The translations under genes were made by a program, and so were the position numbers. A model generated the notes under the pieces. The model was not told the origin of the DNA, searched no databases, and saw nothing but the letters and a program-made list of their open reading frames with translations. A DNA stretch of 64,000 nt from Anaerolineaceae bacterium (GTDB lineage: Bacteria > Chloroflexota > Anaerolineae > Aggregatilineales > Phototrophicaceae): positions 310,001-374,000 of the forward strand of contig PABP01000009.1 in assembly GCA_002699585.1 (NCBI GenBank), given 5' to 3'. The number at the start of each line of letters is the position of its first letter. Positions within the stretch are counted from its first letter, which is position 1. Below are positions 1 to 64,000 of this stretch, one piece after another.

Positions 1-23
1 TTTGCTGATAGAATTGGCAGTAT

Positions 24-133
24 AGACCCCTCCCCTAAATCCCCTCCCCGAAGGAGAGGGGACTTTGAGAGATACTTCACTCGCTGGAGAGGCATCCTTC
101 CTCCTTCGGGGGAAGGACTGAGGATGGGGGTCT
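24..133. repeat. MITE-like palindromic repeat, copy 1
   Basis: A 110-bp non-coding element bounded by the inverted ends AGACCCC (24-30) and GGGGTCT (127-133). Inside are two smaller hairpins: TCCCCT pairing with AGGGGA near 39-62, and TCCTTCC pairing with GGAAGGA near 97-118. A second copy with the same internal layout lies at 23501-23615 on the same strand. No transposase is present, so it is a non-autonomous or RNA-level repeat. Family unknown. Confidence 0.75.
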
Positions 134-266
134 GGCAAATTGTTCGGATTTTTGTTTTGTATCTAACATAGGTACAAGATAACCAAGTACTGTAGACAGT
201 CATAAGCAACCTGATGAACAGAGGCAACATGTTGCAAAACCAGTCAGCCAGATGGAGCGTGCCTGA

Positions 267-839
267 ATGCTAGAGCTATCGGTCATCGTCTGGTTGATGT
301 CGGCATACTTTGGCTACATCGGCCTGCTACGTGGCTTCACCAAAGAGGTGATTTCGCTGGCAGGTATCATGCTGGGCCTGTTTGCCATGTTCCAGTTTGA
401 TAACACCATTCGCTTTGAACTGTTCGCTTCGCTGCCGCCGGACCAGCTCTTTTATGTCCAGAGCGTGCTGTTCTTGATTATCGTCTTCTTTGCGTATCAG
501 CAGCGGGCGATTGTGGGTGTACAGGCCCTTCGTGAGCGTGCCAATTCACGCGGGCGCAACCGGGGGCGTGACCCGTTGCAGTCGCGGGTATTGGGTGGTT
601 TAATCGGCCTGGTGAACGGCTATCTGGTTTCCGGTACGTTGTGGTATTTTCTCGATATCAACCGACTGGCCGGGTCCGGCGATTATCCGTTGGCACCCTA
701 TATCACGGCCCCGCTGGCCAATACGGCCAACGCGGCAGCCATCAATAATTTGCCGCTGTATTTGCTGACGCAGAACGACGGCAATCTGCTGGCGTTGGCG
801 GTGGTGTTCCTGTTTATTCTCGTGCTCATCTTGATTTAG
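267..839 (+). CDS. CvpA-like membrane protein
   Basis: A 190-residue integral membrane protein. The N-terminal half resembles the CvpA (colicin V production) family: a first helix followed by a GLLRGFTKEVISLAG-type motif (about residues 19-33), then a second helix. A basic Arg-rich loop lies near residues 88-105, then a Gly-rich helix, then a hydrophobic C-terminal helix ending at the stop. The molecular role of the family is poorly defined; in other bacteria it is tied to envelope function. The ATG is preceded by GGAG at suitable distance. A shorter paralogue follows at 941-1465 and then murC, so a link to envelope or division is inferred from context only. Confidence 0.65.
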   Translation: MLELSVIVWLMSAYFGYIGLLRGFTKEVISLAGIMLGLFAMFQFDNTIRFELFASLPPDQLFYVQSVLFLIIVFFAYQQRAIVGVQALRERANSRGRNRGRDPLQSRVLGGLIGLVNGYLVSGTLWYFLDINRLAGSGDYPLAPYITAPLANTANAAAINNLPLYLLTQNDGNLLALAVVFLFILVLILI

Positions 840-940
840 TAACTTGACTTTTAGTAACTTAAAGACCTGATCTCAATGCGCTGCGGCGTCCCATCGGTGA
901 ATGACCCGGTGGCGTCCATCGGCAGACGACGGAAGCGATT

Positions 941-1465
941 ATGATTCAACTGTCATCTTTTATGTGGGCCACAGCTATCTTTTTTGGCGTGATGGGCTTT
1001 TTGCGCGGCTGGACGCGTGAGCTGATCGCTATGGCAGGCGTCTTGCTGGCGATCTTCGCCCTGTTCCAGTTTGATTCTTTCCTGCGCAGTACGGTCTTTG
1101 TGCTGATGGACCCGGCTCAGAGCTTCTGGATACAGGCGTTGATCTTCATCATCTTCGTGTTCGTTGTCTATAACGCCAATGAGATTGACGATGATCACAG
1201 CGGCGACGAGTTCGACTTGCAGGAGAGCTTGCTCGGTAGCATCGCCGGGTTGATTAATGGCTACCTTGTCGGTGGCACGCTATGGTACTTCCTCGACATC
1301 AACGAGTATCCCATTCCGCAGGTCTTGGCCCCGGCTATTGATTCTCCCTCTGGTCAGTCGATTGGCGCCATGCCTCTCGTTCTATTGAGCGGCGTCAGCG
1401 GTGGTGGCGACTCGCTGGCGATTGTGGTGGTCGTTTTATTGGTCGTCGTGCTGTATATCGCTTAG
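941..1465 (+). CDS. CvpA-like membrane protein, paralogue of the preceding gene
   Basis: A 174-residue membrane protein sharing the upstream protein's landmarks: the GFLRGWTRELIAMAG motif near residues 19-33, an FQFD segment, the GLINGYLVGGTLWYFLDIN stretch and a hydrophobic C-terminal helix. The basic loop of the first copy is replaced here by an acidic one (NEIDDDHSGDEFD, about residues 80-95), which is the clearest difference. GGAAG precedes the ATG. The stop lies 10 bp before murC, so the two are probably co-transcribed. The pair looks like a tandem duplication that diverged in loop charge. Function unknown. Confidence 0.65.
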   Translation: MIQLSSFMWATAIFFGVMGFLRGWTRELIAMAGVLLAIFALFQFDSFLRSTVFVLMDPAQSFWIQALIFIIFVFVVYNANEIDDDHSGDEFDLQESLLGSIAGLINGYLVGGTLWYFLDINEYPIPQVLAPAIDSPSGQSIGAMPLVLLSGVSGGGDSLAIVVVVLLVVVLYIA

Positions 1466-1474
1466 TTTGCTCTT

Positions 1475-2866
1475 ATGACCATCCTACAACCTGGACAACA
1501 TATTCATCTTATTGGCATTGGTGGCACGGGCTTGTCAGCGATTGCGCGCGTGCTGCTGCAACGCGGCTACACGGTTTCCGGCTCGGATCGCAATCAGGGG
1601 CCATTGGCGGCGGCATTGGTCGATGTTGGTGCGACCGTATATATCGGCCACGATGCGGCCTACGTCAACGGTGCGGATGTGGTGCTGCGCTCTTCGGCTG
1701 TTCCCGATGACCATGTGGAAGTGGTCGCTGCACGTGAGCAGGGCATTCTGGTCGTGAAGCGCTCGGATATGATCGCTGAGTTGATGGCTGGCCAACAAGC
1801 CATATGTATTTCCGGCACGCATGGCAAAACCACCACCACGTCGATGACCGCCCACACGCTCATCGCTAGCGGGCAGGACCCGTCGTATATTGTTGGTGGA
1901 ACCCTGGCCAACACAGGGACTAACGCTGCCTCTGGTAAGGGACCAGCTTTCGTCATTGAGGCTGATGAGTACGATTACATGTTCCTGGGCCTGCGCCCGA
2001 CGATTGCGGTCGTCAACAACGTCGAGTGGGATCACCCTGACTGCTTCCCAACAGAACAGCAATTTACGCAAGCCTTCGAGAAGTTCGTCGTGCTGCTGCC
2101 GGACGATGGTATTTTGATCGCAGGAGCGGACGATGGCGGGGCGGCGGCCCTGGCGCAAAAACGCCAGCAGGCGGGTTTGCCGACTATTACCTTTGGCGTG
2201 CAGTCTGAGGCTGATTGGCGCGCGACTGATTTGCATTATGATTTTGATGGCCGCCTGACCTTCAGCGTGGACCGTTTTGGCGAACGCTTGGGTGAGGTGT
2301 CGTTGGGCATTTCGGGTGAACATAATGTGCTCAATGCGCTGGTAGCGCTCATCGTCGCGGATTTGCAGGGCGTGCCCTTTGCTGATGCTTCGGCGGCGCT
2401 GGCGCAGTTCAAAGGGGCGGGGCGTCGTTTTGATGTGCGCGATACGGTTAATGAGGTCGTCGTGGTTGATGACTATGCCCACCATCCGACCGCGATTCGC
2501 AAAATGATTGATGTGGCCCATGTCCGCTATCCAGGGCATGACGTGTGGGCTGTTTGGCAGCCGCATACCTTCAGCAGAACCCGTGAATTATTCGGTGAGT
2601 TTGTCACGGCCTTTGATGCTGCTGACCATGTGGTCGTTACGGCTATTTATGCCGCCCGTGAAACGGCTGTTCCCGGCGTGACGGGCGCGGTGCTGGTCCA
2701 GGCGATGCAGCACCCAGACGCATACTACGCGCCGACCTTCGACGATGCTGTTGACCATATTTTCGCAAATATTCAGGCTCCGGCAGTGGTCGTCATTATG
2801 AGTGCTGGCGACGCTCCGCAGATTGGCATCGACCTGCTGGCCCGCCTGGAAAGTGCTTCCCAATGA
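1475..2866 (+). CDS. murC: UDP-N-acetylmuramate--L-alanine ligase MurC
   Basis: Cytoplasmic ATP-dependent ligase that adds L-alanine to UDP-N-acetylmuramate, the first peptide step of peptidoglycan precursor synthesis. The 463-residue protein has the usual family length. Visible signatures are the N-terminal Rossmann GIGGTGLSAIA, the Mur-ligase P-loop GTHGKTTTT (residues 114-122), the central EADEYD (about 162-167) and NNVEWDHPD, and the C-terminal DDYAHHPTAI. It overlaps murB by 4 bp (ATGA), which implies translational coupling. Part of a murC-murB-ftsQ-ftsA-ftsZ string. Confidence 0.95.
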   Translation: MTILQPGQHIHLIGIGGTGLSAIARVLLQRGYTVSGSDRNQGPLAAALVDVGATVYIGHDAAYVNGADVVLRSSAVPDDHVEVVAAREQGILVVKRSDMIAELMAGQQAICISGTHGKTTTTSMTAHTLIASGQDPSYIVGGTLANTGTNAASGKGPAFVIEADEYDYMFLGLRPTIAVVNNVEWDHPDCFPTEQQFTQAFEKFVVLLPDDGILIAGADDGGAAALAQKRQQAGLPTITFGVQSEADWRATDLHYDFDGRLTFSVDRFGERLGEVSLGISGEHNVLNALVALIVADLQGVPFADASAALAQFKGAGRRFDVRDTVNEVVVVDDYAHHPTAIRKMIDVAHVRYPGHDVWAVWQPHTFSRTRELFGEFVTAFDAADHVVVTAIYAARETAVPGVTGAVLVQAMQHPDAYYAPTFDDAVDHIFANIQAPAVVVIMSAGDAPQIGIDLLARLESASQ

Positions 2867-3777
2867 GCCAATTCGGAGCAATCAGCCACAATTTGCAACG
2901 CGATGTGCCACTGGCTAAATATACGGCGGCTCGGTTGGGCGGTCCGGCGGAGTGGTTTTTCCGGGCGCGAGAGGCCGCTGATTATGATCGACTGAATGAC
3001 ATCGTCATGGCTGCCTGGGCCGATGATGTGCCTGTGCGCGTCCTGGGCAAAGGCTCGAATGTCCTCATCAGCGACAAGGGTGTGCCTGGATTGGTTGTCG
3101 TCGATCAGGTATCGCAGATAGATTATCAAGCAGGTGAAGCCGATACCTGGCAGGTCCAGGCAAGCGCTGGAACCGGACTGATCGTGCTGGCGCGTGGTTG
3201 TCAGCAGCGCGGCATTGCTGGCATGAGTTGGGCGGTTGGTGTGCCGGGGACGGTCGGTGGCGCGATTGTCAACAACGCCGGGGCACATGGCGACGATATG
3301 GCCGCTAGCCAGCCAACGGTTATCGCCCTGGAGCATGAGCGCGGGCTGGTGACTTACACGCCGGAAACACTCGAATTCGCCTATCGCAGTTCCACATTTA
3401 AGCACCGCGACGATAAACGCTTCCTGGTGCGTCAGGCGATGTTGACCCTGCCTGCGGGCGACCCGATGGCCATCAAAGCCCAGATGGACGAGTTCAATGC
3501 TTACCGGGTGCGCACACAGCCGCCAGGGGCCAGCCTGGGCAGCATCTTCAAAAACCCACCTGGGGATTATGCGGGTCGCCTGATCGAAGTCAGTGGCTTA
3601 AAAGGCCATACCATCGGTGGGGTGCAGGTATCCCCTGTCCACGCCAATTTCATTGTCAACCTGGGGACAGGCACGGCCAGCAACTACTATGACCTCATTC
3701 GGTATGTGCAGCAGGCTGTTTCTCATCAACAGGGTGTACAATTGGAATTGGAAATTGAATTGTTAGGCCTATGGTGA
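2863..3777 (+). CDS. murB: UDP-N-acetylenolpyruvoylglucosamine reductase MurB
   Basis: FAD-dependent cytoplasmic reductase that uses NADPH to turn UDP-GlcNAc-enolpyruvate into UDP-MurNAc, the substrate of MurC just upstream. The 304-residue protein shows the FAD_binding_4 stretch (RVLGKGSNVLISDKGVPGLVV), the WAVGVPGTVGGAIVNNAGAHG flavin loop, the YRSSTFK segment and the C-terminal GASLGSIFKNP, whose Ser is the family's proton donor. The start overlaps the end of murC. The end overlaps the ATG of a small membrane protein by 7 bp. Confidence 0.95.
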   Translation: MSQFGAISHNLQRDVPLAKYTAARLGGPAEWFFRAREAADYDRLNDIVMAAWADDVPVRVLGKGSNVLISDKGVPGLVVVDQVSQIDYQAGEADTWQVQASAGTGLIVLARGCQQRGIAGMSWAVGVPGTVGGAIVNNAGAHGDDMAASQPTVIALEHERGLVTYTPETLEFAYRSSTFKHRDDKRFLVRQAMLTLPAGDPMAIKAQMDEFNAYRVRTQPPGASLGSIFKNPPGDYAGRLIEVSGLKGHTIGGVQVSPVHANFIVNLGTGTASNYYDLIRYVQQAVSHQQGVQLELEIELLGLW

Positions 3778-3968
3778 TGTTATCTCGCACGATGATGGCT
3801 TTTTTGCTGCTGACCGCTGGTGTAATCGTCTTGCTCCTATCCGTTTCTCGTCGCAATACAATTTTTATGGCGATTGGCGGGGTCATGTATGTAGTGGCAC
3901 TGGTGCTGTTTTTGTATCAGGCGGTGCAGGTTGGTCGGCGCAAGCGCAAGCCCCATGATGATGGCTAA
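3771..3968 (+). CDS. Small two-helix membrane protein
   Basis: A 65-residue protein with two hydrophobic segments (about residues 7-24 and 30-50) joined by a short basic turn (VSRRN), and a charged tail RRKRKPHDDG. Its ATG overlaps the murB stop; a second ATG two codons on is an alternative start. It resembles no family I can name. Position between murB and ftsQ suggests an envelope or division role, but nothing in the sequence demonstrates it. Confidence 0.55.
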   Translation: MVMLSRTMMAFLLLTAGVIVLLLSVSRRNTIFMAIGGVMYVVALVLFLYQAVQVGRRKRKPHDDG

Positions 3969-4086
3969 TTGCGTCTATTCCGTGTGATCGTCGATTGCGC
4001 GGATAGGGTGCGTCGAGTAGACTAAGGTTAGTATCTTGTAATGCCGATTTCGATCTATTTCAGCAATCAGTCTGAACGAGTAGTGT

Positions 4087-4902
4087 ATGTCGTCTAATAG
4101 CCGCGACCGCCGACGTCGCAGCCGACAAGCCGCTGTCCTGCGCAGTGACCGCGACCGCGTCGGGCGCAGCCCCAATGACCAGATTAGTGCCCGTCAGCGC
4201 GGCTTTAGCTGGCGTTGGGTCAGCCTGGTGATTGTGCTGTCGTTGTCCGGTTTGATGGCTCTGTTCTTCACGTCGGATGCTTTCTACATTCATAGCGTGG
4301 CGGTTGGTGGCGTGCGCTACCTGACGCGCGAAGAAGTATTTGCTTTTGCTGACATCGCTAACCAGCATATTTTCTGGGTCTCGCCTGAGGAGATTGAGGA
4401 GAACGTCAAGCGCTCTTCGTCCGTGGCTGATGTCGATGTACGCCTTAGTTGGCCGCCGCAGATGGTAACCATCAGCGTCTTCGAGCGCGAGCCAGTTGTC
4501 ATATGGATTGAAGGCGGCGCGCCTATCTGGTTGGATGCCAATGGCCGTGTCATGGCCCAGCGCGAAGATCGTGATGATTTGCTGCAAATCGTTGTAGAGC
4601 CGAACAGCACCGGCGAAGGTCTGGCGCTGGAAGGTGAGGTCGACCCAGGCATCGTGTTTGGCGCTTTGCAGCTACAAGAACTGCTGCCGGAGGTGAGCCA
4701 ACTGCGTTACGACCCGGTCAAGGGGTTGGGGTATGTCGATGGGGGCGGTTGGGTGGCCTGGTTTGGGACCGGGACCGGTATGGATGAGAAGTTTTCCATC
4801 TACCGGACGATTGCCCAGAATCTGGTGAATCAGGGCATACAGCCAGCAGAAATCAACGTGGCCATACCGGATTATCCGCATGTGGATACGCAGCAGCGCT
4901 AA
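4087..4902 (+). CDS. ftsQ: Cell division protein FtsQ (POTRA domain)
   Basis: A 271-residue bitopic divisome protein linking cytoplasmic FtsA/FtsZ events to septal wall synthesis outside. The N-terminal tail is very basic and low-complexity (residues 1-40), followed by one membrane helix (about 44-61) and a POTRA-type domain beginning FYIHSVAVGGVRYLTREEV (about 67-135), then an FtsQ-like C-terminal beta domain with FEREPVVIWIEGGAPIWLDANG. Position between murB and ftsA is the usual one for ftsQ. Sequence identity in this family is always low, so the call rests on architecture plus context. Confidence 0.88.
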   Translation: MSSNSRDRRRRSRQAAVLRSDRDRVGRSPNDQISARQRGFSWRWVSLVIVLSLSGLMALFFTSDAFYIHSVAVGGVRYLTREEVFAFADIANQHIFWVSPEEIEENVKRSSSVADVDVRLSWPPQMVTISVFEREPVVIWIEGGAPIWLDANGRVMAQREDRDDLLQIVVEPNSTGEGLALEGEVDPGIVFGALQLQELLPEVSQLRYDPVKGLGYVDGGGWVAWFGTGTGMDEKFSIYRTIAQNLVNQGIQPAEINVAIPDYPHVDTQQR

Positions 4903-5207
4903 GAGAAGGTCCCATGTGCTGGCCCCAGGCTTGTTGAAACTGCCTGTAGCCCCTTATCTGGAACCGTTTTATACTGGTGTTGGGGGCATGTCAGTTTATC
5001 GACATCCGCAGACGAAGCATCAGATGAAGTACACCATTGTCGTACCGATTGCATCTTCTTCGAATTATAGCCTGGTGAGTTAGCAGACACAGCGATGTGA
5101 CAGGATATTTTTGTATCTGTCCAATCGATATGAGGAACAGGGTTTTTAGGAATAGTGACGTCGAATGGGTATGCAAGACGTGTACGTAAACACGCTGGAC
5201 AAAACAC
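4903..5207. other. ftsQ-ftsA intergenic region
   Basis: A 305-bp stretch with no convincing gene. Short ORFs on either strand lack family features. A TATACT hexamer at 4970-4975 is not matched by a properly spaced -35. The region is long for a dcw cluster and may hold an ftsA promoter, but none can be assigned by eye. Confidence 0.5.
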
Positions 5208-6452
5208 ATGAGTGATATTGTCGTCGGCCTGGATATAGGCACCCACAAAATCTGTACGGTCGTCGGAGAAGTACGACCGGATGACATACAAATCCTGGGC
5301 GTTGGCATCGAGCCAAGCAAGGGTATGAAGAAGGGCGTCGTCAATGACGTGCAAGCCCTGGTTGCCGCGATTTCCGCCAGCGTCCACAAAGCGGAAAAAA
5401 CGAGCGGCTATCAGATCCGGCGCGCCTTTGTCAGCGTCGCTGGTGGCCATATTTCCTCGCTGACCAGTCGCGGTATGACGGGTATCGCCGGGACACGCGG
5501 CATCAATGAAGATGACCTTGAGAAGGCCATGGATGCTGCCCGCGCGATTGCCATCCCGCATAACCGCGAAGTGCTGCACATCGTGCCGCGCAGTTACACG
5601 CTCGATGGTCAGGAAGGGGTACGCCATCCCATTGGGATGCATGCTTTCCGGCTAGAGGTCGATGCCCATATCATTACGGCCTCGTCGACCAGCTTGGCCA
5701 ATCTGGAGCGCGCCGCGGAAGGCGCAGGTATCTTAGTGGATCGCTTCATCCTGAACCCGCTAGCAGCGGGCGAGGCCGTGCTCAGTGAAGAAGAGCGCGA
5801 AGCGGGCGTCGTCATCATCGACATCGGCGGCGGCACGACCGACATCGCCATTTTCGTCGAAGGCACTGTCTGGCATACGGCGGTCATCCCGATTGGTGGT
5901 ACGCTGATTACGCATGACATCACCTATTTGCTGCACGCGCCCTTTGAGCTGGCTGAAGATGTGAAGATTCAGCATGGCCACGCGCAACGCCGCGCGGTCA
6001 GCTCGTTAGAAAAGTTCCGTGTAGAACCCTTTGGCGAGGGTGTGCCGGAAGAGTTCACCCGTAAAGATTTGGCGATGGCCATCGAAGCCCGGGTGGAAGA
6101 AATCTTTGAGCTGGTGCAAAAAGAGATCAAGCGGTCGGGATATGCTGGTCTACTACGCGCTGGGGCCGTGATTACAGGTGGCAGCGCTCAACTCCCTGGC
6201 ATTCAGGAAGTGGCGCAGGAAATGCTGGATTGCCCGGTGCGCATCGCCAAACCGGAGAAATTGACGGGCATGGCGGATACGCTCAAGAATCCGTCTTACA
6301 GCACCAGTATTGGCTTGCTGCGCCTGGGTCTGAACCTGGATACGGTCGCAGAGCCACGGGCCAATGGCAGCAGCAGCACGCCCGGTCTGGATATTGGTTC
6401 GGTGCTGGGGGGCTTCTTGCGGCGGTTGCTGCCGGATGATCGCCAGGAATAG
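5208..6452 (+). CDS. ftsA: Cell division protein FtsA
   Basis: Actin-like ATPase that tethers FtsZ filaments to the membrane. The 414-residue protein shows the phosphate-1 motif VGLDIGTHKICTVVG at the N-terminus, the SHS2-like 1C domain, the phosphate-2 motif VIIDIGGGTTDIAIF (about residues 200-214) and the adenosine motif VITGGSAQLPGI (about 322-333). The C-terminal GGFLRRLLPDDRQE should form the amphipathic membrane-targeting helix. The ATG lacks a strong Shine-Dalgarno; only GGA lies upstream. It is followed by ftsZ after 137 bp. Confidence 0.95.
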   Translation: MSDIVVGLDIGTHKICTVVGEVRPDDIQILGVGIEPSKGMKKGVVNDVQALVAAISASVHKAEKTSGYQIRRAFVSVAGGHISSLTSRGMTGIAGTRGINEDDLEKAMDAARAIAIPHNREVLHIVPRSYTLDGQEGVRHPIGMHAFRLEVDAHIITASSTSLANLERAAEGAGILVDRFILNPLAAGEAVLSEEEREAGVVIIDIGGGTTDIAIFVEGTVWHTAVIPIGGTLITHDITYLLHAPFELAEDVKIQHGHAQRRAVSSLEKFRVEPFGEGVPEEFTRKDLAMAIEARVEEIFELVQKEIKRSGYAGLLRAGAVITGGSAQLPGIQEVAQEMLDCPVRIAKPEKLTGMADTLKNPSYSTSIGLLRLGLNLDTVAEPRANGSSSTPGLDIGSVLGGFLRRLLPDDRQE

Positions 6453-6498
6453 GGCCGGGAATAGGGTATTCTTCCTACTAACAGCACCTAAGTTCTGG

Positions 6499-6526
6499 TT
6501 GCAGGTCCAGGCTTTATGCGTACAAT
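6499..6526 (+). promoter_or_regulatory. Candidate sigma-70-type promoter for ftsZ
   Basis: TTGCAG (6499-6504), a 16-bp spacer and TACAAT (6521-6526), in the ftsA-ftsZ gap about 64 bp before the ftsZ ATG. The -10 matches 5 of 6 consensus bases and the -35 only 3 of 6. Assigned by eye. Confidence 0.4.
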
Positions 6527-6589
6527 AGGATTTATGTTGACATGTAATTTGTTACGTAAAGTCAGTCCGATGATGGGGATGAAGCGCTT

Positions 6590-7807
6590 ATGATGGACGA
6601 TTTAGAATTTACAGGCGGGGAAAACTTCGCACAAATTAAAGTAGTCGGTGTCGGTGGTGGCGGTAACAACGCTGTCAACCGCATGATTACTGAGGGCCTG
6701 GGCGGTGTTGAATTCATTGCAGTGAACACCGATAGTCAGGCTTTGATGTTGTCCAAAGCTAAGACGCGCATCCGCATCGGGGAAAAGTTGACGCGCGGCC
6801 TGGGTGCTGGCGGCAACCCTGAGATTGGTAAAAAGGCGGCTGAGGAAAGCTCAGACGATCTGTACGAAGTGCTGCGTGGGGCCGACATGGTCTTCATTGC
6901 CTGCGGTATGGGCGGTGGCACGGGCACAGGTGCATCACCTGTTATCGCTCAGATTGCTAAAGAACTCGGCGCGTTGACAATTGGTGTCGTCACACGGCCT
7001 TTCACTTTTGAAGGCGCACGGCGTTCCCAGTTTGCCAATGCCGGTATTGAAACACTCAAGAGCCAGGTCGATACGCTCATCGTGATCCCCAATGATCGCC
7101 TGTTGCAGATGGCCGACAAGCGTGCCACTTTGCAGCAAGCCTTCTCCCTGGCTGATGACGTGCTGCGTCAAGGTATTCAGGGTATCTCTGAATTGATTAC
7201 CGTTCCAGCGCTCATCAACCTGGACTTCGCTGATGTCCGTACCATCATGTCAGAAGGTGGCGCAGCCCTGATGGCGGTCGGCTATGGCGAGGGCGATGAT
7301 CGCGCTCGTAAGGCTGCCGAGAAGGCCATCACCAGCGGCCTGCTGGATGTCACTATCGACGGCGCACGCGGTATCCTATTCAACATCACGGGTGCTGCCG
7401 ACCTGACGCTGTTCGAGGTCAACGAAGCCGCGGCCATCATCCGCGAGAGCGCCCATCCAGAGGTCAACCTCATCTTTGGTGCTCAGATCGATGAGAACCT
7501 GGGCGACGAAGTCCGTATTACAGTTGTCGCTACCGGGTTTGAGCAGAGCCGTGCCGAACGTCGTATTCGCACAGAGCAGCCGGTTCAGCAGCAGCGTCCG
7601 CGCAGCCAGCAGCAACCGCCGCAGCCCCCGGCGATGGAAGTGCCATCGGTCCCGGTGGAGCGCCCGCAGCAATCACAGGCGCCCCAGCAGCCCCCGGCAC
7701 AACAGCCTCCGGCGCAGCAGCGTCCAGCTAGCCCGCCAGAGCCGCGCGTCTGGGATGACAGCGACCAGGATATTCCCGCTTTCCTCCGTCGGCGCAAGAA
7801 CAACTAA
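6590..7807 (+). CDS. ftsZ: Cell division GTPase FtsZ
   Basis: Tubulin-like GTPase forming the cytokinetic ring. The 405-residue protein has the N-terminal [16 protein letters not shown], the tubulin signature [13 protein letters not shown] (about residues 105-117), the NDRLL segment and the T7-loop region [12 protein letters not shown] disordered linker rich in Gln and Pro (about 322-385) leads to the conserved C-terminal peptide DIPAFLRRR, the docking site for FtsA and similar partners. The ATG at 6590 follows a weak AAGCG stretch; an adjacent ATG one codon on is possible. A clear terminator follows. Confidence 0.97.
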
Positions 7808-7829
7808 GTTCTTAGCACAGCACATTGAA

Positions 7830-7859
7830 GGGGGAAGGCGCAAGCCAACCCCCTTTTTT
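7830..7859 (+). terminator. Rho-independent terminator after ftsZ
   Basis: Stem GGGGG/CCCCC (7830-7834 with 7849-7853) enclosing an inner GGC/GCC pair with a GCAA-type loop, followed by TTTTTT (7854-7859). It closes the mur/fts transcription unit. Confidence 0.85.
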
Positions 7860-8369
7860 ATTGTAGCCGACCGCCGTTGTTACAAAACAGTTTGGGCCGT
7901 TTGGCACATCATGGCCTGGGTGATGGCTACCGTGATGTTTATACAAAGAGATTTGTTTTTAGTGCCCAAGTGTATAGATCGTGTTATTTTTACAAACTTA
8001 ATTCTAACTAAAATTTACTCGTAACTTGGTGGACAAGCGTTCTATAACATGATATAAAATCTAAGCAAAGTTGGTTATTTTCGCGGTAAAAATCTCCGTA
8101 AGCGCCAACGCCGCAAAAACGCGACACCACCCGTAACAACAAGACATCAATTGTTGGAAAATGTGTGTAAACGTGGGTTATTTTGACCCGGCGTCGCTTT
8201 AATTTTGCTCTTTTAGATTTCAGAATCGTTTTTTGAGTAGATTCGTTTTTAAGAGTCCATTCCTTGGCCGCTGATAATGTAAGCGACCATGTACTAAAAA
8301 GTGTGTGATGCAGTTGTAAAAAGTTGGTCCAAACAATCCGAACGTATTTTGGTGGAAGGTAGAGCGCAT
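7860..8369. other. ftsZ-nrdJ intergenic region and nrdJ leader
   Basis: About 510 bp, clearly more AT-rich than the flanking genes. It contains a good promoter (8030-8058), leaving an untranslated leader of about 305 nt before nrdJ. I looked for a cobalamin riboswitch B12 box (GCCACTG-like) and for NrdR boxes and found neither. The leader has only short imperfect hairpins. Confidence 0.5.
8030..8058 (+). promoter_or_regulatory. Candidate sigma-70-type promoter for nrdJ
   Basis: TGGACA (8030-8035), a 17-bp spacer and TATAAA (8053-8058) in an AT-rich region. Both hexamers match 5 of 6 consensus bases. The start codon of nrdJ lies about 305 nt beyond the expected transcription start. Confidence 0.55.
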
Positions 8370-10937
8370 ATGGCCCGAGCGCGTAATGCAAATCAAAATG
8401 GTCTTCATGACCTTGGTTATAAAATTTTTCTTGATCGCTATGCCCAAAAAGATATGAGCCGGGAATCACTGGCTGTTGGCGATACCGTCATCGTGGTCAC
8501 GAATGCGGCCACCGGGCAGCGCGAAATCGGCACGATTAAAGAATTGCTGCTGCCGATTGTCAAAGTTGAATTGAACGACGGTGATGTTGTCGAGCGCGAT
8601 ATCGAGCACGTCGATAAACCTATTGAAACTGAACCTGAGCAAATGATGGACCGTGTGGCGCGCGGCATCGCTGAGGTGGAAAAGAACCAGAAGCTGCGCA
8701 AAACGTGGTCGACGAACTTCCGCTGGTTGCTGGATGAATGGAAGTTTGTACCCGGTGGCCGCATTCTGACGGCGGCTGGCACCGACCAGGACCTGACCTA
8801 TTACAACTGCTACGTCATTCCATCGCCGAATGACTCGCGCGAGGGGATCATGACTACCCTGACGCAAATGACGGAGATCATGTCGCGTGGCGGTGGCGTG
8901 GGCATCAACCTATCGACCCTGCGTCCGCGCCATGCCTATGTAAAGGGTGTGAATGGCCGTTCCAGCGGGTCGGTATCGTGGGGAGCGCTGTACAGCTTTG
9001 TCACGGGTTTGATTGAGCAGGGCGGCAGCCGTCGTGGTGCGCTGATGCTCATCCTCAATGACTGGCACCCGGATGTTTTCGATTTCATCAATAGCAAGCG
9101 CGAAGCGGGTAAGATTACCAACGCCAATATCAGCGTCGGCATCAGCGACAAACTGATGGACGCTGTCAAAGCCGATGCTGACTGGGACCTCGTCTTCCCC
9201 GATAGTGCTGATCCCGATTATGACGAGCTATGGGACGGTGACCTCGATAGCTGGGTAGGTGCGGGTCGTAAAGTGCTGCATTACAAGACCATCAAAGCGC
9301 GTGAACTGTGGGATGCGATTATTGAAAGCGCCTGGGCCTCCGCAGAGCCGGGCCTCTGGTTCCGTGAGCGCAGTAACAAGATGGCCAACAGCTGGTACTT
9401 CACCCCGCTGGTCTGCACAAATCCATGTGGTGAGCAGCCGTTAGGCGCGTGGTCGGTTTGTAACCTGGGTGCGTTGAACCTGGCACGCTTCTATGATGCG
9501 GAAAAGAACGATGTCGCCTGGGACGAACTCGATAAGGCGACCCGCTATGCCACGCGTTTTCTGGACAATGTCATCGATACCACGCCTTATTTCTTTGACG
9601 AAAACCGCGACACGCAGCAGAATGAGCGGCGCGTCGGCCTGGGCACGATGGGCATCGCTGAATTGATGCTGAGCCTGGGCGTTCGGTATGGCAGTGAAGA
9701 ATCCGTCACATTCATTGAGAAGGTCTACAAGGCGATTGCCGTAGCCGCTTATGAAACCTCGTCGGAATTGGCAAAAGAGAAGGGCGCGTTCCCCAAATTC
9801 GATGCCGAAAAATTCCTGGAAAGTGGTTATATGCAGCAGATGCCTGATGAGCTGCGCGCGCAAATTGCTGAAGATGGCATCCGCAATGTGACGCTGTTGA
9901 CTCAGGCCCCAACGGGTACCACGGGCACGATGGTCAATACCAGCACAGGCATCGAACCCTTCTTCTCCTGGGTGTACTACCGCAAGAGCCGCCTGGGCCT
10001 GCACGAAGAACAGGTTCCAGTCGTCGCGGATTACTATGCACAGAACCCCGACGCTGATGAACTGCCGGATTACTTCGTAACAGCAATGGATCTCTCGCCA
10101 GATGAGCATGTGAAGGTTCAGGGCGCCTTCCAGCGCTGGATTGATAGTGCCATCAGCAAGACCTGTAACGTGCCCAATGACTACAGCGTCGAGCAGGTCA
10201 GTGACCTGTATATGTACATGTACGAGCTGGGCTGCAAGGGCGGCACTATCTATCGTGATGGCAGCCGCGACGAGCAGGTGCTCATGCTCAAGGGCGATGA
10301 TCGCGCCGAAAAAGAGATGGAAGCGGTCAAAGGCAAGAAGGAATCCAGCGAGCCGGTGGCGACACCCCATCGCGTGTATCCGCGCCCGGACCAGTTGCAT
10401 GGCACGACCATCAAGTTCAATACGCCGTTTGGCAAGAGCTACATCACTATGAACAGCGACGGGAACGAATTCCCCTTCGAGACGTTCATTACGGTCGGCA
10501 AGGCTGGCAGCGATATTCAGGCCGATGCTGAAGCGCTGGGTCGTATGATTAGCCTGCAACTACGCACGACCGCGCCGCACAACCGCCGTGAAATGCTCAA
10601 GCTGATTATCGAGCAGCTACAGGACATCGGTGGGGCGCGTCCGGTGGGCTTTGGCCCGCAGCGTGTGCTGTCCCTGCCGGATGCGGTCGCGCGGGCGCTG
10701 CAAGCCCATTACTTCCCGCCGGAAGAAGCTCATCAGCTTGGCCTGCCCATGAACGGCCACAGCAATGGCAACGGTCATCATCATGCGCCGGAGCCGGAAC
10801 CCGCTGAGGCTGAGGCCGTGTCCGAGGAAAAGTCGGTGTATGCCAATGCCGATATGTGTCCTGAATGTGGGACCATCTCGCTGATCCGGGCCGAGGGCTG
10901 CAAGAAGTGCCTAACGTGCGGATATTCGGAGTGCTAG
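8370..10937 (+). CDS. nrdJ: Adenosylcobalamin-dependent (class II) ribonucleotide reductase
   Basis: Reduces ribonucleotides to deoxyribonucleotides using a B12-generated thiyl radical, so it works with or without oxygen. The 855-residue protein shows the YYNCYVIPSP segment holding one redox Cys, GGGVGINLSTLRPR, the class II active-site NPCGEQPLG (residues 351-359, radical Cys at 353), the LTQAPTGTTGTM loop, and a C-terminal zinc-ribbon-like tail with paired Cys (CPEC...CKKCLTCGYSEC) that should shuttle electrons. ATG 8370 is preferred because GGAAGG precedes it; an in-frame ATG at 8301 lacks this. No intein is seen. Confidence 0.95.
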   Translation: MARARNANQNGLHDLGYKIFLDRYAQKDMSRESLAVGDTVIVVTNAATGQREIGTIKELLLPIVKVELNDGDVVERDIEHVDKPIETEPEQMMDRVARGIAEVEKNQKLRKTWSTNFRWLLDEWKFVPGGRILTAAGTDQDLTYYNCYVIPSPNDSREGIMTTLTQMTEIMSRGGGVGINLSTLRPRHAYVKGVNGRSSGSVSWGALYSFVTGLIEQGGSRRGALMLILNDWHPDVFDFINSKREAGKITNANISVGISDKLMDAVKADADWDLVFPDSADPDYDELWDGDLDSWVGAGRKVLHYKTIKARELWDAIIESAWASAEPGLWFRERSNKMANSWYFTPLVCTNPCGEQPLGAWSVCNLGALNLARFYDAEKNDVAWDELDKATRYATRFLDNVIDTTPYFFDENRDTQQNERRVGLGTMGIAELMLSLGVRYGSEESVTFIEKVYKAIAVAAYETSSELAKEKGAFPKFDAEKFLESGYMQQMPDELRAQIAEDGIRNVTLLTQAPTGTTGTMVNTSTGIEPFFSWVYYRKSRLGLHEEQVPVVADYYAQNPDADELPDYFVTAMDLSPDEHVKVQGAFQRWIDSAISKTCNVPNDYSVEQVSDLYMYMYELGCKGGTIYRDGSRDEQVLMLKGDDRAEKEMEAVKGKKESSEPVATPHRVYPRPDQLHGTTIKFNTPFGKSYITMNSDGNEFPFETFITVGKAGSDIQADAEALGRMISLQLRTTAPHNRREMLKLIIEQLQDIGGARPVGFGPQRVLSLPDAVARALQAHYFPPEEAHQLGLPMNGHSNGNGHHHAPEPEPAEAEAVSEEKSVYANADMCPECGTISLIRAEGCKKCLTCGYSEC

Positions 10938-10946
10938 TTATTGATG

Positions 10947-10973
10947 GGGACGGTCATTTGATCGTCCCTTTTT
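10947..10973 (+). terminator. Rho-independent terminator after nrdJ
   Basis: Stem GGGACG/CGTCCC extended by TCA/TGA around a tiny loop, followed by TTTTT. It starts 9 bp after the nrdJ stop. Confidence 0.85.
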
Positions 10974-11036
10974 ACTTACTGTTTTTACGAAGGAGCATTA
11001 GCTCCAATTCTGTAAATTTGTAGGGAGGAAGCAATT

Positions 11037-11273
11037 ATGGCTTCCAAGTCCAACGGCAAGAACCAGCATGTGGTTCAACGCCCTGACGGGTGGGCTGTAT
11101 TGGGCGAGGGTAACTCGCGTGATACGGCTCACACCACCACACAGTCGGAGGCCATTGAGCGTGCAACGGAAATCGCACGTAATCAGGGGTCTGAAGTTTT
11201 GATTCACGGTCGCAACGGGCGTATTCGTGAGAGGAACAGTTACGGCAACGATCCATATCCTCCTAAAGGTTAG
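11037..11273 (+). CDS. DUF2188 family protein
   Basis: A 78-residue soluble protein matching the DUF2188 pattern almost end to end: a HVVQRPDGWAVLGEGNSRD strand pair, a helix with QSEAIERATEIARNQGSEV, the IHGRNGRIRERNSYGNDPYPPKG ending. The family is widespread in bacteria and its function is unknown; it often sits in stress or accessory regions. GGGAGGAAG precedes the ATG, so translation should be efficient. It lies just after the nrdJ terminator and so has its own transcript or reads through. Confidence 0.8.
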   Translation: MASKSNGKNQHVVQRPDGWAVLGEGNSRDTAHTTTQSEAIERATEIARNQGSEVLIHGRNGRIRERNSYGNDPYPPKG

Positions 11274-11296
11274 AACGTTGCCGTAAGCCGGAATAC

Positions 11297-11326
11297 GAAG
11301 AGAAGAAGTTGCAGCTTCTTCTCTTC
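11297..11326. other. Perfect 12-bp stem-loop
   Basis: GAAGAGAAGAAG (11297-11308) pairs perfectly with CTTCTTCTCTTC (11315-11326) around a 6-nt loop. There is no T-tract, so it may be a transcript 3' end or mRNA-stabilising structure after the DUF2188 gene and not a classical terminator. Confidence 0.55.
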
Positions 11327-11413
11327 AACTACATCGTAGTGAATATGGAGCATAACACGATTGTGGAATTCTGAACAATCCAATTCGCGTTAAGTTTCAG
11401 TAAGGAATTTGTG

Positions 11414-11611
11414 ATGGGAAAGACGAAATCTGGTAAGAAACCTGGGCAGCCTGCTCCGGCATCAGGCCAGTATATCCCCATAGGTCCACGAGGGGGTACT
11501 GGTAAAGATGAGGTCACCATAATCAAAGGCAAACCTCTTCCACCAACACCAAAGCCAAATCAGACTTGGAAGATCGTTGATCGGTCAAAGAACAAGTCTG
11601 GCAAAGGCTAG
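11414..11611 (+). CDS. YjzC-like small protein
   Basis: A 65-residue, lysine- and proline-rich soluble protein. Its pattern (a basic start with PGQPAPASGQYIPIGPRGG, a turn, then KPLPPTPKPNQTWKIVD) resembles the YjzC family of Bacillus, in which a PGxxAPxSGxYxxxGPRGG-like segment is followed by LPPT and a Trp near the end. Function unknown. ATG 11414 is chosen over the overlapping GTG at 11411 because AGGA lies 8 bp before it. Confidence 0.6.
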   Translation: MGKTKSGKKPGQPAPASGQYIPIGPRGGTGKDEVTIIKGKPLPPTPKPNQTWKIVDRSKNKSGKG

Positions 11612-11620
11612 AGTCAAACG

Positions 11621-11647
11621 AGGGCGTGGCGAAAGCTGCGCCCTTTT
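11621..11647 (+). terminator. Terminator after the YjzC-like gene
   Basis: AGGGCG (11621-11626) pairs with CGCCCT (11639-11644) and is followed by TTTT. The T-tract is short, so strength is uncertain. Confidence 0.6.
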
Positions 11648-11749
11648 GCATTTGAACCTCAAAGACACAAGGTTCACAAAGATAAAGGGTTACAAGGAGA
11701 GGTTACGAGTACACTCAGGTAGTAGATAACTTTAACAGGTGAGAAGTTT

Positions 11750-12523
11750 GTGAATCATCCTCAATTTGGTGACCTCATCAGCAAGCATCGTGTGCATCTT
11801 TTCTGGACGTTATCAGGTTTAGTTCCTTTTGTCCTTTTTCTGGTGATTATGATTATCTCCGGGCCTGTTGTTTTGCCCGTAATCTCTAAGTTACAACAGA
11901 ATGATTGGCTGGCTGCACTGATTGAATTAGGCATCACCGTGCTGGCAGTGGTTTACCTCAGTCGCATATTTTGGCATTTAGTACGCTTTCCGCGAGTGTC
12001 AATTTTCGAGAAAGGACTGATTGTTAAATCTAGCTTCAGTGAACAAAGTTGGTATTGGGATGAATTTACAGCAAGCAGCACAACCTACATGATGAGGTTT
12101 TCACATACAGGTATTGTGAATATTTCTTTGGGCGAATTCCGTCTCTACAAAGGTGATGAAAAAGCTGTTGCGTTTAACCTCAACCATACGCATTTCAATG
12201 AGCTAATGAGTAATATCACAATACAAATTGACGCGCTTTTGCTGCCTCAATACATGAAGAAATTTGAGCTTTACGGCGAAGTCGATTTTGATGGCAAACT
12301 GGCGATCAACAAAGAGCGCGTCTATGACATCAAACGGCCCAAGAGTGGCCTGCCACTGGAAGACATTAACAACCTCTTTTTTGATAACAGCTTGCTGATC
12401 GTCAAATCTCATCAATCAGGAACGGCTCGTTTCCAGGCCATGTATGTCAAGAACATCACCGTTCTGGCCAAGATGATTGCCGTGCTAGCGGGTACGGAAC
12501 CCGTACATAGAAAGCAGATATGA
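11750..12523 (+). CDS. Hypothetical membrane protein, AT-rich
   Basis: A 257-residue protein not recognised. Two hydrophobic helices lie near residues 19-45 and 52-75, followed by a mainly soluble region with an SIFEKGLIVKSSFSEQSWYWDEFT motif, which hints at a PH-like or DUF-type beta domain below a membrane anchor. The start codon is GTG. Codon use is visibly more AT-rich than in its neighbours and the gene stands alone, which suggests a recent acquisition (inference). No catalytic motif is seen. Confidence 0.6.
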   Translation: MNHPQFGDLISKHRVHLFWTLSGLVPFVLFLVIMIISGPVVLPVISKLQQNDWLAALIELGITVLAVVYLSRIFWHLVRFPRVSIFEKGLIVKSSFSEQSWYWDEFTASSTTYMMRFSHTGIVNISLGEFRLYKGDEKAVAFNLNHTHFNELMSNITIQIDALLLPQYMKKFELYGEVDFDGKLAINKERVYDIKRPKSGLPLEDINNLFFDNSLLIVKSHQSGTARFQAMYVKNITVLAKMIAVLAGTEPVHRKQI

Positions 12524-12634
12524 GGCTAAGTGCGTTGGGCAGTCGTTGGATAACAATTAGCTGTTTCTCAGGCTGGGGGTAAATGGGGCTGGTATACTGT
12601 TGCGATGTTTTGTAAACCGTAGGAGCGGCCCCGC

Positions 12635-12874
12635 GTGAGCGATCATCAGTCGAATGCGATTGAAGACGAAGCCTTTGACTATCAGGCGACCAAGGACGGT
12701 AAAGTGCTGGTCTACTGGTACAACAAGCTCGTTGTGACGCTGGCTGGTAAACAAGCGCAAAAATTCCTGCGCCAGGTCGCTGACCTGGATGGGGCCGAAG
12801 CGCAGCTCGTCATGGCCCGCTTTACGGGCAATTTTAAGCGTGGCAACGAACGCGACAGCAAACGCGCTCAATAG
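12635..12874 (+). CDS. Small hypothetical protein
   Basis: A 79-residue soluble protein from a GTG start with AGGAGCGG upstream. It carries a compact KDGKVLVYWYNKLVVTLAGKQAQKFLRQV core (two strands and a helix), a DGAEAQLVMARFTGNFKRGNE segment and a basic tail. I do not recognise a named family. Normal codon use and a strong ribosome binding site support a real gene. Confidence 0.6.
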   Translation: MSDHQSNAIEDEAFDYQATKDGKVLVYWYNKLVVTLAGKQAQKFLRQVADLDGAEAQLVMARFTGNFKRGNERDSKRAQ

Positions 12875-12902
12875 CGATCTAGACACACGAATCAGGGATA
12901 AT

Positions 12903-13544
12903 ATGGCTCGACCACCACGCCGCCGATTCCGGCGCATTGCAATCGTAATGGCCCTTCTCTTCGTGCTCTGGCTGAGTGCGAACATTGGGCTGGCAATGCA
13001 CAGTCACTATATTGGCACGATTGATAACGCCCAGCCTGCCGATACGATCATTGTGCTGGGGGCTGGCTTTGGTCGCGGCGGTCGTCCCAGCGATGCCATG
13101 ATCCGGCGGACGGGGCGGGCGGCTGACCTGTATCATCAGGGCCTCAGTGAGAATCTCATCTGCACAGGTGGCCTGACCGAGGGTCAGCGACATACCGAAG
13201 CGCAAGCCTGCCGTGACCTGCTCTTAGACGATGGTGTGCCCTTCGATGCCATCTACATGGAAGAAAGCAGCAAAAGCACCGAAGAAAACGCTATCTACAG
13301 CCAGGAAATCATGCAGGCGCAGGGCTGGCAGACGGCGCTGGTCGTGAGCGATGCCTACCATATTTTGCGTGCGAGCTGGCTGTTCGACAAAATCGGCATC
13401 GACGCCGTATTTAGCCCGGTCCCTGCTGATGAAATCCCCCGCAGCCATTACATTCAAAACAACTGGCGTGAATTGATGGCGTGGCACTGGCAGATCATCA
13501 AGGATGGCCTGGGTTTGCCCTTCACCAGCTTCCCCCCGGAGTGA
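12903..13544 (+). CDS. YdcF/SanA-like DUF218 protein
   Basis: A 213-residue protein with one N-terminal membrane helix (about residues 14-32) and a DUF218 domain: ADTIIVLGAGFGRGGRPS, RAADLYHQGLSENLICTGGLTEGQRHTEAQACRDLL, EESSKSTEENAIYS and LVVSDAYHILRA. The family includes E. coli SanA/YdcF and the ElyC envelope factors; enzymatic roles are unsettled. The longer reading frame from 12789 would run inside the upstream gene, so ATG 12903, with AGGGA 6 bp upstream, is the likely start. Probably faces the outside of the membrane. Confidence 0.82.
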   Translation: MARPPRRRFRRIAIVMALLFVLWLSANIGLAMHSHYIGTIDNAQPADTIIVLGAGFGRGGRPSDAMIRRTGRAADLYHQGLSENLICTGGLTEGQRHTEAQACRDLLLDDGVPFDAIYMEESSKSTEENAIYSQEIMQAQGWQTALVVSDAYHILRASWLFDKIGIDAVFSPVPADEIPRSHYIQNNWRELMAWHWQIIKDGLGLPFTSFPPE

Positions 13545-13697
13545 CCTGACTCGTTTGGTTTGCGTGGGCCATGAGTAGGGAAACCGTGACAGATTGGAAC
13601 CTCAGAGTGCGATAGAGTGTCGTATAATAAGGACCGAGAGAAGTGAAAATGCTCTTTTTCCTTAATAATGACAACTTTTCCACTTTTGGGGGAATAC

Positions 13698-16600
13698 ATG
13701 ATGTCACGACGCGCTGTCGCGTTTTTGGTATTGACCCTGATGCTTTCGCTGTCGCTGCCGATTGCAGTCGCCCAGCAGGAAAGCACAGTTCCGAGCCTTT
13801 CTTTATTACAACTGATTGATAGTGATCCGCTGGTTGGCCAGGAATTGGCGCTGGACGAAGCGATCACGCTGTACTTTGATCGCGAGTTGGATTGCGCAAC
13901 TGCCGCGACGGCTGTGTCGGTTGATCCGGCTGTGGTCGGCAGCACGGATTGCCAGGGTACTATGCTCACCTTCACGCCGGATGCAGGCTGGGAACGGGCG
14001 ACGTCATATACATTGACGGTCACGGGCCTTAAAGGTGCAGATGGCGCACAACTGGTTGCACCACTGTCTCTGGACTTTGCGACGACAGGCTTCCTCCAGG
14101 TGGTCGAGACATTCCCTGCGGATCGCAGCTTCGTCGCACCGGATACGACGATTACGGTCATCTTTAATCGGCCTGTGGTGCCGCTGGTGATCGTCGAAGA
14201 TATGCCTGATCTGCCGCAGCCGCTGACATTTTCGCCAGCGCTTGAAGGCACGGGCGAGTGGATCAATACCTCGATCTATATGTTCACGCCAACAGGCGAG
14301 GCACTCGCTGCTGGCACGAGCTACACAGTCAGTGTAGACCCGTCCCTGGTGGCCAGTGATGGCGCGGTATTCGATAGCGGCTACGAGTGGCAATTCTCGA
14401 CTCGCTATCCCTCCATTGATGAATATTTCCCGCAGCCACAGGAAACGGACGTGCTGCTGGATACTAATATCAGCCTGCGCTTCAGTCAGGCATTGGTCCC
14501 TGAAAGTGTCGAAGCGACGTTTTACTTGCGGCCCGATGGCCAGACCACGGGCACGGTTAGTGGTACGTTCGAGTGGAGCGACGACAACGCCGGGTTCCGC
14601 TTTATACCCGATGACCTGCTCGAACTGGATACGCTGTATGTGACGGGCTTCTCCAGCCCGCCGTTGGTGGCCAGTGGCGGTGACCTGGGCGAATCCCCAT
14701 TCTGGAATTTTGCGACTGTCCCGTATCCATCCATCACCAACACCGACCCCACTGACAAGGCCCAGAATCAGCCGCCCTATGGGGGCTTCCGTATTTATTT
14801 CTCCTCGGAGATGGACTTCGAGAACTTGCCGGACCTGATCACCATTGAGCCAGAACCCTGGCGCGAGCCGGAATACTACTGGAACGAATGGAACGATTCT
14901 TATTCGGTCTCTTTCCCGACTGAGCCGAGTACGACTTACACCATAACGATTGCCGCCGGTGCACAGGACATCTACGGCAATACCATCGACACGCCCTATA
15001 CATTCAGCTATTCAACCGACCGCTATTCGTCGGAATTGACGCTGAATACACCGGGCAGCGTCGGCTTTTACAATGCTGAACGTGCCCCAACCGAGTTGTA
15101 TCTGACGCATCGCAATGTCAGCCGCATTGACCTGCAACTGTTCACGCTGCCGTTTGGTGCCGTGTTGAATGTCTTCCAGGATGTCGATAGCTACAATGCG
15201 ATTGCATCGGCGCAGGCATCCCCCAGCGATCTTATTCGCTCATGGAGCATTGAATCCATCGCACCGGAAAATGCCTTGCGTTATGAACTGCTTGAGCTAG
15301 GGGCTGACACGGGCGTCGCCGGAACCAGTCAGGCGGCCCAGTGCACAGGTGCCATGCCGAGCCGCGTCAAAGTGGGCGATGTGGTGCGCGTCATCACCGA
15401 GCCGGACCCCTTGCGGGCGCGTAGCGAACCCGTTGACGGCGAAATCGTTGATTTGCTGTACCGTGATTACAGCATGACGATTATCGGCGGGCCAGTCTGT
15501 GACGATAACAGCCTGCTATGGTGGGAAGTTGAACTGCGCGAAGGCGAACGTGCCTGGATCGCTGAAGCCCTCGACGATGAGTACTTCATCGAAGTGGCGG
15601 CTCCAGCCCAGGTGACAGCCGTTTCCGTGCCTGCTGATGAAGAAGGGCGGCTTGACCCCGGCCTTTATCAACTGAGCGTCACCTCGCCTGAGTTCCGTGA
15701 GCAAGGTTGGGAGCCGAACCGTCATGTGATGGTCGTCTCGACAGCCGTGCTGACAATGAAGACGGCATCCGATAACGTCATGGTATGGGCGACTGACGTG
15801 CAGACGGGCCAGCCAATGGCCAATATGCCGATTACGGTCTATATGCAAAATGGCGATAACGCCCAGGGTGTAACCGATGCCGATGGCTTGGCGACCATCC
15901 CGACCAGCCTCAACCTGGACCTGTATCAGCCGCGGCTGGCAGTCCTGCAAACGGACGGTCAGTTTGGCATGACCTATGGCGATTGGGTAGATGGCATCGA
16001 CCCCTGGCAATTCGGCGTCAATTACGACTTTTACCCCAGCCAATACCGCGTTTATATGTATACAGATCGTCCGATTTATCGCCCAGGCCAGCCGGTTTAC
16101 TTCCGAGGCATCGTGCGCGATAAGGACGATGTGACCTATACGCGCCCGGACTTCCAGACCGTGCCCGTGGTCGTTACCGATGGCAACGGCGATACCGTCC
16201 TCGAACAGGAAATGACTCTGACGCCCTTTGGCACGTTCAGCGGCGAACTCATGCTGGATGATGCTGCCGCGCTCGGTAGTTACTATGTATCCGTTGACCT
16301 GCCAACCGAGCGGCCTTACGGCGGCGAGGGTGGCGGTGTCGGCTTTACCGTCGCGGAATATCGCCTGCCGGAATTCCTGGTCGATGTGACGCCTGTGGAA
16401 GACGAAGTTGTCCAGGGTGGTACGGTCCAGGTGACGGTGGATAGCACCTACCTGTTCGGCGGGGCGGTCACCAATGCCGATGTCTACTACACGATCACAT
16501 CCTCGGCCTATTTCTTCGACTATCAGGGCCGCGAGCGCTACGACTTCATCGACTACAACAACGATGCGGGACCGGGCGAATACTACGGCTCGTCACGCGG

Positions 16601-19600
16601 CTTCCTGGGCGATGGTAACGCTGTTACCGATGACCAGGGCATGTTCACGATTGAAGTACCTGCTTCATTAGAAGATGCTACCCAGAGCCAGATCTTCACG
16701 ATTGAAGCCTCGGTCACAGACGAAAGCCAGCAGGCCGTCGGTGGTCGCACGGAAGTCGTCGTGCATAAGGGCCTGATCTATGTCGGCGCCCGGCCTGAAT
16801 CGTATGTCTCTACTGCTGGCGAGGATACAACCATCAACCTCATCAGCGTGGATTGGGATAGTGAACCCGTACCCAATCAGCCCATCGACGTGGAAATTGT
16901 CGAACGGCGCTGGTCGAGCGTGCAGGAACGCGACGATGCCGGACGCACCACCTGGACTTATGAAGTCGAAGAAATTCCGGTAAATGATGGCAGCGTCACG
17001 ACCGATGAAAATGGCGAAGCGATCTATACGTTCGTGCCACCCAACGGCGGCATCTACAAAGTGCTGATTACCAGCCGCGATGCAGAGGGCAACGTCGTCA
17101 CCGCATCGACCAATATGTGGGTGAGCGATACCAGCTATGTGTCCTGGCGGCAGCAGAACAGCAACCGCATCGACCTGATCGCCGACAAGGATGACTATAG
17201 CGTCGGTGATGTGGCCGAAATCCTGATTACCTCACCGTTCCAGGGCGCAGCCGAAGCCCTTATTACAGTCGAGCGTGGCGATGTGCTCTCGTATGAGCGT
17301 GTTACCATGACCAGCAACTCCTATATCTATCGCCTACCGATTGACGAAACCTTCGCGCCGAACGCCTTCGTTAGTGTGATGATCGTCAAGGGCGTCGATG
17401 AAAATAACCCGGTGGCCGGTTTCCGCGTGGGTTATGTCAGTTTCAGTGTGGACATTGACCGCAAGGAATTGTCTATCGACATCACCAGTGATGTGGAGCA
17501 AGCCCAGCCGCAGCAGACCGTGACCTACACGGTCGCAGTTACGGACTGGCAGGGCCAGCCTGTGGAAGCCGAAGTCGGTGTGGGCGTGACGGACGTAGCG
17601 GCGCTTTCGCTGCTTGGCCCCAATAGCGGCCCGCTGCTGGACTTCTTCTACAGTGAGCAGGCTTTGGGCGTACGCACGTCCACCCCGCTGACCATCAACA
17701 CCGACCAACTGACCCAGGAAACGCTAGATACCGTCAAAGGTGGCGGTGGTGGTGCCCTGGCTGATGGCCTGGTCGAGATACGCGGCGAATTTATCGACAC
17801 GCCGTACTGGAATGCCCATGTTGTCACCGGTGCAGATGGCACGGCTAGCTTCGATGTGCGCCTGCCGGATAACCTGACCACCTGGCGTCTGGACGCACGG
17901 GCTGTCACCAGTGGCGACGATGGCCTGACGCTGGTCGGGCAGGATACCTTTGAACTGATTAGCACCAAGCCGCTGCTGATTCGTCCGGCGACACCGCGCT
18001 TCTTCGTGGTGGGTGATGTGGTTACGTTGGCGGCAGTCGTCAATAACAACACAGGCGAGGACCAGCAAGCGGTCGTTACCATGAATAGTACCGGACTGAC
18101 GGTCAACAGCGATGCCGCCCAGACCGTGACTGTTCCGGCGGGTGGTCGCACGCGCGTCACCTGGGATGTGGTCGTGGATGCTGCAGACGCTGTGACGCTG
18201 GCGTTCACGGTGGATGCTGGCGACTATAGCGACGGCGCGATTTCCGGTGTCAGCCTGGATGAACAGGGCACGCTGCCTGTGTATCGCTATGAGGTGCCGG
18301 AAACGGTCGGTACGGCGGGCGTCCTGCGCAGTGCTGATACGCGCGTCGAGTCCATCGTGCTGCCGCGCCGCTTTGACGTCACCCAGGGCGAACTGACCAT
18401 CGAAGCCGATCACTCGCTGGCGGCGGCAGCCCTGCAAGGCTTACGCTCGCTGACGGCCAACGTGGATCGCAATATCGAAGCCACTGTCAGCCGCTTCCTG
18501 CCCAATATCGCGACGTACAACACGCTGGCGAGTGCGGGTCTGGCGGACGATGATCTCGAAAATGCCCTGGACTACAATGTCAATCTGGCTTTGCAGCAGT
18601 TATTCGCCCAACAAAAGGTGGATGGCGGCTGGGGCTGGTATGTCAATGACAGCAGCAACGAGTTGGTTACGGCCTATGCGCTGATTGGCCTATCGGAAGC
18701 GCGTGAGGCCGGCTTCCCGGTGGCGGATGGCGTCATCGAAGATGCCCAGACCTTCCTGCGCCGCCGTTTGACCCCAGTCGGGCCGCAGGTGAATCGCTGG
18801 CGTCTGGATCGGCAGGCCTTCCTGCTGTACGCGCTGGCACGTTCCGGCGCACCGGATATTGGCCGCACGGTCAACGTCTTTGACAATCGCCAGTTCCTAA
18901 GCCTGTATGCGGAAGCGCTGCTGGCCCGGACCATCAACATCATCAACCCGGATGACAACGTGCGCCTGGACGCGCTCATCAACGACATACTCAACAGCGC
19001 TGAAGTCACGGCGACGGGCATCCGCTGGACCGATGACCAGAATACCTACTACAACTGGTCAACCGATACGCGCACTACGTCGATAGTCGTCGGCACGTTG
19101 ATTGAACTGCGCCCGGATAGCGAACTGATCCCGAATGCGATCCGTTATCTGATGACGCAGCGTCAGGGTGACTTCTGGCGAACGACCCAGGAAACGGCCT
19201 GGACACTGCTAACGCTCAGCAAGTGGATGGCTGTCAGCGGCGAGCTGCAACCGGACTACAGCTACAGCGTGACGGTCAATGAGCAGCCCGCTCTGGAAAG
19301 TGATGTCACGGTGGCCAATGTCCGCGAGGAAGAGACGCTGGTTGTGCAGGTCGCGGATCTGTTCGCTGACCAGGCCAACCAGATCGCCTTCACACGCTCC
19401 GAGGGTCAGGGCAACCTGTACTACACGGCGCATCTACGCGCATTCCTGCCTGTTGCCGAAGTCGAAGCGCTGGATCGAGGCATCATTCTGGAACGGCGTT
19501 ACTCGCTGCTGAACGATCCCGACCAGACGCCGATCACCGAAGCCCATGTGGGCGACATCGTGCAAGTGCGCCTGACGATCATCGTGCCCAACGAACGCCA

Positions 19601-19943
19601 CTATGTCGTGATTGAAGATCCGATCCCGGCTGGTGCCGATGCCATCAACCCCAACCTGGAAACATCGCAGCAGGTGGGCACACAGCCGACTATCAGCCAG
19701 ACCGATCCGCTGAGTCATGGCTGGGGCTGGTGGTGGTTCAGTAGCACCGAGTTCCAGGACGAGAAGGTGGTCCTGCGGGCGACTTACTTACCAGCGGGCA
19801 CTTATGAATACGTCTATACGATCCGGCCCGGCCTGGAAGGTGTCTACAACGTGATCCCGGCAACGGGGCAGGAAGTTTACTTCCCAGAGGTCTATGGTCG
19901 CAGTGCTGGCTCGACCTTCACCATCCTGCCGACGCAGGAGTAG
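13698..19943 (+). CDS. Alpha-2-macroglobulin-like secreted protein, thioester missing
   Basis: A 2081-residue exported protein. A signal peptide (MMSRRAVAFLVLTLMLSLSL..., cleavage near AVAQQ) is followed by three or four Big_5/Ig-like modules (about 30-440), an SH3-like segment (about 550-640), MG domains including YMYTDRPIYRPGQPVYFRG (about 785-805), the A2M core GADGTASFDVRLPDNLTTWRLDARAV, and an alpha-alpha toroid with GGWGWYVND. Family members trap proteases, usually with a CxEQ thioester. Here the corresponding site reads NIEA (residues 1592-1595), just before TVSRFLPN, so no thioester can form. No penicillin-binding protein 1C gene lies beside it, unlike many bacterial A2M genes. ATG 13698 is chosen for the GGGGGAA upstream. 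Confidence 0.88.
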   Translation: MMSRRAVAFLVLTLMLSLSLPIAVAQQESTVPSLSLLQLIDSDPLVGQELALDEAITLYFDRELDCATAATAVSVDPAVVGSTDCQGTMLTFTPDAGWERATSYTLTVTGLKGADGAQLVAPLSLDFATTGFLQVVETFPADRSFVAPDTTITVIFNRPVVPLVIVEDMPDLPQPLTFSPALEGTGEWINTSIYMFTPTGEALAAGTSYTVSVDPSLVASDGAVFDSGYEWQFSTRYPSIDEYFPQPQETDVLLDTNISLRFSQALVPESVEATFYLRPDGQTTGTVSGTFEWSDDNAGFRFIPDDLLELDTLYVTGFSSPPLVASGGDLGESPFWNFATVPYPSITNTDPTDKAQNQPPYGGFRIYFSSEMDFENLPDLITIEPEPWREPEYYWNEWNDSYSVSFPTEPSTTYTITIAAGAQDIYGNTIDTPYTFSYSTDRYSSELTLNTPGSVGFYNAERAPTELYLTHRNVSRIDLQLFTLPFGAVLNVFQDVDSYNAIASAQASPSDLIRSWSIESIAPENALRYELLELGADTGVAGTSQAAQCTGAMPSRVKVGDVVRVITEPDPLRARSEPVDGEIVDLLYRDYSMTIIGGPVCDDNSLLWWEVELREGERAWIAEALDDEYFIEVAAPAQVTAVSVPADEEGRLDPGLYQLSVTSPEFREQGWEPNRHVMVVSTAVLTMKTASDNVMVWATDVQTGQPMANMPITVYMQNGDNAQGVTDADGLATIPTSLNLDLYQPRLAVLQTDGQFGMTYGDWVDGIDPWQFGVNYDFYPSQYRVYMYTDRPIYRPGQPVYFRGIVRDKDDVTYTRPDFQTVPVVVTDGNGDTVLEQEMTLTPFGTFSGELMLDDAAALGSYYVSVDLPTERPYGGEGGGVGFTVAEYRLPEFLVDVTPVEDEVVQGGTVQVTVDSTYLFGGAVTNADVYYTITSSAYFFDYQGRERYDFIDYNNDAGPGEYYGSSRGFLGDGNAVTDDQGMFTIEVPASLEDATQSQIFTIEASVTDESQQAVGGRTEVVVHKGLIYVGARPESYVSTAGEDTTINLISVDWDSEPVPNQPIDVEIVERRWSSVQERDDAGRTTWTYEVEEIPVNDGSVTTDENGEAIYTFVPPNGGIYKVLITSRDAEGNVVTASTNMWVSDTSYVSWRQQNSNRIDLIADKDDYSVGDVAEILITSPFQGAAEALITVERGDVLSYERVTMTSNSYIYRLPIDETFAPNAFVSVMIVKGVDENNPVAGFRVGYVSFSVDIDRKELSIDITSDVEQAQPQQTVTYTVAVTDWQGQPVEAEVGVGVTDVAALSLLGPNSGPLLDFFYSEQALGVRTSTPLTINTDQLTQETLDTVKGGGGGALADGLVEIRGEFIDTPYWNAHVVTGADGTASFDVRLPDNLTTWRLDARAVTSGDDGLTLVGQDTFELISTKPLLIRPATPRFFVVGDVVTLAAVVNNNTGEDQQAVVTMNSTGLTVNSDAAQTVTVPAGGRTRVTWDVVVDAADAVTLAFTVDAGDYSDGAISGVSLDEQGTLPVYRYEVPETVGTAGVLRSADTRVESIVLPRRFDVTQGELTIEADHSLAAAALQGLRSLTANVDRNIEATVSRFLPNIATYNTLASAGLADDDLENALDYNVNLALQQLFAQQKVDGGWGWYVNDSSNELVTAYALIGLSEAREAGFPVADGVIEDAQTFLRRRLTPVGPQVNRWRLDRQAFLLYALARSGAPDIGRTVNVFDNRQFLSLYAEALLARTINIINPDDNVRLDALINDILNSAEVTATGIRWTDDQNTYYNWSTDTRTTSIVVGTLIELRPDSELIPNAIRYLMTQRQGDFWRTTQETAWTLLTLSKWMAVSGELQPDYSYSVTVNEQPALESDVTVANVREEETLVVQVADLFADQANQIAFTRSEGQGNLYYTAHLRAFLPVAEVEALDRGIILERRYSLLNDPDQTPITEAHVGDIVQVRLTIIVPNERHYVVIEDPIPAGADAINPNLETSQQVGTQPTISQTDPLSHGWGWWWFSSTEFQDEKVVLRATYLPAGTYEYVYTIRPGLEGVYNVIPATGQEVYFPEVYGRSAGSTFTILPTQE

Positions 19944-19977
19944 GTCATCGGTAGGAAGTAGTGCAAGTTTCGTCGAA

Positions 19978-20004
19978 AGGCGTGCCCCAGGGTGCGCCTT
20001 TTTT
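19978..20004 (+). terminator. Terminator after the A2M-like gene
   Basis: AGGCG (19978-19982) pairs with CGCCT with an inner CCC/GGG pair and a short loop, followed by TTTTTT ending near 20004. Confidence 0.8.
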
Positions 20005-20127
20005 GTATGATATTTTCGTGCGGATTATTAAGGTAAATTTTGCAACTTGTTTTAGGTTTCTTGCGTTACATCATGGTAAACTGAGTGTGATTGACTTGTT
20101 CATTATTGCTACGTGTTTGCGAAGACC

Positions 20128-21207
20128 ATGAGCGAAAAAACTTATGAGATGTTGTGGGACTGCCAGTATTGCGGTACCACCAAGTTACTCGGTAAAACCC
20201 ACCGATTTTGCCCCAACTGCGGCGCGGCCCAGGACCCACGCTCGCGCTACTATCCTTCAGAAGAAGACAAGGTGGCTGTAGAAGACCATACTTTTGTCGG
20301 CGTAGATGTGACGTGCAGCGTGTGTAATACGCTCAACAACGGCGACAGCCACTTTTGCCAGAATTGCGGCGCGTCCCTAGACGAAAACGGCGAGGCCGTT
20401 ACCAAGCTGGAATCACAGACGGCTAACGCGATGGGCCAGTTCGAGGAAATGGGATCGCGCGACATCGTCAAAGAAGAATTCAATGCTGAGATGCAGCGCA
20501 TCGGGGCAGCCCCTAAAGCCAAGAATGGTTTGGCACAAAAGGCCATGAACTGGCGCGTGATTGCCTTTTTGGTTGTAGCGATTGTCATCTGCGGCGGTAT
20601 CGCCTTCTTCATGCTGCGGACGGAAGCGCAGACGGTGGTTGTCACCGGGCATAGCTGGGAACGCACCGTCACGCTGGAAGAATACGTGCCTTTTACCGCC
20701 CGCTCCTGGCGCGATTCACCGCCTTCTGGCTATAACATTGATCTGCGACCGGGTAGCTGTACACGCGAACAGCGTGGCACACGTCAGGTGCAGGATGGTG
20801 AAACGTGTAACATGGTCCGTAGCGATAATGGCGATGGCACGTTCAGCGAGCGCCGGGTATGTTCGCCACGTTACCGCAGTGAACCTGTTTACGATGATAT
20901 GTGTACCTGGGAAGGCGAGCGCTACGAAGTCGTCGATAGCTATACGACGTCTGGGAATAACTTGCAGCCGTTCTATCAATCGTTAAATGTCGAGTGCGAG
21001 GGTGTCCAGCGCATTGGCTGCGAACAGCAGATTTTCGATGGCCGCTATATCATTCACTTGCAGGCGGCGGACGAGAGCGCGACTTATGACTGTGCGGTAT
21101 CGGAAGGCGAATGGGCCACTATTGCCGATGGCGATAACTTTACGATGCAGGTGCGCGTCATGGATAACAGCGCCGGGGATTGCGGGTCGCTGGAACCTGT
21201 TCAGTGA
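20128..21207 (+). CDS. Double zinc-ribbon, single-pass membrane protein
   Basis: A 359-residue protein of unknown function. Two N-terminal zinc ribbons are visible, CQYC...CPNC (about residues 12-35) and CSVC...CQNC (about 60-82), both on the cytoplasmic side if the helix at about 138-160 (VIAFLVVAIVICGGIAFFML) is the only membrane span. The C-terminal 190 residues are rich in Cys and Tyr and probably extracytoplasmic. ATG 20128 starts the conserved MSEKTYE; a GTG 15 bp upstream is the alternative and neither has a clear Shine-Dalgarno. Confidence 0.6.
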   Translation: MSEKTYEMLWDCQYCGTTKLLGKTHRFCPNCGAAQDPRSRYYPSEEDKVAVEDHTFVGVDVTCSVCNTLNNGDSHFCQNCGASLDENGEAVTKLESQTANAMGQFEEMGSRDIVKEEFNAEMQRIGAAPKAKNGLAQKAMNWRVIAFLVVAIVICGGIAFFMLRTEAQTVVVTGHSWERTVTLEEYVPFTARSWRDSPPSGYNIDLRPGSCTREQRGTRQVQDGETCNMVRSDNGDGTFSERRVCSPRYRSEPVYDDMCTWEGERYEVVDSYTTSGNNLQPFYQSLNVECEGVQRIGCEQQIFDGRYIIHLQAADESATYDCAVSEGEWATIADGDNFTMQVRVMDNSAGDCGSLEPVQ

Positions 21208-21226
21208 TAGGTATGCATAGCTAAAC

Positions 21227-21260
21227 AAAAAACGGGCAGCCAATCGGCATCCCCGTTTTT
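21227..21260. terminator. Bidirectional terminator between convergent genes
   Basis: AAAAAACGGG (21227-21236) pairs with CCCGTTTTT (21252-21260). A-tract and T-tract flank the stem on opposite sides, so it can stop both the plus-strand zinc-ribbon gene and the minus-strand hydrolase gene. Confidence 0.75.
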
Positions 21261-21275
21261 GTATTAGGCTTTGTG

Positions 21276-22190
21276 TTAGGCTTCAATAGTAGCAGGCATC
21301 CCGGTGCTGACGAAGCTCTCAATATGGGCGTTGACCGCATCGGCTTCGTCATGTTGCAACCAGTGGGTGGCCTTGGGGAAGTAAATGAGCTGGCCGTTCT
21401 CGCACAGATCGAGGCTCAGTTGGGCCAGTTCTTTGGTGAGTGCCACGTCTTTTTCGCCCCACAGGATGAGCGTCGGTACTGTGATGCGTGGCAGCTTACT
21501 GGCGCGCTTCTCCCCGGATATAGCTTCTGGTACGCGGTCTGCGGATTCCCGGACGAGGGCGCGGTACCAGTTCACCATGCCGCTTAAAGCCCCCGGTTGT
21601 GCCCAGGCGCGTTTATAACGGGCGATGTCTTCTTCAGTGAAGGAGCCTTTGCGGCTGGTTGATCGCAGGATATTGGCCGGACCTTCATAGTCCATCAGGC
21701 TGGCGACAGCTTCCGGTATAAAGGGTACCTGGAAGAACAGCACATACCAGCTTTTCAGAATTTGATCCCAGTTGCCGTTCATCCACTGGTCGCGCAGGAT
21801 AGACGGATAGGGCACATTCAGGATGACGAGCTTCTTCAGCCGTTCTGGGAAGATGGTCGCCATCCACCAGGCAACGGCAGCACCCCAGTCATGCCCAACC
21901 AGATTGATCTGCTCATAGCCGAGCGTTTGAGCCAGTTGGTCAATGTCGGATGCCAGCGTGCTGATGTGATAGTCTTTAACGTGCTTGGGCTTATCACTGA
22001 GGTTATAGCCGCGCTGGTCCGGCGCGATGACGCGATAGCCTTTACTCGCCAGATAATCGATCTGCTCACGCCAGCCATACCAGAATTCCGGGAAGCCATG
22101 CAGCAAAAAGATGGGTTCACCATCTTCCGGCCCCGCCATGACGACGTGGAGCATCACATCGTTAACGCGAATATAGCGCATGTCATACAT
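21276..22190 (-). CDS. Alpha/beta hydrolase, epoxide-hydrolase-like
   Basis: A 304-residue cytoplasmic enzyme with the alpha/beta-hydrolase fold. The oxyanion motif HGFPEFWYGW is at residues 31-40, the nucleophile is Asp101 in GHDWGAA, and the likely acid and base are Asp248 (GEKD) and His276 (ATHW). An Asp nucleophile in a GHDWG setting is typical of soluble epoxide hydrolases and some haloalkanoate dehalogenases; the substrate cannot be told from sequence. ATG at 22190 has GAGG upstream; the frame could extend to 22271 but without such support. Stands alone on the minus strand. Confidence 0.85.
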   Translation of the reverse strand: MYDMRYIRVNDVMLHVVMAGPEDGEPIFLLHGFPEFWYGWREQIDYLASKGYRVIAPDQRGYNLSDKPKHVKDYHISTLASDIDQLAQTLGYEQINLVGHDWGAAVAWWMATIFPERLKKLVILNVPYPSILRDQWMNGNWDQILKSWYVLFFQVPFIPEAVASLMDYEGPANILRSTSRKGSFTEEDIARYKRAWAQPGALSGMVNWYRALVRESADRVPEAISGEKRASKLPRITVPTLILWGEKDVALTKELAQLSLDLCENGQLIYFPKATHWLQHDEADAVNAHIESFVSTGMPATIEA

Positions 22191-22297
22191 AAGTGTGCCT
22201 CGCTGTTTGTGACCTATTGTATACAGCCTTCCGTATACAGCCTTACATCTTGATCCATAGCATAGCCGCATTTGCTGAGGCTTACGTGAAAATAGCC

Positions 22298-23377
22298 CTA
22301 GCCGCCGCGCAATTTACGCAATCCCTGGCGTACCATCGGCCATAGACGGACGTAGCCGCTGTAGAGCAGGGGCGTTGGCGCATAATCCCACGCGCCGATA
22401 TGCCGCACCACCGTCCCCCTAAAGCCGCGTTTGAACTGATACACGCCCCACATGCCGTCACTCTCGTCGAAGACATCCGGTGCGCCCCACATATCGTACA
22501 TCGTGTAGCCCTGGGATTTGGCCCACTTCATGGCTTCCCATTGCAGGGCGTAATTGGGCATGCGCTGACGTTCCTCATTGGAGGAGGCTCCATAGAAATA
22601 CCAGCATTTGGCCCCAAAGTGGAACAAGATCACATGAGCGATGGGTTTGCCTTCGTACTCAGCGATGAGTGCGTGGGCTAACCCCGCCTGCATGAAGTCG
22701 CGCCAGAGTGTGGCGTAATAGTCATAAGGCCGGATCAAAAAATCGTCACGGTCGCCGGTATGGGCGTACAGATCATACAGTGTGGGCAGATCGCTTTCTG
22801 TGGCGGCGCGCATAGTGACGTCTTTTTTGGCTGCCTGCCGTACCTTGCGACGCGTGTTCTGGGACATGGCCGCTAATATGTCGTCTTCGCTCTGCGTCAG
22901 GTCCACGACGATGCTGTTGCGGAACTGCACCTGGTCGTCGCTGAACTGCCAGCTTTGCGTCAGGTAGTCGCGCAGGGCGGCACCCGTCGAGGAGGGCGCA
23001 TCGACTTCTTCGCCAGGGACGCCTGTCGCGACGGGCACGTCCGGGTCGATCTTCAGCCAGATAGCGCGTTGTTGCTTGGCCCAGTCCATCAGCCAGCCGA
23101 TGACTGTCTGGGCCAGCTCAGTATCGGCATAATCCAGCACGGGGCCTTTAGGGGCATACAGCACACTGAACGGCCCGACTGTTCGCTTGCCGACGCTGAC
23201 CATCGCCACAATATCGCCTGTGTCATTGGCAAAGGCCCAGCGGAACGGCTCCCAACCGACCGTCTGCTGCTTGAACGCGCCCCATTCCCAGCTTTGCAGG
23301 ATGTGCGCATAGGGCAGGCGGCGCAGGGTGTCGTTCCATTGGTCACGGTCGGTGATGAGGCTCGGTGTCAGGTTAAT
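22298..23377 (-). CDS. FemX/FemA-like peptidoglycan aminoacyltransferase, probable ATT start
   Basis: A 359-residue protein of the FemABX family (tandem GNAT folds), which adds amino acids from aminoacyl-tRNA to the peptide stem of lipid II. The first ATG/GTG (23209) would remove the conserved N-terminus. The same frame continues upstream and encodes PYAHILQSWEWGAFKQQTVG, which matches the PRGHILQLSAWGDLKSQYG of the neighbour at 23652-24665. An upstream stop limits the frame, and the only start with good spacing to GGAG is ATT at 23377 (CTG at 23371 is the other choice). Motifs: NTRRKVRQAAKKDV, WYFYGASSNEERQRMPNY, MYDMWGAPD, GVYQFKRGFRG. Confidence 0.82.
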   Translation of the reverse strand: MNLTPSLITDRDQWNDTLRRLPYAHILQSWEWGAFKQQTVGWEPFRWAFANDTGDIVAMVSVGKRTVGPFSVLYAPKGPVLDYADTELAQTVIGWLMDWAKQQRAIWLKIDPDVPVATGVPGEEVDAPSSTGAALRDYLTQSWQFSDDQVQFRNSIVVDLTQSEDDILAAMSQNTRRKVRQAAKKDVTMRAATESDLPTLYDLYAHTGDRDDFLIRPYDYYATLWRDFMQAGLAHALIAEYEGKPIAHVILFHFGAKCWYFYGASSNEERQRMPNYALQWEAMKWAKSQGYTMYDMWGAPDVFDESDGMWGVYQFKRGFRGTVVRHIGAWDYAPTPLLYSGYVRLWPMVRQGLRKLRGG

Positions 23378-23500
23378 GGTTGTTGCTCCAAGCTAGGTTT
23401 AGGCAAGTGGCTTATTCATCAAGTACATAGTGAATGACAATAAATCTATTCGCTTATTGTGCTCAAGAATCGATGGGGCACCTAAGATGCTATTTGCCCC

Positions 23501-23615
23501 AAACCCCACCCCTAAATCCCCTCCCCATGATGTGAGGGGACTTTTTAATTGCTACCGAGCTACTTAAGAAAGGCATCCTTCCTCCTCACGGGGGAAGGAA
23601 CGAGGATGGGGGTTT
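23501..23615. repeat. MITE-like palindromic repeat, copy 2
   Basis: Second copy of the element at 24-133, lying between the two FemX-like genes. Its ends are AAACCCC (23501-23507) and GGGGTTT (23609-23615): both ends differ from copy 1 at the same place in a complementary way, so the outer stem is kept. The inner stems TCCCCT/AGGGGA and TCCTTCC/GGAAGGA are also kept while loop bases vary. Confidence 0.75.
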
Positions 23616-23651
23616 TGTTCGTAAAGTGCCCGGTGGTCTTTCGATTACAAT

Positions 23652-24665
23652 TTAGCGCACGGCAATAGCTACCTTGTACGCCCCGTATATCAACGGATTG
23701 TACACCATATCCCAGGCCCCGGCGGAGCGTATGACCTGGCCGCCCCAACCACGTTTAAAGCCATACACACCCCATAAACCGTCGCTGCGCTCCTGGAACT
23801 GCGCTTCGAGCTGGTCTTCGGGTTCGTCAGGGATGCCCCACATATCGTAGGTGTGACAGCCACGGGCCTTGGCCCACTGGATCCCTTGCCACTGGACGCC
23901 GTAGCTGGCCATCAGGTTGCGATTGACGTTGCTGGACGCGCCGGAAATATACTGGGCGGTGTCACCAACAGCGAAGACGAACACGCCAGCCAGTATCTCG
24001 CCTTCATGCTGTGCCAGGATCAGCGCGGCATGGTCGGGTACGAATAACTGATGCTGCAAGGCGTAGTAGCTCGGTTCGTGGACGCCGAAGTCGTTACGCT
24101 CGCCTGTGACCTGCATCAAATCGGTGAACTGGGCGACCTGTTCCGGGACTGCTTCGATATAGGCGATGTCGTTTTTCAGGCTCTTGCGGATTTTGCGCCG
24201 CGTGCCCTGGTTCATGCGTGCAAGAATGTCATCCTCGCTGTCACTGATGTCGAGCATGATCGTGTTGGGCGGCTGGACGGTCTGTGGGCTTTCTTTAAAG
24301 CCCATTGCGGCAAAGTCCGGCACGTGCTCGTCTGTATAGAAGCCCGGTTCCCATTTTAAGAAGGCCGCCCCATGCTTTTTGCTGACCTCACGCACGGCTT
24401 GCCATAGGGCCGGCCACTGCTCATCGGCTGTCACGTAGCCGCCAAAGGGAATATAGGCCATCGTGCCCAGGCGCATCGGCAGGGGCCGGAACAAGATCTG
24501 GGCCCCGGCGACGACATCCCCATTGGCATTGCACACAGCAACGCGGTCGGCATCCCAACCATACTGGCTCTTGAGATCGCCCCAGGCGCTCAATTGCAGG
24601 ATGTGGCCGCGTGGATGCTGTAAAACGAAAGCATCCCATTCTTCGGCAGTCGGTGTATTTATCAC
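23652..24665 (-). CDS. FemX/FemA-like peptidoglycan aminoacyltransferase
   Basis: A 337-residue paralogue of the preceding Fem-like gene on the same strand. It shows the N-terminal RGHILQLSAWGDLKSQYGWDA, LKWEPGFYTDE, the NQGTRRKIRKSLKND helix, QYISGASSNVNRNLMASYGVQW, TYDMWGIPDEPE and GVYGFKRGWGG motifs, so both GNAT folds are complete. The family builds interpeptide branches of peptidoglycan in the cytoplasm on lipid-linked precursors. The start codon is GTG with AGAAGGA upstream. The amino acid transferred cannot be told from sequence. Confidence 0.85.
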   Translation of the reverse strand: MINTPTAEEWDAFVLQHPRGHILQLSAWGDLKSQYGWDADRVAVCNANGDVVAGAQILFRPLPMRLGTMAYIPFGGYVTADEQWPALWQAVREVSKKHGAAFLKWEPGFYTDEHVPDFAAMGFKESPQTVQPPNTIMLDISDSEDDILARMNQGTRRKIRKSLKNDIAYIEAVPEQVAQFTDLMQVTGERNDFGVHEPSYYALQHQLFVPDHAALILAQHEGEILAGVFVFAVGDTAQYISGASSNVNRNLMASYGVQWQGIQWAKARGCHTYDMWGIPDEPEDQLEAQFQERSDGLWGVYGFKRGWGGQVIRSAGAWDMVYNPLIYGAYKVAIAVR

Positions 24666-25073
24666 GATAGTCCTTCTGGCACACAGGCGACTTAGCCTCC
24701 CATTGTGGGCATTTTTCGGACTTTTCCTAGTGCGCGCTTGGGTTTTTTGACAGTCGCCAAGGAACGGGTTGGTGACTGCTACTTTGCTGCCGATGGTTGC
24801 CCAGAGGTTAGCAGAATATTCCGCATTGGTTTGCTTACAAGGTGCACAATCTGCTCCATATTCGCTTTGTTTCTCAAAGTCGATGTGCTACAATTCGACT
24901 CGATTCGTTGTGCGTTGGTGGTTTTATCCAGCCCATTGCTAGCCTCGCTTGGCGATGCTATACTAAGCTACGTTTGTGAGAAATGGCGCAATCCAATTAG
25001 GCTTGAGCCTGGTTTCCAACGCAAACAATCTCTTAATTAATTGCAAGCCGTCGCGATCAGGAGTACTTGCTCC
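24666..25073. other. Divergent intergenic region, femX-like / nuo operon
   Basis: About 408 bp between divergent genes with no credible ORF. It holds a good plus-strand promoter (24936-24964), and an 8-bp stem-loop CAGTCGCC/GGTGACTG (24751-24778, one G-T pair) of unknown role that lacks a following T-tract. Confidence 0.5.
24936..24964 (+). promoter_or_regulatory. Candidate promoter of the nuo operon
   Basis: TTGCTA (24936-24941), a 17-bp spacer and TATACT (24959-24964). The first gene, nuoA, starts about 105 bp downstream. This is the best spaced promoter in the gap. Confidence 0.55.
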
Positions 25074-25436
25074 ATGGATGTGTTGAACGAATGGGCGTTC
25101 ATCGGTGTGTTTTTGGTGCTTGCGCCAATTCTTCCGGTGCTGCCAATTATGGGTGCTTGGTTGTTCCGCCCGAAGCGCGCCAACGTCCTCAAAAGCCAGA
25201 CATATGAATGTGGTGTTGAAACTGTCGGGGATACCTGGGTTCAGTTCCGTGTGCAATATTATATCTACGGGTTGATCTTCCTGGTTTTCGACGTTGAAAT
25301 GGTGCTGCTGTTCCCCTGGGCAGTCGCCTACCACAAGCTGAGCTTTTTCGCTTTTGCGGCTGGTCTCTTGTTCATTTTCTTGCTCACCGATGCACTCATC
25401 TATGCCTGGCGCAAGGGCATTTTGATCTGGCGCTAG
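25074..25436 (+). CDS. nuoA: NADH-quinone oxidoreductase subunit A
   Basis: A 120-residue, three-helix subunit of the complex I membrane arm near the quinone site. Signature YECGVETVGDTWVQFRVQYYIYGLIFLVFDVEMVLLFPWA carries the conserved ECG loop and the FDVE carboxylates of helix 2. ATG 25074 (CAGGAG 10 bp before) is preferred to the upstream TTG frame. First gene of an nuoA-H-J-K-L-M-M-N operon that lacks nuoB to nuoG and nuoI. Confidence 0.93.
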   Translation: MDVLNEWAFIGVFLVLAPILPVLPIMGAWLFRPKRANVLKSQTYECGVETVGDTWVQFRVQYYIYGLIFLVFDVEMVLLFPWAVAYHKLSFFAFAAGLLFIFLLTDALIYAWRKGILIWR

Positions 25437-25469
25437 GGCAAGGGCCTGTATTTTTTGGAGTAACGACTT

Positions 25470-26696
25470 ATGGATTGTACCGGCCTCTGTGAGGTACTGA
25501 CCCAAGGTGGCACGGATCCGGGCTTAGCCCAGTTCCTGTCTATATTGTTGGGGGTTTTGCTGGTTGTTACGGTGCCCCTGATTACGGTCATTTTCTTGAT
25601 CTGGATCGAACGTAAAATCGCAGCGCGTATTCAGGATCGACTGGGTCCGAACCGTGTAGGTCCCTTTGGTTTGCTACAGACCTTCGCTGACCTGATTAAG
25701 CTGCTTGCTAAGGAAGACATCACCCCGGCTTCTGCCGACCGCCTCTTATATAACGCTGCGCCCCTGCTCTCGCTGGCGGCTGTCGCGTTGATCTGGGCGG
25801 TGGTGCCATATACGCCTTACCACGTCGGCGCCGATCTTGACATCGGCGCATTGTATTTTGTCGCGGTGGCATCCCTGGGTACCCTGGCAATCATGATTGC
25901 TGGTTGGGCCAGTAACAACAAATATGCGCTGTTGGGCGCGTTCCGTGTGGTGGCCTTGCTCGTCAGCTACGAAATTCCGCTGGTTTTCGCGCTGTTGGTG
26001 CCGGTGATGCTTGCTGGCAGCATGAGTATGGTGGACATCATCCATGCCCAGAGCGGCATGTGGTTCATCTTTATGGCCCCCTTAGCGGGTGTACTCTTCT
26101 TTATATCTTCCCAAGCAGAAACAGGCCGTGCACCTTTCGACTTGATCGAAGCCGAGTCGGAATTGGTCGCAGGCTTCAATATTGAGTACTCCGGCATGAA
26201 GTTTGGTATGTTCTTCGCCGCAGAGTTCTTGCACGTCTTCACCAATGGCGTCCTGATTACCATTCTGTTCCTGGGCGGCTGGTACTTCCCCGGCTGGCAG
26301 ATGCCGCTGATTGCGTTCATGTGGTTGGGTTTGAAGGCCTTCATCCCCTACTTCATCTCGCTGTGGATCCGTAACACGGTCCCGCGTTTGCGCATCGACC
26401 AGGTAATGAAGTTCAACTGGTTCTTCCTGGTGCCGCTGTCGATTGTGAACGTGCTGATTCTGGCATTCCTGGTGATGGTGCTCAAGGAAATCGGTTGGGT
26501 ACCAGTGGATGAAACGGGCGCGATGGCCCTGGCACAGGCAGGTTTCATCGAGCTGCTGCCGATGACGATTGTCTTGTTCATCTCCAACGTGCTCATCTGC
26601 GTGCCGATTGTCAACCGCTTGCGCCGGATGGGCGTCGAGCAGCGCGCTGCCAGGGAGCAACTACGGACGCAGCGTGCCATGGCCGCTGGCGATTAA
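25470..26696 (+). CDS. nuoH: NADH-quinone oxidoreductase subunit H
   Basis: A 408-residue membrane subunit that links the quinone site to the proton channels (mitochondrial ND1). Visible motifs are FLIWIERKIAARIQDRLGPNRVGPFGLLQTFADLIKLLAKED (about residues 43-86), the EIPL loop, and SQAETGRAPFDLIEAESELVAGFNIEYSG with its conserved acidic residues (about 212-240). Length is somewhat above the E. coli protein owing to the C-terminal tail. GGAGTAACG precedes the ATG. Confidence 0.95.
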   Translation: MDCTGLCEVLTQGGTDPGLAQFLSILLGVLLVVTVPLITVIFLIWIERKIAARIQDRLGPNRVGPFGLLQTFADLIKLLAKEDITPASADRLLYNAAPLLSLAAVALIWAVVPYTPYHVGADLDIGALYFVAVASLGTLAIMIAGWASNNKYALLGAFRVVALLVSYEIPLVFALLVPVMLAGSMSMVDIIHAQSGMWFIFMAPLAGVLFFISSQAETGRAPFDLIEAESELVAGFNIEYSGMKFGMFFAAEFLHVFTNGVLITILFLGGWYFPGWQMPLIAFMWLGLKAFIPYFISLWIRNTVPRLRIDQVMKFNWFFLVPLSIVNVLILAFLVMVLKEIGWVPVDETGAMALAQAGFIELLPMTIVLFISNVLICVPIVNRLRRMGVEQRAAREQLRTQRAMAAGD

Positions 26697-26714
26697 GGAT
26701 AGGGTAGGAGCCTG

Positions 26715-27251
26715 ATGATTCAGTTTGACTTTAGCACGATTGCATTCTTTGTATTTGCCGTGCTCACATTGGGTGGTGCCCTGGGTGTGGTGACGAACCG
26801 CAACCTGTTCCGGGGGACGATCTGGCTGATGGTGAGCTTGTTCGGCGTGGCGGGGCTGTACGTCCTGCTGAGTGCGCCGTTCCTGGCGGCAGTCCAGGTG
26901 TTGGTCTACATCGGTGCAATCGCCATCTTGTTTACTTTTGCGGTGATGCTCACGCGCAGCCTGACGCGCCTGAACGTGCGTTATACGCGCCTGTGGCCGA
27001 GCGCACTGGGTGCGGTGCTGTTGTTCGCCATGTTGGTGATCGGCGTCATCTGGCCCGTATTCGGCGGCAACGAACTTTACAACCAGCCGATTTCCGATGT
27101 GGTGCGTACGACAACGGACCTGGGTGTGGCGCTTGTTTCTGGCGAGGGCTATGTGCTGCCGTTTGAAGTCGCATCAATCTTACTCACCGGTGCGATGATC
27201 GGTGCCATCGTCATCGCGCGTGATGCAGACGAAGAGGAGATGGAGCAATAA
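26715..27251 (+). CDS. nuoJ: NADH-quinone oxidoreductase subunit J
   Basis: A 178-residue, five-helix subunit (ND6-like). The third helix contains the VQVLVYIGAIAILFTFAVML motif with the conserved Tyr and Gly of the pi-bulge that couples quinone chemistry to proton transfer. The stop overlaps the nuoK start by one base (TAATG), so the two are translationally coupled. Confidence 0.93.
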   Translation: MIQFDFSTIAFFVFAVLTLGGALGVVTNRNLFRGTIWLMVSLFGVAGLYVLLSAPFLAAVQVLVYIGAIAILFTFAVMLTRSLTRLNVRYTRLWPSALGAVLLFAMLVIGVIWPVFGGNELYNQPISDVVRTTTDLGVALVSGEGYVLPFEVASILLTGAMIGAIVIARDADEEEMEQ

Positions 27252-27586
27252 TGGTTCCTTTGTCTTGGTATCTGATCGTCTCAGCCGCGTTATTCAGCAT
27301 CGGTGTCTTTGGTGTGCTGTCGCGGCGCAATGGCGTCGCCGTGTTGATGGGCATCGAACTGATGCTCAACGCGGTGAATATCAATCTGGTGGCCTTCTGG
27401 CGCTATAACACCACCATCGCCAGCGTGACCGAACCCGTCCCTAGCGAACTGAGCGGTATGGTCTTTGCAGCTTTCATGTTCGTGGTGGCTGCCGCAGAAG
27501 TGGCAGTGGGCCTCGCGATTATTATTACTGTCTATCGGAATTGGCGCTCGGTCATTCCTGAAGAAACCGACACGCTGAGAGGATAG
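27251..27586 (+). CDS. nuoK: NADH-quinone oxidoreductase subunit K
   Basis: A 111-residue, three-helix subunit (ND4L-like). Two conserved membrane glutamates are visible, in GIELMLNAVNINLVA (about residue 36) and in AAAEVAVGLAIII (about residue 73). Both belong to the hydrophilic axis of complex I. It is 6 bp upstream of nuoL. Confidence 0.94.
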   Translation: MVPLSWYLIVSAALFSIGVFGVLSRRNGVAVLMGIELMLNAVNINLVAFWRYNTTIASVTEPVPSELSGMVFAAFMFVVAAAEVAVGLAIIITVYRNWRSVIPEETDTLRG

Positions 27587-27592
27587 GGCTGA

Positions 27593-30010
27593 ATGAATCT
27601 TGTGGAATTGCCACTGATTAACTTATCTGACCCCAATACGCTGCCCTGGTTGATCCCGGCTGGGCCGCTGCTGGCGTTCTTCATCATCACTTTGTTGACG
27701 AACCGCGGTAAGTGGACCCCGGCGACGGACCATGCTTATGGTGGGCATCACCCGGATTACGAAGGCATGGACGTGCCTATCGTGACCGATTGGAGCCGCA
27801 TCATCAGCATTACGGTGGGCTTGAGCGGTGTGATTGCTGCGTTGCTCATCAGTCTGAACCTGGTGGGGCAGGCTTTGGCCATCGGCGCGGGTACATTTGG
27901 TACCGGCGATAACGTCTTTGCCAGCTCGATTGCCTGGATGGCGGCTGGTGACAGTCCCTTCCGTATTGGTGTCATGATTGACCCGCTGAACCTGGCCATG
28001 CTGGTCATGGTGCCGATTGCGGTGCTGTGTATCTTCATCTATAGCATCGGCTATATGGCGCACGATCCACGCCAATCGCGCTTCTTCGCGCTGATTAGCT
28101 TGTTCTCTGGCGCCATGCTAACGCTGGTGGTCGCGGATAACCTGCTGGTGCTCTTCGTCGGCTGGGAAGTCATGGGTTTGTGTTCGTACATGCTCATCGG
28201 CTTCTGGTTTGAAAAAGAGAGTGCCTACAAAGCCGCGATCAAAGCCTTTACCGTTACCCGTGTGGCCGATGTGATCATGCTGCTCGGTATCGCTTACCTT
28301 TATAGTGTCGCTGGCACACTGAACTTCCGTGATATTCTGTTTGATCCTCAAAAACTCGAAATGTTGGCTGGAACCCCGGCCATTATTTTTGGAAGTTGGG
28401 GATTCAGCGCTGCTGGTTTGATCGGCACGCTGCTGATCGTGGGTACGATTGGTAAATCGGCTCAGTTCCCGTTGCATGTCTGGCTGCCAGACGCAATGGA
28501 AGGCCCGACCCCGGTTAGCGCGATGATCCATGCGGCGGCAATGGTTAGTGCCGGTATCTACGCGATTATCCGCATGTATCCGCTGTTTGTGGGTTCCGGC
28601 GATGCTTTCGGCGCAGCCGACCCGCATCACGGCATCTTCACGCAGCCGCTGCTGTTGATGGCGATTGTCGGCAGCTTTACGGCGCTATTCTCGGCGACGA
28701 TGGCCGTTGCTCAGAATGACGTCAAAGCGGTGCTGGCTTACTCGACCATCTCCCAGCTTGGCTTCATGATGGCGGCCCTGGGTATTGGTGCCTATATCGC
28801 GGCTGCCTTCCACCTGATTACACACGCGTTCTTCAAAGCGTTGCTGTTTATGGCTTCTGGCTCAGTGATCCACGCGATGGAACACGGTGAGCATCACGTC
28901 CATGAACATCACGCGCATGGGCATGGCGATCATCACGATGAACATGATGAAGAAGCGTCCCACGATATGGCGGAAGAACATGGTGTTTCCGGTCATGCTG
29001 AACCACCCTTCGATCCGCAGGATATGCGCAACATGGGCGGTCTCTCCAAGAAGATTCCAGTTACCTTCTACGCCTTCATGGCAGGTGGCTTCTCGCTGGC
29101 CGGTTTCCCGCTGATCACAGCCGGTTTCTGGTCGAAGGATGAAATCCTGGCGGAAGCCTGGAAGGGCACAACCGAAGGCTTCGGTCCGCATGCCCTGGTG
29201 TTCTTCATGCTGGCGATTGCGGCCTTCCTGACAGCGTTCTATACCATGCGTCAGATTGGCCTGACCTTCTGGGGTAAGGCGCGCACGGAAGAAGCTGAAC
29301 ATGCTGGGCTGGGTGGCCCGCGCAACATCGTGTCGATCACGATGCAGCTACCACTGATTATCCTGGCATTCTTTGCCTTGTTCGCGGGCTTCGTCGGTGT
29401 GCCGACGGACTTCCCGCTCTTTGGTAGCATCTTCTCGCCGGATCACAACTTCTTCCATCATCTAGTGATTTACGCACTGCCGTATACGGACGTGTTCCAA
29501 GTAGAAGCGCCGCCCTTTAATCTGCTGCCCGTGCTGACATCGTTCGCCGTGGCGTTGGGTGGTATCTGGTTGGGTTGGCGCATGTACTGGCGCAAACCGC
29601 TGGCTGCTGGCGAAGAAGACCCCATGATTAACATCCTGGGACGCCCGGTCTACATGACCTTGCAGAATCGCTATTATATGGACCAGTTCTACGAGCTGAT
29701 CCTCGTTCGCCCCTCCAAATGGATCGCGCATCAAGTCAACGTGTTCCTCGATAAAGGCATTATCGATGGCTTCTTGCACTTCCTCGCGCGTGCTTTTACC
29801 TGGATTGGCGATTTGTTCAAAGTCTTAAATATGTGGCTGATCGACGGTGTCGGCGATGGGATACCGCGTGCAATTTACAACCTCGGTGGTTGGTTGCGCG
29901 GTTCTCAGACTGGGCGTGTCCAGCAGTACTTGCTGGCTGTACTCGTCATGGTTCTCGTCATCGGCCTGTTCTTCGCGCTGACCGCAGGCAGCGCGGTGGC
30001 CGTGCAGTAG
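27593..30010 (+). CDS. nuoL: NADH-quinone oxidoreductase subunit L, enlarged
   Basis: Antiporter-like proton-pumping subunit at the tip of the membrane arm. Motifs: LFVGWEVMGLCSYMLIGFW with the TM5 Glu, GTIGKSAQFPLHVWLPDAMEGPTPVSAMIHAA with the TM7 Lys, and HAFFKALLFMASG. At 805 residues it is much longer than the roughly 613 of E. coli NuoL. One extra block is a loop rich in His and acidic residues (about 429-475). The C-terminal lateral helix region (about 700-775) also looks long, with two similar segments, GIIDGFLHFLAR and WLIDGVGDGIPRAI, before the usual QTGRVQ. It is followed by two NuoM genes. Confidence 0.95.
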   Translation: MNLVELPLINLSDPNTLPWLIPAGPLLAFFIITLLTNRGKWTPATDHAYGGHHPDYEGMDVPIVTDWSRIISITVGLSGVIAALLISLNLVGQALAIGAGTFGTGDNVFASSIAWMAAGDSPFRIGVMIDPLNLAMLVMVPIAVLCIFIYSIGYMAHDPRQSRFFALISLFSGAMLTLVVADNLLVLFVGWEVMGLCSYMLIGFWFEKESAYKAAIKAFTVTRVADVIMLLGIAYLYSVAGTLNFRDILFDPQKLEMLAGTPAIIFGSWGFSAAGLIGTLLIVGTIGKSAQFPLHVWLPDAMEGPTPVSAMIHAAAMVSAGIYAIIRMYPLFVGSGDAFGAADPHHGIFTQPLLLMAIVGSFTALFSATMAVAQNDVKAVLAYSTISQLGFMMAALGIGAYIAAAFHLITHAFFKALLFMASGSVIHAMEHGEHHVHEHHAHGHGDHHDEHDEEASHDMAEEHGVSGHAEPPFDPQDMRNMGGLSKKIPVTFYAFMAGGFSLAGFPLITAGFWSKDEILAEAWKGTTEGFGPHALVFFMLAIAAFLTAFYTMRQIGLTFWGKARTEEAEHAGLGGPRNIVSITMQLPLIILAFFALFAGFVGVPTDFPLFGSIFSPDHNFFHHLVIYALPYTDVFQVEAPPFNLLPVLTSFAVALGGIWLGWRMYWRKPLAAGEEDPMINILGRPVYMTLQNRYYMDQFYELILVRPSKWIAHQVNVFLDKGIIDGFLHFLARAFTWIGDLFKVLNMWLIDGVGDGIPRAIYNLGGWLRGSQTGRVQQYLLAVLVMVLVIGLFFALTAGSAVAVQ

Positions 30011-30019
30011 GAGATAGGC

Positions 30020-31714
30020 ATGATCGATTTTAGTATCTTTGGCATCGACCCGCTGCAAGTCCTCATTTTGTTGCCCGCGGTGGGCACGGTGGTGGTCGCA
30101 GCGTTCTTCCGGCAGATATGGCTGGCGCGTATTGGCGCTCTGGCCTTCTCCCTGCTGACGCTGGCGCTGGCGGTCGTTGTCTTCTTTACCTACCAGAACA
30201 ATGCAGAGTCCGTCAATTATGGCTATCTCATGTTCAGTGAACCGCAACCCTGGTTCGAGGTGTTAGGGTCGCAGGCATCATTCGGCATTGATGGCATCAG
30301 TGCCGCCATGATCTTGCTGACGGGTATCCTGTCGCCCCTGTCGATTCTGGTCAGTTGGGAAGTCACAGATCGTGCGCCGATGCATCTGGCGCTGCTGCTG
30401 CTGTTTGAAGTCGGCAGTATGGGCGTCTTCGCCACGACAGACTTGATGGTTTTCTTCCTTTTCTATGAACTGAGTTTGGTCCCGATGTACTTCTTGATCA
30501 ACCAGTGGGGTAGCCCTGGTGGTCGCTTGTACGCTTCGACCAAGTTTATGATTTACTCCATCGGCGGTACGTTAGGTATGCTCCTGGCGACCCAGTTGAT
30601 TGGTTGGGCGTCGTCCTTGGCGACCCCGGACATGGCCGCTCAGGTTCAGGGTGTTCTGCCTGGTTTTGAAGCTGGCATGAATACCTACAACATGCAGGCG
30701 CTTTCGGTCTTGTGGCCGCAACTCAGTAACAGCGTCGGCCTTACCTTCCTGGGTACGTCGATTGAGACGGTCAAGGCCCTGGCCTTCCTCGGCTTCTTCG
30801 TCGCCTTCGCCATCAAAGTACCGATCTGGCCCTTCCATACATGGCTGCCGGATGCACATGGTGAAGCCCCAACAGCGGGTTCCATGCTGCTGGCTGGCGT
30901 CATGCTGAAGTTGGGCGCTTATGGGTTTATTCGCCTGGTTGTGCCGCTGTTCCCCGATGTGTGGATCAGCGAAGTCTTCCTGGGGATGAACTTTGCGACA
31001 ATGTTCGCCATCCTGTCGATGCTCGGCATTGTGTTGGGCGCACTGGCCGCTTTCGGTCAAAACGACATCAAGCGTCTGGTCGCTTACAGCTCGGTGAACC
31101 ATATGGGCTTTGTCGGCCTGGGCGTTGCTGTGATGGCACTGCTTTACGGCGAAGCATGGCAAGCTGCCCAGACGGGTGGCGGCGGTTTAACAGCCGATGC
31201 TTTGCAAACAGGTATCATCGCCACCAACGGCGCGGTCATGCAGATGTTCAATCATGGCCTCAGCGCAGCGGGTATGTTCTTGCTCGCAGGTGGTTTGTAT
31301 CATAAGACACACACGCGCGATATGACCCAGTACGGTGGTTTGTGGGTACGCGCCCCAATCTTCGGTGGCATCTTCATCTTTACCAGTATGGCTAGCCTCG
31401 GCTTGCCCGGTCTGAACGGCTTCATCGGCGAGTTCCTGGTGGTACGTGGCTCCTGGCCGATCTTTACAGCCATTACGGCGCTGTCGATGGTGGGTTTGCT
31501 CTTTACGGGTAGTTACATCCTCAAGGGCATCCGGGCGGTACTGCATGGGCCATTCAATCTGAAGTGGCGGGACACGCATCTGGAACTGCACTACAACGAG
31601 ATGTGGGCTATCGCCCCGCTGATGGTTTTGATGCTGGTTACTGGTATCCTGCCGAACTGGATTCTGCTGACGATAAACGGCAGTGTGACCGCGTTATTGA
31701 ACGGGATAGGGTAA
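30020..31714 (+). CDS. nuoM: NADH-quinone oxidoreductase subunit M, copy 1
   Basis: A 564-residue antiporter-like subunit. It keeps the pump residues: the TM5 Glu in FFLFYELSLVPMYFLI, the TM7 Lys266 in FAIKVPIWPFHTWLPDAH, and the TM8 Lys in AGVMLKLGAYGF. GLPGLNGFIGEFL near the C-terminus is typical of NuoM. GGAGATAGG precedes the ATG. A second NuoM follows after 4 bp, so this organism should build a complex I with four antiporter-like subunits (L, M, M, N). Confidence 0.95.
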   Translation: MIDFSIFGIDPLQVLILLPAVGTVVVAAFFRQIWLARIGALAFSLLTLALAVVVFFTYQNNAESVNYGYLMFSEPQPWFEVLGSQASFGIDGISAAMILLTGILSPLSILVSWEVTDRAPMHLALLLLFEVGSMGVFATTDLMVFFLFYELSLVPMYFLINQWGSPGGRLYASTKFMIYSIGGTLGMLLATQLIGWASSLATPDMAAQVQGVLPGFEAGMNTYNMQALSVLWPQLSNSVGLTFLGTSIETVKALAFLGFFVAFAIKVPIWPFHTWLPDAHGEAPTAGSMLLAGVMLKLGAYGFIRLVVPLFPDVWISEVFLGMNFATMFAILSMLGIVLGALAAFGQNDIKRLVAYSSVNHMGFVGLGVAVMALLYGEAWQAAQTGGGGLTADALQTGIIATNGAVMQMFNHGLSAAGMFLLAGGLYHKTHTRDMTQYGGLWVRAPIFGGIFIFTSMASLGLPGLNGFIGEFLVVRGSWPIFTAITALSMVGLLFTGSYILKGIRAVLHGPFNLKWRDTHLELHYNEMWAIAPLMVLMLVTGILPNWILLTINGSVTALLNGIG

Positions 31715-31718
31715 ACGC

Positions 31719-33440
31719 ATGGAATTTGGTTTTGACGTCTTAACGCTCATCATCGCCATACCGACGATTGCTGGCGTTATCCTGCTGTTCATGCCTCCGG
31801 CAAATCGTGACATCATCCGTGGTGTGGCGATTACGGCTGCGGTAGCGACACTTGGCCTCTCGCTGGTGGTTTTCCTCAGCTATAACGGCCTCGTCGCGGA
31901 CGGCTCGGTCTTGAGCGGCCAACCTGCTTTCGATCAAAGTATCGGAACCAGTACGGCTACCCAGGCTTTTAGTGAGGCGATGGTCTTTGAAGCCCGCTAT
32001 ACCTGGGTCGAACAGTTGGGCATTGCATGGCATGTGGGTGTTGATGGCCTTAACGCCCCGATGGTCTTGCTAACGGGTATGGTCGCCGTCGCCGGTGTCT
32101 TGATTTCCTGGAATATTCAGGATCGTTTGCGCGAGTTCTACGCTTTCTTCATGCTGCTAGTCGCAGGTGTGTTGGGCGTTTTCGTCGCGGTCGATCTGTT
32201 TATGTTGTTCTTCTTCTACGAATTAGCGATCTTCCCCATGTACTTGTTGATTGCAGGCTGGGGTTGGGTCCGATTACGCGAATACGCCAGCATGAAGCTA
32301 ACGCTCTACATTCTGGTGGGTTCGGTGGTGGCCCTGGTTGGTGCGATTGCCATGTACTTCTTCGCTGGTAATTTCTTCAGCGGGGAGCAGGGCAGCGCGA
32401 TACTGCAAGCGGCCATCGACAGCGGCCTGTTGCCACAGGGCAGCACCGCTTATAGCTTCAATATGGTTCAGTTGACGCTGGCTGCGGAAAACGGCCTGTT
32501 CAACATTGGCGGTTACCTGGGTGTGGACGTCCTGACGTTCGGTACGTTCTGGTTCCCATTCATCTTCATTGGCTTTGCGACACTGGCTGGTGTCTTCCCG
32601 TTCCACAACTGGTCGCCGGATGGCCACGTCGCAGCACCAACGGCTGTGTCGATGATCCATGCGGGCGTGCTGATGAAGCTCGGCGCTTACGCCGCGCTGC
32701 GCGTTGGTGTCCAACTGATGCCAGAAGCGGCGCACGTTCACTTACCCTGGATCGTCTTCCTGACGCTCATCAACGTGGTATACGGTGCGTTTATCGCCTT
32801 CCGCCAACGCGACTTCAAATACGTTATCGGTTTCTCCTCGGTCAGCCATATGGGCTTGGTCAGTATGGGTTGGGCCACGATGAACCTGACGGGTATGACA
32901 GGCGCTGGCTTGCAGATGTTCAGCCACGGCGCGATGACAGCCCTTTTCTTCGGTTGTGTTGGCATGGTCTATGACCGCGCTCATACGCGCGACATCCCCA
33001 GCCTGGGTGGTTTCATCAAGCAAATGCCCTGGGTGGGTGTGGCCTTTATCGTCGGTGGTCTGACGAGTATGGGTATGCCCGGTTTCAGCGGATTTGTCGC
33101 TGAGTTCCCGATCTTCCAGGGCATGTGGGAAGCATCGCAAAATGTATCGCTGCATATCGGCGATTTCACACTATCGAATTACTATGGTCCAATCGTGATA
33201 CTGGCGGCGCTCGGTATCGTCATTACAGCGGCCTATGTGCTGCGGGTGACGGGGCAGGTCTTCTTTGGCGAGTTTGACGCCAAGAAGTACCCTGAAGTCG
33301 GGGACATCGCCATTACGGATCGTATTATCTTGCTTTTGCTGGGTGTGCCATTACTGATCCTGGGTCTGTATCCACAGATTATGGCACCCATGATCACTGA
33401 AGGCCTCAAGCCGATTGTCATGCTGCTAGGGGGTATGTAA
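31719..33440 (+). CDS. NADH-quinone oxidoreductase subunit M, copy 2 (TM7 Lys replaced)
   Basis: A 573-residue NuoM homologue. FFFYELAIFPMYLLIAGWGWVRLREYASMKL, FPFHNWSPDGHVAAPTAVSMIHAGVLMKLGAYAALR and MPGFSGFVAEFPIFQG identify the family. The TM5 Glu and TM8 Lys are kept. Aligning FATLAGVFPFH with the FAIKVPIWPFH of copy 1 places Leu289 where copy 1 has the conserved TM7 lysine. The protein is thus either a modified pump or a spacer-like subunit. It is not a recent duplicate, since the two copies are well diverged. It starts 4 bp after copy 1 and ends 3 bp before nuoN. Confidence 0.93.
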   Translation: MEFGFDVLTLIIAIPTIAGVILLFMPPANRDIIRGVAITAAVATLGLSLVVFLSYNGLVADGSVLSGQPAFDQSIGTSTATQAFSEAMVFEARYTWVEQLGIAWHVGVDGLNAPMVLLTGMVAVAGVLISWNIQDRLREFYAFFMLLVAGVLGVFVAVDLFMLFFFYELAIFPMYLLIAGWGWVRLREYASMKLTLYILVGSVVALVGAIAMYFFAGNFFSGEQGSAILQAAIDSGLLPQGSTAYSFNMVQLTLAAENGLFNIGGYLGVDVLTFGTFWFPFIFIGFATLAGVFPFHNWSPDGHVAAPTAVSMIHAGVLMKLGAYAALRVGVQLMPEAAHVHLPWIVFLTLINVVYGAFIAFRQRDFKYVIGFSSVSHMGLVSMGWATMNLTGMTGAGLQMFSHGAMTALFFGCVGMVYDRAHTRDIPSLGGFIKQMPWVGVAFIVGGLTSMGMPGFSGFVAEFPIFQGMWEASQNVSLHIGDFTLSNYYGPIVILAALGIVITAAYVLRVTGQVFFGEFDAKKYPEVGDIAITDRIILLLLGVPLLILGLYPQIMAPMITEGLKPIVMLLGGM

Positions 33441-33443
33441 TCC

Positions 33444-34988
33444 ATGCCAGAATTTGATTTTCTCGCCAGCCTGCCCGCGATCTCGGTGGAGATAGGCCTC
33501 ACCATCCTGGCGATTGTCCTGGTTTTTCTGGAATCGTATTTGCACAAGGACAACCGTCGCAATATCGCCTATGTAGCGGCTGTTAGCTTGGCTTTCCTGG
33601 CGGTTGCGCCGGTCATCTGGGCACCCACGCCGGAAACCACCGGTTTGTACTGGGGTGGCATGATCCGCTACGATGCCTTCGGTGGTATCTTCAAGATGAT
33701 GATCCTCCTGGCTGCATCACTCGTCACTCTGATGTCGATTGATGACAAGGGCGTGCATCGTAAGACGGAGTTCCACATCGTGATTGTGGTGGCAACGTTA
33801 GGCGCATCGCTGCTGGTTAGCGCTGCCGATCTGATTATGCTGTTCGTCGCGCTGGAAACCCTGTCGGTCCCCATGTATATCCTGGCCGCTTACAACCGCA
33901 CCGACCGCGAAAGTGCGGAGAGTGGTATCAAATACTTCCTGTTTGGCTCGTTCGCATCGGCCCTACTGCTGTACGGCTTTAGCTTGCTATACGGCTTTAC
34001 AGGGACTACCAATCTGCAAGGTATCGCCGTAGCCCTGACGCAGGGTGGCGATCTGGTAGCGGTGCTGGTGGCGATGGTGCTGGTCATTGCTGGGTTTGGC
34101 TTTAAGATCAGCGCGGTGCCCTTCCACTTCTGGACGCCGGATGTCTACCACGGCGCGCCAACGCCTGTTACGGGCTTTTTGAGCGTGGCTTCTAAGGCAG
34201 CGAGTTTCGCTATCCTGGTGCGCTTCTTGTTGGGCGTATTCCCGGATGCTGTCGTCATTGAAGGGCAGACTGTACAGCAGTTCTGGGTCGCTTTCGTAGC
34301 GGTCGCATCTGTTGCGTCCATGACCTTCGGTAACATCATGGCCCTGCGCCAGAGCAACATCAAGCGCCTGCTGGCGTATTCATCGATTGCTCAGGCGGGT
34401 TACGCTCTAATCGGCGTGGCTGCGCTCCAGGGTGGGGCGACCCTCAACGAGGGCGTCAACCTGGGCATTGAACTGGGTATCAGCGCCGTTGCGTTCTATA
34501 TGTTCATGTACACATTCTCCAACCTGGCGATTTTTGCAGGCATCATCGTTGTGACGAAACATGTCGGCAGCGAAGAGATCCGTGACTACGCGGGTTTGCA
34601 GCGTCGTAATCCCTGGCTGGCACTGGCACTGGCCATCGGCATTCTGTCGCTGGCGGGTATTCCCCCGGCTGCTGGCTTCTTCGGCAAGTTCTTCCTGTTC
34701 CAGGCTGCTGTTGAAAGCAGCCTGGCCGCCCTGGCGATCATCGGTGTTCTGAACTCGATCATCGCACTCTACTACTACCTGGTGGTCATCAAGGTGATGT
34801 ATGTTGATCAGGGGCCGGATGATGACAAGCCGTTCGCTTTGTCGACGCCGTATGCCTGGGCGCTGGGATTGTCTTCTATAGTCGTCTTGCTGCTGGGTAC
34901 CATTGCTGTGACCCCCATCATTGACTGGGCGCGCGAAGGCGCAAATGCGCTGGCCCAAGCTGTATCAGTGATGGTCGCTGGGATGTAG
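33444..34988 (+). CDS. nuoN: NADH-quinone oxidoreductase subunit N
   Basis: A 514-residue antiporter-like subunit (ND2). It shows the TM5 region LIMLFVALETLSVPMYILAAY with its Glu, the TM7 Lys in AGFGFKISAVPFHFWTPDVYHGAPTPVTGFLS, and LAGIPPAAGFFGKFFLFQAA. Length is close to the usual 480-510. It is the last gene of the nuo operon; no clear hairpin terminator was found in the 154 bp before the ATP synthase genes. Confidence 0.95.
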   Translation: MPEFDFLASLPAISVEIGLTILAIVLVFLESYLHKDNRRNIAYVAAVSLAFLAVAPVIWAPTPETTGLYWGGMIRYDAFGGIFKMMILLAASLVTLMSIDDKGVHRKTEFHIVIVVATLGASLLVSAADLIMLFVALETLSVPMYILAAYNRTDRESAESGIKYFLFGSFASALLLYGFSLLYGFTGTTNLQGIAVALTQGGDLVAVLVAMVLVIAGFGFKISAVPFHFWTPDVYHGAPTPVTGFLSVASKAASFAILVRFLLGVFPDAVVIEGQTVQQFWVAFVAVASVASMTFGNIMALRQSNIKRLLAYSSIAQAGYALIGVAALQGGATLNEGVNLGIELGISAVAFYMFMYTFSNLAIFAGIIVVTKHVGSEEIRDYAGLQRRNPWLALALAIGILSLAGIPPAAGFFGKFFLFQAAVESSLAALAIIGVLNSIIALYYYLVVIKVMYVDQGPDDDKPFALSTPYAWALGLSSIVVLLLGTIAVTPIIDWAREGANALAQAVSVMVAGM

Positions 34989-35142
34989 TTTTCCATCAAA
35001 ATCAAATTGCCACAGCGTTGGTCACAACAATTTCTATGAATTGCGAACCAACAGTGGCAATGTGGTGCGCTTGTGATAAAATTCTCAGGTGCACAAATTC
35101 TAACTTACCAATTTAGACAGTTACGTTGCGCGGCGAGAGAAT

Positions 35143-35466
35143 ATGAGACGCCCAAAACAGACGTCCGGCATCTCTAGCCTTGCTATCATAGTAATCAGTG
35201 CTTTAACAGGCTTCATTGCACTTGCCATCGCATTTTCTGCACTGTCGTTGGGCTTATGGATTGATGGCTTGGTCGGTCAACGAGGGCCTGCTACCGTCTG
35301 TCTGGTAGTGGCTAGTGTGCCGCTTAGCCTTTTTATCATGATCCGATTGGCGTTGTTCCTCATCAAACGGTTTAGTCACAAACCGCGAGGATCAACGTAC
35401 GCGGTTGATGACACCATTGAGGATGAGGTTCCCTTTACGGGTCCGCTAGAACATAAGGAGGAATAG
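35143..35466 (+). CDS. AtpZ/AtpI-like F0 assembly protein
   Basis: A 107-residue protein with two membrane helices (about residues 14-37 and 47-72) and the GLWIDGLVGQRGPATVC turn typical of the AtpZ/AtpI family, whose members sit at the head of ATP synthase operons and help c-ring assembly or Mg2+ entry. The C-terminal tail is acidic and soluble. It lies 51 bp upstream of atpB, which supports the call. Confidence 0.7.
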   Translation: MRRPKQTSGISSLAIIVISALTGFIALAIAFSALSLGLWIDGLVGQRGPATVCLVVASVPLSLFIMIRLALFLIKRFSHKPRGSTYAVDDTIEDEVPFTGPLEHKEE

Positions 35467-35517
35467 TCCTTTGTCCTATCATTTATCTGTATCCGTAGAT
35501 AGAGAGGAGGAAGCCAG

Positions 35518-37122
35518 ATGAGTACGAACCAACGTGGTTGCTTGTACCTCGTGGGTCTGGTGATCTTCGCTTTCTTCGGGTGCTTCTTGTTCCCCTTTAT
35601 CGTACTCCCGGCCTGGGGCACAGCGGTTACGCTGCCTGTGATTACCGTTCCGGCTGAGTACTACATCGAAGGTTGGGCCGGTTTCCTGTCGCCAATCCAG
35701 GCGATTTTCCCGGATTTCCAACTGGTGAATACGCTCGGTGGCGCGCTGTTGGCTAACATCATCGTGCTGTTGATCGCGTTCTTCGCTTGGCGTGCATCAA
35801 AGGGCTGGACAAAAGAAGTGCCGGGTCGTTTCCAGGGTTTTGTCGAACTCATCGGCGAAATCTGGTGGAACCTGACCAAAGAACAGGCTGGTACCAAGCC
35901 TAAAGTGAAGTACATCTTGTTCCCTTATGTAGCAAGCATTTTCTTGTTCTTGTTCGCCGGTAACCTGGGTAAACTGCTCCCTGGTGTGGAAACGGTTGGT
36001 GTGCTGCACTGTGCGGCCTACGAACCTGTGGCCCTTAACGGCTTCCCAGTTTCAGAATTGGGGTCGATCACGGGGCAACCGTACTTCGTGCTGCGTAATG
36101 ACGCCGCACTGAATACGGGCCAGGCTGGTACCGACGAAAGCTATCATCGTTGCGAAGCGATGATGGGCATCGACGCTTACGAAAGCTATCTGCCCACACA
36201 GCTTGATCCGTTCCGCGATCAGGAAGTCACTTATGTTGTGGAAGAAGGCGACACGCTGGAAAGCATCGCCGAGCACTACAACACTGACGTCTTGCCGGAA
36301 CTGCAAGCCGAAGCCGTGGAAGATGGCAGCGAATACGTCGAAGTTGAATATGAAGGCTACGCACCGGTTATCATCAGTGCGGAAAGCATCATCGAAGCCA
36401 ATACAGGTGACGATGGCAGCGTTAACATCGTTGCACTGGCCGAAGATGATCATTCGGCTGCGGCTGACGATCATGGTGAAGAAGCGGCTGCTGACGGCGA
36501 AACTGCCGAAGGTGAAGCTGCGGCTGATGATCATGCTGAAGAACCCGTCGTTGAAGAAACCGCTGCTATCACAGCCACAACAGAACTGGAACCGGGTCAG
36601 ACCCTCATCGTGCGCGAGCAACTGCTCGGTGCGGAGGCCACGACCTTCCAGAACCAGTTGTTCACCGTTGCACCTTTCGTTCGTGGTGTTTCCACGGACC
36701 TGAGCTTCACCGTCGGTCTGGCGTTGTTGGCCTTTGTCGCCATCCAGGCATTCGGTGTCAGCGAATTGGGCATCAACTACTTCCAGAAATTCATCAACGT
36801 GCATGCCCTGGGTAACATTGCCAAGCGCCCGCTCGGTGCGATTGACTTTGTGGTTGGCCTGTTCGAGATCATCTCGGAATTCGGTAAGATCATCAGTCTG
36901 TCATTCCGTTTATTTGGTGCTTTGTTCGCAGGTTCGGTACTCTTTGTCGTGATCATGTTCCTGGTCGGTACCACCGTCCCGGTCATCATCCTGGCACTGG
37001 AATTGATCGTGGGTCTGGCGCAAGCAGGTGTGTTTGCCATCCTGACGATGCTGTTCTGTGCCCAGGCGATGGTTGCACATGTCCATGATGATGAAGACCA
37101 CGACCACGCAGAGGCCCACTAA
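35518..37122 (+). CDS. atpB: ATP synthase F0 subunit a with a large LysM-like insertion
   Basis: Stator channel subunit of the ATP synthase. Standard elements are FPYVASIFLFLFAGNLGKLLPG (about residues 134-156), then VSTDLSFTVGLALLAF (about 391-406), the essential Arg464 in ISLSFRLFGALFAG and LELIVGLAQAGVFAILTMLF. At 534 residues the protein is about twice the usual length. The extra part (about 158-385) lies between TM2 and TM3, a loop expected on the outer face. It holds two Cys (VLHC..., YHRC...), a LysM-like YVVEEGDTLESIAEHYNTD (239-257), SIIEANTG (290-297) and LEPGQTLIV (357-365), separated by acidic, Ala-rich stretches. A His-rich tail ends the protein. GGAGGAAG precedes the ATG. Confidence 0.92.
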   Translation: MSTNQRGCLYLVGLVIFAFFGCFLFPFIVLPAWGTAVTLPVITVPAEYYIEGWAGFLSPIQAIFPDFQLVNTLGGALLANIIVLLIAFFAWRASKGWTKEVPGRFQGFVELIGEIWWNLTKEQAGTKPKVKYILFPYVASIFLFLFAGNLGKLLPGVETVGVLHCAAYEPVALNGFPVSELGSITGQPYFVLRNDAALNTGQAGTDESYHRCEAMMGIDAYESYLPTQLDPFRDQEVTYVVEEGDTLESIAEHYNTDVLPELQAEAVEDGSEYVEVEYEGYAPVIISAESIIEANTGDDGSVNIVALAEDDHSAAADDHGEEAAADGETAEGEAAADDHAEEPVVEETAAITATTELEPGQTLIVREQLLGAEATTFQNQLFTVAPFVRGVSTDLSFTVGLALLAFVAIQAFGVSELGINYFQKFINVHALGNIAKRPLGAIDFVVGLFEIISEFGKIISLSFRLFGALFAGSVLFVVIMFLVGTTVPVIILALELIVGLAQAGVFAILTMLFCAQAMVAHVHDDEDHDHAEAH

Positions 37123-37212
37123 GCAAGCTAATTAGGCAACGTTGCTGGGCTTATCTCAACTTTTGTCAAAAATAAGGGTTGGCGCTCTAGAGACGCTGAC
37201 CCGCTAGAATAA

Positions 37213-37479
<267 letters not shown>

Positions 37480-37502
37480 GCGCGTAAGGAGATACGATAA
37501 CG

Positions 37503-38330
37503 ATGATGAAACAAACCCTAAAACGGCTTTTACCAGTCTCGGTCATGTTGGCCACTGCGCTGGCTATGTCCCCGCTTGCTGCCCTGGCACAAGAGGAACA
37601 TGCGGCAGAAGCAGCAGCAGAAAGCCCACTGACCCCGCTTGGTATCAACGCCGGTCTGTTGTTCACACATACGTTTAACTTCATCCTGATCGCCGTCATT
37701 CTTTCGGTCGTTATGTGGCGACCGATGGTCAACTTCCTGGATGCCCGCAGTGCGCGCATTCAGAAGGGCCTGGAAGACGCCGCCGCTGCCGCCCGTGCGC
37801 GCCAGAATGCCGAAGCAGAAGCTGAGAAAATTCTCGCTGCTGCCCGTGCAGAAGCCGCCAAGGTGCTGGAAGAGGCTCGTGGTCGTGGTGATGAAGTTGC
37901 CGCTAGCATTCAGACTGCTGCCAGTGAAGAAGCTGAACAGATCAAGACAACTGCTCGTGACGAAGCCGTCGCCGCTCGCAATGCCGAGTTGGCTGGCCTG
38001 CGCGACCAGGTGCTCAATATCTCCAGCGCGATGGCTGGCCGCATCCTGGGCGAGCAAATCGACGCCAGCAAGCAGCAAGCCCTGGTGAGCGATTTCTTCA
38101 GCAACTTGCCAGCAGATGCCAAGAGCCTGTCTGGTTCAGTAGAAGTCGTGAGCGCCATGCCGCTTAGCGAAGCTGAGCAGAAGCGCGTCAGCAGCGAAGT
38201 CGGTGCTGATGACATCACCTTCACGGTAGACCCGGCCATCCTCGGTGGTCTGATCGTCCGTGCACCGGGCCGCGTCATCGACGGTAGCGTCCGTAGCAAC
38301 CTGACGTCCCTGTCTGGCCGCCTGAACTAG
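37503..38330 (+). CDS. atpF: ATP synthase subunit b fused to the delta C-terminal domain
   Basis: Peripheral-stalk protein of 275 residues. Residues 1-29 look like a signal peptide (basic start, hydrophobic core, ALAQ end), followed by an acidic linker, one membrane helix (about 54-72, FTHTFNFILIAVILSVV), the MWRPMVNFLDARSARI start of the b stalk, and a long Ala/Glu coiled coil (about 85-195). The last 64 residues (VEVVSAMPLSEAEQKRV... DPAILGGLIVRAPGRVIDGSVRSNL) match the C-terminal domain of subunit delta/OSCP. No atpH, atpA, atpG, atpD or atpC follows. A terminator closes the operon here. Confidence 0.9.
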   Translation: MMKQTLKRLLPVSVMLATALAMSPLAALAQEEHAAEAAAESPLTPLGINAGLLFTHTFNFILIAVILSVVMWRPMVNFLDARSARIQKGLEDAAAAARARQNAEAEAEKILAAARAEAAKVLEEARGRGDEVAASIQTAASEEAEQIKTTARDEAVAARNAELAGLRDQVLNISSAMAGRILGEQIDASKQQALVSDFFSNLPADAKSLSGSVEVVSAMPLSEAEQKRVSSEVGADDITFTVDPAILGGLIVRAPGRVIDGSVRSNLTSLSGRLN

Positions 38331-38348
38331 CTTCATCCTCTTTCTAAT

Positions 38349-38381
38349 AAAAAGGACATGGCTCCGTGCTGTGTCCTTTTT
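38349..38381 (+). terminator. Terminator after the F0 genes
   Basis: AAAAAGGACA (38349-38358) pairs perfectly with TGTCCTTTTT (38372-38381). Strong stem with T-tract, 19 bp after the b-subunit stop, so the ATP synthase operon really ends before any F1 gene. Confidence 0.85.
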
Positions 38382-38438
38382 AGTTTCCAACCTGTTTGCT
38401 AAACTATGCTCCATCGTTTGCCGATCCAACGAGGCCTT

Positions 38439-39974
38439 ATGACCGTTACGCTGCAACAGCTTATTGCTACCTTACCATCGACTGCCAGTCCCATGATTTC
38501 TGGTGATGGGGACGTGGTGATCGCTGCCCCCGTAGTCGAGGATAATCGTCTGGTGCAGCCTGGTGGTGTTTTTGTCGCGCGCCACGGCTTGAGCGTTGAT
38601 GGCCATGACTACATCGCGGATGCCATCGAGCGTGGGGCGGCAGCTATTGTGGGCGAGCGCGACATCAGCGACGTGTCGGTTCCTTATGTGCGCGTGGCCG
38701 ATGCCCAGTCCGCGACCGGCTATCTGGCGGCAGCCTATCACGATTTTCCATCGCGCAAGCTGATCGTCATTGGCATCACTGGCACCGATGGCAAGACGTC
38801 TACTAGTCATATTCTGCATAAAATCCTGACGGAAGCGACGGGCGGTAAGGCTGGCTTTATCAGCACGATTGCCGCTGATTTCGGCAGTCGTAGCGAAGAA
38901 ACCGGTCTGCATGTCACGACACCGGGCGCGCCGCAGGTCCAGGCGTATCTGGCGCAGATGTCCAATGCGGGTCTGACACACGTCGTATTGGAAATGACCA
39001 GTCACGGGCTGGCGCAGGGGCGGCTTAACGGTACGGACATCGACGTGGCTGTGATGACCAACGTCACCCATGAGCACCTCGATTTTCATGGTTCCTGGGA
39101 AAATTACCGCGCGGCCAAAGGGCGGCTGTTTGCCATGCTGGGTCAGAGTGTACGCAAGGGCGATCAGCCCAAGGTGGCTGTCATCAACCGCGATGATCCT
39201 TCTTTTGACTATTTCGCAGCTTTTGAAACAGATCGTGTCGTTAGCTATGGCATCGAGCAGGCTGCTGATGTCCGGGCAATGCACATCGCCCACAGCCCCA
39301 GTGGCACATCTTTTGAGGTTGGGAGCCAGCAGGTCGATATGCAGCTCGTCGGGCGCTTTAACGTGTATAACGCTCTGGCTGGGCTGGCCGCAGCTCGCGC
39401 GTTGGGCATCCCTCAGGATGTGGCTGCGCGGGGCTTGGCCCAGGTACAGACGATTCCAGGGCGGATGGAGCGTATCGACGAAGGGCAGGATTTCCTGGCG
39501 CTGGTCGATTTTGCCCATACGCCCAACGCCCTGCGTCGTGCCCTGGAAGCGGGTCGCGAGATGGTCAGCGAGGGTGGTCGTTTGATCGCGGTCTTTGGTA
39601 GTGCAGGCCTGCGCGATGTGGAAAAACGCCGCATGATGGCTGAGGTCAGCGCGCAGCAGGCTGATTTCACGGTACTGACCGCCGAAGATCCGCGCACGGA
39701 ATCACTGGACGACATCCTGCACATGATGGCCGATGGCTGCATCTCTCAGGGCGGCGTTGAGGGCGAGACGTTTATCCGCGTGCCGGATCGCGGACAGGCG
39801 CTTTATGAGGCCTGCCGGATGGCAAAGCCGGGCGATGTGGTCATGGCCTGTGGCAAGGGCCACGAACAGAGCATGTGCTTTGGCACAGTCGAGCATCCCT
39901 GGGACGACCGTGACGCGCTGCGGGCGGCCCTGCGCGGAACGCCCCTCAAGACCTTACCCACAGCGACAGCCTGA
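38439..39974 (+). CDS. murE: MurE-type UDP-MurNAc-tripeptide synthetase
   Basis: Adds the third stem-peptide residue to UDP-MurNAc-L-Ala-D-Glu. The 511-residue protein has the N-terminal Mur domain (DNRLVQPGGVFVARHG), the P-loop GITGTDGKTSTSH, VTTPGAPQVQ, EMTSHGLAQGRL, NVTHEHLDFHG and the C-terminal CGKGHEQ. The substrate loop reads EDPRTE (residues 416-421) where meso-DAP enzymes usually have DNPR; the Arg is kept. DAP is not assured: L-Orn or L-Lys is possible, and L-Orn is known from Chloroflexus wall (established knowledge). ATG 38439 has GAGG upstream; a farther ATG at 38406 lacks it. Confidence 0.9.
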   Translation: MTVTLQQLIATLPSTASPMISGDGDVVIAAPVVEDNRLVQPGGVFVARHGLSVDGHDYIADAIERGAAAIVGERDISDVSVPYVRVADAQSATGYLAAAYHDFPSRKLIVIGITGTDGKTSTSHILHKILTEATGGKAGFISTIAADFGSRSEETGLHVTTPGAPQVQAYLAQMSNAGLTHVVLEMTSHGLAQGRLNGTDIDVAVMTNVTHEHLDFHGSWENYRAAKGRLFAMLGQSVRKGDQPKVAVINRDDPSFDYFAAFETDRVVSYGIEQAADVRAMHIAHSPSGTSFEVGSQQVDMQLVGRFNVYNALAGLAAARALGIPQDVAARGLAQVQTIPGRMERIDEGQDFLALVDFAHTPNALRRALEAGREMVSEGGRLIAVFGSAGLRDVEKRRMMAEVSAQQADFTVLTAEDPRTESLDDILHMMADGCISQGGVEGETFIRVPDRGQALYEACRMAKPGDVVMACGKGHEQSMCFGTVEHPWDDRDALRAALRGTPLKTLPTATA

Positions 39975-39977
39975 GCC

Positions 39978-41621
39978 ATGCACCGTATCTGGCGCTATAC
40001 GGCGATTTTGCTGGTGGCCTTCTTCGTGCGGGTCGTCGGCATCGACTTTGGGCAGGCCGCTTCGGTTCCCCAGGGCGATGGTCCGCCGCTGTATGAACAG
40101 GCGACCATCCATCCCGATGAATACTTCTACGTGGCCATCCCGCTGGAAATGCGGCTCAAGGGTAGCTTGAACCCTGGCTTCTATGAAAATCCCTCGCTGC
40201 TGATTTATCTGGATTATGTGACGAACGTCCTCACCGGGGCAGACGCACCTTTGCGCTCCCTGGACTGGCAAAGTTGGAACATTCGCTCACTAGCGCCGTT
40301 CCCGCTGTATGTAATTGGACGCCTGTACTCGGCGCTGGGCGGGGTGATTGCTGTAGCGGTGACAATCGCCCTGGCACAGCGGCTTAAAGGCCCTCGCGCT
40401 GGGGAACTGGCGGGTTGGCTGCTGGCGTTGGCGCCTTCGCTGGTGCAGCACGGCCATTACGCGACCACCAGCAGCCTTGCCGCCGGATTTGTCGCGCTGT
40501 GCTTGTGGGCCTGCGTTCAGGCGCTATCTGTGCGCCCATACAGCCGTTTTTTTGTGCTGGCAGGCATCGCCGCTGGATTGGCGACTGGCAGCCGCTATAA
40601 CGCCGCTGCGGTGTCGATTGCCGTCTTTGTGACCGGCCTGCTTTTGTTATGGCAGCATCGCCATATGCTGACCCGTAGCATTTGGCTAACGGTGCTTGTG
40701 GGCTATGTGGCCTTCCCTGTGACCTTCTTGCTGACCACACCGGGCGTCCTGGCGGATTTTGACGCCTTCTGGCAGCAGTTTACCTATATCTATGGCCGCT
40801 TTTCCTATGAAGAGGGCATGCCGCTGTTTGCTGGTTTGCTGTATGAGTATCGCTATATCGTGCTATTTGGCGTAGGCATTCCGGGCGCTTTCGCCGCTGC
40901 CATCGGCCTGCTGACGCTGCGTAATGGGCGCGTCGTGTTGCTGATGCTGGCTTTCCTGGTGCCTTATAGCTTGGTCGTGCTCGATACACCCATCCCGCAG
41001 ACGGGCGACCAATTGACGTTGCTGGTGCTGCCGCCGTTGGCTGCGCTGGCAGGCATCGGCGCGGTATGGCTCATTGACCATCTGCGCTGGCGTTATCGTG
41101 CGCCGATTATCAGTCTTGGTTTGCTGGTGATGCCCGCCATGCTGACTTTTACGATTGTCTTTTTGTTTTCGCAGCCAGATACGCGCCAACTGGCTCAGGA
41201 GTGGGTTCAGGCGAACGTACCCGCTGGTGTGCGCATTCATCTGGCGGGCGGGTATAATGTACCGTTGGATGCCACAACCTATGACCTCAGCCAATCCTTT
41301 GGAGAACCGGGTGATGTGGCTTCTTTAGCAGAGCAGGGCGTTGATGTGGCGATTGTCAGCGAGGCAAGCCTATTTTATGTGCAGCGCCGCGATAATTTGT
41401 CGCAGGCGGCTAAGGATGCCATTGCGACTGAATGGGCGCCATACGCGACCTATTCGCTGTTGGCGGAGTGGCCCCGTCCGCGTTGGCTGGGCGATGATGT
41501 GATGGTCAATAACATGAGCTATTGGCATCATCCGACCATTCGTATTTATTGTCTAGCAGCCGATGGATGCCCTTATATCGACCCATCTATGCAACAAAAC
41601 GGTGCGGAAGCGTCAGATTAA
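39978..41621 (+). CDS. PMT/ArnT-type membrane glycosyltransferase (GT-C)
   Basis: A 547-residue integral membrane protein with about 10-12 helices. The first outer loop has the TIHPDEYFY segment with the Asp-Glu pair typical of polyprenyl-phosphate-dependent GT-C enzymes (PMT_2 family), which move a sugar from a lipid carrier to protein or lipid outside the membrane. The C-terminal domain is soluble. Acceptor and sugar are unknown. It follows murE by 3 bp and precedes two other envelope sugar enzymes. Confidence 0.75.
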   Translation: MHRIWRYTAILLVAFFVRVVGIDFGQAASVPQGDGPPLYEQATIHPDEYFYVAIPLEMRLKGSLNPGFYENPSLLIYLDYVTNVLTGADAPLRSLDWQSWNIRSLAPFPLYVIGRLYSALGGVIAVAVTIALAQRLKGPRAGELAGWLLALAPSLVQHGHYATTSSLAAGFVALCLWACVQALSVRPYSRFFVLAGIAAGLATGSRYNAAAVSIAVFVTGLLLLWQHRHMLTRSIWLTVLVGYVAFPVTFLLTTPGVLADFDAFWQQFTYIYGRFSYEEGMPLFAGLLYEYRYIVLFGVGIPGAFAAAIGLLTLRNGRVVLLMLAFLVPYSLVVLDTPIPQTGDQLTLLVLPPLAALAGIGAVWLIDHLRWRYRAPIISLGLLVMPAMLTFTIVFLFSQPDTRQLAQEWVQANVPAGVRIHLAGGYNVPLDATTYDLSQSFGEPGDVASLAEQGVDVAIVSEASLFYVQRRDNLSQAAKDAIATEWAPYATYSLLAEWPRPRWLGDDVMVNNMSYWHHPTIRIYCLAADGCPYIDPSMQQNGAEASD

Positions 41622-41703
41622 GCACAGTTTGCTAAGGGGCTATTGTGGTAAAATCGCCCCGATGAAATCGCAGAATCAATGACGGCGTGAGTTTTTAGCT
41701 TTT

Positions 41704-42618
41704 ATGATTGACCTCGGTATTGTCATCGTCAACTGGAATACGCGCGACCTGCTCGAAAAATGCTTGCAGACGGTTTTTGCGTCTACGGGCGATTTTTCGT
41801 ACAAAGTTGTCGTTGTGGACAATGCGTCTGACGATGGCAGCGAGCAGATGGTCCGTGAAAAATTTCCGGATGTGGTCCTCATTCAGACAGGTGAGAATAC
41901 GGGTTATCCGCGTGGGAACAACATTGGCCTGCGTGCCCTCGGTTATCAAGGCAAAGGTGATGTCGATGCCGATGCACCGCGTTATGCTTTGCTGCTGAAC
42001 CCCGATACAGAAGTTCCGGCTGATGCCCTATACAATATGGTGCAGTTCATGGACGCGCACCCCGATGTCGGCGTCGCTGGCCCGAAGTTGATTTTGCCCG
42101 ATGGCAGCCTTGATAAAGCCTGTCGGCGCGGTTTCCCGACACCGATGGTTAGCCTATATCATTACTCTGGGCTGGCTAAGCTATTCCCAAAGAGTGAACG
42201 TTTCGGTCGCTATAATATGACCTTCGCGGACATCGACCAGGAGCTAGCGGTCGATAGCGTGGTGGGGGCCTATATGCAGGTCCGTAAAGAAGCCATCGAG
42301 CAGGTTGGCTTGCTAGATGAGACATTCTTCATGTATGCGGAAGACATCGACTGGTGCTATCGTATCAAGCAAGCTGGCTGGAAGGTGTGGTATCACGCGG
42401 CAGTGACCGTTTATCATGTCAAGCGCGCTGCCAGCAGCCAGAGCAGCAAAGCACAGTTTGAGTTCTGGCGCGCCATGTTGATTTTTTACCGTAAGCATTA
42501 CCGGGCCACGACACCGTTCTGGTTGCACGGCCTGGTGATGACAGGTTTACTGGTCAAAGGAGGAAGCGGACTGTGGCAAGAAATACGCCAGCCGTCGACA
42601 CCCCTGACACAATCATAG
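41704..42618 (+). CDS. Family 2 glycosyltransferase
   Basis: A 304-residue GT-A enzyme that moves a sugar from a nucleotide donor. It starts DLGIVIVNWNTRDLLEKCL, then VVVDNASDDGS, GENTGYPRGNNIGL, the DXD-bearing LLLNPDTEVP and SVVGAYMQVRKEAIEQVGLLDETFFMYAEDIDWCYR, which together match rhamnosyltransferase-like GT2 proteins (WbbL type). The C-terminal tail has one hydrophobic stretch. The last 46 bp overlap the next gene, so the two are co-expressed. Confidence 0.88.
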   Translation: MIDLGIVIVNWNTRDLLEKCLQTVFASTGDFSYKVVVVDNASDDGSEQMVREKFPDVVLIQTGENTGYPRGNNIGLRALGYQGKGDVDADAPRYALLLNPDTEVPADALYNMVQFMDAHPDVGVAGPKLILPDGSLDKACRRGFPTPMVSLYHYSGLAKLFPKSERFGRYNMTFADIDQELAVDSVVGAYMQVRKEAIEQVGLLDETFFMYAEDIDWCYRIKQAGWKVWYHAAVTVYHVKRAASSQSSKAQFEFWRAMLIFYRKHYRATTPFWLHGLVMTGLLVKGGSGLWQEIRQPSTPLTQS

Positions 42619-44051
42619 ATACCAGCCACGCCCAGCGCATGCAGCAGATAAAGAATGCGCTGGCTGTCCTCAAGGTTCTGATTGATGTCCTCATGCTGGT
42701 ACTGGCCTTCGCTTTAGGCTACCGGGCACGGGAAGTGTTGCCGCTGTTTGCCATTCCTGAAAATCCGCCGGAGTTTGAAAGCTATGGCCCGACGGTGCTG
42801 TTGCAGATTATCGTCGTGGTGACGCTGTTCTTCATGTCGCAGCTCTATCACCAGCGCCGGACCTACAGCCGTTTTGACCGCGTGCGCGACCTCGCCGGGG
42901 CCGTGACGATTGGTTCGCTCATCGTGTATGGTATGCAGGAATTTATCTTCCGCAATACGCCGTTCTATGTGAACTATCCGCGCAGCATGTTCACCTATGT
43001 TTGGCTGTTTAGCGTGGTCTTTGTCACCTTTGGACGCGAAATTTACATTAAGCTCCAGGGTGAACTACGTCGGCGGGGCACGTTACAGGATAATCTGCTC
43101 ATCATTGGGGCAGGGCGTATCGCGCGCGATATTCTTGGCAAAATTAAAGAGAATCCTTATCTAGGCTATAACATTGTTGGTGTTGTCACCAGCCGCGAGG
43201 AGCATCAGGGCCGGATGTTGGGCATCAACATCCTGGGTGACTACGATGATATCCCCAGCATTATCGACGAGTATATGGTGCAGCAGGTTATTATCGCCCT
43301 GCCGGATGCCAAACGCGCCGAGTTGGTTGATCTGGTGACGCGCTGCCAGCGTGGCCAGGTGGATATCAAGGTCTACCCGGATATTTTCGCCTATATGGCA
43401 GGCGACCTAAACGTCGATGAGTTGGGCGGCACGCCCTTGTTGACGGTGCGTGACATCGCCTTGCGTGGTTGGCGGCTCAGCCTCAAACGCGGTATGGACA
43501 TACTTGGCTCGGCTTTTGGCCTCATTTTCCTGTCACCGTTGATTCTGCTGACGGCCATCTTGATCTATCTGGAATCGCGCGGACCCGTGTTTTATGCCCA
43601 GGTGCGCATGGGCCTTGATGGTCGCCCCTTCCCGATGGTCAAGTTTCGTTCCATGCAGGTTAATGCTGATCGCTTGGCTGATTGGACCGTCAAGGATGAC
43701 CCACGTGTGACGCGCATCGGTCGCTTTATGCGCCGCACCAATTGGGACGAAATCCCCCAGTTGGTGAATGTGCTGCTGGGCCATATGAGCCTGGTCGGGC
43801 CGCGGCCAGAGCAGCCCCAATACGTGCGTGAGTTCCGGGAGAGCATCCCGCGCTACATGGAACGCCACCGTGAGAAGGCCGGTATGACAGGCTGGGCACA
43901 AATTCGCGGCCTGCGAGGGGATACGTCCATCGCTGAGCGTACCCATGCCGATCTGTGGTACATCGAAAACTGGTCGCTGTGGCTGGATCTCAAGATCGTC
44001 TTCTGGACCGTCATGCAGACCCTACTGCGCCGCAACCGTAACGCCTATTAG
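42573..44051 (+). CDS. Polyprenyl-phosphate hexose-1-phosphate transferase
   Basis: A 492-residue initiating enzyme of exopolysaccharide synthesis (WcaJ/CpsE class). The N-terminus has four helices (about residues 28-150), then a Rossmann CoA_binding_3-like domain ([17 protein letters not shown]), a membrane anchor and the C-terminal bacterial sugar transferase domain [20 protein letters not shown]... PMVKFRSM... [25 protein letters not shown]. It puts a sugar phosphate onto undecaprenyl phosphate. The GTG start has AAAGGAGG upstream and overlaps the GT2 gene. Confidence 0.9.
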
Positions 44052-44065
44052 GACGACTCATCATC

Positions 44066-44371
44066 ATGGACATCAAAACGCTAGAAGACGCCATGCACCG
44101 CTTTGTACGCAGCAAGGGCTGGTACGAGGCGGATTCCAAACGGCCCCAATCGCCGCGTAACCTGGCGATTTCTCTGGTATTGGAAGCCTCGGAAGTGCTG
44201 GAGCATTTCCAGTGGGGGGAAGAAGCCGCTGATAAAGACGAACTGGCCAGTGAACTGGCGGATGTTATGCTGTATTTGCTGCAAATTGCCAGCATCAGTG
44301 ATGTTGATCTGGCAGATGCCGTCATGGCCAAGCTCGATAAGAATTACAAACGCACCTGGGATGATGAGTGA
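44066..44371 (+). CDS. MazG-like nucleotide pyrophosphohydrolase
   Basis: A 101-residue all-alpha protein of the MazG/dUTPase-like NTP pyrophosphatase superfamily, cleaving NTPs to NMP and pyrophosphate. The metal-binding helices read LVLEASEVLEHFQW (EExxE-like) and DELASELADVMLYLL (ExxD). Such small homologues clean up non-standard nucleotides. It starts 14 bp after the sugar transferase and may be the last gene of that unit. Confidence 0.82.
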   Translation: MDIKTLEDAMHRFVRSKGWYEADSKRPQSPRNLAISLVLEASEVLEHFQWGEEAADKDELASELADVMLYLLQIASISDVDLADAVMAKLDKNYKRTWDDE

Positions 44372-44684
44372 AAGTTGTTCGTTTTTAGTCGTTAGTTTTT
44401 AGCCCCTGGGCTTTTTGGAACATTACTCTTCTTGACAATCCGACTAAATTGAACTACTATGACCCTTATTGAACCTACTACGCTGTGAGGGCGATCATGG
44501 TCGTGCATTGTCTTCCGGTGGCTCCACTACGCGCGTGAGCCTCCACGCATAAACTCTCTCCCATTGCAATCCAACTGAGTTTGCCATGCGATCTGGCGCA
44601 TCTGCTAGCTGCCGGATGGCGTATGGCAAAAGCTTGCTATAATACGTCCGTGTAAACACAGATTTAGTCCAAGAGAGAGTTTGT
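44372..44684. other. mazG-like / proS intergenic region
   Basis: A 313-bp gap without a gene. Near the start is a weak terminator-like hairpin AGCC/GGCT followed by TTTTT (44401-44416). Near the end is an extended -10 promoter for proS. I looked for a T-box (AGGGTGG-type) element and saw none. Confidence 0.5.
44636..44644 (+). promoter_or_regulatory. Extended -10 promoter for proS
   Basis: TGCTATAAT: a perfect TATAAT (44639-44644) with the TGn extension (44636-44638), 40 bp before the proS ATG. No clear -35 is present, as is common with extended -10 sites. Confidence 0.55.
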
Positions 44685-46127
44685 ATGTCAAAACAGGGTG
44701 TAACCCCCCAAAGCGAGAACTTTAGCGACTGGTATAACGAAATCGTCTACCGTGCGGACCTGGCGGCCAAGTCGCCGGTGCGTGGTTGTGTCATCATCAA
44801 ACCGTATGGCTACGAAGTCTGGGAAGGCATCAAAGGCGGCCTGGATCGCCGTTTTAAGGAAACAGGCCATCAGAATGCTTATTTCCCGCTCTTCATCCCT
44901 GAGAGCTACCTGCGCCGAGAAGCGGAGCATGTCGAAGGCTTTAGCCCGGAATTGGCTGTTGTGACGGTCGCAGGTGGCAAAGAACTGGAAGAACCCCTCG
45001 TTGTGCGTCCGACATCAGAGACGGTGATCGGTGAAGCATTTAGTGAGTGGATTCAGTCCTATCGTGATCTGCCACTGCTGATTAACCAGTGGGCCAACGT
45101 CGTCCGCTGGGAGCTGCGGACCCGTCCTTTCCTGCGTACGACGGAGTTCCTGTGGCAGGAGGGCCATACGGCCCATGCGACGCATGAAGAGTCCCACGAA
45201 GAGACGATGCGCATGCTCGACATCTATGCCGATTTTGCCGTTAAGGATGCCGCGATTCCGGTCATCAAAGGGCTGAAGAGCAACATCGAGCGTTTTGCTG
45301 GCGCGCTGCATACCTATACCATCGAAGCCATGATGCGCGACAAGCGCGCCTTGCAGTCTGGTACCAGCCATGACCTGGGCCAGAACTTCGCCAAGGCCTT
45401 TGAAATCAAGTACCTGGATGAAGCCAACGACCTGCAATTCTGCTGGACGACATCCTGGGGTTTGAGTACCCGCATGGTCGGTGCAGTCGTCATGGCGCAT
45501 GGTGACGATCAGGGGCTGCGGTTGCCGCCTAAACTGGCTCCTATTCAGGTAGTGGCCATCCCGATTTATCGTAAGGATGAGGAGCGCGGCCCGGTCATGG
45601 AAACGCTCATGCCTATCGTCGATGAACTGCGTGCAGTGGGTATCCGTGTGCATGTGGATGATCGTGACCAAAGCCCCGGCTTCAAGTTCAATGACTGGGA
45701 AATGCGTGGTGTCCCGGTTCGGTTGGAAATTGGTCCTAAAGATGTGGAAAAAGGCAACGCCGCCCTGGCGCGCCGCGATGTTTTGGGCCGCGAAGGCAAG
45801 CAGTTTGTCAGCCAGGAGGGTATCGTCAAGACGATCCAGGATTTGCTGGATGAGGTCCAGGCGAGCTTACTGGCGGATGCCACCGCATTCCGCGATGCCA
45901 ATATCCACGATGTCGCCACGTATGATGAGCTGAAGCAGGTCATCGAAGCGGGTGGCTGGGCACGCGGCTGGTGGGCTGGCAGCGATGATGACGAGCGCAA
46001 GGTCAAGGATGAAACGGGCGCAACGCTGCGCTGCTTCCCCTTTGACCATGCAGATGCGGGTAGTGGCAAGTGCTTCTACACAGAGGGTAGTGCTGACCAA
46101 ATCGCCTTGTTTGCGAAAGCATATTAA
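44685..46127 (+). CDS. proS: Prolyl-tRNA synthetase, archaeal/eukaryal type
   Basis: Class II aminoacyl-tRNA synthetase that charges tRNA-Pro. The 480-residue length, the lack of the editing insertion and the motifs PVRGCVIIKPYGYEVWEGIK, RPTSETVIGEAFSEWIQSYRDLPLLINQWANVVRWE, RTTEFLWQEGHTAHAT (motif 2) and GLSTRMVGAVVMAHGDDQGLRLPP (motif 3) mark the shorter, archaeal-like form. The C-terminal domain ends in AKAY, whose Tyr is typical of that form. GAGAGAG precedes the ATG. Confidence 0.95.
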   Translation: MSKQGVTPQSENFSDWYNEIVYRADLAAKSPVRGCVIIKPYGYEVWEGIKGGLDRRFKETGHQNAYFPLFIPESYLRREAEHVEGFSPELAVVTVAGGKELEEPLVVRPTSETVIGEAFSEWIQSYRDLPLLINQWANVVRWELRTRPFLRTTEFLWQEGHTAHATHEESHEETMRMLDIYADFAVKDAAIPVIKGLKSNIERFAGALHTYTIEAMMRDKRALQSGTSHDLGQNFAKAFEIKYLDEANDLQFCWTTSWGLSTRMVGAVVMAHGDDQGLRLPPKLAPIQVVAIPIYRKDEERGPVMETLMPIVDELRAVGIRVHVDDRDQSPGFKFNDWEMRGVPVRLEIGPKDVEKGNAALARRDVLGREGKQFVSQEGIVKTIQDLLDEVQASLLADATAFRDANIHDVATYDELKQVIEAGGWARGWWAGSDDDERKVKDETGATLRCFPFDHADAGSGKCFYTEGSADQIALFAKAY

Positions 46128-46156
46128 GTCACTGGGTAGAACTACGTAGGAAACTT

Positions 46157-46193
46157 AACGGGTGCTTACTCGACAAAAAGTAGCACCCGTTTT
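46157..46193 (+). terminator. Terminator after proS
   Basis: AACGGGTGCT (46157-46166) pairs perfectly with AGCACCCGTT (46182-46191) and is followed by TTT. Confidence 0.8.
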
Positions 46194-46253
46194 ATGATTC
46201 TAACTGAGACTGTGTGTTTCTGTGGGCTGGGACTACCCTTATTTAGCATGTAT

Positions 46254-46283
46254 TTGACATTGGTAAAATATAAATCTTAACAT
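46254..46283 (+). promoter_or_regulatory. Candidate promoter for the NYN-domain gene
   Basis: A perfect TTGACA (46254-46259), an 18-bp spacer and TAACAT (46278-46283). The -10 is imperfect (4 of 6). The implied leader is about 280 nt. Confidence 0.4.
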
Positions 46284-46524
46284 GATTGTGTAGCTTTCCC
46301 CTGGCATGGTGGGGTTCATTGTGATTTAATGTACAATTGCGCATCGGGTTTTATCGGTAATTTATACTGTTGTGTGCGAATTCGACCGATGCTAGACTAA
46401 CAAAGGTTATCCTAAGACGGATTATTTGACCTTTTCGATAAAATTAGTGTTTACCATCTTGAACCCGACACACAACCCAACCAACATTTTCAATAATCGT
46501 ATTTTCACAAGCGTTTTTAAAACT

Positions 46525-46542
46525 GTGTGTGCAAACACACAC
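46525..46542 (+). other. GTGTGTG/CACACAC stem-loop before the NYN gene
   Basis: A perfect 7-bp stem, GTGTGTG (46525-46531) and CACACAC (46536-46542), with loop CAAA, ending 25 bp before the start codon. It lies in the predicted leader and could be a cleavage or binding site; no T-tract follows. Confidence 0.6.
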
Positions 46543-46567
46543 CTATCCGTCTTTTTTAGGAATTAAT

Positions 46568-48700
46568 ATGGCGGCTTATTTAATTGTAGATGTCGACAAT
46601 TTGCTACAGCGGTTTCGACTAAATGGTATGTCAATTGATTTGCAGGAGTTAGCCGTTGGCCTCCGCGGTGCTGCGGCGCTCGCGGCGGGTTTGGCCAGTG
46701 CAGATCGATTGAAGGCTATTGCGCTTGCGGATTGGGATAATCTGCCAGCGTCTCCTAAGGGGATCGATCCACAGCTCATCTTCAGGGTGGCAGGCTATGA
46801 GGTGTTTGATGTCAAGCACCGCGACAGCCTGGCAGATGTTCTCATCATACATTACTTCTCGTATGATCCTGAACCGATTGATGAACTCATCCTGGCGACG
46901 ACCAGTCGTGATATGCTGCCGCTGATCCGACGCATCAAGCTGACGCGCAGTTCGCGCATCCGTATGTGGGGGTCGGAAGATGTGCTCAAAGGCACCGAGT
47001 TTGCGGACTCGATCATCTTCCAACCATTGGAAACCCTGCTCGGTATTCAGTCGAAAAACGTCGCAGTCTATATCGACTTTGAGAACATCGCCATCAGCCT
47101 GAACGAACAGGGCTATGTCGTTAATCTGGATCATCTGATTCAACGCATCGTTGGACGTGCCAGTCAATATGGCCAGGTGGTGAAGATGTCCGCGTATGCG
47201 CCCTGGGGCCAACGCGGCACGCTGCCGCCATTGGTCGATGGGGCTGGTCGTGAGATTGCTGATGATGCACCCTCGCGCATGATGCTGGCCAATATCGACC
47301 CGGTCTTTAACTTACCCGGCAAAAACAGCGCTGACATCCGTATTGCGCGTGATGTCATTACTGCTGCTGCCCAACCGGATTCGCCCGACATTTATATCGT
47401 GGCCAGCGGTGACCGTGACTTCAACGAAGTCCTGAATGCCCTGGTACAACGCGGTAAATCGGTCATCATCTGGGGCGTGCGCGGTAGCACCAGCCGTATG
47501 CTGGAAAATCATCCCGGCATTGTGGTGGAGTACATCGAAGACTTCACCGACCTGGCGACCCACAAATCCCTCAGCAGAGCATCACTGGAAGCCGACCCAG
47601 CGGAGACCTTCGTGCCATCGCAGTGGTCGAGTATCGTCATGCAGTTTGACCGCATGGCTCAGCGTAATGACGTGACTTCCCTCAAACGTTCCGCATTTGT
47701 GGAGCAGTTGATAAACATGGGCGTCGTCGTCAATGCGGACCGTGCTAATGATTTGCTCTCCCAGGCGGAAACGATGGGTGTGCTGCACATCAACGGCACG
47801 CAGCTATCGGTGAATCCCAGCCATCCGATTGTGGAGAAAACGCGCGTCATCTATGAGTCGATCCAACGTCGCGTGGCTAATACGCTCAAGGTGCGTGGGT
47901 GGGAGTACGTCAACTACGGCTTCTTGCTCAAGGGCTTGGAGATGGAACCCGACATCAACCGACCAGGGATGAACGAAAACGATCAGTGGCGCTCCCATTG
48001 GATTGATAGCCTGGTCCGCGAACAAATATTGCGGCGTGAGTTGGTGCCCCATCGCCATAACCCGGATGACCTCGTTCCGGTGATCCGCCTGCCTGGTGAA
48101 TTCGAAGAAGATATCGTGATGCCACCCGGCCAGGATAGCTACGAAGATGTGTTGGAAGACATCGACTGGACCGGAACGTCCATCACGGAACTGGCTGATT
48201 TTGACCCGAACGCGGCCAATATGACGGTGCGCATCATCGTCAGCGTGCAGCAGTTCACCAGCTTCCGCAATTTTGTGTGGTGCCCATTAGGGAGCCTGCA
48301 CAAGCGCCTGCGTGCCTATGACAACAATATGGCGTTCCAGCGGGCTGTGGAGTACCTAGAAGCGAATAACATCGTTAGTGTGGATGAGTACCCCAATCCG
48401 CAGAGCGACTACAATACCAAAGGCATCTCGATCAACCAGGATGCGGCCTATACCCAGGCTGTGCTCAATGAGCGCGATGAGTTCATCCGCATTTTGTTGG
48501 TCCTGTACGAAAACAACCAGCCGATTACCCAGGCGACCGTCGAACAACATGCGGATGGCGGGCACTTTGATTATGATTTGTGGTTCTCCATTATGGAGAC
48601 TGAAAACGTTTTGAATGCCTTACCGGGCCGCGCCGGACAGTACAGTCTGTTCCGTACGCACCATACCGTCAAAATCGTCGCTGGCGATAGCGTCGATTAA
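46568..48700 (+). CDS. Protein with two NYN nuclease-like domains and a winged-helix region
   Basis: A 710-residue soluble protein. An N-terminal NYN/PIN-like domain (about 1-135) has IVDVDN (Asp8, Asp10), a SLADVLII helix and TTSRDML. A second and more canonical NYN domain (about 164-325) has YIDFEN (Asp170), NSADIRIARD (Asp256) and ASGDRDF (Asp282, Asp284), the acidic residues expected for metal-dependent RNA cleavage. Two winged-helix or LOTUS-like segments follow (about 360-430 and 560-700). Likely an RNase or RNA-binding regulator. ATG 46568 is chosen for the AGGA 6 bp upstream. Stand-alone gene ahead of rpsO and pnp. Confidence 0.8.
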   Translation: MAAYLIVDVDNLLQRFRLNGMSIDLQELAVGLRGAAALAAGLASADRLKAIALADWDNLPASPKGIDPQLIFRVAGYEVFDVKHRDSLADVLIIHYFSYDPEPIDELILATTSRDMLPLIRRIKLTRSSRIRMWGSEDVLKGTEFADSIIFQPLETLLGIQSKNVAVYIDFENIAISLNEQGYVVNLDHLIQRIVGRASQYGQVVKMSAYAPWGQRGTLPPLVDGAGREIADDAPSRMMLANIDPVFNLPGKNSADIRIARDVITAAAQPDSPDIYIVASGDRDFNEVLNALVQRGKSVIIWGVRGSTSRMLENHPGIVVEYIEDFTDLATHKSLSRASLEADPAETFVPSQWSSIVMQFDRMAQRNDVTSLKRSAFVEQLINMGVVVNADRANDLLSQAETMGVLHINGTQLSVNPSHPIVEKTRVIYESIQRRVANTLKVRGWEYVNYGFLLKGLEMEPDINRPGMNENDQWRSHWIDSLVREQILRRELVPHRHNPDDLVPVIRLPGEFEEDIVMPPGQDSYEDVLEDIDWTGTSITELADFDPNAANMTVRIIVSVQQFTSFRNFVWCPLGSLHKRLRAYDNNMAFQRAVEYLEANNIVSVDEYPNPQSDYNTKGISINQDAAYTQAVLNERDEFIRILLVLYENNQPITQATVEQHADGGHFDYDLWFSIMETENVLNALPGRAGQYSLFRTHHTVKIVAGDSVD

Positions 48701-48885
48701 ATCTGTGCGTTGCTGGCGCTTGCACTGACCAAGTCGCCTGATTTTGTGTGCCTATTGACCAAGCCGCACCAAGGCAAGCATTGTGAGTCTGTATGGTGTC
48801 TGCTACAATGCCTGCAATGCTTAAATAGGCCGATGAGTTTGCTGTCCAATTCATCTGGCGACTAAAGGTGAGGACGGTCAAGGAT

Positions 48886-49155
48886 ATGCCCCTGACAACA
48901 CAAGAAAAACTCGACATCATCAAGGAATTCGGTCGCTTTGAAGGCGATACGGGTTCACCGCAAGTGCAAGTTGCTCTGTTATCTCGTCGTATCTCGCAGC
49001 TAACAGACCACCTGCGCATCCACTCTCATGATGAACATTCCCGCCGTGGTTTGCTGAAGTTGGTCGGCCAACGTCGCCGCCATCTGAAGTACATCGCCAA
49101 AAAAGACCCGCTGCAATATCGCGAATTGATCGAGCGATTGGGCTTGCGCCGCTAA
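48886..49155 (+). CDS. rpsO: Ribosomal protein uS15
   Basis: An 89-residue 30S protein that binds the 16S rRNA central domain. [56 protein letters not shown] is diagnostic. ATG 48886 gives the standard length; a GTG 18 bp upstream is in frame but unneeded. As in many bacteria, pnp follows. Confidence 0.96.
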
Positions 49156-49467
49156 GCGGCTCTGGCCGTCTGATGCGCTGCTTTGGCAGATAACGACGGC
49201 TGCATGATGCATTGCATTTGGCACGACAATCTACCCGGCTAAAGGGTGATGAAAAGAGAAGGGCACTTGGCGGTCATACGCCATCGCCCGACTCTTTACG
49301 ACAACCCGGGCCGAGCCTGACGTGGCCACTGCAGAGAAAGTTCATACCATCGCCTGGTTTTACAGGAATTGGAGCATGAGGTTAGGTGTACGCGCGATAG
49401 CTGATTTCATGCACCAATCCCTGTGCCAGGCGAATTTGTTTTATGCGTAAATTTGAGGAGACATTGA
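49156..49467. other. rpsO-pnp intergenic region with a stem-loop
   Basis: A 312-bp gap without a convincing gene. It holds a two-part stem-loop at 49261-49289 (outer GGGC/GCCC, inner TGGCG/CGCCA) with no T-tract. A hairpin in this position recalls the E. coli rpsO-pnp leader, where RNase III cuts and PNPase controls its own mRNA (established there; inference here). Confidence 0.5.
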
Positions 49468-51711
49468 ATGGTTGTACAAACCCCAGAAGTTAAGACGTTT
49501 ACCGCGACAATGGGTGGCGAAGAAGTCATCATTGAAACGGGGCGTCTGGCACAGCAGGCCGGTGGCAGCGTCACCGTCCGCATCGGCGATACCATGTTGC
49601 TCGCCACCGCCACGATGAGCAAATCTGTCCGTGATGGCATGGACTTCTTCCCGCTTTCAGTCGATTACGAAGAGAAACTGTATGCAGTCGGTCGTATCCC
49701 TGGCAGCTTCATGCGCCGTGAGGGTCGCCCATCGGACCGCGCGATTCTGATTTCACGCGTGATTGACCGTACCCTGCGCCCGCTGTTCCCCAAGAACATG
49801 ATCAACGATGTGCAGCTCATCCTGACGTCCCTGTCATCTGACCAGGAGCATCAGGTTGATATGATCGGTATCATTGCGGCTAGCACAGCCATTATGATTT
49901 CTGACATTCCCTGGAATGGCCCGGTCGCGGGTGTCCGCATTGGCCTGATTGACGACGAACTGATCGTCAACCCATCTGTTACCCAGATGGAGAGCAGCCG
50001 CCTGGACCTGCGTGTTTCCGCTACAGAAGATGCCATCAATATGGTCGAGTGTGGTGCGGATGAAGTTGACGAAGAGACAATGGTTCGTGCTCTATCGTTG
50101 GCACAGCAGTCCGTCCAGCCGATTATCCAGCTACAGAAAGAAATCCGGGCCGCTGTCGGCAAGGAAAAATCAGATTATACGACCAAGGCCCATGATGATG
50201 CCCTGGAAGCGGAAATCCGTGAGGCTTACAGTGCTCGCATTGGCGAGATCGTCCGTAACCATACGGATCGTGCTGAGCGCAAAACAGCCATGAAAGAGAT
50301 CGAAGAAGAAGTTGTTGCGGCTTACGAAGAACGCAATGCCTCTTCATCGGAAGAAGAACAGGTTAGCTTAAAGCTGGCTGCCAAAGCCGTTGATGACGTG
50401 ATGGCCGAGCAAATCCGCAGCCGCACCGTCAACGAAGGCATTCGTGCCGATGGCCGCGATACCCGCACCATCCGCCCCCTGAGCGCCGCCGTTGATCTCA
50501 TCCCGCGCGTACATGGCAGTGGTTTGTTCCAACGTGGCGAAACGCAGGTTTTGACGATTGCGACCCTGGGCACCCCGCGTGATTCCCAGCTCATCGACGA
50601 CCTGACCAACGATGACAAGAAGCGATACCTGCATCATTACAACTTCCCGCCATTCAGCACCGGCGAAGCCCGCCCGCTGCGTGGCCCCAAACGTCGTGAG
50701 ATTGGTCATGGCTCCCTGGCAGAAAATGCGTTGCTGCCGATGATCCCTGAGCAGAAGGATTTCCCTTATACGCTGCGCCTTGTTAGCGAAGTCATGAGTT
50801 CCAACGGTAGTACCTCAATGGCCAGCGTTTGCGGCAGCACCCTGTCCCTGATGGACGCAGGTGTGCCGATTAAGCGCCCTGTTGGTGGTATTGCAATGGG
50901 TCTCATCAAAGAAGGCGACAAAGTCGCTGTCTTGACGGACATCCAGGGCCTGGAAGATCATATCGGCGATATGGACTTCAAAGTCGCTGGTACGGAAGTC
51001 GGTATCACCGCCTTGCAGATGGACATCAAAATCGCAGGTGTGACTGAAGACATCATGCGTCAGGCGCTGTCGCAGGCGCGTGACGCTCGTATGCAGATTC
51101 TTGAGGTCATGAGTGGCGCCATCAGCGAAACCCGCGAAGACCTGAAAGAATCCGCACCGCGCATGATTACGATCAAGATCGATCCTGAGAAAATCGGTGC
51201 GATCATTGGCCCTGGCGGCAAAACGGTCCGCGCTCTACAGGATTCCCTCAATGTCACCGTTGATATCCAGGAAGACGGCACAGTGTTCGTCGCTGGTGAA
51301 GATGGCCCGTCCGTCTATGCTGCCCGTGATCGCATCAACGGTATGGTTGAAGAAGCCAAGCTGGGGCAGGTCTACACCGGTAAAATCACCCGCGTTGAGG
51401 ACTACGGCGTCTTCGTCGAAATCCTGCCGGGTAAAGAAGGCCTGGTCCACGTCAGCCAACTGGCCGACTACCGCGTGGAATCGGTCCGTGATGAGTTCAA
51501 GCTCAACGACGAAATCATGGTCATGGTCACCGATGTCGATCCCGGTGGTAAGATCCGCCTGAGCCGTCAGGCTGTCCTCGAAGGTTGGACCATCGAAGAA
51601 GCCCGCGAGAAAGACAGCGGTGGTCGTCGTGGTGGCAACCGTCGCGGTGGTGGGGATCGTCGTGGTGGCGGAGATCGTCGCGGAGGCGGCAATCGTGGTG
51701 GCCGCAACTAG
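49468..51711 (+). CDS. pnp: Polyribonucleotide nucleotidyltransferase (PNPase)
   Basis: 3'-5' phosphorolytic exoribonuclease of RNA decay. The 747-residue protein has two RNase PH domains (about 10-145 and 305-540; FPLSVDYEEKLYAVGRIPGSF, FPPFSTGEARPLRGPKRREIGHG), the alpha domain between them, a KH domain (IGAIIGPGGKTVRALQD, about 570-586) and an S1 domain (VYTGKITRVEDYGVFVEILPGKEGLVHVSQL, about 635-700). Unusual is the tail after about residue 715, which is made of Arg-Gly-Gly repeats (RRGGNRRGGGDRRGGG...), an RNA-binding style of extension. GAGGAG precedes the ATG. Confidence 0.96.
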   Translation: MVVQTPEVKTFTATMGGEEVIIETGRLAQQAGGSVTVRIGDTMLLATATMSKSVRDGMDFFPLSVDYEEKLYAVGRIPGSFMRREGRPSDRAILISRVIDRTLRPLFPKNMINDVQLILTSLSSDQEHQVDMIGIIAASTAIMISDIPWNGPVAGVRIGLIDDELIVNPSVTQMESSRLDLRVSATEDAINMVECGADEVDEETMVRALSLAQQSVQPIIQLQKEIRAAVGKEKSDYTTKAHDDALEAEIREAYSARIGEIVRNHTDRAERKTAMKEIEEEVVAAYEERNASSSEEEQVSLKLAAKAVDDVMAEQIRSRTVNEGIRADGRDTRTIRPLSAAVDLIPRVHGSGLFQRGETQVLTIATLGTPRDSQLIDDLTNDDKKRYLHHYNFPPFSTGEARPLRGPKRREIGHGSLAENALLPMIPEQKDFPYTLRLVSEVMSSNGSTSMASVCGSTLSLMDAGVPIKRPVGGIAMGLIKEGDKVAVLTDIQGLEDHIGDMDFKVAGTEVGITALQMDIKIAGVTEDIMRQALSQARDARMQILEVMSGAISETREDLKESAPRMITIKIDPEKIGAIIGPGGKTVRALQDSLNVTVDIQEDGTVFVAGEDGPSVYAARDRINGMVEEAKLGQVYTGKITRVEDYGVFVEILPGKEGLVHVSQLADYRVESVRDEFKLNDEIMVMVTDVDPGGKIRLSRQAVLEGWTIEEAREKDSGGRRGGNRRGGGDRRGGGDRRGGGNRGGRN

Positions 51712-51747
51712 CTAACTCACAAGGCCCCCATTCATCAATATGAATCA

Positions 51748-51778
51748 AATGCGCTGGCTGCTAAAGTCAGCGCATTTT
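51748..51778 (+). terminator. Terminator after pnp
   Basis: AATGCGCTG (51748-51756) pairs perfectly with CAGCGCATT (51768-51776), followed by TT. Short T-tract but a strong stem. Confidence 0.75.
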
Positions 51779-51964
51779 GCGTTCTATTCCCCTGGTTGAA
51801 ATCACCTATTGCGCGCCTCTTGGCCTGTATTGCGTTTTCTTAAGCGTAACTTCGAGGCCCTTTTGGCGTATTATCTATTGTAGAGTGTTCATTTGGTTGT
51901 GATCAAAGAGCGTCGTTGCAAAGCGCTTGTATGACAGGTGCTCAATAGTCTGAGGAGCTTTTGC

Positions 51965-53299
51965 GTGTCCGAACCTGCGCAGTCATCGTCAAACACAGGG
52001 AAAAGCGCGTCCAGTTCACCGGAGTGGGGTTCGCGTACCAAGCGCATGATGTTTGGCATTGCCCTGGCGGCAGGGGTGGTGTTTCTCTTCTTCCTGAGGG
52101 ATGCATTACCTTTGGTCATTGTGTCAGCATTGCTGGCTTTCTTGATGTACCCGATGACCACGTTCATTACCAACCGCCTTCTGATTTTCCCACCTATTCG
52201 CAACAATCGGGCGATAGCGACTATCCTGTCGTTTGTGGTGGCTGTCTTCGTCGTGACGACCATCTTGCTGGTGGTGATACCGGCCCTGACCGATCAGGTC
52301 GAGGAGTTTGTGAATAGTATCCCCGGTCTGTTGCGGGAAGCCGAAACAGTGCTGGAAAATTGGCTCAGCCAACCTTTGATGTTCAATGGTGAGCCGATTT
52401 TGCTGGATGGCGAGACGATCATCCCATTGGAACGTATCGCGGAATTAACAGGCACGACCGAGATCATTCAGCTATCGAACCTCAACCTGACCAACCTCGC
52501 CCAGTCGTTTTTCGGTTCTGTGACCACGCTCTCCGGCCCGGCTTTTAGTTTTGTGGGTGGGGCATTTAATACGATCATCAATTTTACCTTCCTGATTATG
52601 ATGACGTTCTACCTGCTGAAAGATGGCGGTAGTTTTGTCGAGGGCTTCATCAGTTTGGCCCCGGATGGCTATGAGGACGATGCTCGCCGCCTCTTTGATG
52701 ACCTGGGTCGCGTCTGGAATGGGTATATTCGTGGGCAGGCTATTTTGTGCCTGGTGATGGGCGTGGCGGTCTACTTTACGGCATCACTACTGGGTGTGCC
52801 TGATGCGCCGATTCTGGGCTTGTTGGCGGGTGTGCTGGAATTCATCCCGACGATTGGCCCCTTGCTGGCACTGATCCCGGCGGCTTTCCTGGGTCTGGTA
52901 TCACACTCCGCGACCATTCCCTGGCTGGAAGGCGTACCTTTTGCACTTGTCATCATTTTTGTGTGGACCATGCTGCAAAACATTGAAGCGATTATTCTGG
53001 TGCCGCGTATTATGGGCGATAGCCTGGACCTACACCCGCTGGTTGTGATTATCGGCGTGTTGGGCGGGGCTGCCCTGGCTGGCGCTTTGGGCGTGATCCT
53101 GGCTGCGCCATTCATTGCCAGTGGGCGCGTCATCAGCCGTTACTTCTACGGCAAACTAACGGATAGACCAGCCTTCATCGAGCGCCGTGTCCGGGATCGC
53201 CGACGAGAAACGGGCATATCCAGGTTGCTGCTGCGCTTGTATCGCTATGTACGCATGCGCCTGAACAGTAACGGGAAACAGCGCTCGCCCGCCTCCTGA
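51965..53299 (+). CDS. AI-2E family transporter (TqsA/PerM-like permease)
   Basis: A 444-residue membrane protein with about eight helices. The family includes autoinducer-2 exporters and ion antiporters, so the cargo is unknown. Visible features are the first helix pair (FGIALAAGVVFLFFLRDALPLVIVSALLAFLMYPM), a large loop with VEEFVNSIPGLLREAE, and the conserved GVPDAPILGLLAGVLEFIPTIGPLLALIPA and LQNIEAIILVPRIMGDSLDLHPLVVIIGVLGGAALAGALGVILAAP. The basic tail is cytoplasmic. GTG 51965 has GAGGAG upstream; the GTG at 51938 does not. Confidence 0.85.
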   Translation: MSEPAQSSSNTGKSASSSPEWGSRTKRMMFGIALAAGVVFLFFLRDALPLVIVSALLAFLMYPMTTFITNRLLIFPPIRNNRAIATILSFVVAVFVVTTILLVVIPALTDQVEEFVNSIPGLLREAETVLENWLSQPLMFNGEPILLDGETIIPLERIAELTGTTEIIQLSNLNLTNLAQSFFGSVTTLSGPAFSFVGGAFNTIINFTFLIMMTFYLLKDGGSFVEGFISLAPDGYEDDARRLFDDLGRVWNGYIRGQAILCLVMGVAVYFTASLLGVPDAPILGLLAGVLEFIPTIGPLLALIPAAFLGLVSHSATIPWLEGVPFALVIIFVWTMLQNIEAIILVPRIMGDSLDLHPLVVIIGVLGGAALAGALGVILAAPFIASGRVISRYFYGKLTDRPAFIERRVRDRRRETGISRLLLRLYRYVRMRLNSNGKQRSPAS

Positions 53300-53367
53300 G
53301 GCGTGATGACTGGCAGTGATGCGTGTATAATGTCGCCTGAATCCTGACATGATGAAGTGAGAGACTT

Positions 53368-53589
53368 ATGGACGATCTGAACGCACATACCCTTGCAGAA
53401 AGCGATAGCTACGCCATCTGGACGACCGTTGAGGATAACGGCGAAACCATTTTTCACCTCGAACTCGGTAGCGTCACCCTGCACTTCTTCCAGGAAGAAT
53501 GGGAAGAGCTGGTGGGCTTGCTCGAATCCGCAAGCAGTGATGATAATGGTGGTGGCAAGGCTCGCAGCTCCTCCAAAAAACGGCGCTAA
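53368..53589 (+). CDS. Small hypothetical protein
   Basis: A 73-residue protein I do not recognise. It forms a short beta-rich core (YAIWTTVEDNGETIFHLELGSVTLHFFQEEWEELVGLLESA) and a disordered basic tail (ARSSSKKRR). The Trp-Glu helix resembles small antitoxin-like or regulator folds but no motif is decisive. Its TAA is directly followed by the ATG of the next gene, so the two are translationally linked. Confidence 0.6.
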   Translation: MDDLNAHTLAESDSYAIWTTVEDNGETIFHLELGSVTLHFFQEEWEELVGLLESASSDDNGGGKARSSSKKRR

Positions 53590-54408
53590 ATGCCTGCTCA
53601 AAAATCCGAACTCATAGAAGTAATGGCCAAACACCTGCCGCCCAGTGCGGCGGGCCTGCGCTTGCTGGACGTGGGTGGCACGGCTGGCCCCATTTTGCTG
53701 CGACTGCGTCCTGATCTGGATGTTGTTATTGCCTCCGTACTTGCCAAACAATGGGACTATGCCCCACAGTCATTCGATGCCATTGTCGCTTACGATATGC
53801 CCCTCGATGCCGATTACTTAGCCGCCATTTTGCGCCTCTTGCGGCCCGGTGGCCGCTTTGTACAGGTGAATCCTATCGATCAAACATTGGATGCGATTGG
53901 CGAGTCGCTGCTTAAGGCGGGTTTCGTGCGCTGTCTGGTAGAGCCAGCCACCGAGCAGGGAGGCATCTTACTGCGTGGCGAACGTACCCATACCACCAGC
54001 GATACGCTAGAACGGGTTCAGGGCGTTGCTCAGCGGGATGCTGACCTGATTGACCTGAGCAGCTTTAAGGGCCGTTATGTGCATCTTTTGGTGCGTCAGC
54101 AGCCCAATAAACCCGTATGGCGGCTGTCCCCGGACGAGGTCATCACCTGGGACGCGGCGGCTGTCGCCCAGGAAGGCGATGCTGCACTGTTGGCATTCAG
54201 CAGTTTGCCGAAAGCAGTCGCGTTTATGCAATCGGCTGTACTGGAAAATGTCATCACAGGCATCAACAAAGTCGGTAAATTCAGCCTGCAAACTGCCACT
54301 GAATGGCCGCATCGAGCGATCGTCAATCCGACACTGGGGAGTATCACTGACATGGCGATTCAGTTCATCGCCGTTGATCCATCGACTGCTGAAGCACCCG
54401 ACGAATGA
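53590..54408 (+). CDS. Class I SAM-methyltransferase-like protein
   Basis: A 272-residue soluble protein. Motif I-like LRLLDVGGTAGPILLRLRPD (about residues 24-43), an acidic DAIVAYDMP segment and LLRPGGRFVQVNP place it in the class I methyltransferase superfamily. The N-terminal fold is short and the C-terminal 120 residues (PVWRLSPDEVITWDAAA..., FMQSAVLENVITGINKVGKF) are of unknown type. Substrate unknown. It overlaps the next methyltransferase gene by 4 bp. Confidence 0.62.
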   Translation: MPAQKSELIEVMAKHLPPSAAGLRLLDVGGTAGPILLRLRPDLDVVIASVLAKQWDYAPQSFDAIVAYDMPLDADYLAAILRLLRPGGRFVQVNPIDQTLDAIGESLLKAGFVRCLVEPATEQGGILLRGERTHTTSDTLERVQGVAQRDADLIDLSSFKGRYVHLLVRQQPNKPVWRLSPDEVITWDAAAVAQEGDAALLAFSSLPKAVAFMQSAVLENVITGINKVGKFSLQTATEWPHRAIVNPTLGSITDMAIQFIAVDPSTAEAPDE

Positions 54409-55595
54409 GCGACCAACTGACACTGTCTGATCTGGCTTTTTTGCAGTCTGATGTGGGTCAGGTGTTGCTAGCAGACTTAGCTCAAGCCGATCTGTCGGAT
54501 CGCAATCAACTGCGTTTGCTAACCCAACTGCGCCAGCAAGTGGAAGGCTCACAAGCGGCAATTGCCCTGACGACGGCCCGCCTGAGAAAAAAAGCCGAGG
54601 CGAAGTTTGGTGAAGCCGCAGCAGGCATGTTCTTCACGCAGTCGGCATTGGAGCAAGCCAGCGATCCGTTGGTACGCGCCTACCGTACTCGGCAAATTCA
54701 GGGCGAGCGTGTACTGGACGTTTGTTGTGGCATTGGCAGCGATACGAGTGCTTTTGCCGTCGCTGGTTATGCTGCACATGGCATAGATATCGACCCGGTG
54801 CGTGTTGCTATCGCGCGCCACAATGCCGATGTACTGCACAGTTCAGCCACGTTCGAGGTGGCTGATGTCACCGCTGGCATTCCCTCAGGCTATGACACAG
54901 TCTTCTTTGATCCGGCGCGTCGAGATGAACAAGGCCGCCGCATCTTCGACGTAGCGCAATATATCCCGCCGCTGTCGCTTGTTCGTAGCTGGGACGTACC
55001 GCAAATGATAGTCAAGCTGTCTCCTGGCGTAGATATCGACCAGGTGCGCGACTATGGCGGCAAGTTGACTTTCGTCAGTGTGCAGGGCGATCTCAAAGAG
55101 GCTATTTTGCAGCCAGGGACCGACTCTCAGAATTATGAGGCGGTCTTTTTGACTGATGCTGATACGTTGACCTGGGTACACGATACCCGCGTTCCTCAGC
55201 CGGAAGTGCAGATGGGCGAACCTGCTGGCTGGCTGGTGGAGCCTGACCCAGCGATATTGCGTGCTAGTCTGGTGCGCCACCTGGCCGCAGAAATAGACGC
55301 GGTCATGCTCGATGAAACGATTGGCTATCTGACGACTGACGTGCATCCGCAGACGCCCTGGGCACGCTGCTGGCGGGTTCTCGACTGGATGCCGTATCAC
55401 CTCAAAAAGCTGCGCAGCTACCTGCGTGCGCATGATATTGGCACGGTGACTGTCAAGAAGCGAGGATCGCCCATTACGCCTGAGCAGCTCATCGCTGCGC
55501 TCAAACTCAAGAAGGGCACGCAGGAGCGTACCCTGGTCCTGACGCGCCTGCGAGGCGAACCCATTGTCATGATCTGTGAGCCTCAGCCTGTATAA
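54405..55595 (+). CDS. Class I methyltransferase with THUMP-like C-terminal domain
   Basis: A 396-residue protein. The Rossmann part has VLDVCCGIGSDTSAFAVAGYAAHGIDIDPVRVAIARHNAD (about 102-141) and TVFFDPARRDEQGRR (about 165-179), a DPAR motif common in this family. The C-terminus (RVLDWMPYHLKKLRSYLRAHDIGTVTVKKRGSPITPEQLIAALKLKKG) matches the THUMP-like domain, so RNA is a likely target. Family members are often of unknown specificity. The 4-bp ATGA overlap with the upstream gene indicates a shared operon. Confidence 0.8.
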   Translation: MSDQLTLSDLAFLQSDVGQVLLADLAQADLSDRNQLRLLTQLRQQVEGSQAAIALTTARLRKKAEAKFGEAAAGMFFTQSALEQASDPLVRAYRTRQIQGERVLDVCCGIGSDTSAFAVAGYAAHGIDIDPVRVAIARHNADVLHSSATFEVADVTAGIPSGYDTVFFDPARRDEQGRRIFDVAQYIPPLSLVRSWDVPQMIVKLSPGVDIDQVRDYGGKLTFVSVQGDLKEAILQPGTDSQNYEAVFLTDADTLTWVHDTRVPQPEVQMGEPAGWLVEPDPAILRASLVRHLAAEIDAVMLDETIGYLTTDVHPQTPWARCWRVLDWMPYHLKKLRSYLRAHDIGTVTVKKRGSPITPEQLIAALKLKKGTQERTLVLTRLRGEPIVMICEPQPV

Positions 55596-55632
55596 GCCTA
55601 TTGCGCACATGCCCATTGTCAAAATCAGAATT

Positions 55633-55660
55633 TTGGATGTGCCCCTTGCTTGCGTATAAT
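55633..55660 (+). promoter_or_regulatory. Candidate promoter for the phosphoribosyltransferase gene
   Basis: TTGGAT (55633-55638), a 16-bp spacer and a perfect TATAAT (55655-55660), about 74 bp before the start codon. Confidence 0.55.
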
Positions 55661-55733
55661 AGGCCCTTAATGGTCGTTTATTGGGTTCTTCGCAGCGAAT
55701 GATTATCGGGAACCTGGGATCGAAAGGTTGTTA

Positions 55734-56273
55734 ATGTATTCATCGGGTAGACAGCCTATGCGCCACGAGGTCTTAACCTGGGAGGATGTGGATAAGATCA
55801 TCGATATTCTGATGCCTCGTGTGCAAACCATGGGCCCATTTGACGCAATGGTGATGATCACGCGCGGTGGCGTTATCCCTGGCGGGCTGCTGGCGGAAGC
55901 ACTGAATATTCAAAATCTGCTGACGGCTGCCGTAGACTTCCCCGCGACGGAAGAAGCCGGGCTGATGGCTTGGCCGATCTTCTTGCAGTTCCCGGCAGAT
56001 GATTTGCTGCTGGGACGCAATACGCTTATTGTCGATGATGTGTGGGGCAGTGGCCGCACCAGTACATCGGTTCGGGGCCGCGTTGAGGCTGCGGGTGCGA
56101 CGGCCTTTACCTGTGTCTTGCATTACAATCCGTACCGCTCACTATTCAGCAACGCCAAGCCGGATTTTTACGGTGAAGCAACTGACGCCTATATCATCTA
56201 TCCCTGGGAAATCGACCGGGGGCCGCGAGGCTTGGATTTTGAAGAACCGAACCCTTCACCGGATCTTTCATAG
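55734..56273 (+). CDS. Type I phosphoribosyltransferase
   Basis: A 179-residue soluble protein with a PRT fold. The flexible hood region holds MITRGGVIPGGLLAEAL, and the PRPP motif reads NTLIVDDVWGSGRTSTSV (about residues 95-112), with the adjacent Asp pair. The length and DVWGSGRT resemble purine/xanthine PRTases, but base specificity is not fixed by the sequence. ATG 55734 has GAAAGG 6 bp upstream; an ATG at 55758 is possible. Confidence 0.75.
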   Translation: MYSSGRQPMRHEVLTWEDVDKIIDILMPRVQTMGPFDAMVMITRGGVIPGGLLAEALNIQNLLTAAVDFPATEEAGLMAWPIFLQFPADDLLLGRNTLIVDDVWGSGRTSTSVRGRVEAAGATAFTCVLHYNPYRSLFSNAKPDFYGEATDAYIIYPWEIDRGPRGLDFEEPNPSPDLS

Positions 56274-56369
56274 CGGTTTTTGAGATAAAACGCTGATAAT
56301 TAGATGGAAATTGATAGGCATTTGTCTATTTTAGACAAACCCAATTTTCATTTTTTCACCTATAATATA

Positions 56370-56392
56370 GGGCGACTGGAGGTAAGTCGCCC
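56370..56392 (+). promoter_or_regulatory. Stem-loop with GGAGG in its loop, upstream of the S1 gene
   Basis: GGGCGACT (56370-56377) pairs perfectly with AGTCGCCC (56385-56392) around the loop GGAGGTA, which contains a perfect Shine-Dalgarno. A TATAAT lies just upstream (56361-56366), so the hairpin may form the very 5' end of the mRNA. It could act in translational control of the S1 gene downstream (inference). Confidence 0.6.
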
Positions 56393-56395
56393 AAG

Positions 56396-56497
56396 ATGCG
56401 ACATGTCGTAGATTTTTGTATTATACTATTAATAGGTATAGTCTGGCTGAGGTGGGCAGCCGTTGTCGGTTTTTTTACTTATCCACTCAAAATATAA
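56396..56497 (+). CDS. Putative hydrophobic 33-residue leader peptide
   Basis: A short ORF from ATG 56396 to TAA 56497. It encodes MRHVVDFCIILLIGIVWL and a further hydrophobic half, enough for one membrane helix. GGAGG in the loop of the adjacent hairpin lies 13 nt upstream, which is a long spacing, so translation is uncertain. It ends 25 bp before the S1-protein start. It could be a regulatory upstream ORF, a tiny membrane protein, or chance. Confidence 0.35.
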   Translation: MRHVVDFCIILLIGIVWLRWAAVVGFFTYPLKI

Positions 56498-56522
56498 ACA
56501 CATCGCAAAGGCACACGAGTTT

Positions 56523-57902
56523 ATGGCCGATCAGGATAAAGGGTTGAATGGACATGACGATGATTTTGCGTCCATGCTGGAATCATCGTTCGATTATTCT
56601 TATGCGCCACCCCGCCGCGGCGAAATTCGCACGGCAACGATTCTTCAGATAGAAGATCGTGAAATTATTGTTGACCTGGGTGCCAAGCAAGATGGTATCG
56701 TAACCTACCAGGATATTGAGCGGATGGATGCCGACTTCCGCCATGAGTTACAGGTCGGGGAAGAAGTCCCTGTTTACGTCCTAAATCCGCGCGATACCAA
56801 CGGCAATTTGATTGTTTCTATCAATATGGGCTTGCAACGCTACGATTGGGAGAAAGCGGCCAAGCTGCTTAAATCCGAGGACGTTGTCCAAGTTGTTGTG
56901 ACCGGTTTCAACAAGGGTGGTGTTCTGGTTCGCTGGAACCGCTTAGAAGGTTTTATTCCGAGTTCGCATCTGACGTCACTAGCGGCTTCTGCAGATCGCC
57001 GGGAAGCACTGTCGAATCTGACGGGCGAACAATTGGGCGTCAAGGTCATTGAAGTCGATCAGGACCGCCGTCGTCTGATCTTCAGTGAACGCGAAGCACA
57101 GCGCGAATGGCGCCAGCAGCAGAAGGCGCGTTTGCTCGATGAACTCAATGAAGGTGATGTCGTCCCAGGTACAGTGACTGGCCTGCGTGACTTTGGCGCA
57201 TTCGTTAACATTGGTGGGGCTGATGGCCTGATCCATGTTAGCGAGTTAGCTTGGCACCGCGTCGATCACCCGCGCGATATTCTCAGTGTTGGCGATAAGA
57301 TTGATGTTTATATCTTCAATTTGGATCGCAAAACCAATCGTATCGCGCTCAGTCGCAAACGCCTGTTGCAGGACCCCTGGGATACCGCATCGACCATCTA
57401 CCACGAAGGCCAATTGGTCGATGGCGTCGTCACCAACGTTGTCGATTTCGGCGCATTTGTCGCGCTCGATGATGGCCTGGAAGGGTTGCTGCATCTGAGC
57501 GAAATGGGCGATGGGTCCCTCAAGGAACCGCACTCCTATGTTCAAAAGGGCGACCGCCTGTCCTTACGCATCAGCCACCTGGAGCCAGAAAAGCGTCGTG
57601 TGGGCTTCACCCAGCGCTGGGGCACGGAAGCCAGTACAGGTGAAGGTGACGATGCGCCGCCAGCATCAGGCGAGGCTGAGGCCGAAGGCGAAGTCAGTGA
57701 CGAGGCTGTGCCCGAGAATGACGACGTGGTTGAAGCCGGTGCAGAAGCGCAGGTCGAAGCTGAAGCTGAGGATGTTGTTGAAGCTGAGGATGTTGTTGAA
57801 GAAGAGGCTCAAGAGGAAGACACATCCGAGGCAGAAGATGCGCCCGAAGACGATGATGCATCTGAAGACGATGACGAATCTGAGGACGATGACGAGTCTT
57901 AA
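56523..57902 (+). CDS. Four-S1-domain RNA-binding protein with acidic tail
   Basis: A 459-residue protein of the ribosomal protein S1 (RpsA) group. S1 domains start near residues 31 (GEIRTATILQIEDREIIVDLG), 118 (EDVVQVVVTGFNKGGVLVRW), 205 (EGDVVPGTVTGLRDFGAFVNIGGADGLIHVSEL) and 290 (EGQLVDGVVTNVVDFGAFVALDDGLEGLLHLSEM). The final 90 residues are almost all Glu, Asp and Ala, with an 18-bp direct repeat. S1 binds mRNA and helps ribosome loading. ATG 56523 starts MADQDKG; the frame to 56463 is less likely. A second S1 paralogue follows at 58431. Confidence 0.88.
   Translation: MADQDKGLNGHDDDFASMLESSFDYSYAPPRRGEIRTATILQIEDREIIVDLGAKQDGIVTYQDIERMDADFRHELQVGEEVPVYVLNPRDTNGNLIVSINMGLQRYDWEKAAKLLKSEDVVQVVVTGFNKGGVLVRWNRLEGFIPSSHLTSLAASADRREALSNLTGEQLGVKVIEVDQDRRRLIFSEREAQREWRQQQKARLLDELNEGDVVPGTVTGLRDFGAFVNIGGADGLIHVSELAWHRVDHPRDILSVGDKIDVYIFNLDRKTNRIALSRKRLLQDPWDTASTIYHEGQLVDGVVTNVVDFGAFVALDDGLEGLLHLSEMGDGSLKEPHSYVQKGDRLSLRISHLEPEKRRVGFTQRWGTEASTGEGDDAPPASGEAEAEGEVSDEAVPENDDVVEAGAEAQVEAEAEDVVEAEDVVEEEAQEEDTSEAEDAPEDDDASEDDDESEDDDES
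57765..57800 (+). repeat. Tandem 18-bp coding repeat in the acidic tail
   Basis: Two perfect copies of GCTGAGGATGTTGTTGAA (57765-57782 and 57783-57800), encoding AEDVVE twice. Perfect identity points to recent slippage in the tail of the S1 protein. Confidence 0.8.
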
Positions 57903-57943
57903 ATCGGCTAACATTATCGCAAAAATAGGACTTACCTATCGAG

Positions 57944-57983
57944 AGTCGGGGCTTGTGTTGTCATAGCAAGCTGCCGACTTTTT
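57944..57983 (+). terminator. Terminator after the first S1 gene
   Basis: AGTCGG (57944-57949) pairs with CCGACT (57974-57979), with an inner CTTG/CAAG pair, followed by TTTTT. Confidence 0.8.
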
Positions 57984-58430
57984 GTTTACCTGTCAGAGCC
58001 ACATGGTGCGTTAAGGCTGACACAAATCGTCATGTTGAAGGCCTGCACAGCCTGCCGTACTTGCCTGAATAATCATGATATTCCGCCGTAAAAAAGATGA
58101 TCTTACTCCTAGTCGCCCAACGGGCGCTTTTCCGCATGATTGGAAGGTATCACCTGAGTTGACAATCACCTGGGCCAACAGTATAATGCCGCCGTCCTGT
58201 GTATCATGCAGTGGCTAAAATGGGAGGCTCGTTCTACACCTAGGGAGAAGCCGAACGGCCTTATCATTAGACATGATCTTTAAAATTCAACTGGATTTGC
58301 AGTACCCCATCGCACCCAAGTTATCGCTATGCAGTGATGTGGGCTGTTTTTATGTGTCTTACTAGGCTGTCGCTGTTTTATGTGTCCTTAGCAGGGCGTA
58401 CATCGTTCGTTTTAGGGAGTTTATTCACCA
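57984..58430. other. Region between the two S1 genes
   Basis: About 447 bp without a credible ORF. Several short AT-rich patches could hold a promoter, and an imperfect CCCA/TGGG hairpin lies near 58305-58345, followed by TTTTT. AGGGAG at 58413 serves the next gene. No known riboswitch was recognised. Confidence 0.4.
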
Positions 58431-59660
58431 ATGTCTACCGATGTTTCAACCGATTTGTCAATCGATGAGATGAGCTTTGAAGAACTGCTGGAGCAATCGC
58501 TGGCCAAGAGCCAATTAGAGCGCGGCGATATTGTGACAGGAGTGATTCTGGCTGTCGATCATCACGGCCTGATTGTCGACGTAAGCTGGAAGCATGATGG
58601 TGTCGTGTCCCGCACAGATATTGAGCGTATGGGCCTGACCACCGAAGACTTCAACGTCGATGATGAGCTGGATGTTGCCGTCGTCCGCCTGGATGATATG
58701 GAAGGCAACCTCATCCTATCCGCAGCCCAGGCCAAGCAAAACGAAGATTGGCAGCGTGCAGAAGTCCTGCAAGAGAGCGACGAAGCCTGGTCCGGCGAAG
58801 TTGCTGCGGCCAACAAGGGCGGCCTGATTATGCCATTTGGCAACTTGCGCGGCTTTATCCCGGCAAGCCATGTGGTCGATCTGCCGCGCGGTCTGAATGA
58901 AGATGACCGTATCCGCTATCTGGAAAACCTGGTAGGCACTGAAATCAGCGTGAAGGTGATCGAGGTCAACCGCAAGCGTCGTCGTCTGGTCTTTAGCCAG
59001 CGCAATGCGGAACGTGAGAACCGCGACGCCCGTAAGGAAAGCTTGCTGGCAGAGTTGAACGAAGGCGACATCCGTACCGGTATCGTCAGCGGCCTTTGCG
59101 ACTTCGGCGCATTTGTTGACCTGGGTGGTGCTGACGGCCTGATTCATATTTCAGAACTGGCTTGGCATCGTGTCCGTCACCCGCAAGAGATTGTCAATGT
59201 GGGCGACAAGGTCGAAATCTACATCCTGCACCTGGACGAACGTGGCAAACGTATTGGCCTCAGCCTTAAGCGCCTGCAACCCAATCCCTGGTCACAGGTG
59301 GACGATATGTATCACATCGGCCAATTGGTCGAAGGCACTGTCTCCCGTGTCGAGCCATTCGGTGCGTTCATCAGCCTGGAACCGGGCATTGAAGCCTTGC
59401 TGCACGTCAGCCAGATTTCCGATGAGGATACCGAGGACCCGACCCGTCACGTGTACGAAGGTCAGCGCATCCTGAACCGCATCATCAGCATTGAGTCTGA
59501 GAAGCAGCGCCTGGGCCTGAGCCTGAAGGAAGTCACCGAGGGCGAGCTGCAGCAATGGGAAGAAGCCCGTGCAGAAGCCGCTGCGGCGATGGTCGCACAG
59601 GACGCAGACGAAGAAGTTGAAGAAGAAGCTGAACTGGCAGAAGCGGCTGTTGAGTCCTAA
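58431..59660 (+). CDS. Four-S1-domain protein, RpsA paralogue
   Basis: A 409-residue paralogue of the upstream S1 protein. Domains begin near residues 30 (GDIVTGVILAVDHHGLIVDVSWK), 115 (SGEVAAANKGGLIMPFGNLRGFIPASHV), 200 (EGDIRTGIVSGLCDFGAFVDLGGADGLIHISELAWHRV) and 290 (GQLVEGTVSRVEPFGAFISLEPGIEALLHVSQI). The acidic tail is short (EEVEEEAELAEA). Domain 3, with its LIHISELAWHR, is the most conserved and is the best candidate for ribosome binding. Which copy is the main ribosomal S1 cannot be told. Confidence 0.88.
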   Translation: MSTDVSTDLSIDEMSFEELLEQSLAKSQLERGDIVTGVILAVDHHGLIVDVSWKHDGVVSRTDIERMGLTTEDFNVDDELDVAVVRLDDMEGNLILSAAQAKQNEDWQRAEVLQESDEAWSGEVAAANKGGLIMPFGNLRGFIPASHVVDLPRGLNEDDRIRYLENLVGTEISVKVIEVNRKRRRLVFSQRNAERENRDARKESLLAELNEGDIRTGIVSGLCDFGAFVDLGGADGLIHISELAWHRVRHPQEIVNVGDKVEIYILHLDERGKRIGLSLKRLQPNPWSQVDDMYHIGQLVEGTVSRVEPFGAFISLEPGIEALLHVSQISDEDTEDPTRHVYEGQRILNRIISIESEKQRLGLSLKEVTEGELQQWEEARAEAAAAMVAQDADEEVEEEAELAEAAVES

Positions 59661-59685
59661 TTAACACGTTTCTATCGACATTTTA

Positions 59686-59723
59686 AGGCACCACTGTATG
59701 GTTGACGCTGTACAGTGGTGCCT
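59686..59723 (+). terminator. 13-bp stem-loop after the second S1 gene
   Basis: AGGCACCACTGTA (59686-59698) pairs perfectly with TACAGTGGTGCCT (59711-59723). The following sequence (GTCTATTGT) is only mildly T-rich, so it may be a terminator or a processing and stability structure. Confidence 0.6.
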
Positions 59724-59788
59724 GTCTATTGTATAGTAGACCCACAAATTCCGAACATGTATTTGTCTAGAGGATGTTAGCGAGTTAT

Positions 59789-59998
59789 ATGGCATCAGTA
59801 AAACTTAAACCAGGTGAATCACAAGAAGCTCTGTTGCGCCGCTTCCGTAAACGCGTGACCAACGCAGGTATCCTCAGCACGGTGCGCCGCAAGCGCTGGC
59901 ACATCAGCAAGAGCGAACTGCGTCGTATTGAAAAGAAAAAGGCGATTCGCCGCGCCCGCCGTCGGCAGCGCAAGGCTGAAACGCGTGGTGGCCTTTAG
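59789..59998 (+). CDS. rpsU: Ribosomal protein bS21
   Basis: A 69-residue, very basic small-subunit protein near the anti-Shine-Dalgarno end of 16S rRNA. ESQEALLRRFRKRVTNAGILSTVRRKRW followed by KSELRRIEKKKAIRRARRRQRK is typical. ATG 59789 (MASVKLKPGE) is chosen over the ATG at 59774, which overlaps its own GAGG. Confidence 0.9.
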   Translation: MASVKLKPGESQEALLRRFRKRVTNAGILSTVRRKRWHISKSELRRIEKKKAIRRARRRQRKAETRGGL

Positions 59999-60036
59999 GC
60001 CCGACCTGTTAATAATCAAGAATAGGTTATCGACAA

Positions 60037-60067
60037 CCGCTGTCGTAATTCGGCAGCGGCTTGTTTT
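60037..60067 (+). terminator. Terminator after rpsU
   Basis: CCGCTG (60037-60042) pairs with CAGCGG (60054-60059), followed by CTTGTTTTG. Confidence 0.75.
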
Positions 60068-60218
60068 GTTAAGCACATTTTGCCAGATGCCCTTACAATT
60101 TTAGTCTGCCAGAATGCGTTATTAATTCCGTTATTAAATGGATTGTTGCACAAGGGCATAGCGCTTTGTTATGCTTTGTGGAGATTATGTGACCAACGAG
60201 CCACCTACTAGGAGATTT

Positions 60219-60461
60219 ATGGCTAAGCAAGAAGAGAAACTCGAAGTTGAAGGTACTGTCGTTGAAGCACTGCCTAATACGCAGTTCATTGTGGAACTGG
60301 AAAATGGCCACCGTGTTTTAGCATATCTGTCGGGCAAAATGCGTAAATTCTACATTCGCATCTTGTTGGGCGACCGTGTGCGTGTGGAAATGACGCCGTA
60401 TGATATGACGCGCGGCCGCATTACCTACCGCCACCGCGATCAGCAGAGCAATCGGCCCTAA
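60219..60461 (+). CDS. infA: Translation initiation factor IF-1
   Basis: An 80-residue OB-fold factor that binds the ribosomal A site during initiation. [67 protein letters not shown] matches the family over its whole length, apart from a short C-terminal extension. AGGAG lies 6 bp before ATG 60219. Confidence 0.95.
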
Positions 60462-60504
60462 CGACGCCAATATTCGCCTTGTGCAGATAACTTAATGATT
60501 TTTT

Positions 60505-60528
60505 GCTCGCATATAATGCGGGCTATTT
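60505..60528 (+). terminator. Terminator after infA
   Basis: GCTCGCAT (60505-60512) pairs with ATGCGGGC (60516-60523) with one G-T pair and loop ATA, followed by TATTTT. It separates infA from the convergent menG gene. Confidence 0.65.
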
Positions 60529-60545
60529 TGCGTTCTGATGCAGGG

Positions 60546-61262
60546 CTAAGCGGGTGGCTTTTCGCCCCAGTGGACGGCCATCGTACCGAACATGAAGGTT
60601 TTATAGGCGACGTTGACGAACCCAGCATCGCGCATGAGGGCGGCTAGCTCGTCCGGTGTCTTGAACTTCTGTGTGGATTCCGGCAGGTAGGTATAGGCAT
60701 CGGCTGCTTCTTTTCCGCCGATGATACGCCCCATGATCGGGATGCCATATTTCAAGTGCATTAAGATAAAGGGCTTGAGCAGGTTATTTGGCGGTGGCGA
60801 CGTATCCAGAATGACGATGCGCCCCCCTGGCTTGAGCACCCGCTTTTGTTCCTCCAGGGTGCGCGTGATGTCGATAACATTGCGCACCAGGTAGCCCGAT
60901 ACGACCGCGTCGAAGCTGGCATCGCGATAGGGCAAGTTGAGCGCATCAGCGCCCGTCCAGCCGACCTGATCGCCATGTTTAAGGTGCATGCCCACGCGCA
61001 TCATACCCAAAGAAAAATCACCGCCAATGACGGTTGCATTGGGGGCCTGTTGTAAGGCTTCAAAGGCGATGTCACCTGTCCCCGTTGCCAGGTCCAGCAG
61101 TGCGCCGTTTTGGGGCAAATGCGCCTGTTTGATGACAAAACGGCGCCAGCTCATATCCTGGCCAAAGGTCATCAAGCGGTTCATGAGGTTGTAGCGCCGT
61201 GCGATGCGGTCGAACATATTCTGCACGTAGTCAGCGCGTTCTTTGCCTGTCAGATGAGCCAT
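60546..61262 (-). CDS. menG: Demethylmenaquinone methyltransferase (MenG/UbiE)
   Basis: A 238-residue SAM methyltransferase that makes menaquinone from demethylmenaquinone, the electron acceptor that would serve complex I. Family marks: FDRIARRYNLMNRLMTFGQDMSWRRFVI, LLDLATGTGDIAFEAL (motif I), DALNLPYRDASFDAVVSGYLVRNVID and the C-terminal VAYKTFMFGTMAVHWGEKP. The start ATG has only a weak ribosome binding site. Menaquinone, not ubiquinone, is expected in this phylum (established knowledge). Confidence 0.88.
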   Translation of the reverse strand: MAHLTGKERADYVQNMFDRIARRYNLMNRLMTFGQDMSWRRFVIKQAHLPQNGALLDLATGTGDIAFEALQQAPNATVIGGDFSLGMMRVGMHLKHGDQVGWTGADALNLPYRDASFDAVVSGYLVRNVIDITRTLEEQKRVLKPGGRIVILDTSPPPNNLLKPFILMHLKYGIPIMGRIIGGKEAADAYTYLPESTQKFKTPDELAALMRDAGFVNVAYKTFMFGTMAVHWGEKPPA

Positions 61263-61383
61263 GAGGGTCTGTTGTCTTTCTTGCGATTCTTCTTACAAAT
61301 GATCAGGATCTAAAGCGTTCAAAACTAGCTGAATTATACGGGAAGCGGCTTAACCCAGAATGAGCAAATTACAGGCCGACTGT

Positions 61384-62109
61384 TTAGTCGAGCAGGGCTT
61401 GCACGCGCTCGACATGGCTGCCTTTCCAGTAGACCTTGCCGCAGTCCTGGCACTGTTTAAAAACATCGTATGCCTCAGCGACATGATCCGGCAGTTGGTC
61501 GATGATCTCGATTTTGGCCACATCATCCAGCAGGCCGTTGCAAGCCGCACAACGGCTAAAAGGTCGGGCGTGGGTTGCCAGGTCATAACGCGCATGGATT
61601 TCGCCTAAGCGCTCGTTTGGTTGTGTTGTACGCACATAATAGCCATACTCAACCAGACTGCGCTTGAGCACGCCCAGGTCGCGCGTCAGCAGGATGCGCT
61701 GCTCATCGTGAGACACCTGGGCCAGTTCATCGTCAGGATAATCATTGCGGTATAGTGTATCGTAACCCAGCAGGCGTAAATAGCTGGCCAAGCGCCCCAG
61801 GTGTGTATCCAGAATGAAACGCGGCGCTCCCGTTACGACGGGGATCAGGCGCTGCTTGGGCGACATGTCAGCGGTATCAGCGTCACTGTAAACGGCGATC
61901 TGGTCGCCATCCTCTACGATAGCCTCAAAGCCGACGCTCACGCCATTAATCACGATTAAGTCCACCTCAGGATGCGGTGGCCCGATGGATTCGATCATAT
62001 CTTTTGCCGATGCACGCCAGTCAAACTCAAGCACAATTGGCTGCTCACCCTGATTCGGCGGCAGAAAGTAGTCCAGCGTTCCGTAGAATGTAAACGTCGC
62101 CTGTGCCAT
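61384..62109 (-). CDS. Mut7-C domain protein with ubiquitin-like N-terminus
   Basis: A 241-residue protein. An N-terminal ubiquitin/ThiS-like domain (about residues 1-80; INGVSVGFEAIVEDGDQIAVYS) is fused to a Mut7-C domain (PIN-like RNase fold; RFILDTHLGRLASYLRLLGYDTLYRNDYPDDEL, ILLTRDLGVLKRS) and a zinc ribbon (CAAC...CQDC). The family is a predicted RNase. The ATG directly follows the prmA stop, so the two form one unit. Confidence 0.85.
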   Translation of the reverse strand: MAQATFTFYGTLDYFLPPNQGEQPIVLEFDWRASAKDMIESIGPPHPEVDLIVINGVSVGFEAIVEDGDQIAVYSDADTADMSPKQRLIPVVTGAPRFILDTHLGRLASYLRLLGYDTLYRNDYPDDELAQVSHDEQRILLTRDLGVLKRSLVEYGYYVRTTQPNERLGEIHARYDLATHARPFSRCAACNGLLDDVAKIEIIDQLPDHVAEAYDVFKQCQDCGKVYWKGSHVERVQALLD

Positions 62110-63024
62110 TTATGCAGGCCGTTTCGCTAGGACGGCCACCCAATCAGTTTGCTGTAAGCGCTGATAAGGTTCTAGGCCTGTTTTGCGCAGGGCCGCTTCG
62201 ACTTCCTCAACCTGATCTTCAATCAAACCACTGAACACGGCCAGTCCGCCCGGTTTGACCGTTTGGCCCAGATTGTTATCGCACATGGGGATAATAATCT
62301 TCGCCAAAATGTTGACCACTACCAGATCGAACTGGCGACCCGTTTCCAGCACGGCTTCCAGGCTGCCCGCTTCAGACGTGATGGCTTCGCCAACGCCGTT
62401 ATCATCAGCGTTTTCGATAGTCGTTTTGACTGCGACTGGGTCAATATCGACCGCGTAGATGTCCTGTGCGCCCATCTTAGCGGCGGCAATCGATAGGATG
62501 CCACTGCCACAGCCCAGGTCGAGCATGTCTATTCCCGGTTCCACGACCAGTTCCAGCGCTTCCAGGCACAATTGTGTCGTCGGATGCGTGCCTGTGCCAA
62601 AGGCCATGCCGGGGTCCAGGCTGATGACCACATCTTCCGGCTGTGTCTCGACCTCAATCCAGCGGGGACGGATCAAAATACGCTTGCCGAGCCGCACCGG
62701 CTTATAGTGTACCTTCCAGGCATCGGCCCAATTTTCATCTTGGACGGTATGGTACATCGCCTCGCCAACCGGGTACATCATGTTGAGATAGACCAGCACC
62801 TGATCGATTTTTTGCTTGGTTTCCGCAGCACGGTCATCATCGGCATAATATCCGCGCACGATGAGGTACTCTGGCTGGGGATGCTCGTCCTCGTCCCAGG
62901 CAATCGGCATAGCGCCGCCTTGCTCGATAGAAACGCCCTGATGACAGAATTTCTGTAACTCCTGGGCGACCGCTTCGGCGGCTTCGCCATCAACATGGAG
63001 TGTGACTTCGACCCATTGGCCCAT
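62110..63024 (-). CDS. prmA: Ribosomal protein L11 methyltransferase PrmA
   Basis: A 304-residue SAM enzyme that trimethylates lysines of L11. Visible are the N-terminal substrate domain, the DPGMAFGTGTHPTTQLCLEAL motif, LDLGCGSGILSIAAAKMGAQDIYAVDIDPVAV (motif I and II) and VVNILAKIIIPM. The start has GAGGACC upstream. It lies downstream of dnaJ on the same strand, a frequent neighbour pair (dnaK-grpE-dnaJ-prmA in many bacteria). Confidence 0.9.
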   Translation of the reverse strand: MGQWVEVTLHVDGEAAEAVAQELQKFCHQGVSIEQGGAMPIAWDEDEHPQPEYLIVRGYYADDDRAAETKQKIDQVLVYLNMMYPVGEAMYHTVQDENWADAWKVHYKPVRLGKRILIRPRWIEVETQPEDVVISLDPGMAFGTGTHPTTQLCLEALELVVEPGIDMLDLGCGSGILSIAAAKMGAQDIYAVDIDPVAVKTTIENADDNGVGEAITSEAGSLEAVLETGRQFDLVVVNILAKIIIPMCDNNLGQTVKPGGLAVFSGLIEDQVEEVEAALRKTGLEPYQRLQQTDWVAVLAKRPA

Positions 63025-63112
63025 GTGCTTGGTCCTCGTTCCTTTGGTGAATGATTTTGCGCGAATGCGTTTAGCGCAAACAAATTTTGGCTGTTAAGTG
63101 TAGCAGAATAGC

Positions 63113-63139
63113 GAAAGGCACACCGTAGGGGGTGTGCCT
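63113..63139 (-). terminator. Terminator or processing hairpin after dnaJ
   Basis: On the minus strand AGGCACACC (63139-63131) pairs perfectly with GGTGTGCCT (63124-63116), followed by TTT. It lies in the dnaJ-prmA gap of 146 bp. Confidence 0.6.
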
Positions 63140-63170
63140 GTTGGTTACAACGAGAGAACGCCGTGATGGT

Positions 63171-64000
63171 CTATTGTTCGCCGCTGAAGAAATCCGTCAT
63201 ACGGGCGAAGAAACCGCGTTCCTGCTGCGGCTGGATCGTCTCGCCGAAGGTATCCGCGAGCTGCTCGAATAACTCACGCTGTTCTTCTGTCAGTTTGGTT
63301 GGTACAGCGACGGTCACGTAGACCAGTTGATCGCCGCGTCCGGCGTTGCTGCCATCATTGCGCAGGCGGGGCATGCCTTTGCCACGCAGGCGGAATGCTT
63401 TGCCGGTTTGCGTCCCTGGCGGTATCGATAGCTCGACATCGCCATCGACGGTCGGCACGACGACCTTGTCGCCGAGCGCCGCCTGGGCCATATTGAGCGT
63501 AAAGTCCAGGATGATGTCGTTATCGCGACGGGTGAAAAGGTCGTGTTCTTCCACATGTACGACGATATATAGATCGCCTGGAGGGCCGCCTTGCTCACCA
63601 GCGTCACCATCCCCGCGCGATTGAATGCGCAGGCCATCGTGTACGCCCGCCGGAATATCGACGTTCATCTTGACAGATTTGCGGCGACGACCGGAGCCAT
63701 CGCAATTGTTGCAGGGATCGGTGATGATGGTGCCACGACCACCACAGCGCGGGCAGGCCGCCATGCTGACGAAGGAGCCAAGCATAGTCTGACGTGCTTG
63801 CCGGATCTGGCCCGTGCCCCGGCAGTCCGGGCAGGTGACGGGCGACGTGCCTTCTTTGGCACCGCTGCCGTCGCATACATCACAGACTTCTAAACGATGG
63901 AACTCGATTTCTTTTTCAGCACCGTGTGCGGCTTCCATAAAAGAGACTGTGACATCGACGCGCACATGGCCGCCGCGTTGTACGGTACTACGGCGACCGC
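63171..64000 (-). CDS. dnaJ: Chaperone DnaJ, 3' part
   Basis: Co-chaperone that stimulates DnaK. The gene runs off the window at 64000, so the J domain and Gly/Phe linker are not seen. Present are the start of the substrate-binding region (RVDVTVSFMEAAHGAEKEIEF), the four zinc-binding CxxCxGxG repeats (CDVCDGSG, CPDCRGTG, CPRCGGRG, CNNCDGSG), and the C-terminal domains with HDLFTRRDNDIILD and KAFRLRGKGMPRLR. The frame is open to the edge (STVQRGGHVR), which confirms a longer protein. Confidence 0.93.
   Translation of the reverse strand, partial: GRRSTVQRGGHVRVDVTVSFMEAAHGAEKEIEFHRLEVCDVCDGSGAKEGTSPVTCPDCRGTGQIRQARQTMLGSFVSMAACPRCGGRGTIITDPCNNCDGSGRRRKSVKMNVDIPAGVHDGLRIQSRGDGDAGEQGGPPGDLYIVVHVEEHDLFTRRDNDIILDFTLNMAQAALGDKVVVPTVDGDVELSIPPGTQTGKAFRLRGKGMPRLRNDGSNAGRGDQLVYVTVAVPTKLTEEQRELFEQLADTFGETIQPQQERGFFARMTDFFSGEQ

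Follow-up and report, generated by a model that had tools for sequence, protein, structure and literature searches.

The stretch of DNA analysed here (the window, 64,000 nucleotides of contig PABP01000009.1 from an Anaerolineaceae bacterium) carries, in this order, nuoL, two nuoM-like genes, a nuoN-like gene, a small membrane ORF, atpB, atpE, atpF and a MurE-like Mur ligase gene. The atpB gene (35518-37122, plus strand, as are all of its parts, the small ORF, the other atp genes and the Mur ligase gene) encodes subunit a of an F-type ATP synthase (PF00119, 4.3e-27), whose outer loop appears to bear a LysM domain, a fold known above all for holding glycan chains of the cell wall. An earlier note on this DNA had described a subunit a of 534 residues at this place, with an unbroken frame, and both the coordinates and the length are correct. 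Upstream of it lies the small ORF (35143-35466), which encodes two membrane helices and is AtpZ/AtpI-like by appearance only, as it has no Pfam match. Downstream, atpE (37246-37479; PF00137, 6.8e-17) codes for the c-ring subunit, and atpF (37503-38330; PF00430, 1.6e-21; PF00213, 1.1e-11) for a b subunit fused to the C-terminal part of delta (OSCP). The b part of this product has a signal-like N-terminus and the delta part corresponds to positions 103-170 only of the 172 in the OSCP profile; neither the F0 nor the F1 gene group showed a separate delta gene. The Mur ligase gene (38406-39974; PF08245, PF02875, PF01225) comes directly after atpF, and the same gene order is found in the related genome G112. 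The F1 genes for alpha, gamma, beta and epsilon are on the same contig, about 500 kb from the F0 genes. The gamma subunit (L099:7115-8440; G000:C23, approximately 843.1-844.4 kb) has 441 residues and a C-terminal extension with a helix-hairpin-helix-like stretch, for which HHH_5 (25.4 bits, cut-off 27) and DUF4332 (22.6 bits, cut-off 23.2) both score just below threshold. The C-terminus of gamma normally lies inside F1, which makes the location of an extended one odd. Among the nuo genes, the NuoL-like protein (27593-30010) has a long His/Asp/Glu-rich stretch (GEHHVHEHHAHGHGDHHDEHDEE...), which is present in G112 too, and the C-tail of subunit a is likewise rich in His and Asp. The tandem pair of NuoM-like antiporter-type genes (30020-33440; 564 and 573 residues) also occurs in G112.

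The Pfam scan of the atpB protein gave an ATP-synt_A match of 95.8 bits (cut-off 33.9) in two stretches. Arg464, the essential channel arginine (36907-36909), stands in the motif SLSFRLFG that starts at residue 460 and is invariant in the alignment with relatives, so that the channel is intact at this position, as the earlier note had it; we take this residue to be the equivalent of E. coli aArg210. Residue 468 (36919-36921), which follows FRLFG at the position of E. coli aAsn214, is Ala in all six LysM-type proteins described below, and Ala or Val is found there also in families f7 and f8, both of which lack LysM. Family searches, on which all genome-wide statements made here rest, found no second a-subunit in the source genome (G000), and the LysM-bearing one must therefore serve. 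The hydrophobic segments of the protein lie at about 5-46, 66-96, 128-157, 390-420 and 457-523. Lys and Arg residues are present in the loops at 94-128 and 412-438, while the loop between TM2 and TM3 (about 154-390) has 51 Asp/Glu and 6 His against 5 Lys/Arg. This distribution suggests that the two Lys/Arg-bearing loops are inside and the TM2-TM3 loop outside, which was also the placement first proposed for it. Such a placement is consistent with the five-helix topology of E. coli subunit a, and it agrees with the pair of cysteines found in the loop of most relatives.

The outer (P-side) loop, whose extent was set by alignment with relatives, covers residues 155-390 (35980-36687; about 235 residues). 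The earlier note had regarded all of the extra length as a LysM-like insert with two cysteines. A LysM part is indeed recognizable, at residues 236-368 approximately, where it is interrupted by two spacers. The membrane-proximal segment (residues 155-228; 35980-36201) is older and is common to most of the order, so that much of the extra length, although real, belongs to an order-wide loop unrelated to LysM. Both cysteines, Cys165 (36010-36012) and Cys212 (36151-36153), are present as described and fall within this older segment, not in the LysM part. The latter consists of three pieces: residues 239-257 (36232-36288; YVVEEGDTLESIAEHYNTD), corresponding to beta1 and alpha1; residues 284-297 (36367-36408; VIISAESIIEANTG; ends approximate), corresponding to alpha2 and containing an invariant Asn; and the region around TATTELEPGQTLIVRE (residues 353-368, 36574-36621; ends approximate), corresponding to beta2 and containing an invariant L..GQ...R. 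An acidic spacer with Ala and His (residues 298-352; 36409-36573) separates alpha2 from beta2. It is short in G026 and G112 and has gaps even when the source genome is compared with its sister genome (G001). The segment TDVLPELQAEA, directly after alpha1, was considered as alpha2 and rejected for the later SIIEAN, which fits better, its Asn being invariant and the structure model placing alpha2 there.

The Pfam LysM profile (PF01476, cut-off 20.9 bits) matched the full protein with 25.2 bits and the loop scanned alone with 30.3 bits. The match to the full protein, at residues 239-258, involves profile positions 1-20 only, about half of the profile. Two of the five relatives with the same loop type score above the cut-off, two below it (17.0 and 19.3 bits) and one has no match. 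The motifs GDTL, the alpha2 Asn and the GQ before beta2 are nevertheless all present and in order, spread across about 130 residues where 43-50 are usual, and an alignment of five loops from five species shows GDTL, the Asn and L..GQ...R to be invariant and the spacers variable. A block test was devised for this analysis, with position matrices from 29 LysM domains of the source genome and 2000 shuffles. In the six LysM-type loops, which had been pre-selected by eye and profile, block 1 gave p<=0.001 throughout (0.0005 in the source protein), and blocks 2 and 3, taken in order and at the homologous place, gave p values of 0.0005-0.0045 in five and 0.06 in the sixth (0.001 in the source protein). 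None of the non-LysM loops tested was significant both for block 1 and for blocks 2 and 3. The motif positions first proposed (239-255, 290-295 and 357-365) are correct, and better than chance when compared with shuffled sequences. Profile comparisons agree: hhalign assigned piece 1 to LysM with a probability of 95%, and when a four-loop profile was run against a PDB set the matches were LysM proteins, the best being 4uz2 (1.9e-7).

The AlphaFold2 model of the whole protein (nine sequences) was poor, with a mean pLDDT of 46 and a pTM of 0.27, and confidence was good in few places, the LysM pieces being among them; the loop was therefore modelled alone. The model of residues 229-374 joins the three pieces into the strand-helix-helix-strand (beta-alpha-alpha-beta) arrangement that the earlier note had named as support for its reading. 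The pieces have pLDDT values of about 80-91 (86-91 for piece 1), with a helix at 288-294 and a strand at 362-366, and the acidic spacer is mostly below 50. Superposition with VIA-align gave the best Z (5.1) for 4uz2, with 48 residues at 1.9 Å; a Z of 5 is generally low, but the LysM domain has only 47 residues. On 4uz3_C, 47 of 47 residues superpose at 1.6 Å, and on single LysM domains in general 47-49 residues do so across all three pieces, at 1.6-2.1 Å, LysM accounting for most rows of the superposition list. Foldseek with the loop model returned no match at E <0.001, its top rows being LysM all the same. Taken together with the sequence evidence, the model indicates that the loop very probably carries a LysM-type fold on the outer face.

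The same loop type is found in six genomes of one Anaerolineae family (G000, G001, G014, G031, G026 and G112), including a same-genus genome that is a single 5.6-Mb contig, in which the gene is 84% identical. The insert sought in relatives is therefore there, and the unbroken frame was rightly read as no artefact. Beyond these six, the LysM-type loop did not turn up in the order (154 genomes), in 396 genomes of the class or in 400 of the phylum, two overlapping samples that were searched by loop profile; this profile contains the shared Cys segment, so that a LysM in a quite different loop would be missed, and it also matches G013, which lacks the LysM pieces. Of the relatives, 37 have a completeness of 90% or more and low contamination, and every one of these has a match to the protein. 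The a-subunit frames of the order are nearly all 364-594 residues long, the few exceptions being fragments and short copies that differ in kind, while in the phylum sample outside the order they have 236-395 residues and a continuous family match with no large break. The long outer loop is thus a trait of the order. Where both of its ends are recognizable it has 98-287 residues and always two cysteines; genus g17 and its allies have a different loop, in which the first cysteine is absent. The distal parts of these long loops (e.g. L016, L017, L020, L052) are coiled-coil-like or acidic/His-rich, with no convincing family match, and among 39 loops scanned with Pfam none had another known wall-binding domain, the matches being scattered and weak. 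The short a-subunits (222-321 residues; G094:C480, G050:C471, G056:C112, G045:C21, G152:C237, G005:C232) have far higher PF00119 scores and are a second copy in most such genomes, possibly belonging to a separate ATPase of another type. An Anaerolineae-type long-loop a-subunit also occurs on a contig labelled Bacteroidetes (L045), which groups inside Anaerolineae on the core tree and is most likely misbinned.

In a tree of the membrane core, from which the loop was left out, the six LysM-type proteins form one clade (100/98), and the LysM state requires one change, which was never equalled in 500 shuffles. The simplest history is a single gain of LysM within an already long loop, later than the loop with the Cys segment. 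However, genus g6 contains G026 with LysM and G006 without it, and in genus g17 only G112 has it, which indicates that loss, transfer or misbinning also occurred; the contamination of G112 is 6%. Between G000 and G001, pN/pS is 0.07 and 0.13 for the membrane core, 0.11 for the Cys segment, 0.33 for the LysM blocks and 0.33, with indels, for the acidic spacer, all rough figures because synonymous sites are near saturation. Identity between two species of one genus is 66% for the LysM pieces, compared with 95% and 89% for the membrane core. The LysM part is retained and is under loose purifying selection.

In the complex of a LysM domain with chitohexaose, the ligand occupies a groove between the S1-H1 and H2-S2 loops, with main-chain contacts from Gly24, Leu27, Tyr28, Phe50 and Leu52 and side-chain contacts that include Val21, Tyr28, Arg32, Phe50 and Gln53 (PMC4356369). 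The equivalents of Gly24, Thr26 and Leu27 are preserved in the loop as Gly244, Thr246 and Leu247. The position of Tyr28 is occupied by Glu248 (Glu in G001 as well, Ala in the other four) and that of Arg32 by Glu252 (Glu or Ala in the others); 15 of the 28 LysM domains counted elsewhere in the source genome have Tyr or Phe at the Tyr28 place. The H2-S2 loop, which forms the second rim of the groove, has about 10 residues in canonical domains; in the six members its place is taken by about 20 to 70 residues, about 60 or more in four of them and about 20 in two. The LysM pieces have a pI of 4.05-4.5, the median for the other LysM domains of the genome being 4.86. A single LysM is usually a weak binder, and with Glu or Ala in place of the contact side chains and the second rim replaced, glycan binding by this part of the loop is possible, but would probably be weak. 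As for the ligand, the source genome has nine matches to peptidoglycan transpeptidases (PF00905, two of them in one frame) and about 40 LysM matches. No Omp85 match was found in it, while the outer-membrane controls of the same search gave matches; the organism thus makes peptidoglycan and probably lacks an outer membrane of the Gram-negative type. The link from beta2 (366) to TM3 (about 391) has 25 residues, at most about 8 nm when stretched, which suggests a domain close to the membrane that would meet nascent or inner strands and not the distant wall.

The membrane core, the channel Arg464, the operon with c and b and the presence of a sole copy, as far as found, are those of any F-type subunit a (PF00119, AtpB), from which this one differs by its TM2-TM3 loop with a predicted LysM fold. 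Compared with LysM domains (PF01476) such as those of the Thermus P60 endopeptidase (4uz2/4uz3), it shares the conserved motifs and the predicted fold, but is stretched by its two spacers, has Glu or Ala at two contact positions, and sits within a motor subunit that is itself an integral membrane protein, not within a wall enzyme. The protein is a familiar one; what is new is its domain architecture, with a LysM-derived ectodomain built into the F0 stator. A search of the open-access literature returned no paper describing a LysM in subunit a, and those that pair the two terms appear to mention both in passing, which is weak evidence of novelty; a search for the ATP synthase periplasmic loop together with peptidoglycan gave nothing relevant.

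We propose that the three distant pieces fold together beside the membrane-proximal Cys segment, that the resulting ectodomain faces the cell wall and may bind the glycan of peptidoglycan, probably on nascent or membrane-near strands, and that the F0 stator would thereby be tethered or positioned by the wall, as MotB anchors the flagellar stator. Taken as one statement, from the ectodomain to the tether, this is put forward tentatively, its chances being close to even but short of it. The MotB anchor is the nearest functional parallel, a wall-binding ectodomain on an ion-driven stator with a job like the one proposed here. The domain of MotB/PomB is however OmpA-like, C-terminal and unrelated in sequence to the LysM loop, and no OmpA family is among the Pfam matches of the atpB protein, so that the likeness is a functional analogy only. 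Moreover, in ATP synthase, as opposed to the MotB/PomB stator, torque is balanced inside the complex and anchoring is unnecessary for its work. Within the same phylum, Litorilinea aerophila has a PilO-LysM fusion for which a role in holding the archaellum motor to peptidoglycan has been suggested but not demonstrated (PMC13319060). It likewise joins LysM to a component of a membrane machine as a proposed anchor for a rotary motor, but in another protein, of the archaellum/type IV pilus alignment complex (PMC13319060). Neither MotB nor PilO-LysM is homologous as a machine.

The main competitor of the tether is a LysM-derived domain that no longer binds glycan and acts as a structural or protein-protein module (as a cap next to the c-ring, as a contact in dimers or supercomplexes, or as a handle for assembly), the wall being uninvolved. 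The loss of the stacking and Arg contacts, the acidic surface, the replaced groove rim and the relaxed conservation relative to the membrane core would all suit such a module, as would the invariant non-LysM motif LLG.ATT..NQ right after beta2, which suggests an interface with the rest of subunit a, and the coiled-coil-like or acidic sequence, with no known binding domain, that relatives hold in the same loop. The Gly, Thr and Leu of GDTL, which provide main-chain glycan contacts, are on the other hand invariant, and a published quadruple mutant of the contact residues Tyr28, Arg32, Phe50 and Gln53 still bound glycan (PMC4356369). We regard this reading as a serious possibility, though somewhat less likely than not. 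It is unlikely that the main role of the loop is to buffer or collect protons, by means of its acidic and His residues, where the outer half-channel opens, with the LysM remnant a mere spacer: its excess of acidic residues and His, and the recurrence of such stretches in relatives that lack LysM, are in line with this function, but conservation is lowest in the acidic spacer, which differs in length between sister species and is short in two members, while the LysM pieces are kept.

That the likeness to LysM arose by chance or convergence in a low-complexity loop is very improbable. The Pfam profile scores in its first half only, and Foldseek alone falls short of E <0.001, as would be the case for a spurious resemblance, but the ordered-block test, the occurrence in six genomes that group in a single clade and a structure model in which the three pieces come together already disfavour it. 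An assembly or binning artefact might be suspected since most of the genomes are draft or metagenome-assembled, and G112 in particular may be a chimeric bin, its a-subunit differing in kind from that of its assigned genus. The same frame and loop nevertheless recur across six genomes, of which one is a single contig, and the order nuoL-M-M-N-atpB-E-F-murE is conserved in G112; this explanation, whose probability is close to nil, is refuted for practical purposes. Tethering to peptidoglycan is the leading reading that emerges, with glycan binding as its weak step.

Few components of bioenergetics are as conserved as subunit a. If it does contain a fold that binds wall sugars, energy conversion and the cell wall would be connected, and one could test directly whether ATP synthases, like flagellar stators, can be fixed in position. 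The picture of a rotary ATP synthase in which a LysM within subunit a ties the F0 stator to peptidoglycan, or lets peptidoglycan set its place, is tentative, and we would put it somewhat below an even chance. Even without glycan binding, the protein indicates that large folded domains can be accommodated in the outer TM2-TM3 loop of subunit a. The whole Anaerolineae order has elaborated this loop, which to our knowledge is covered by no solved structure.
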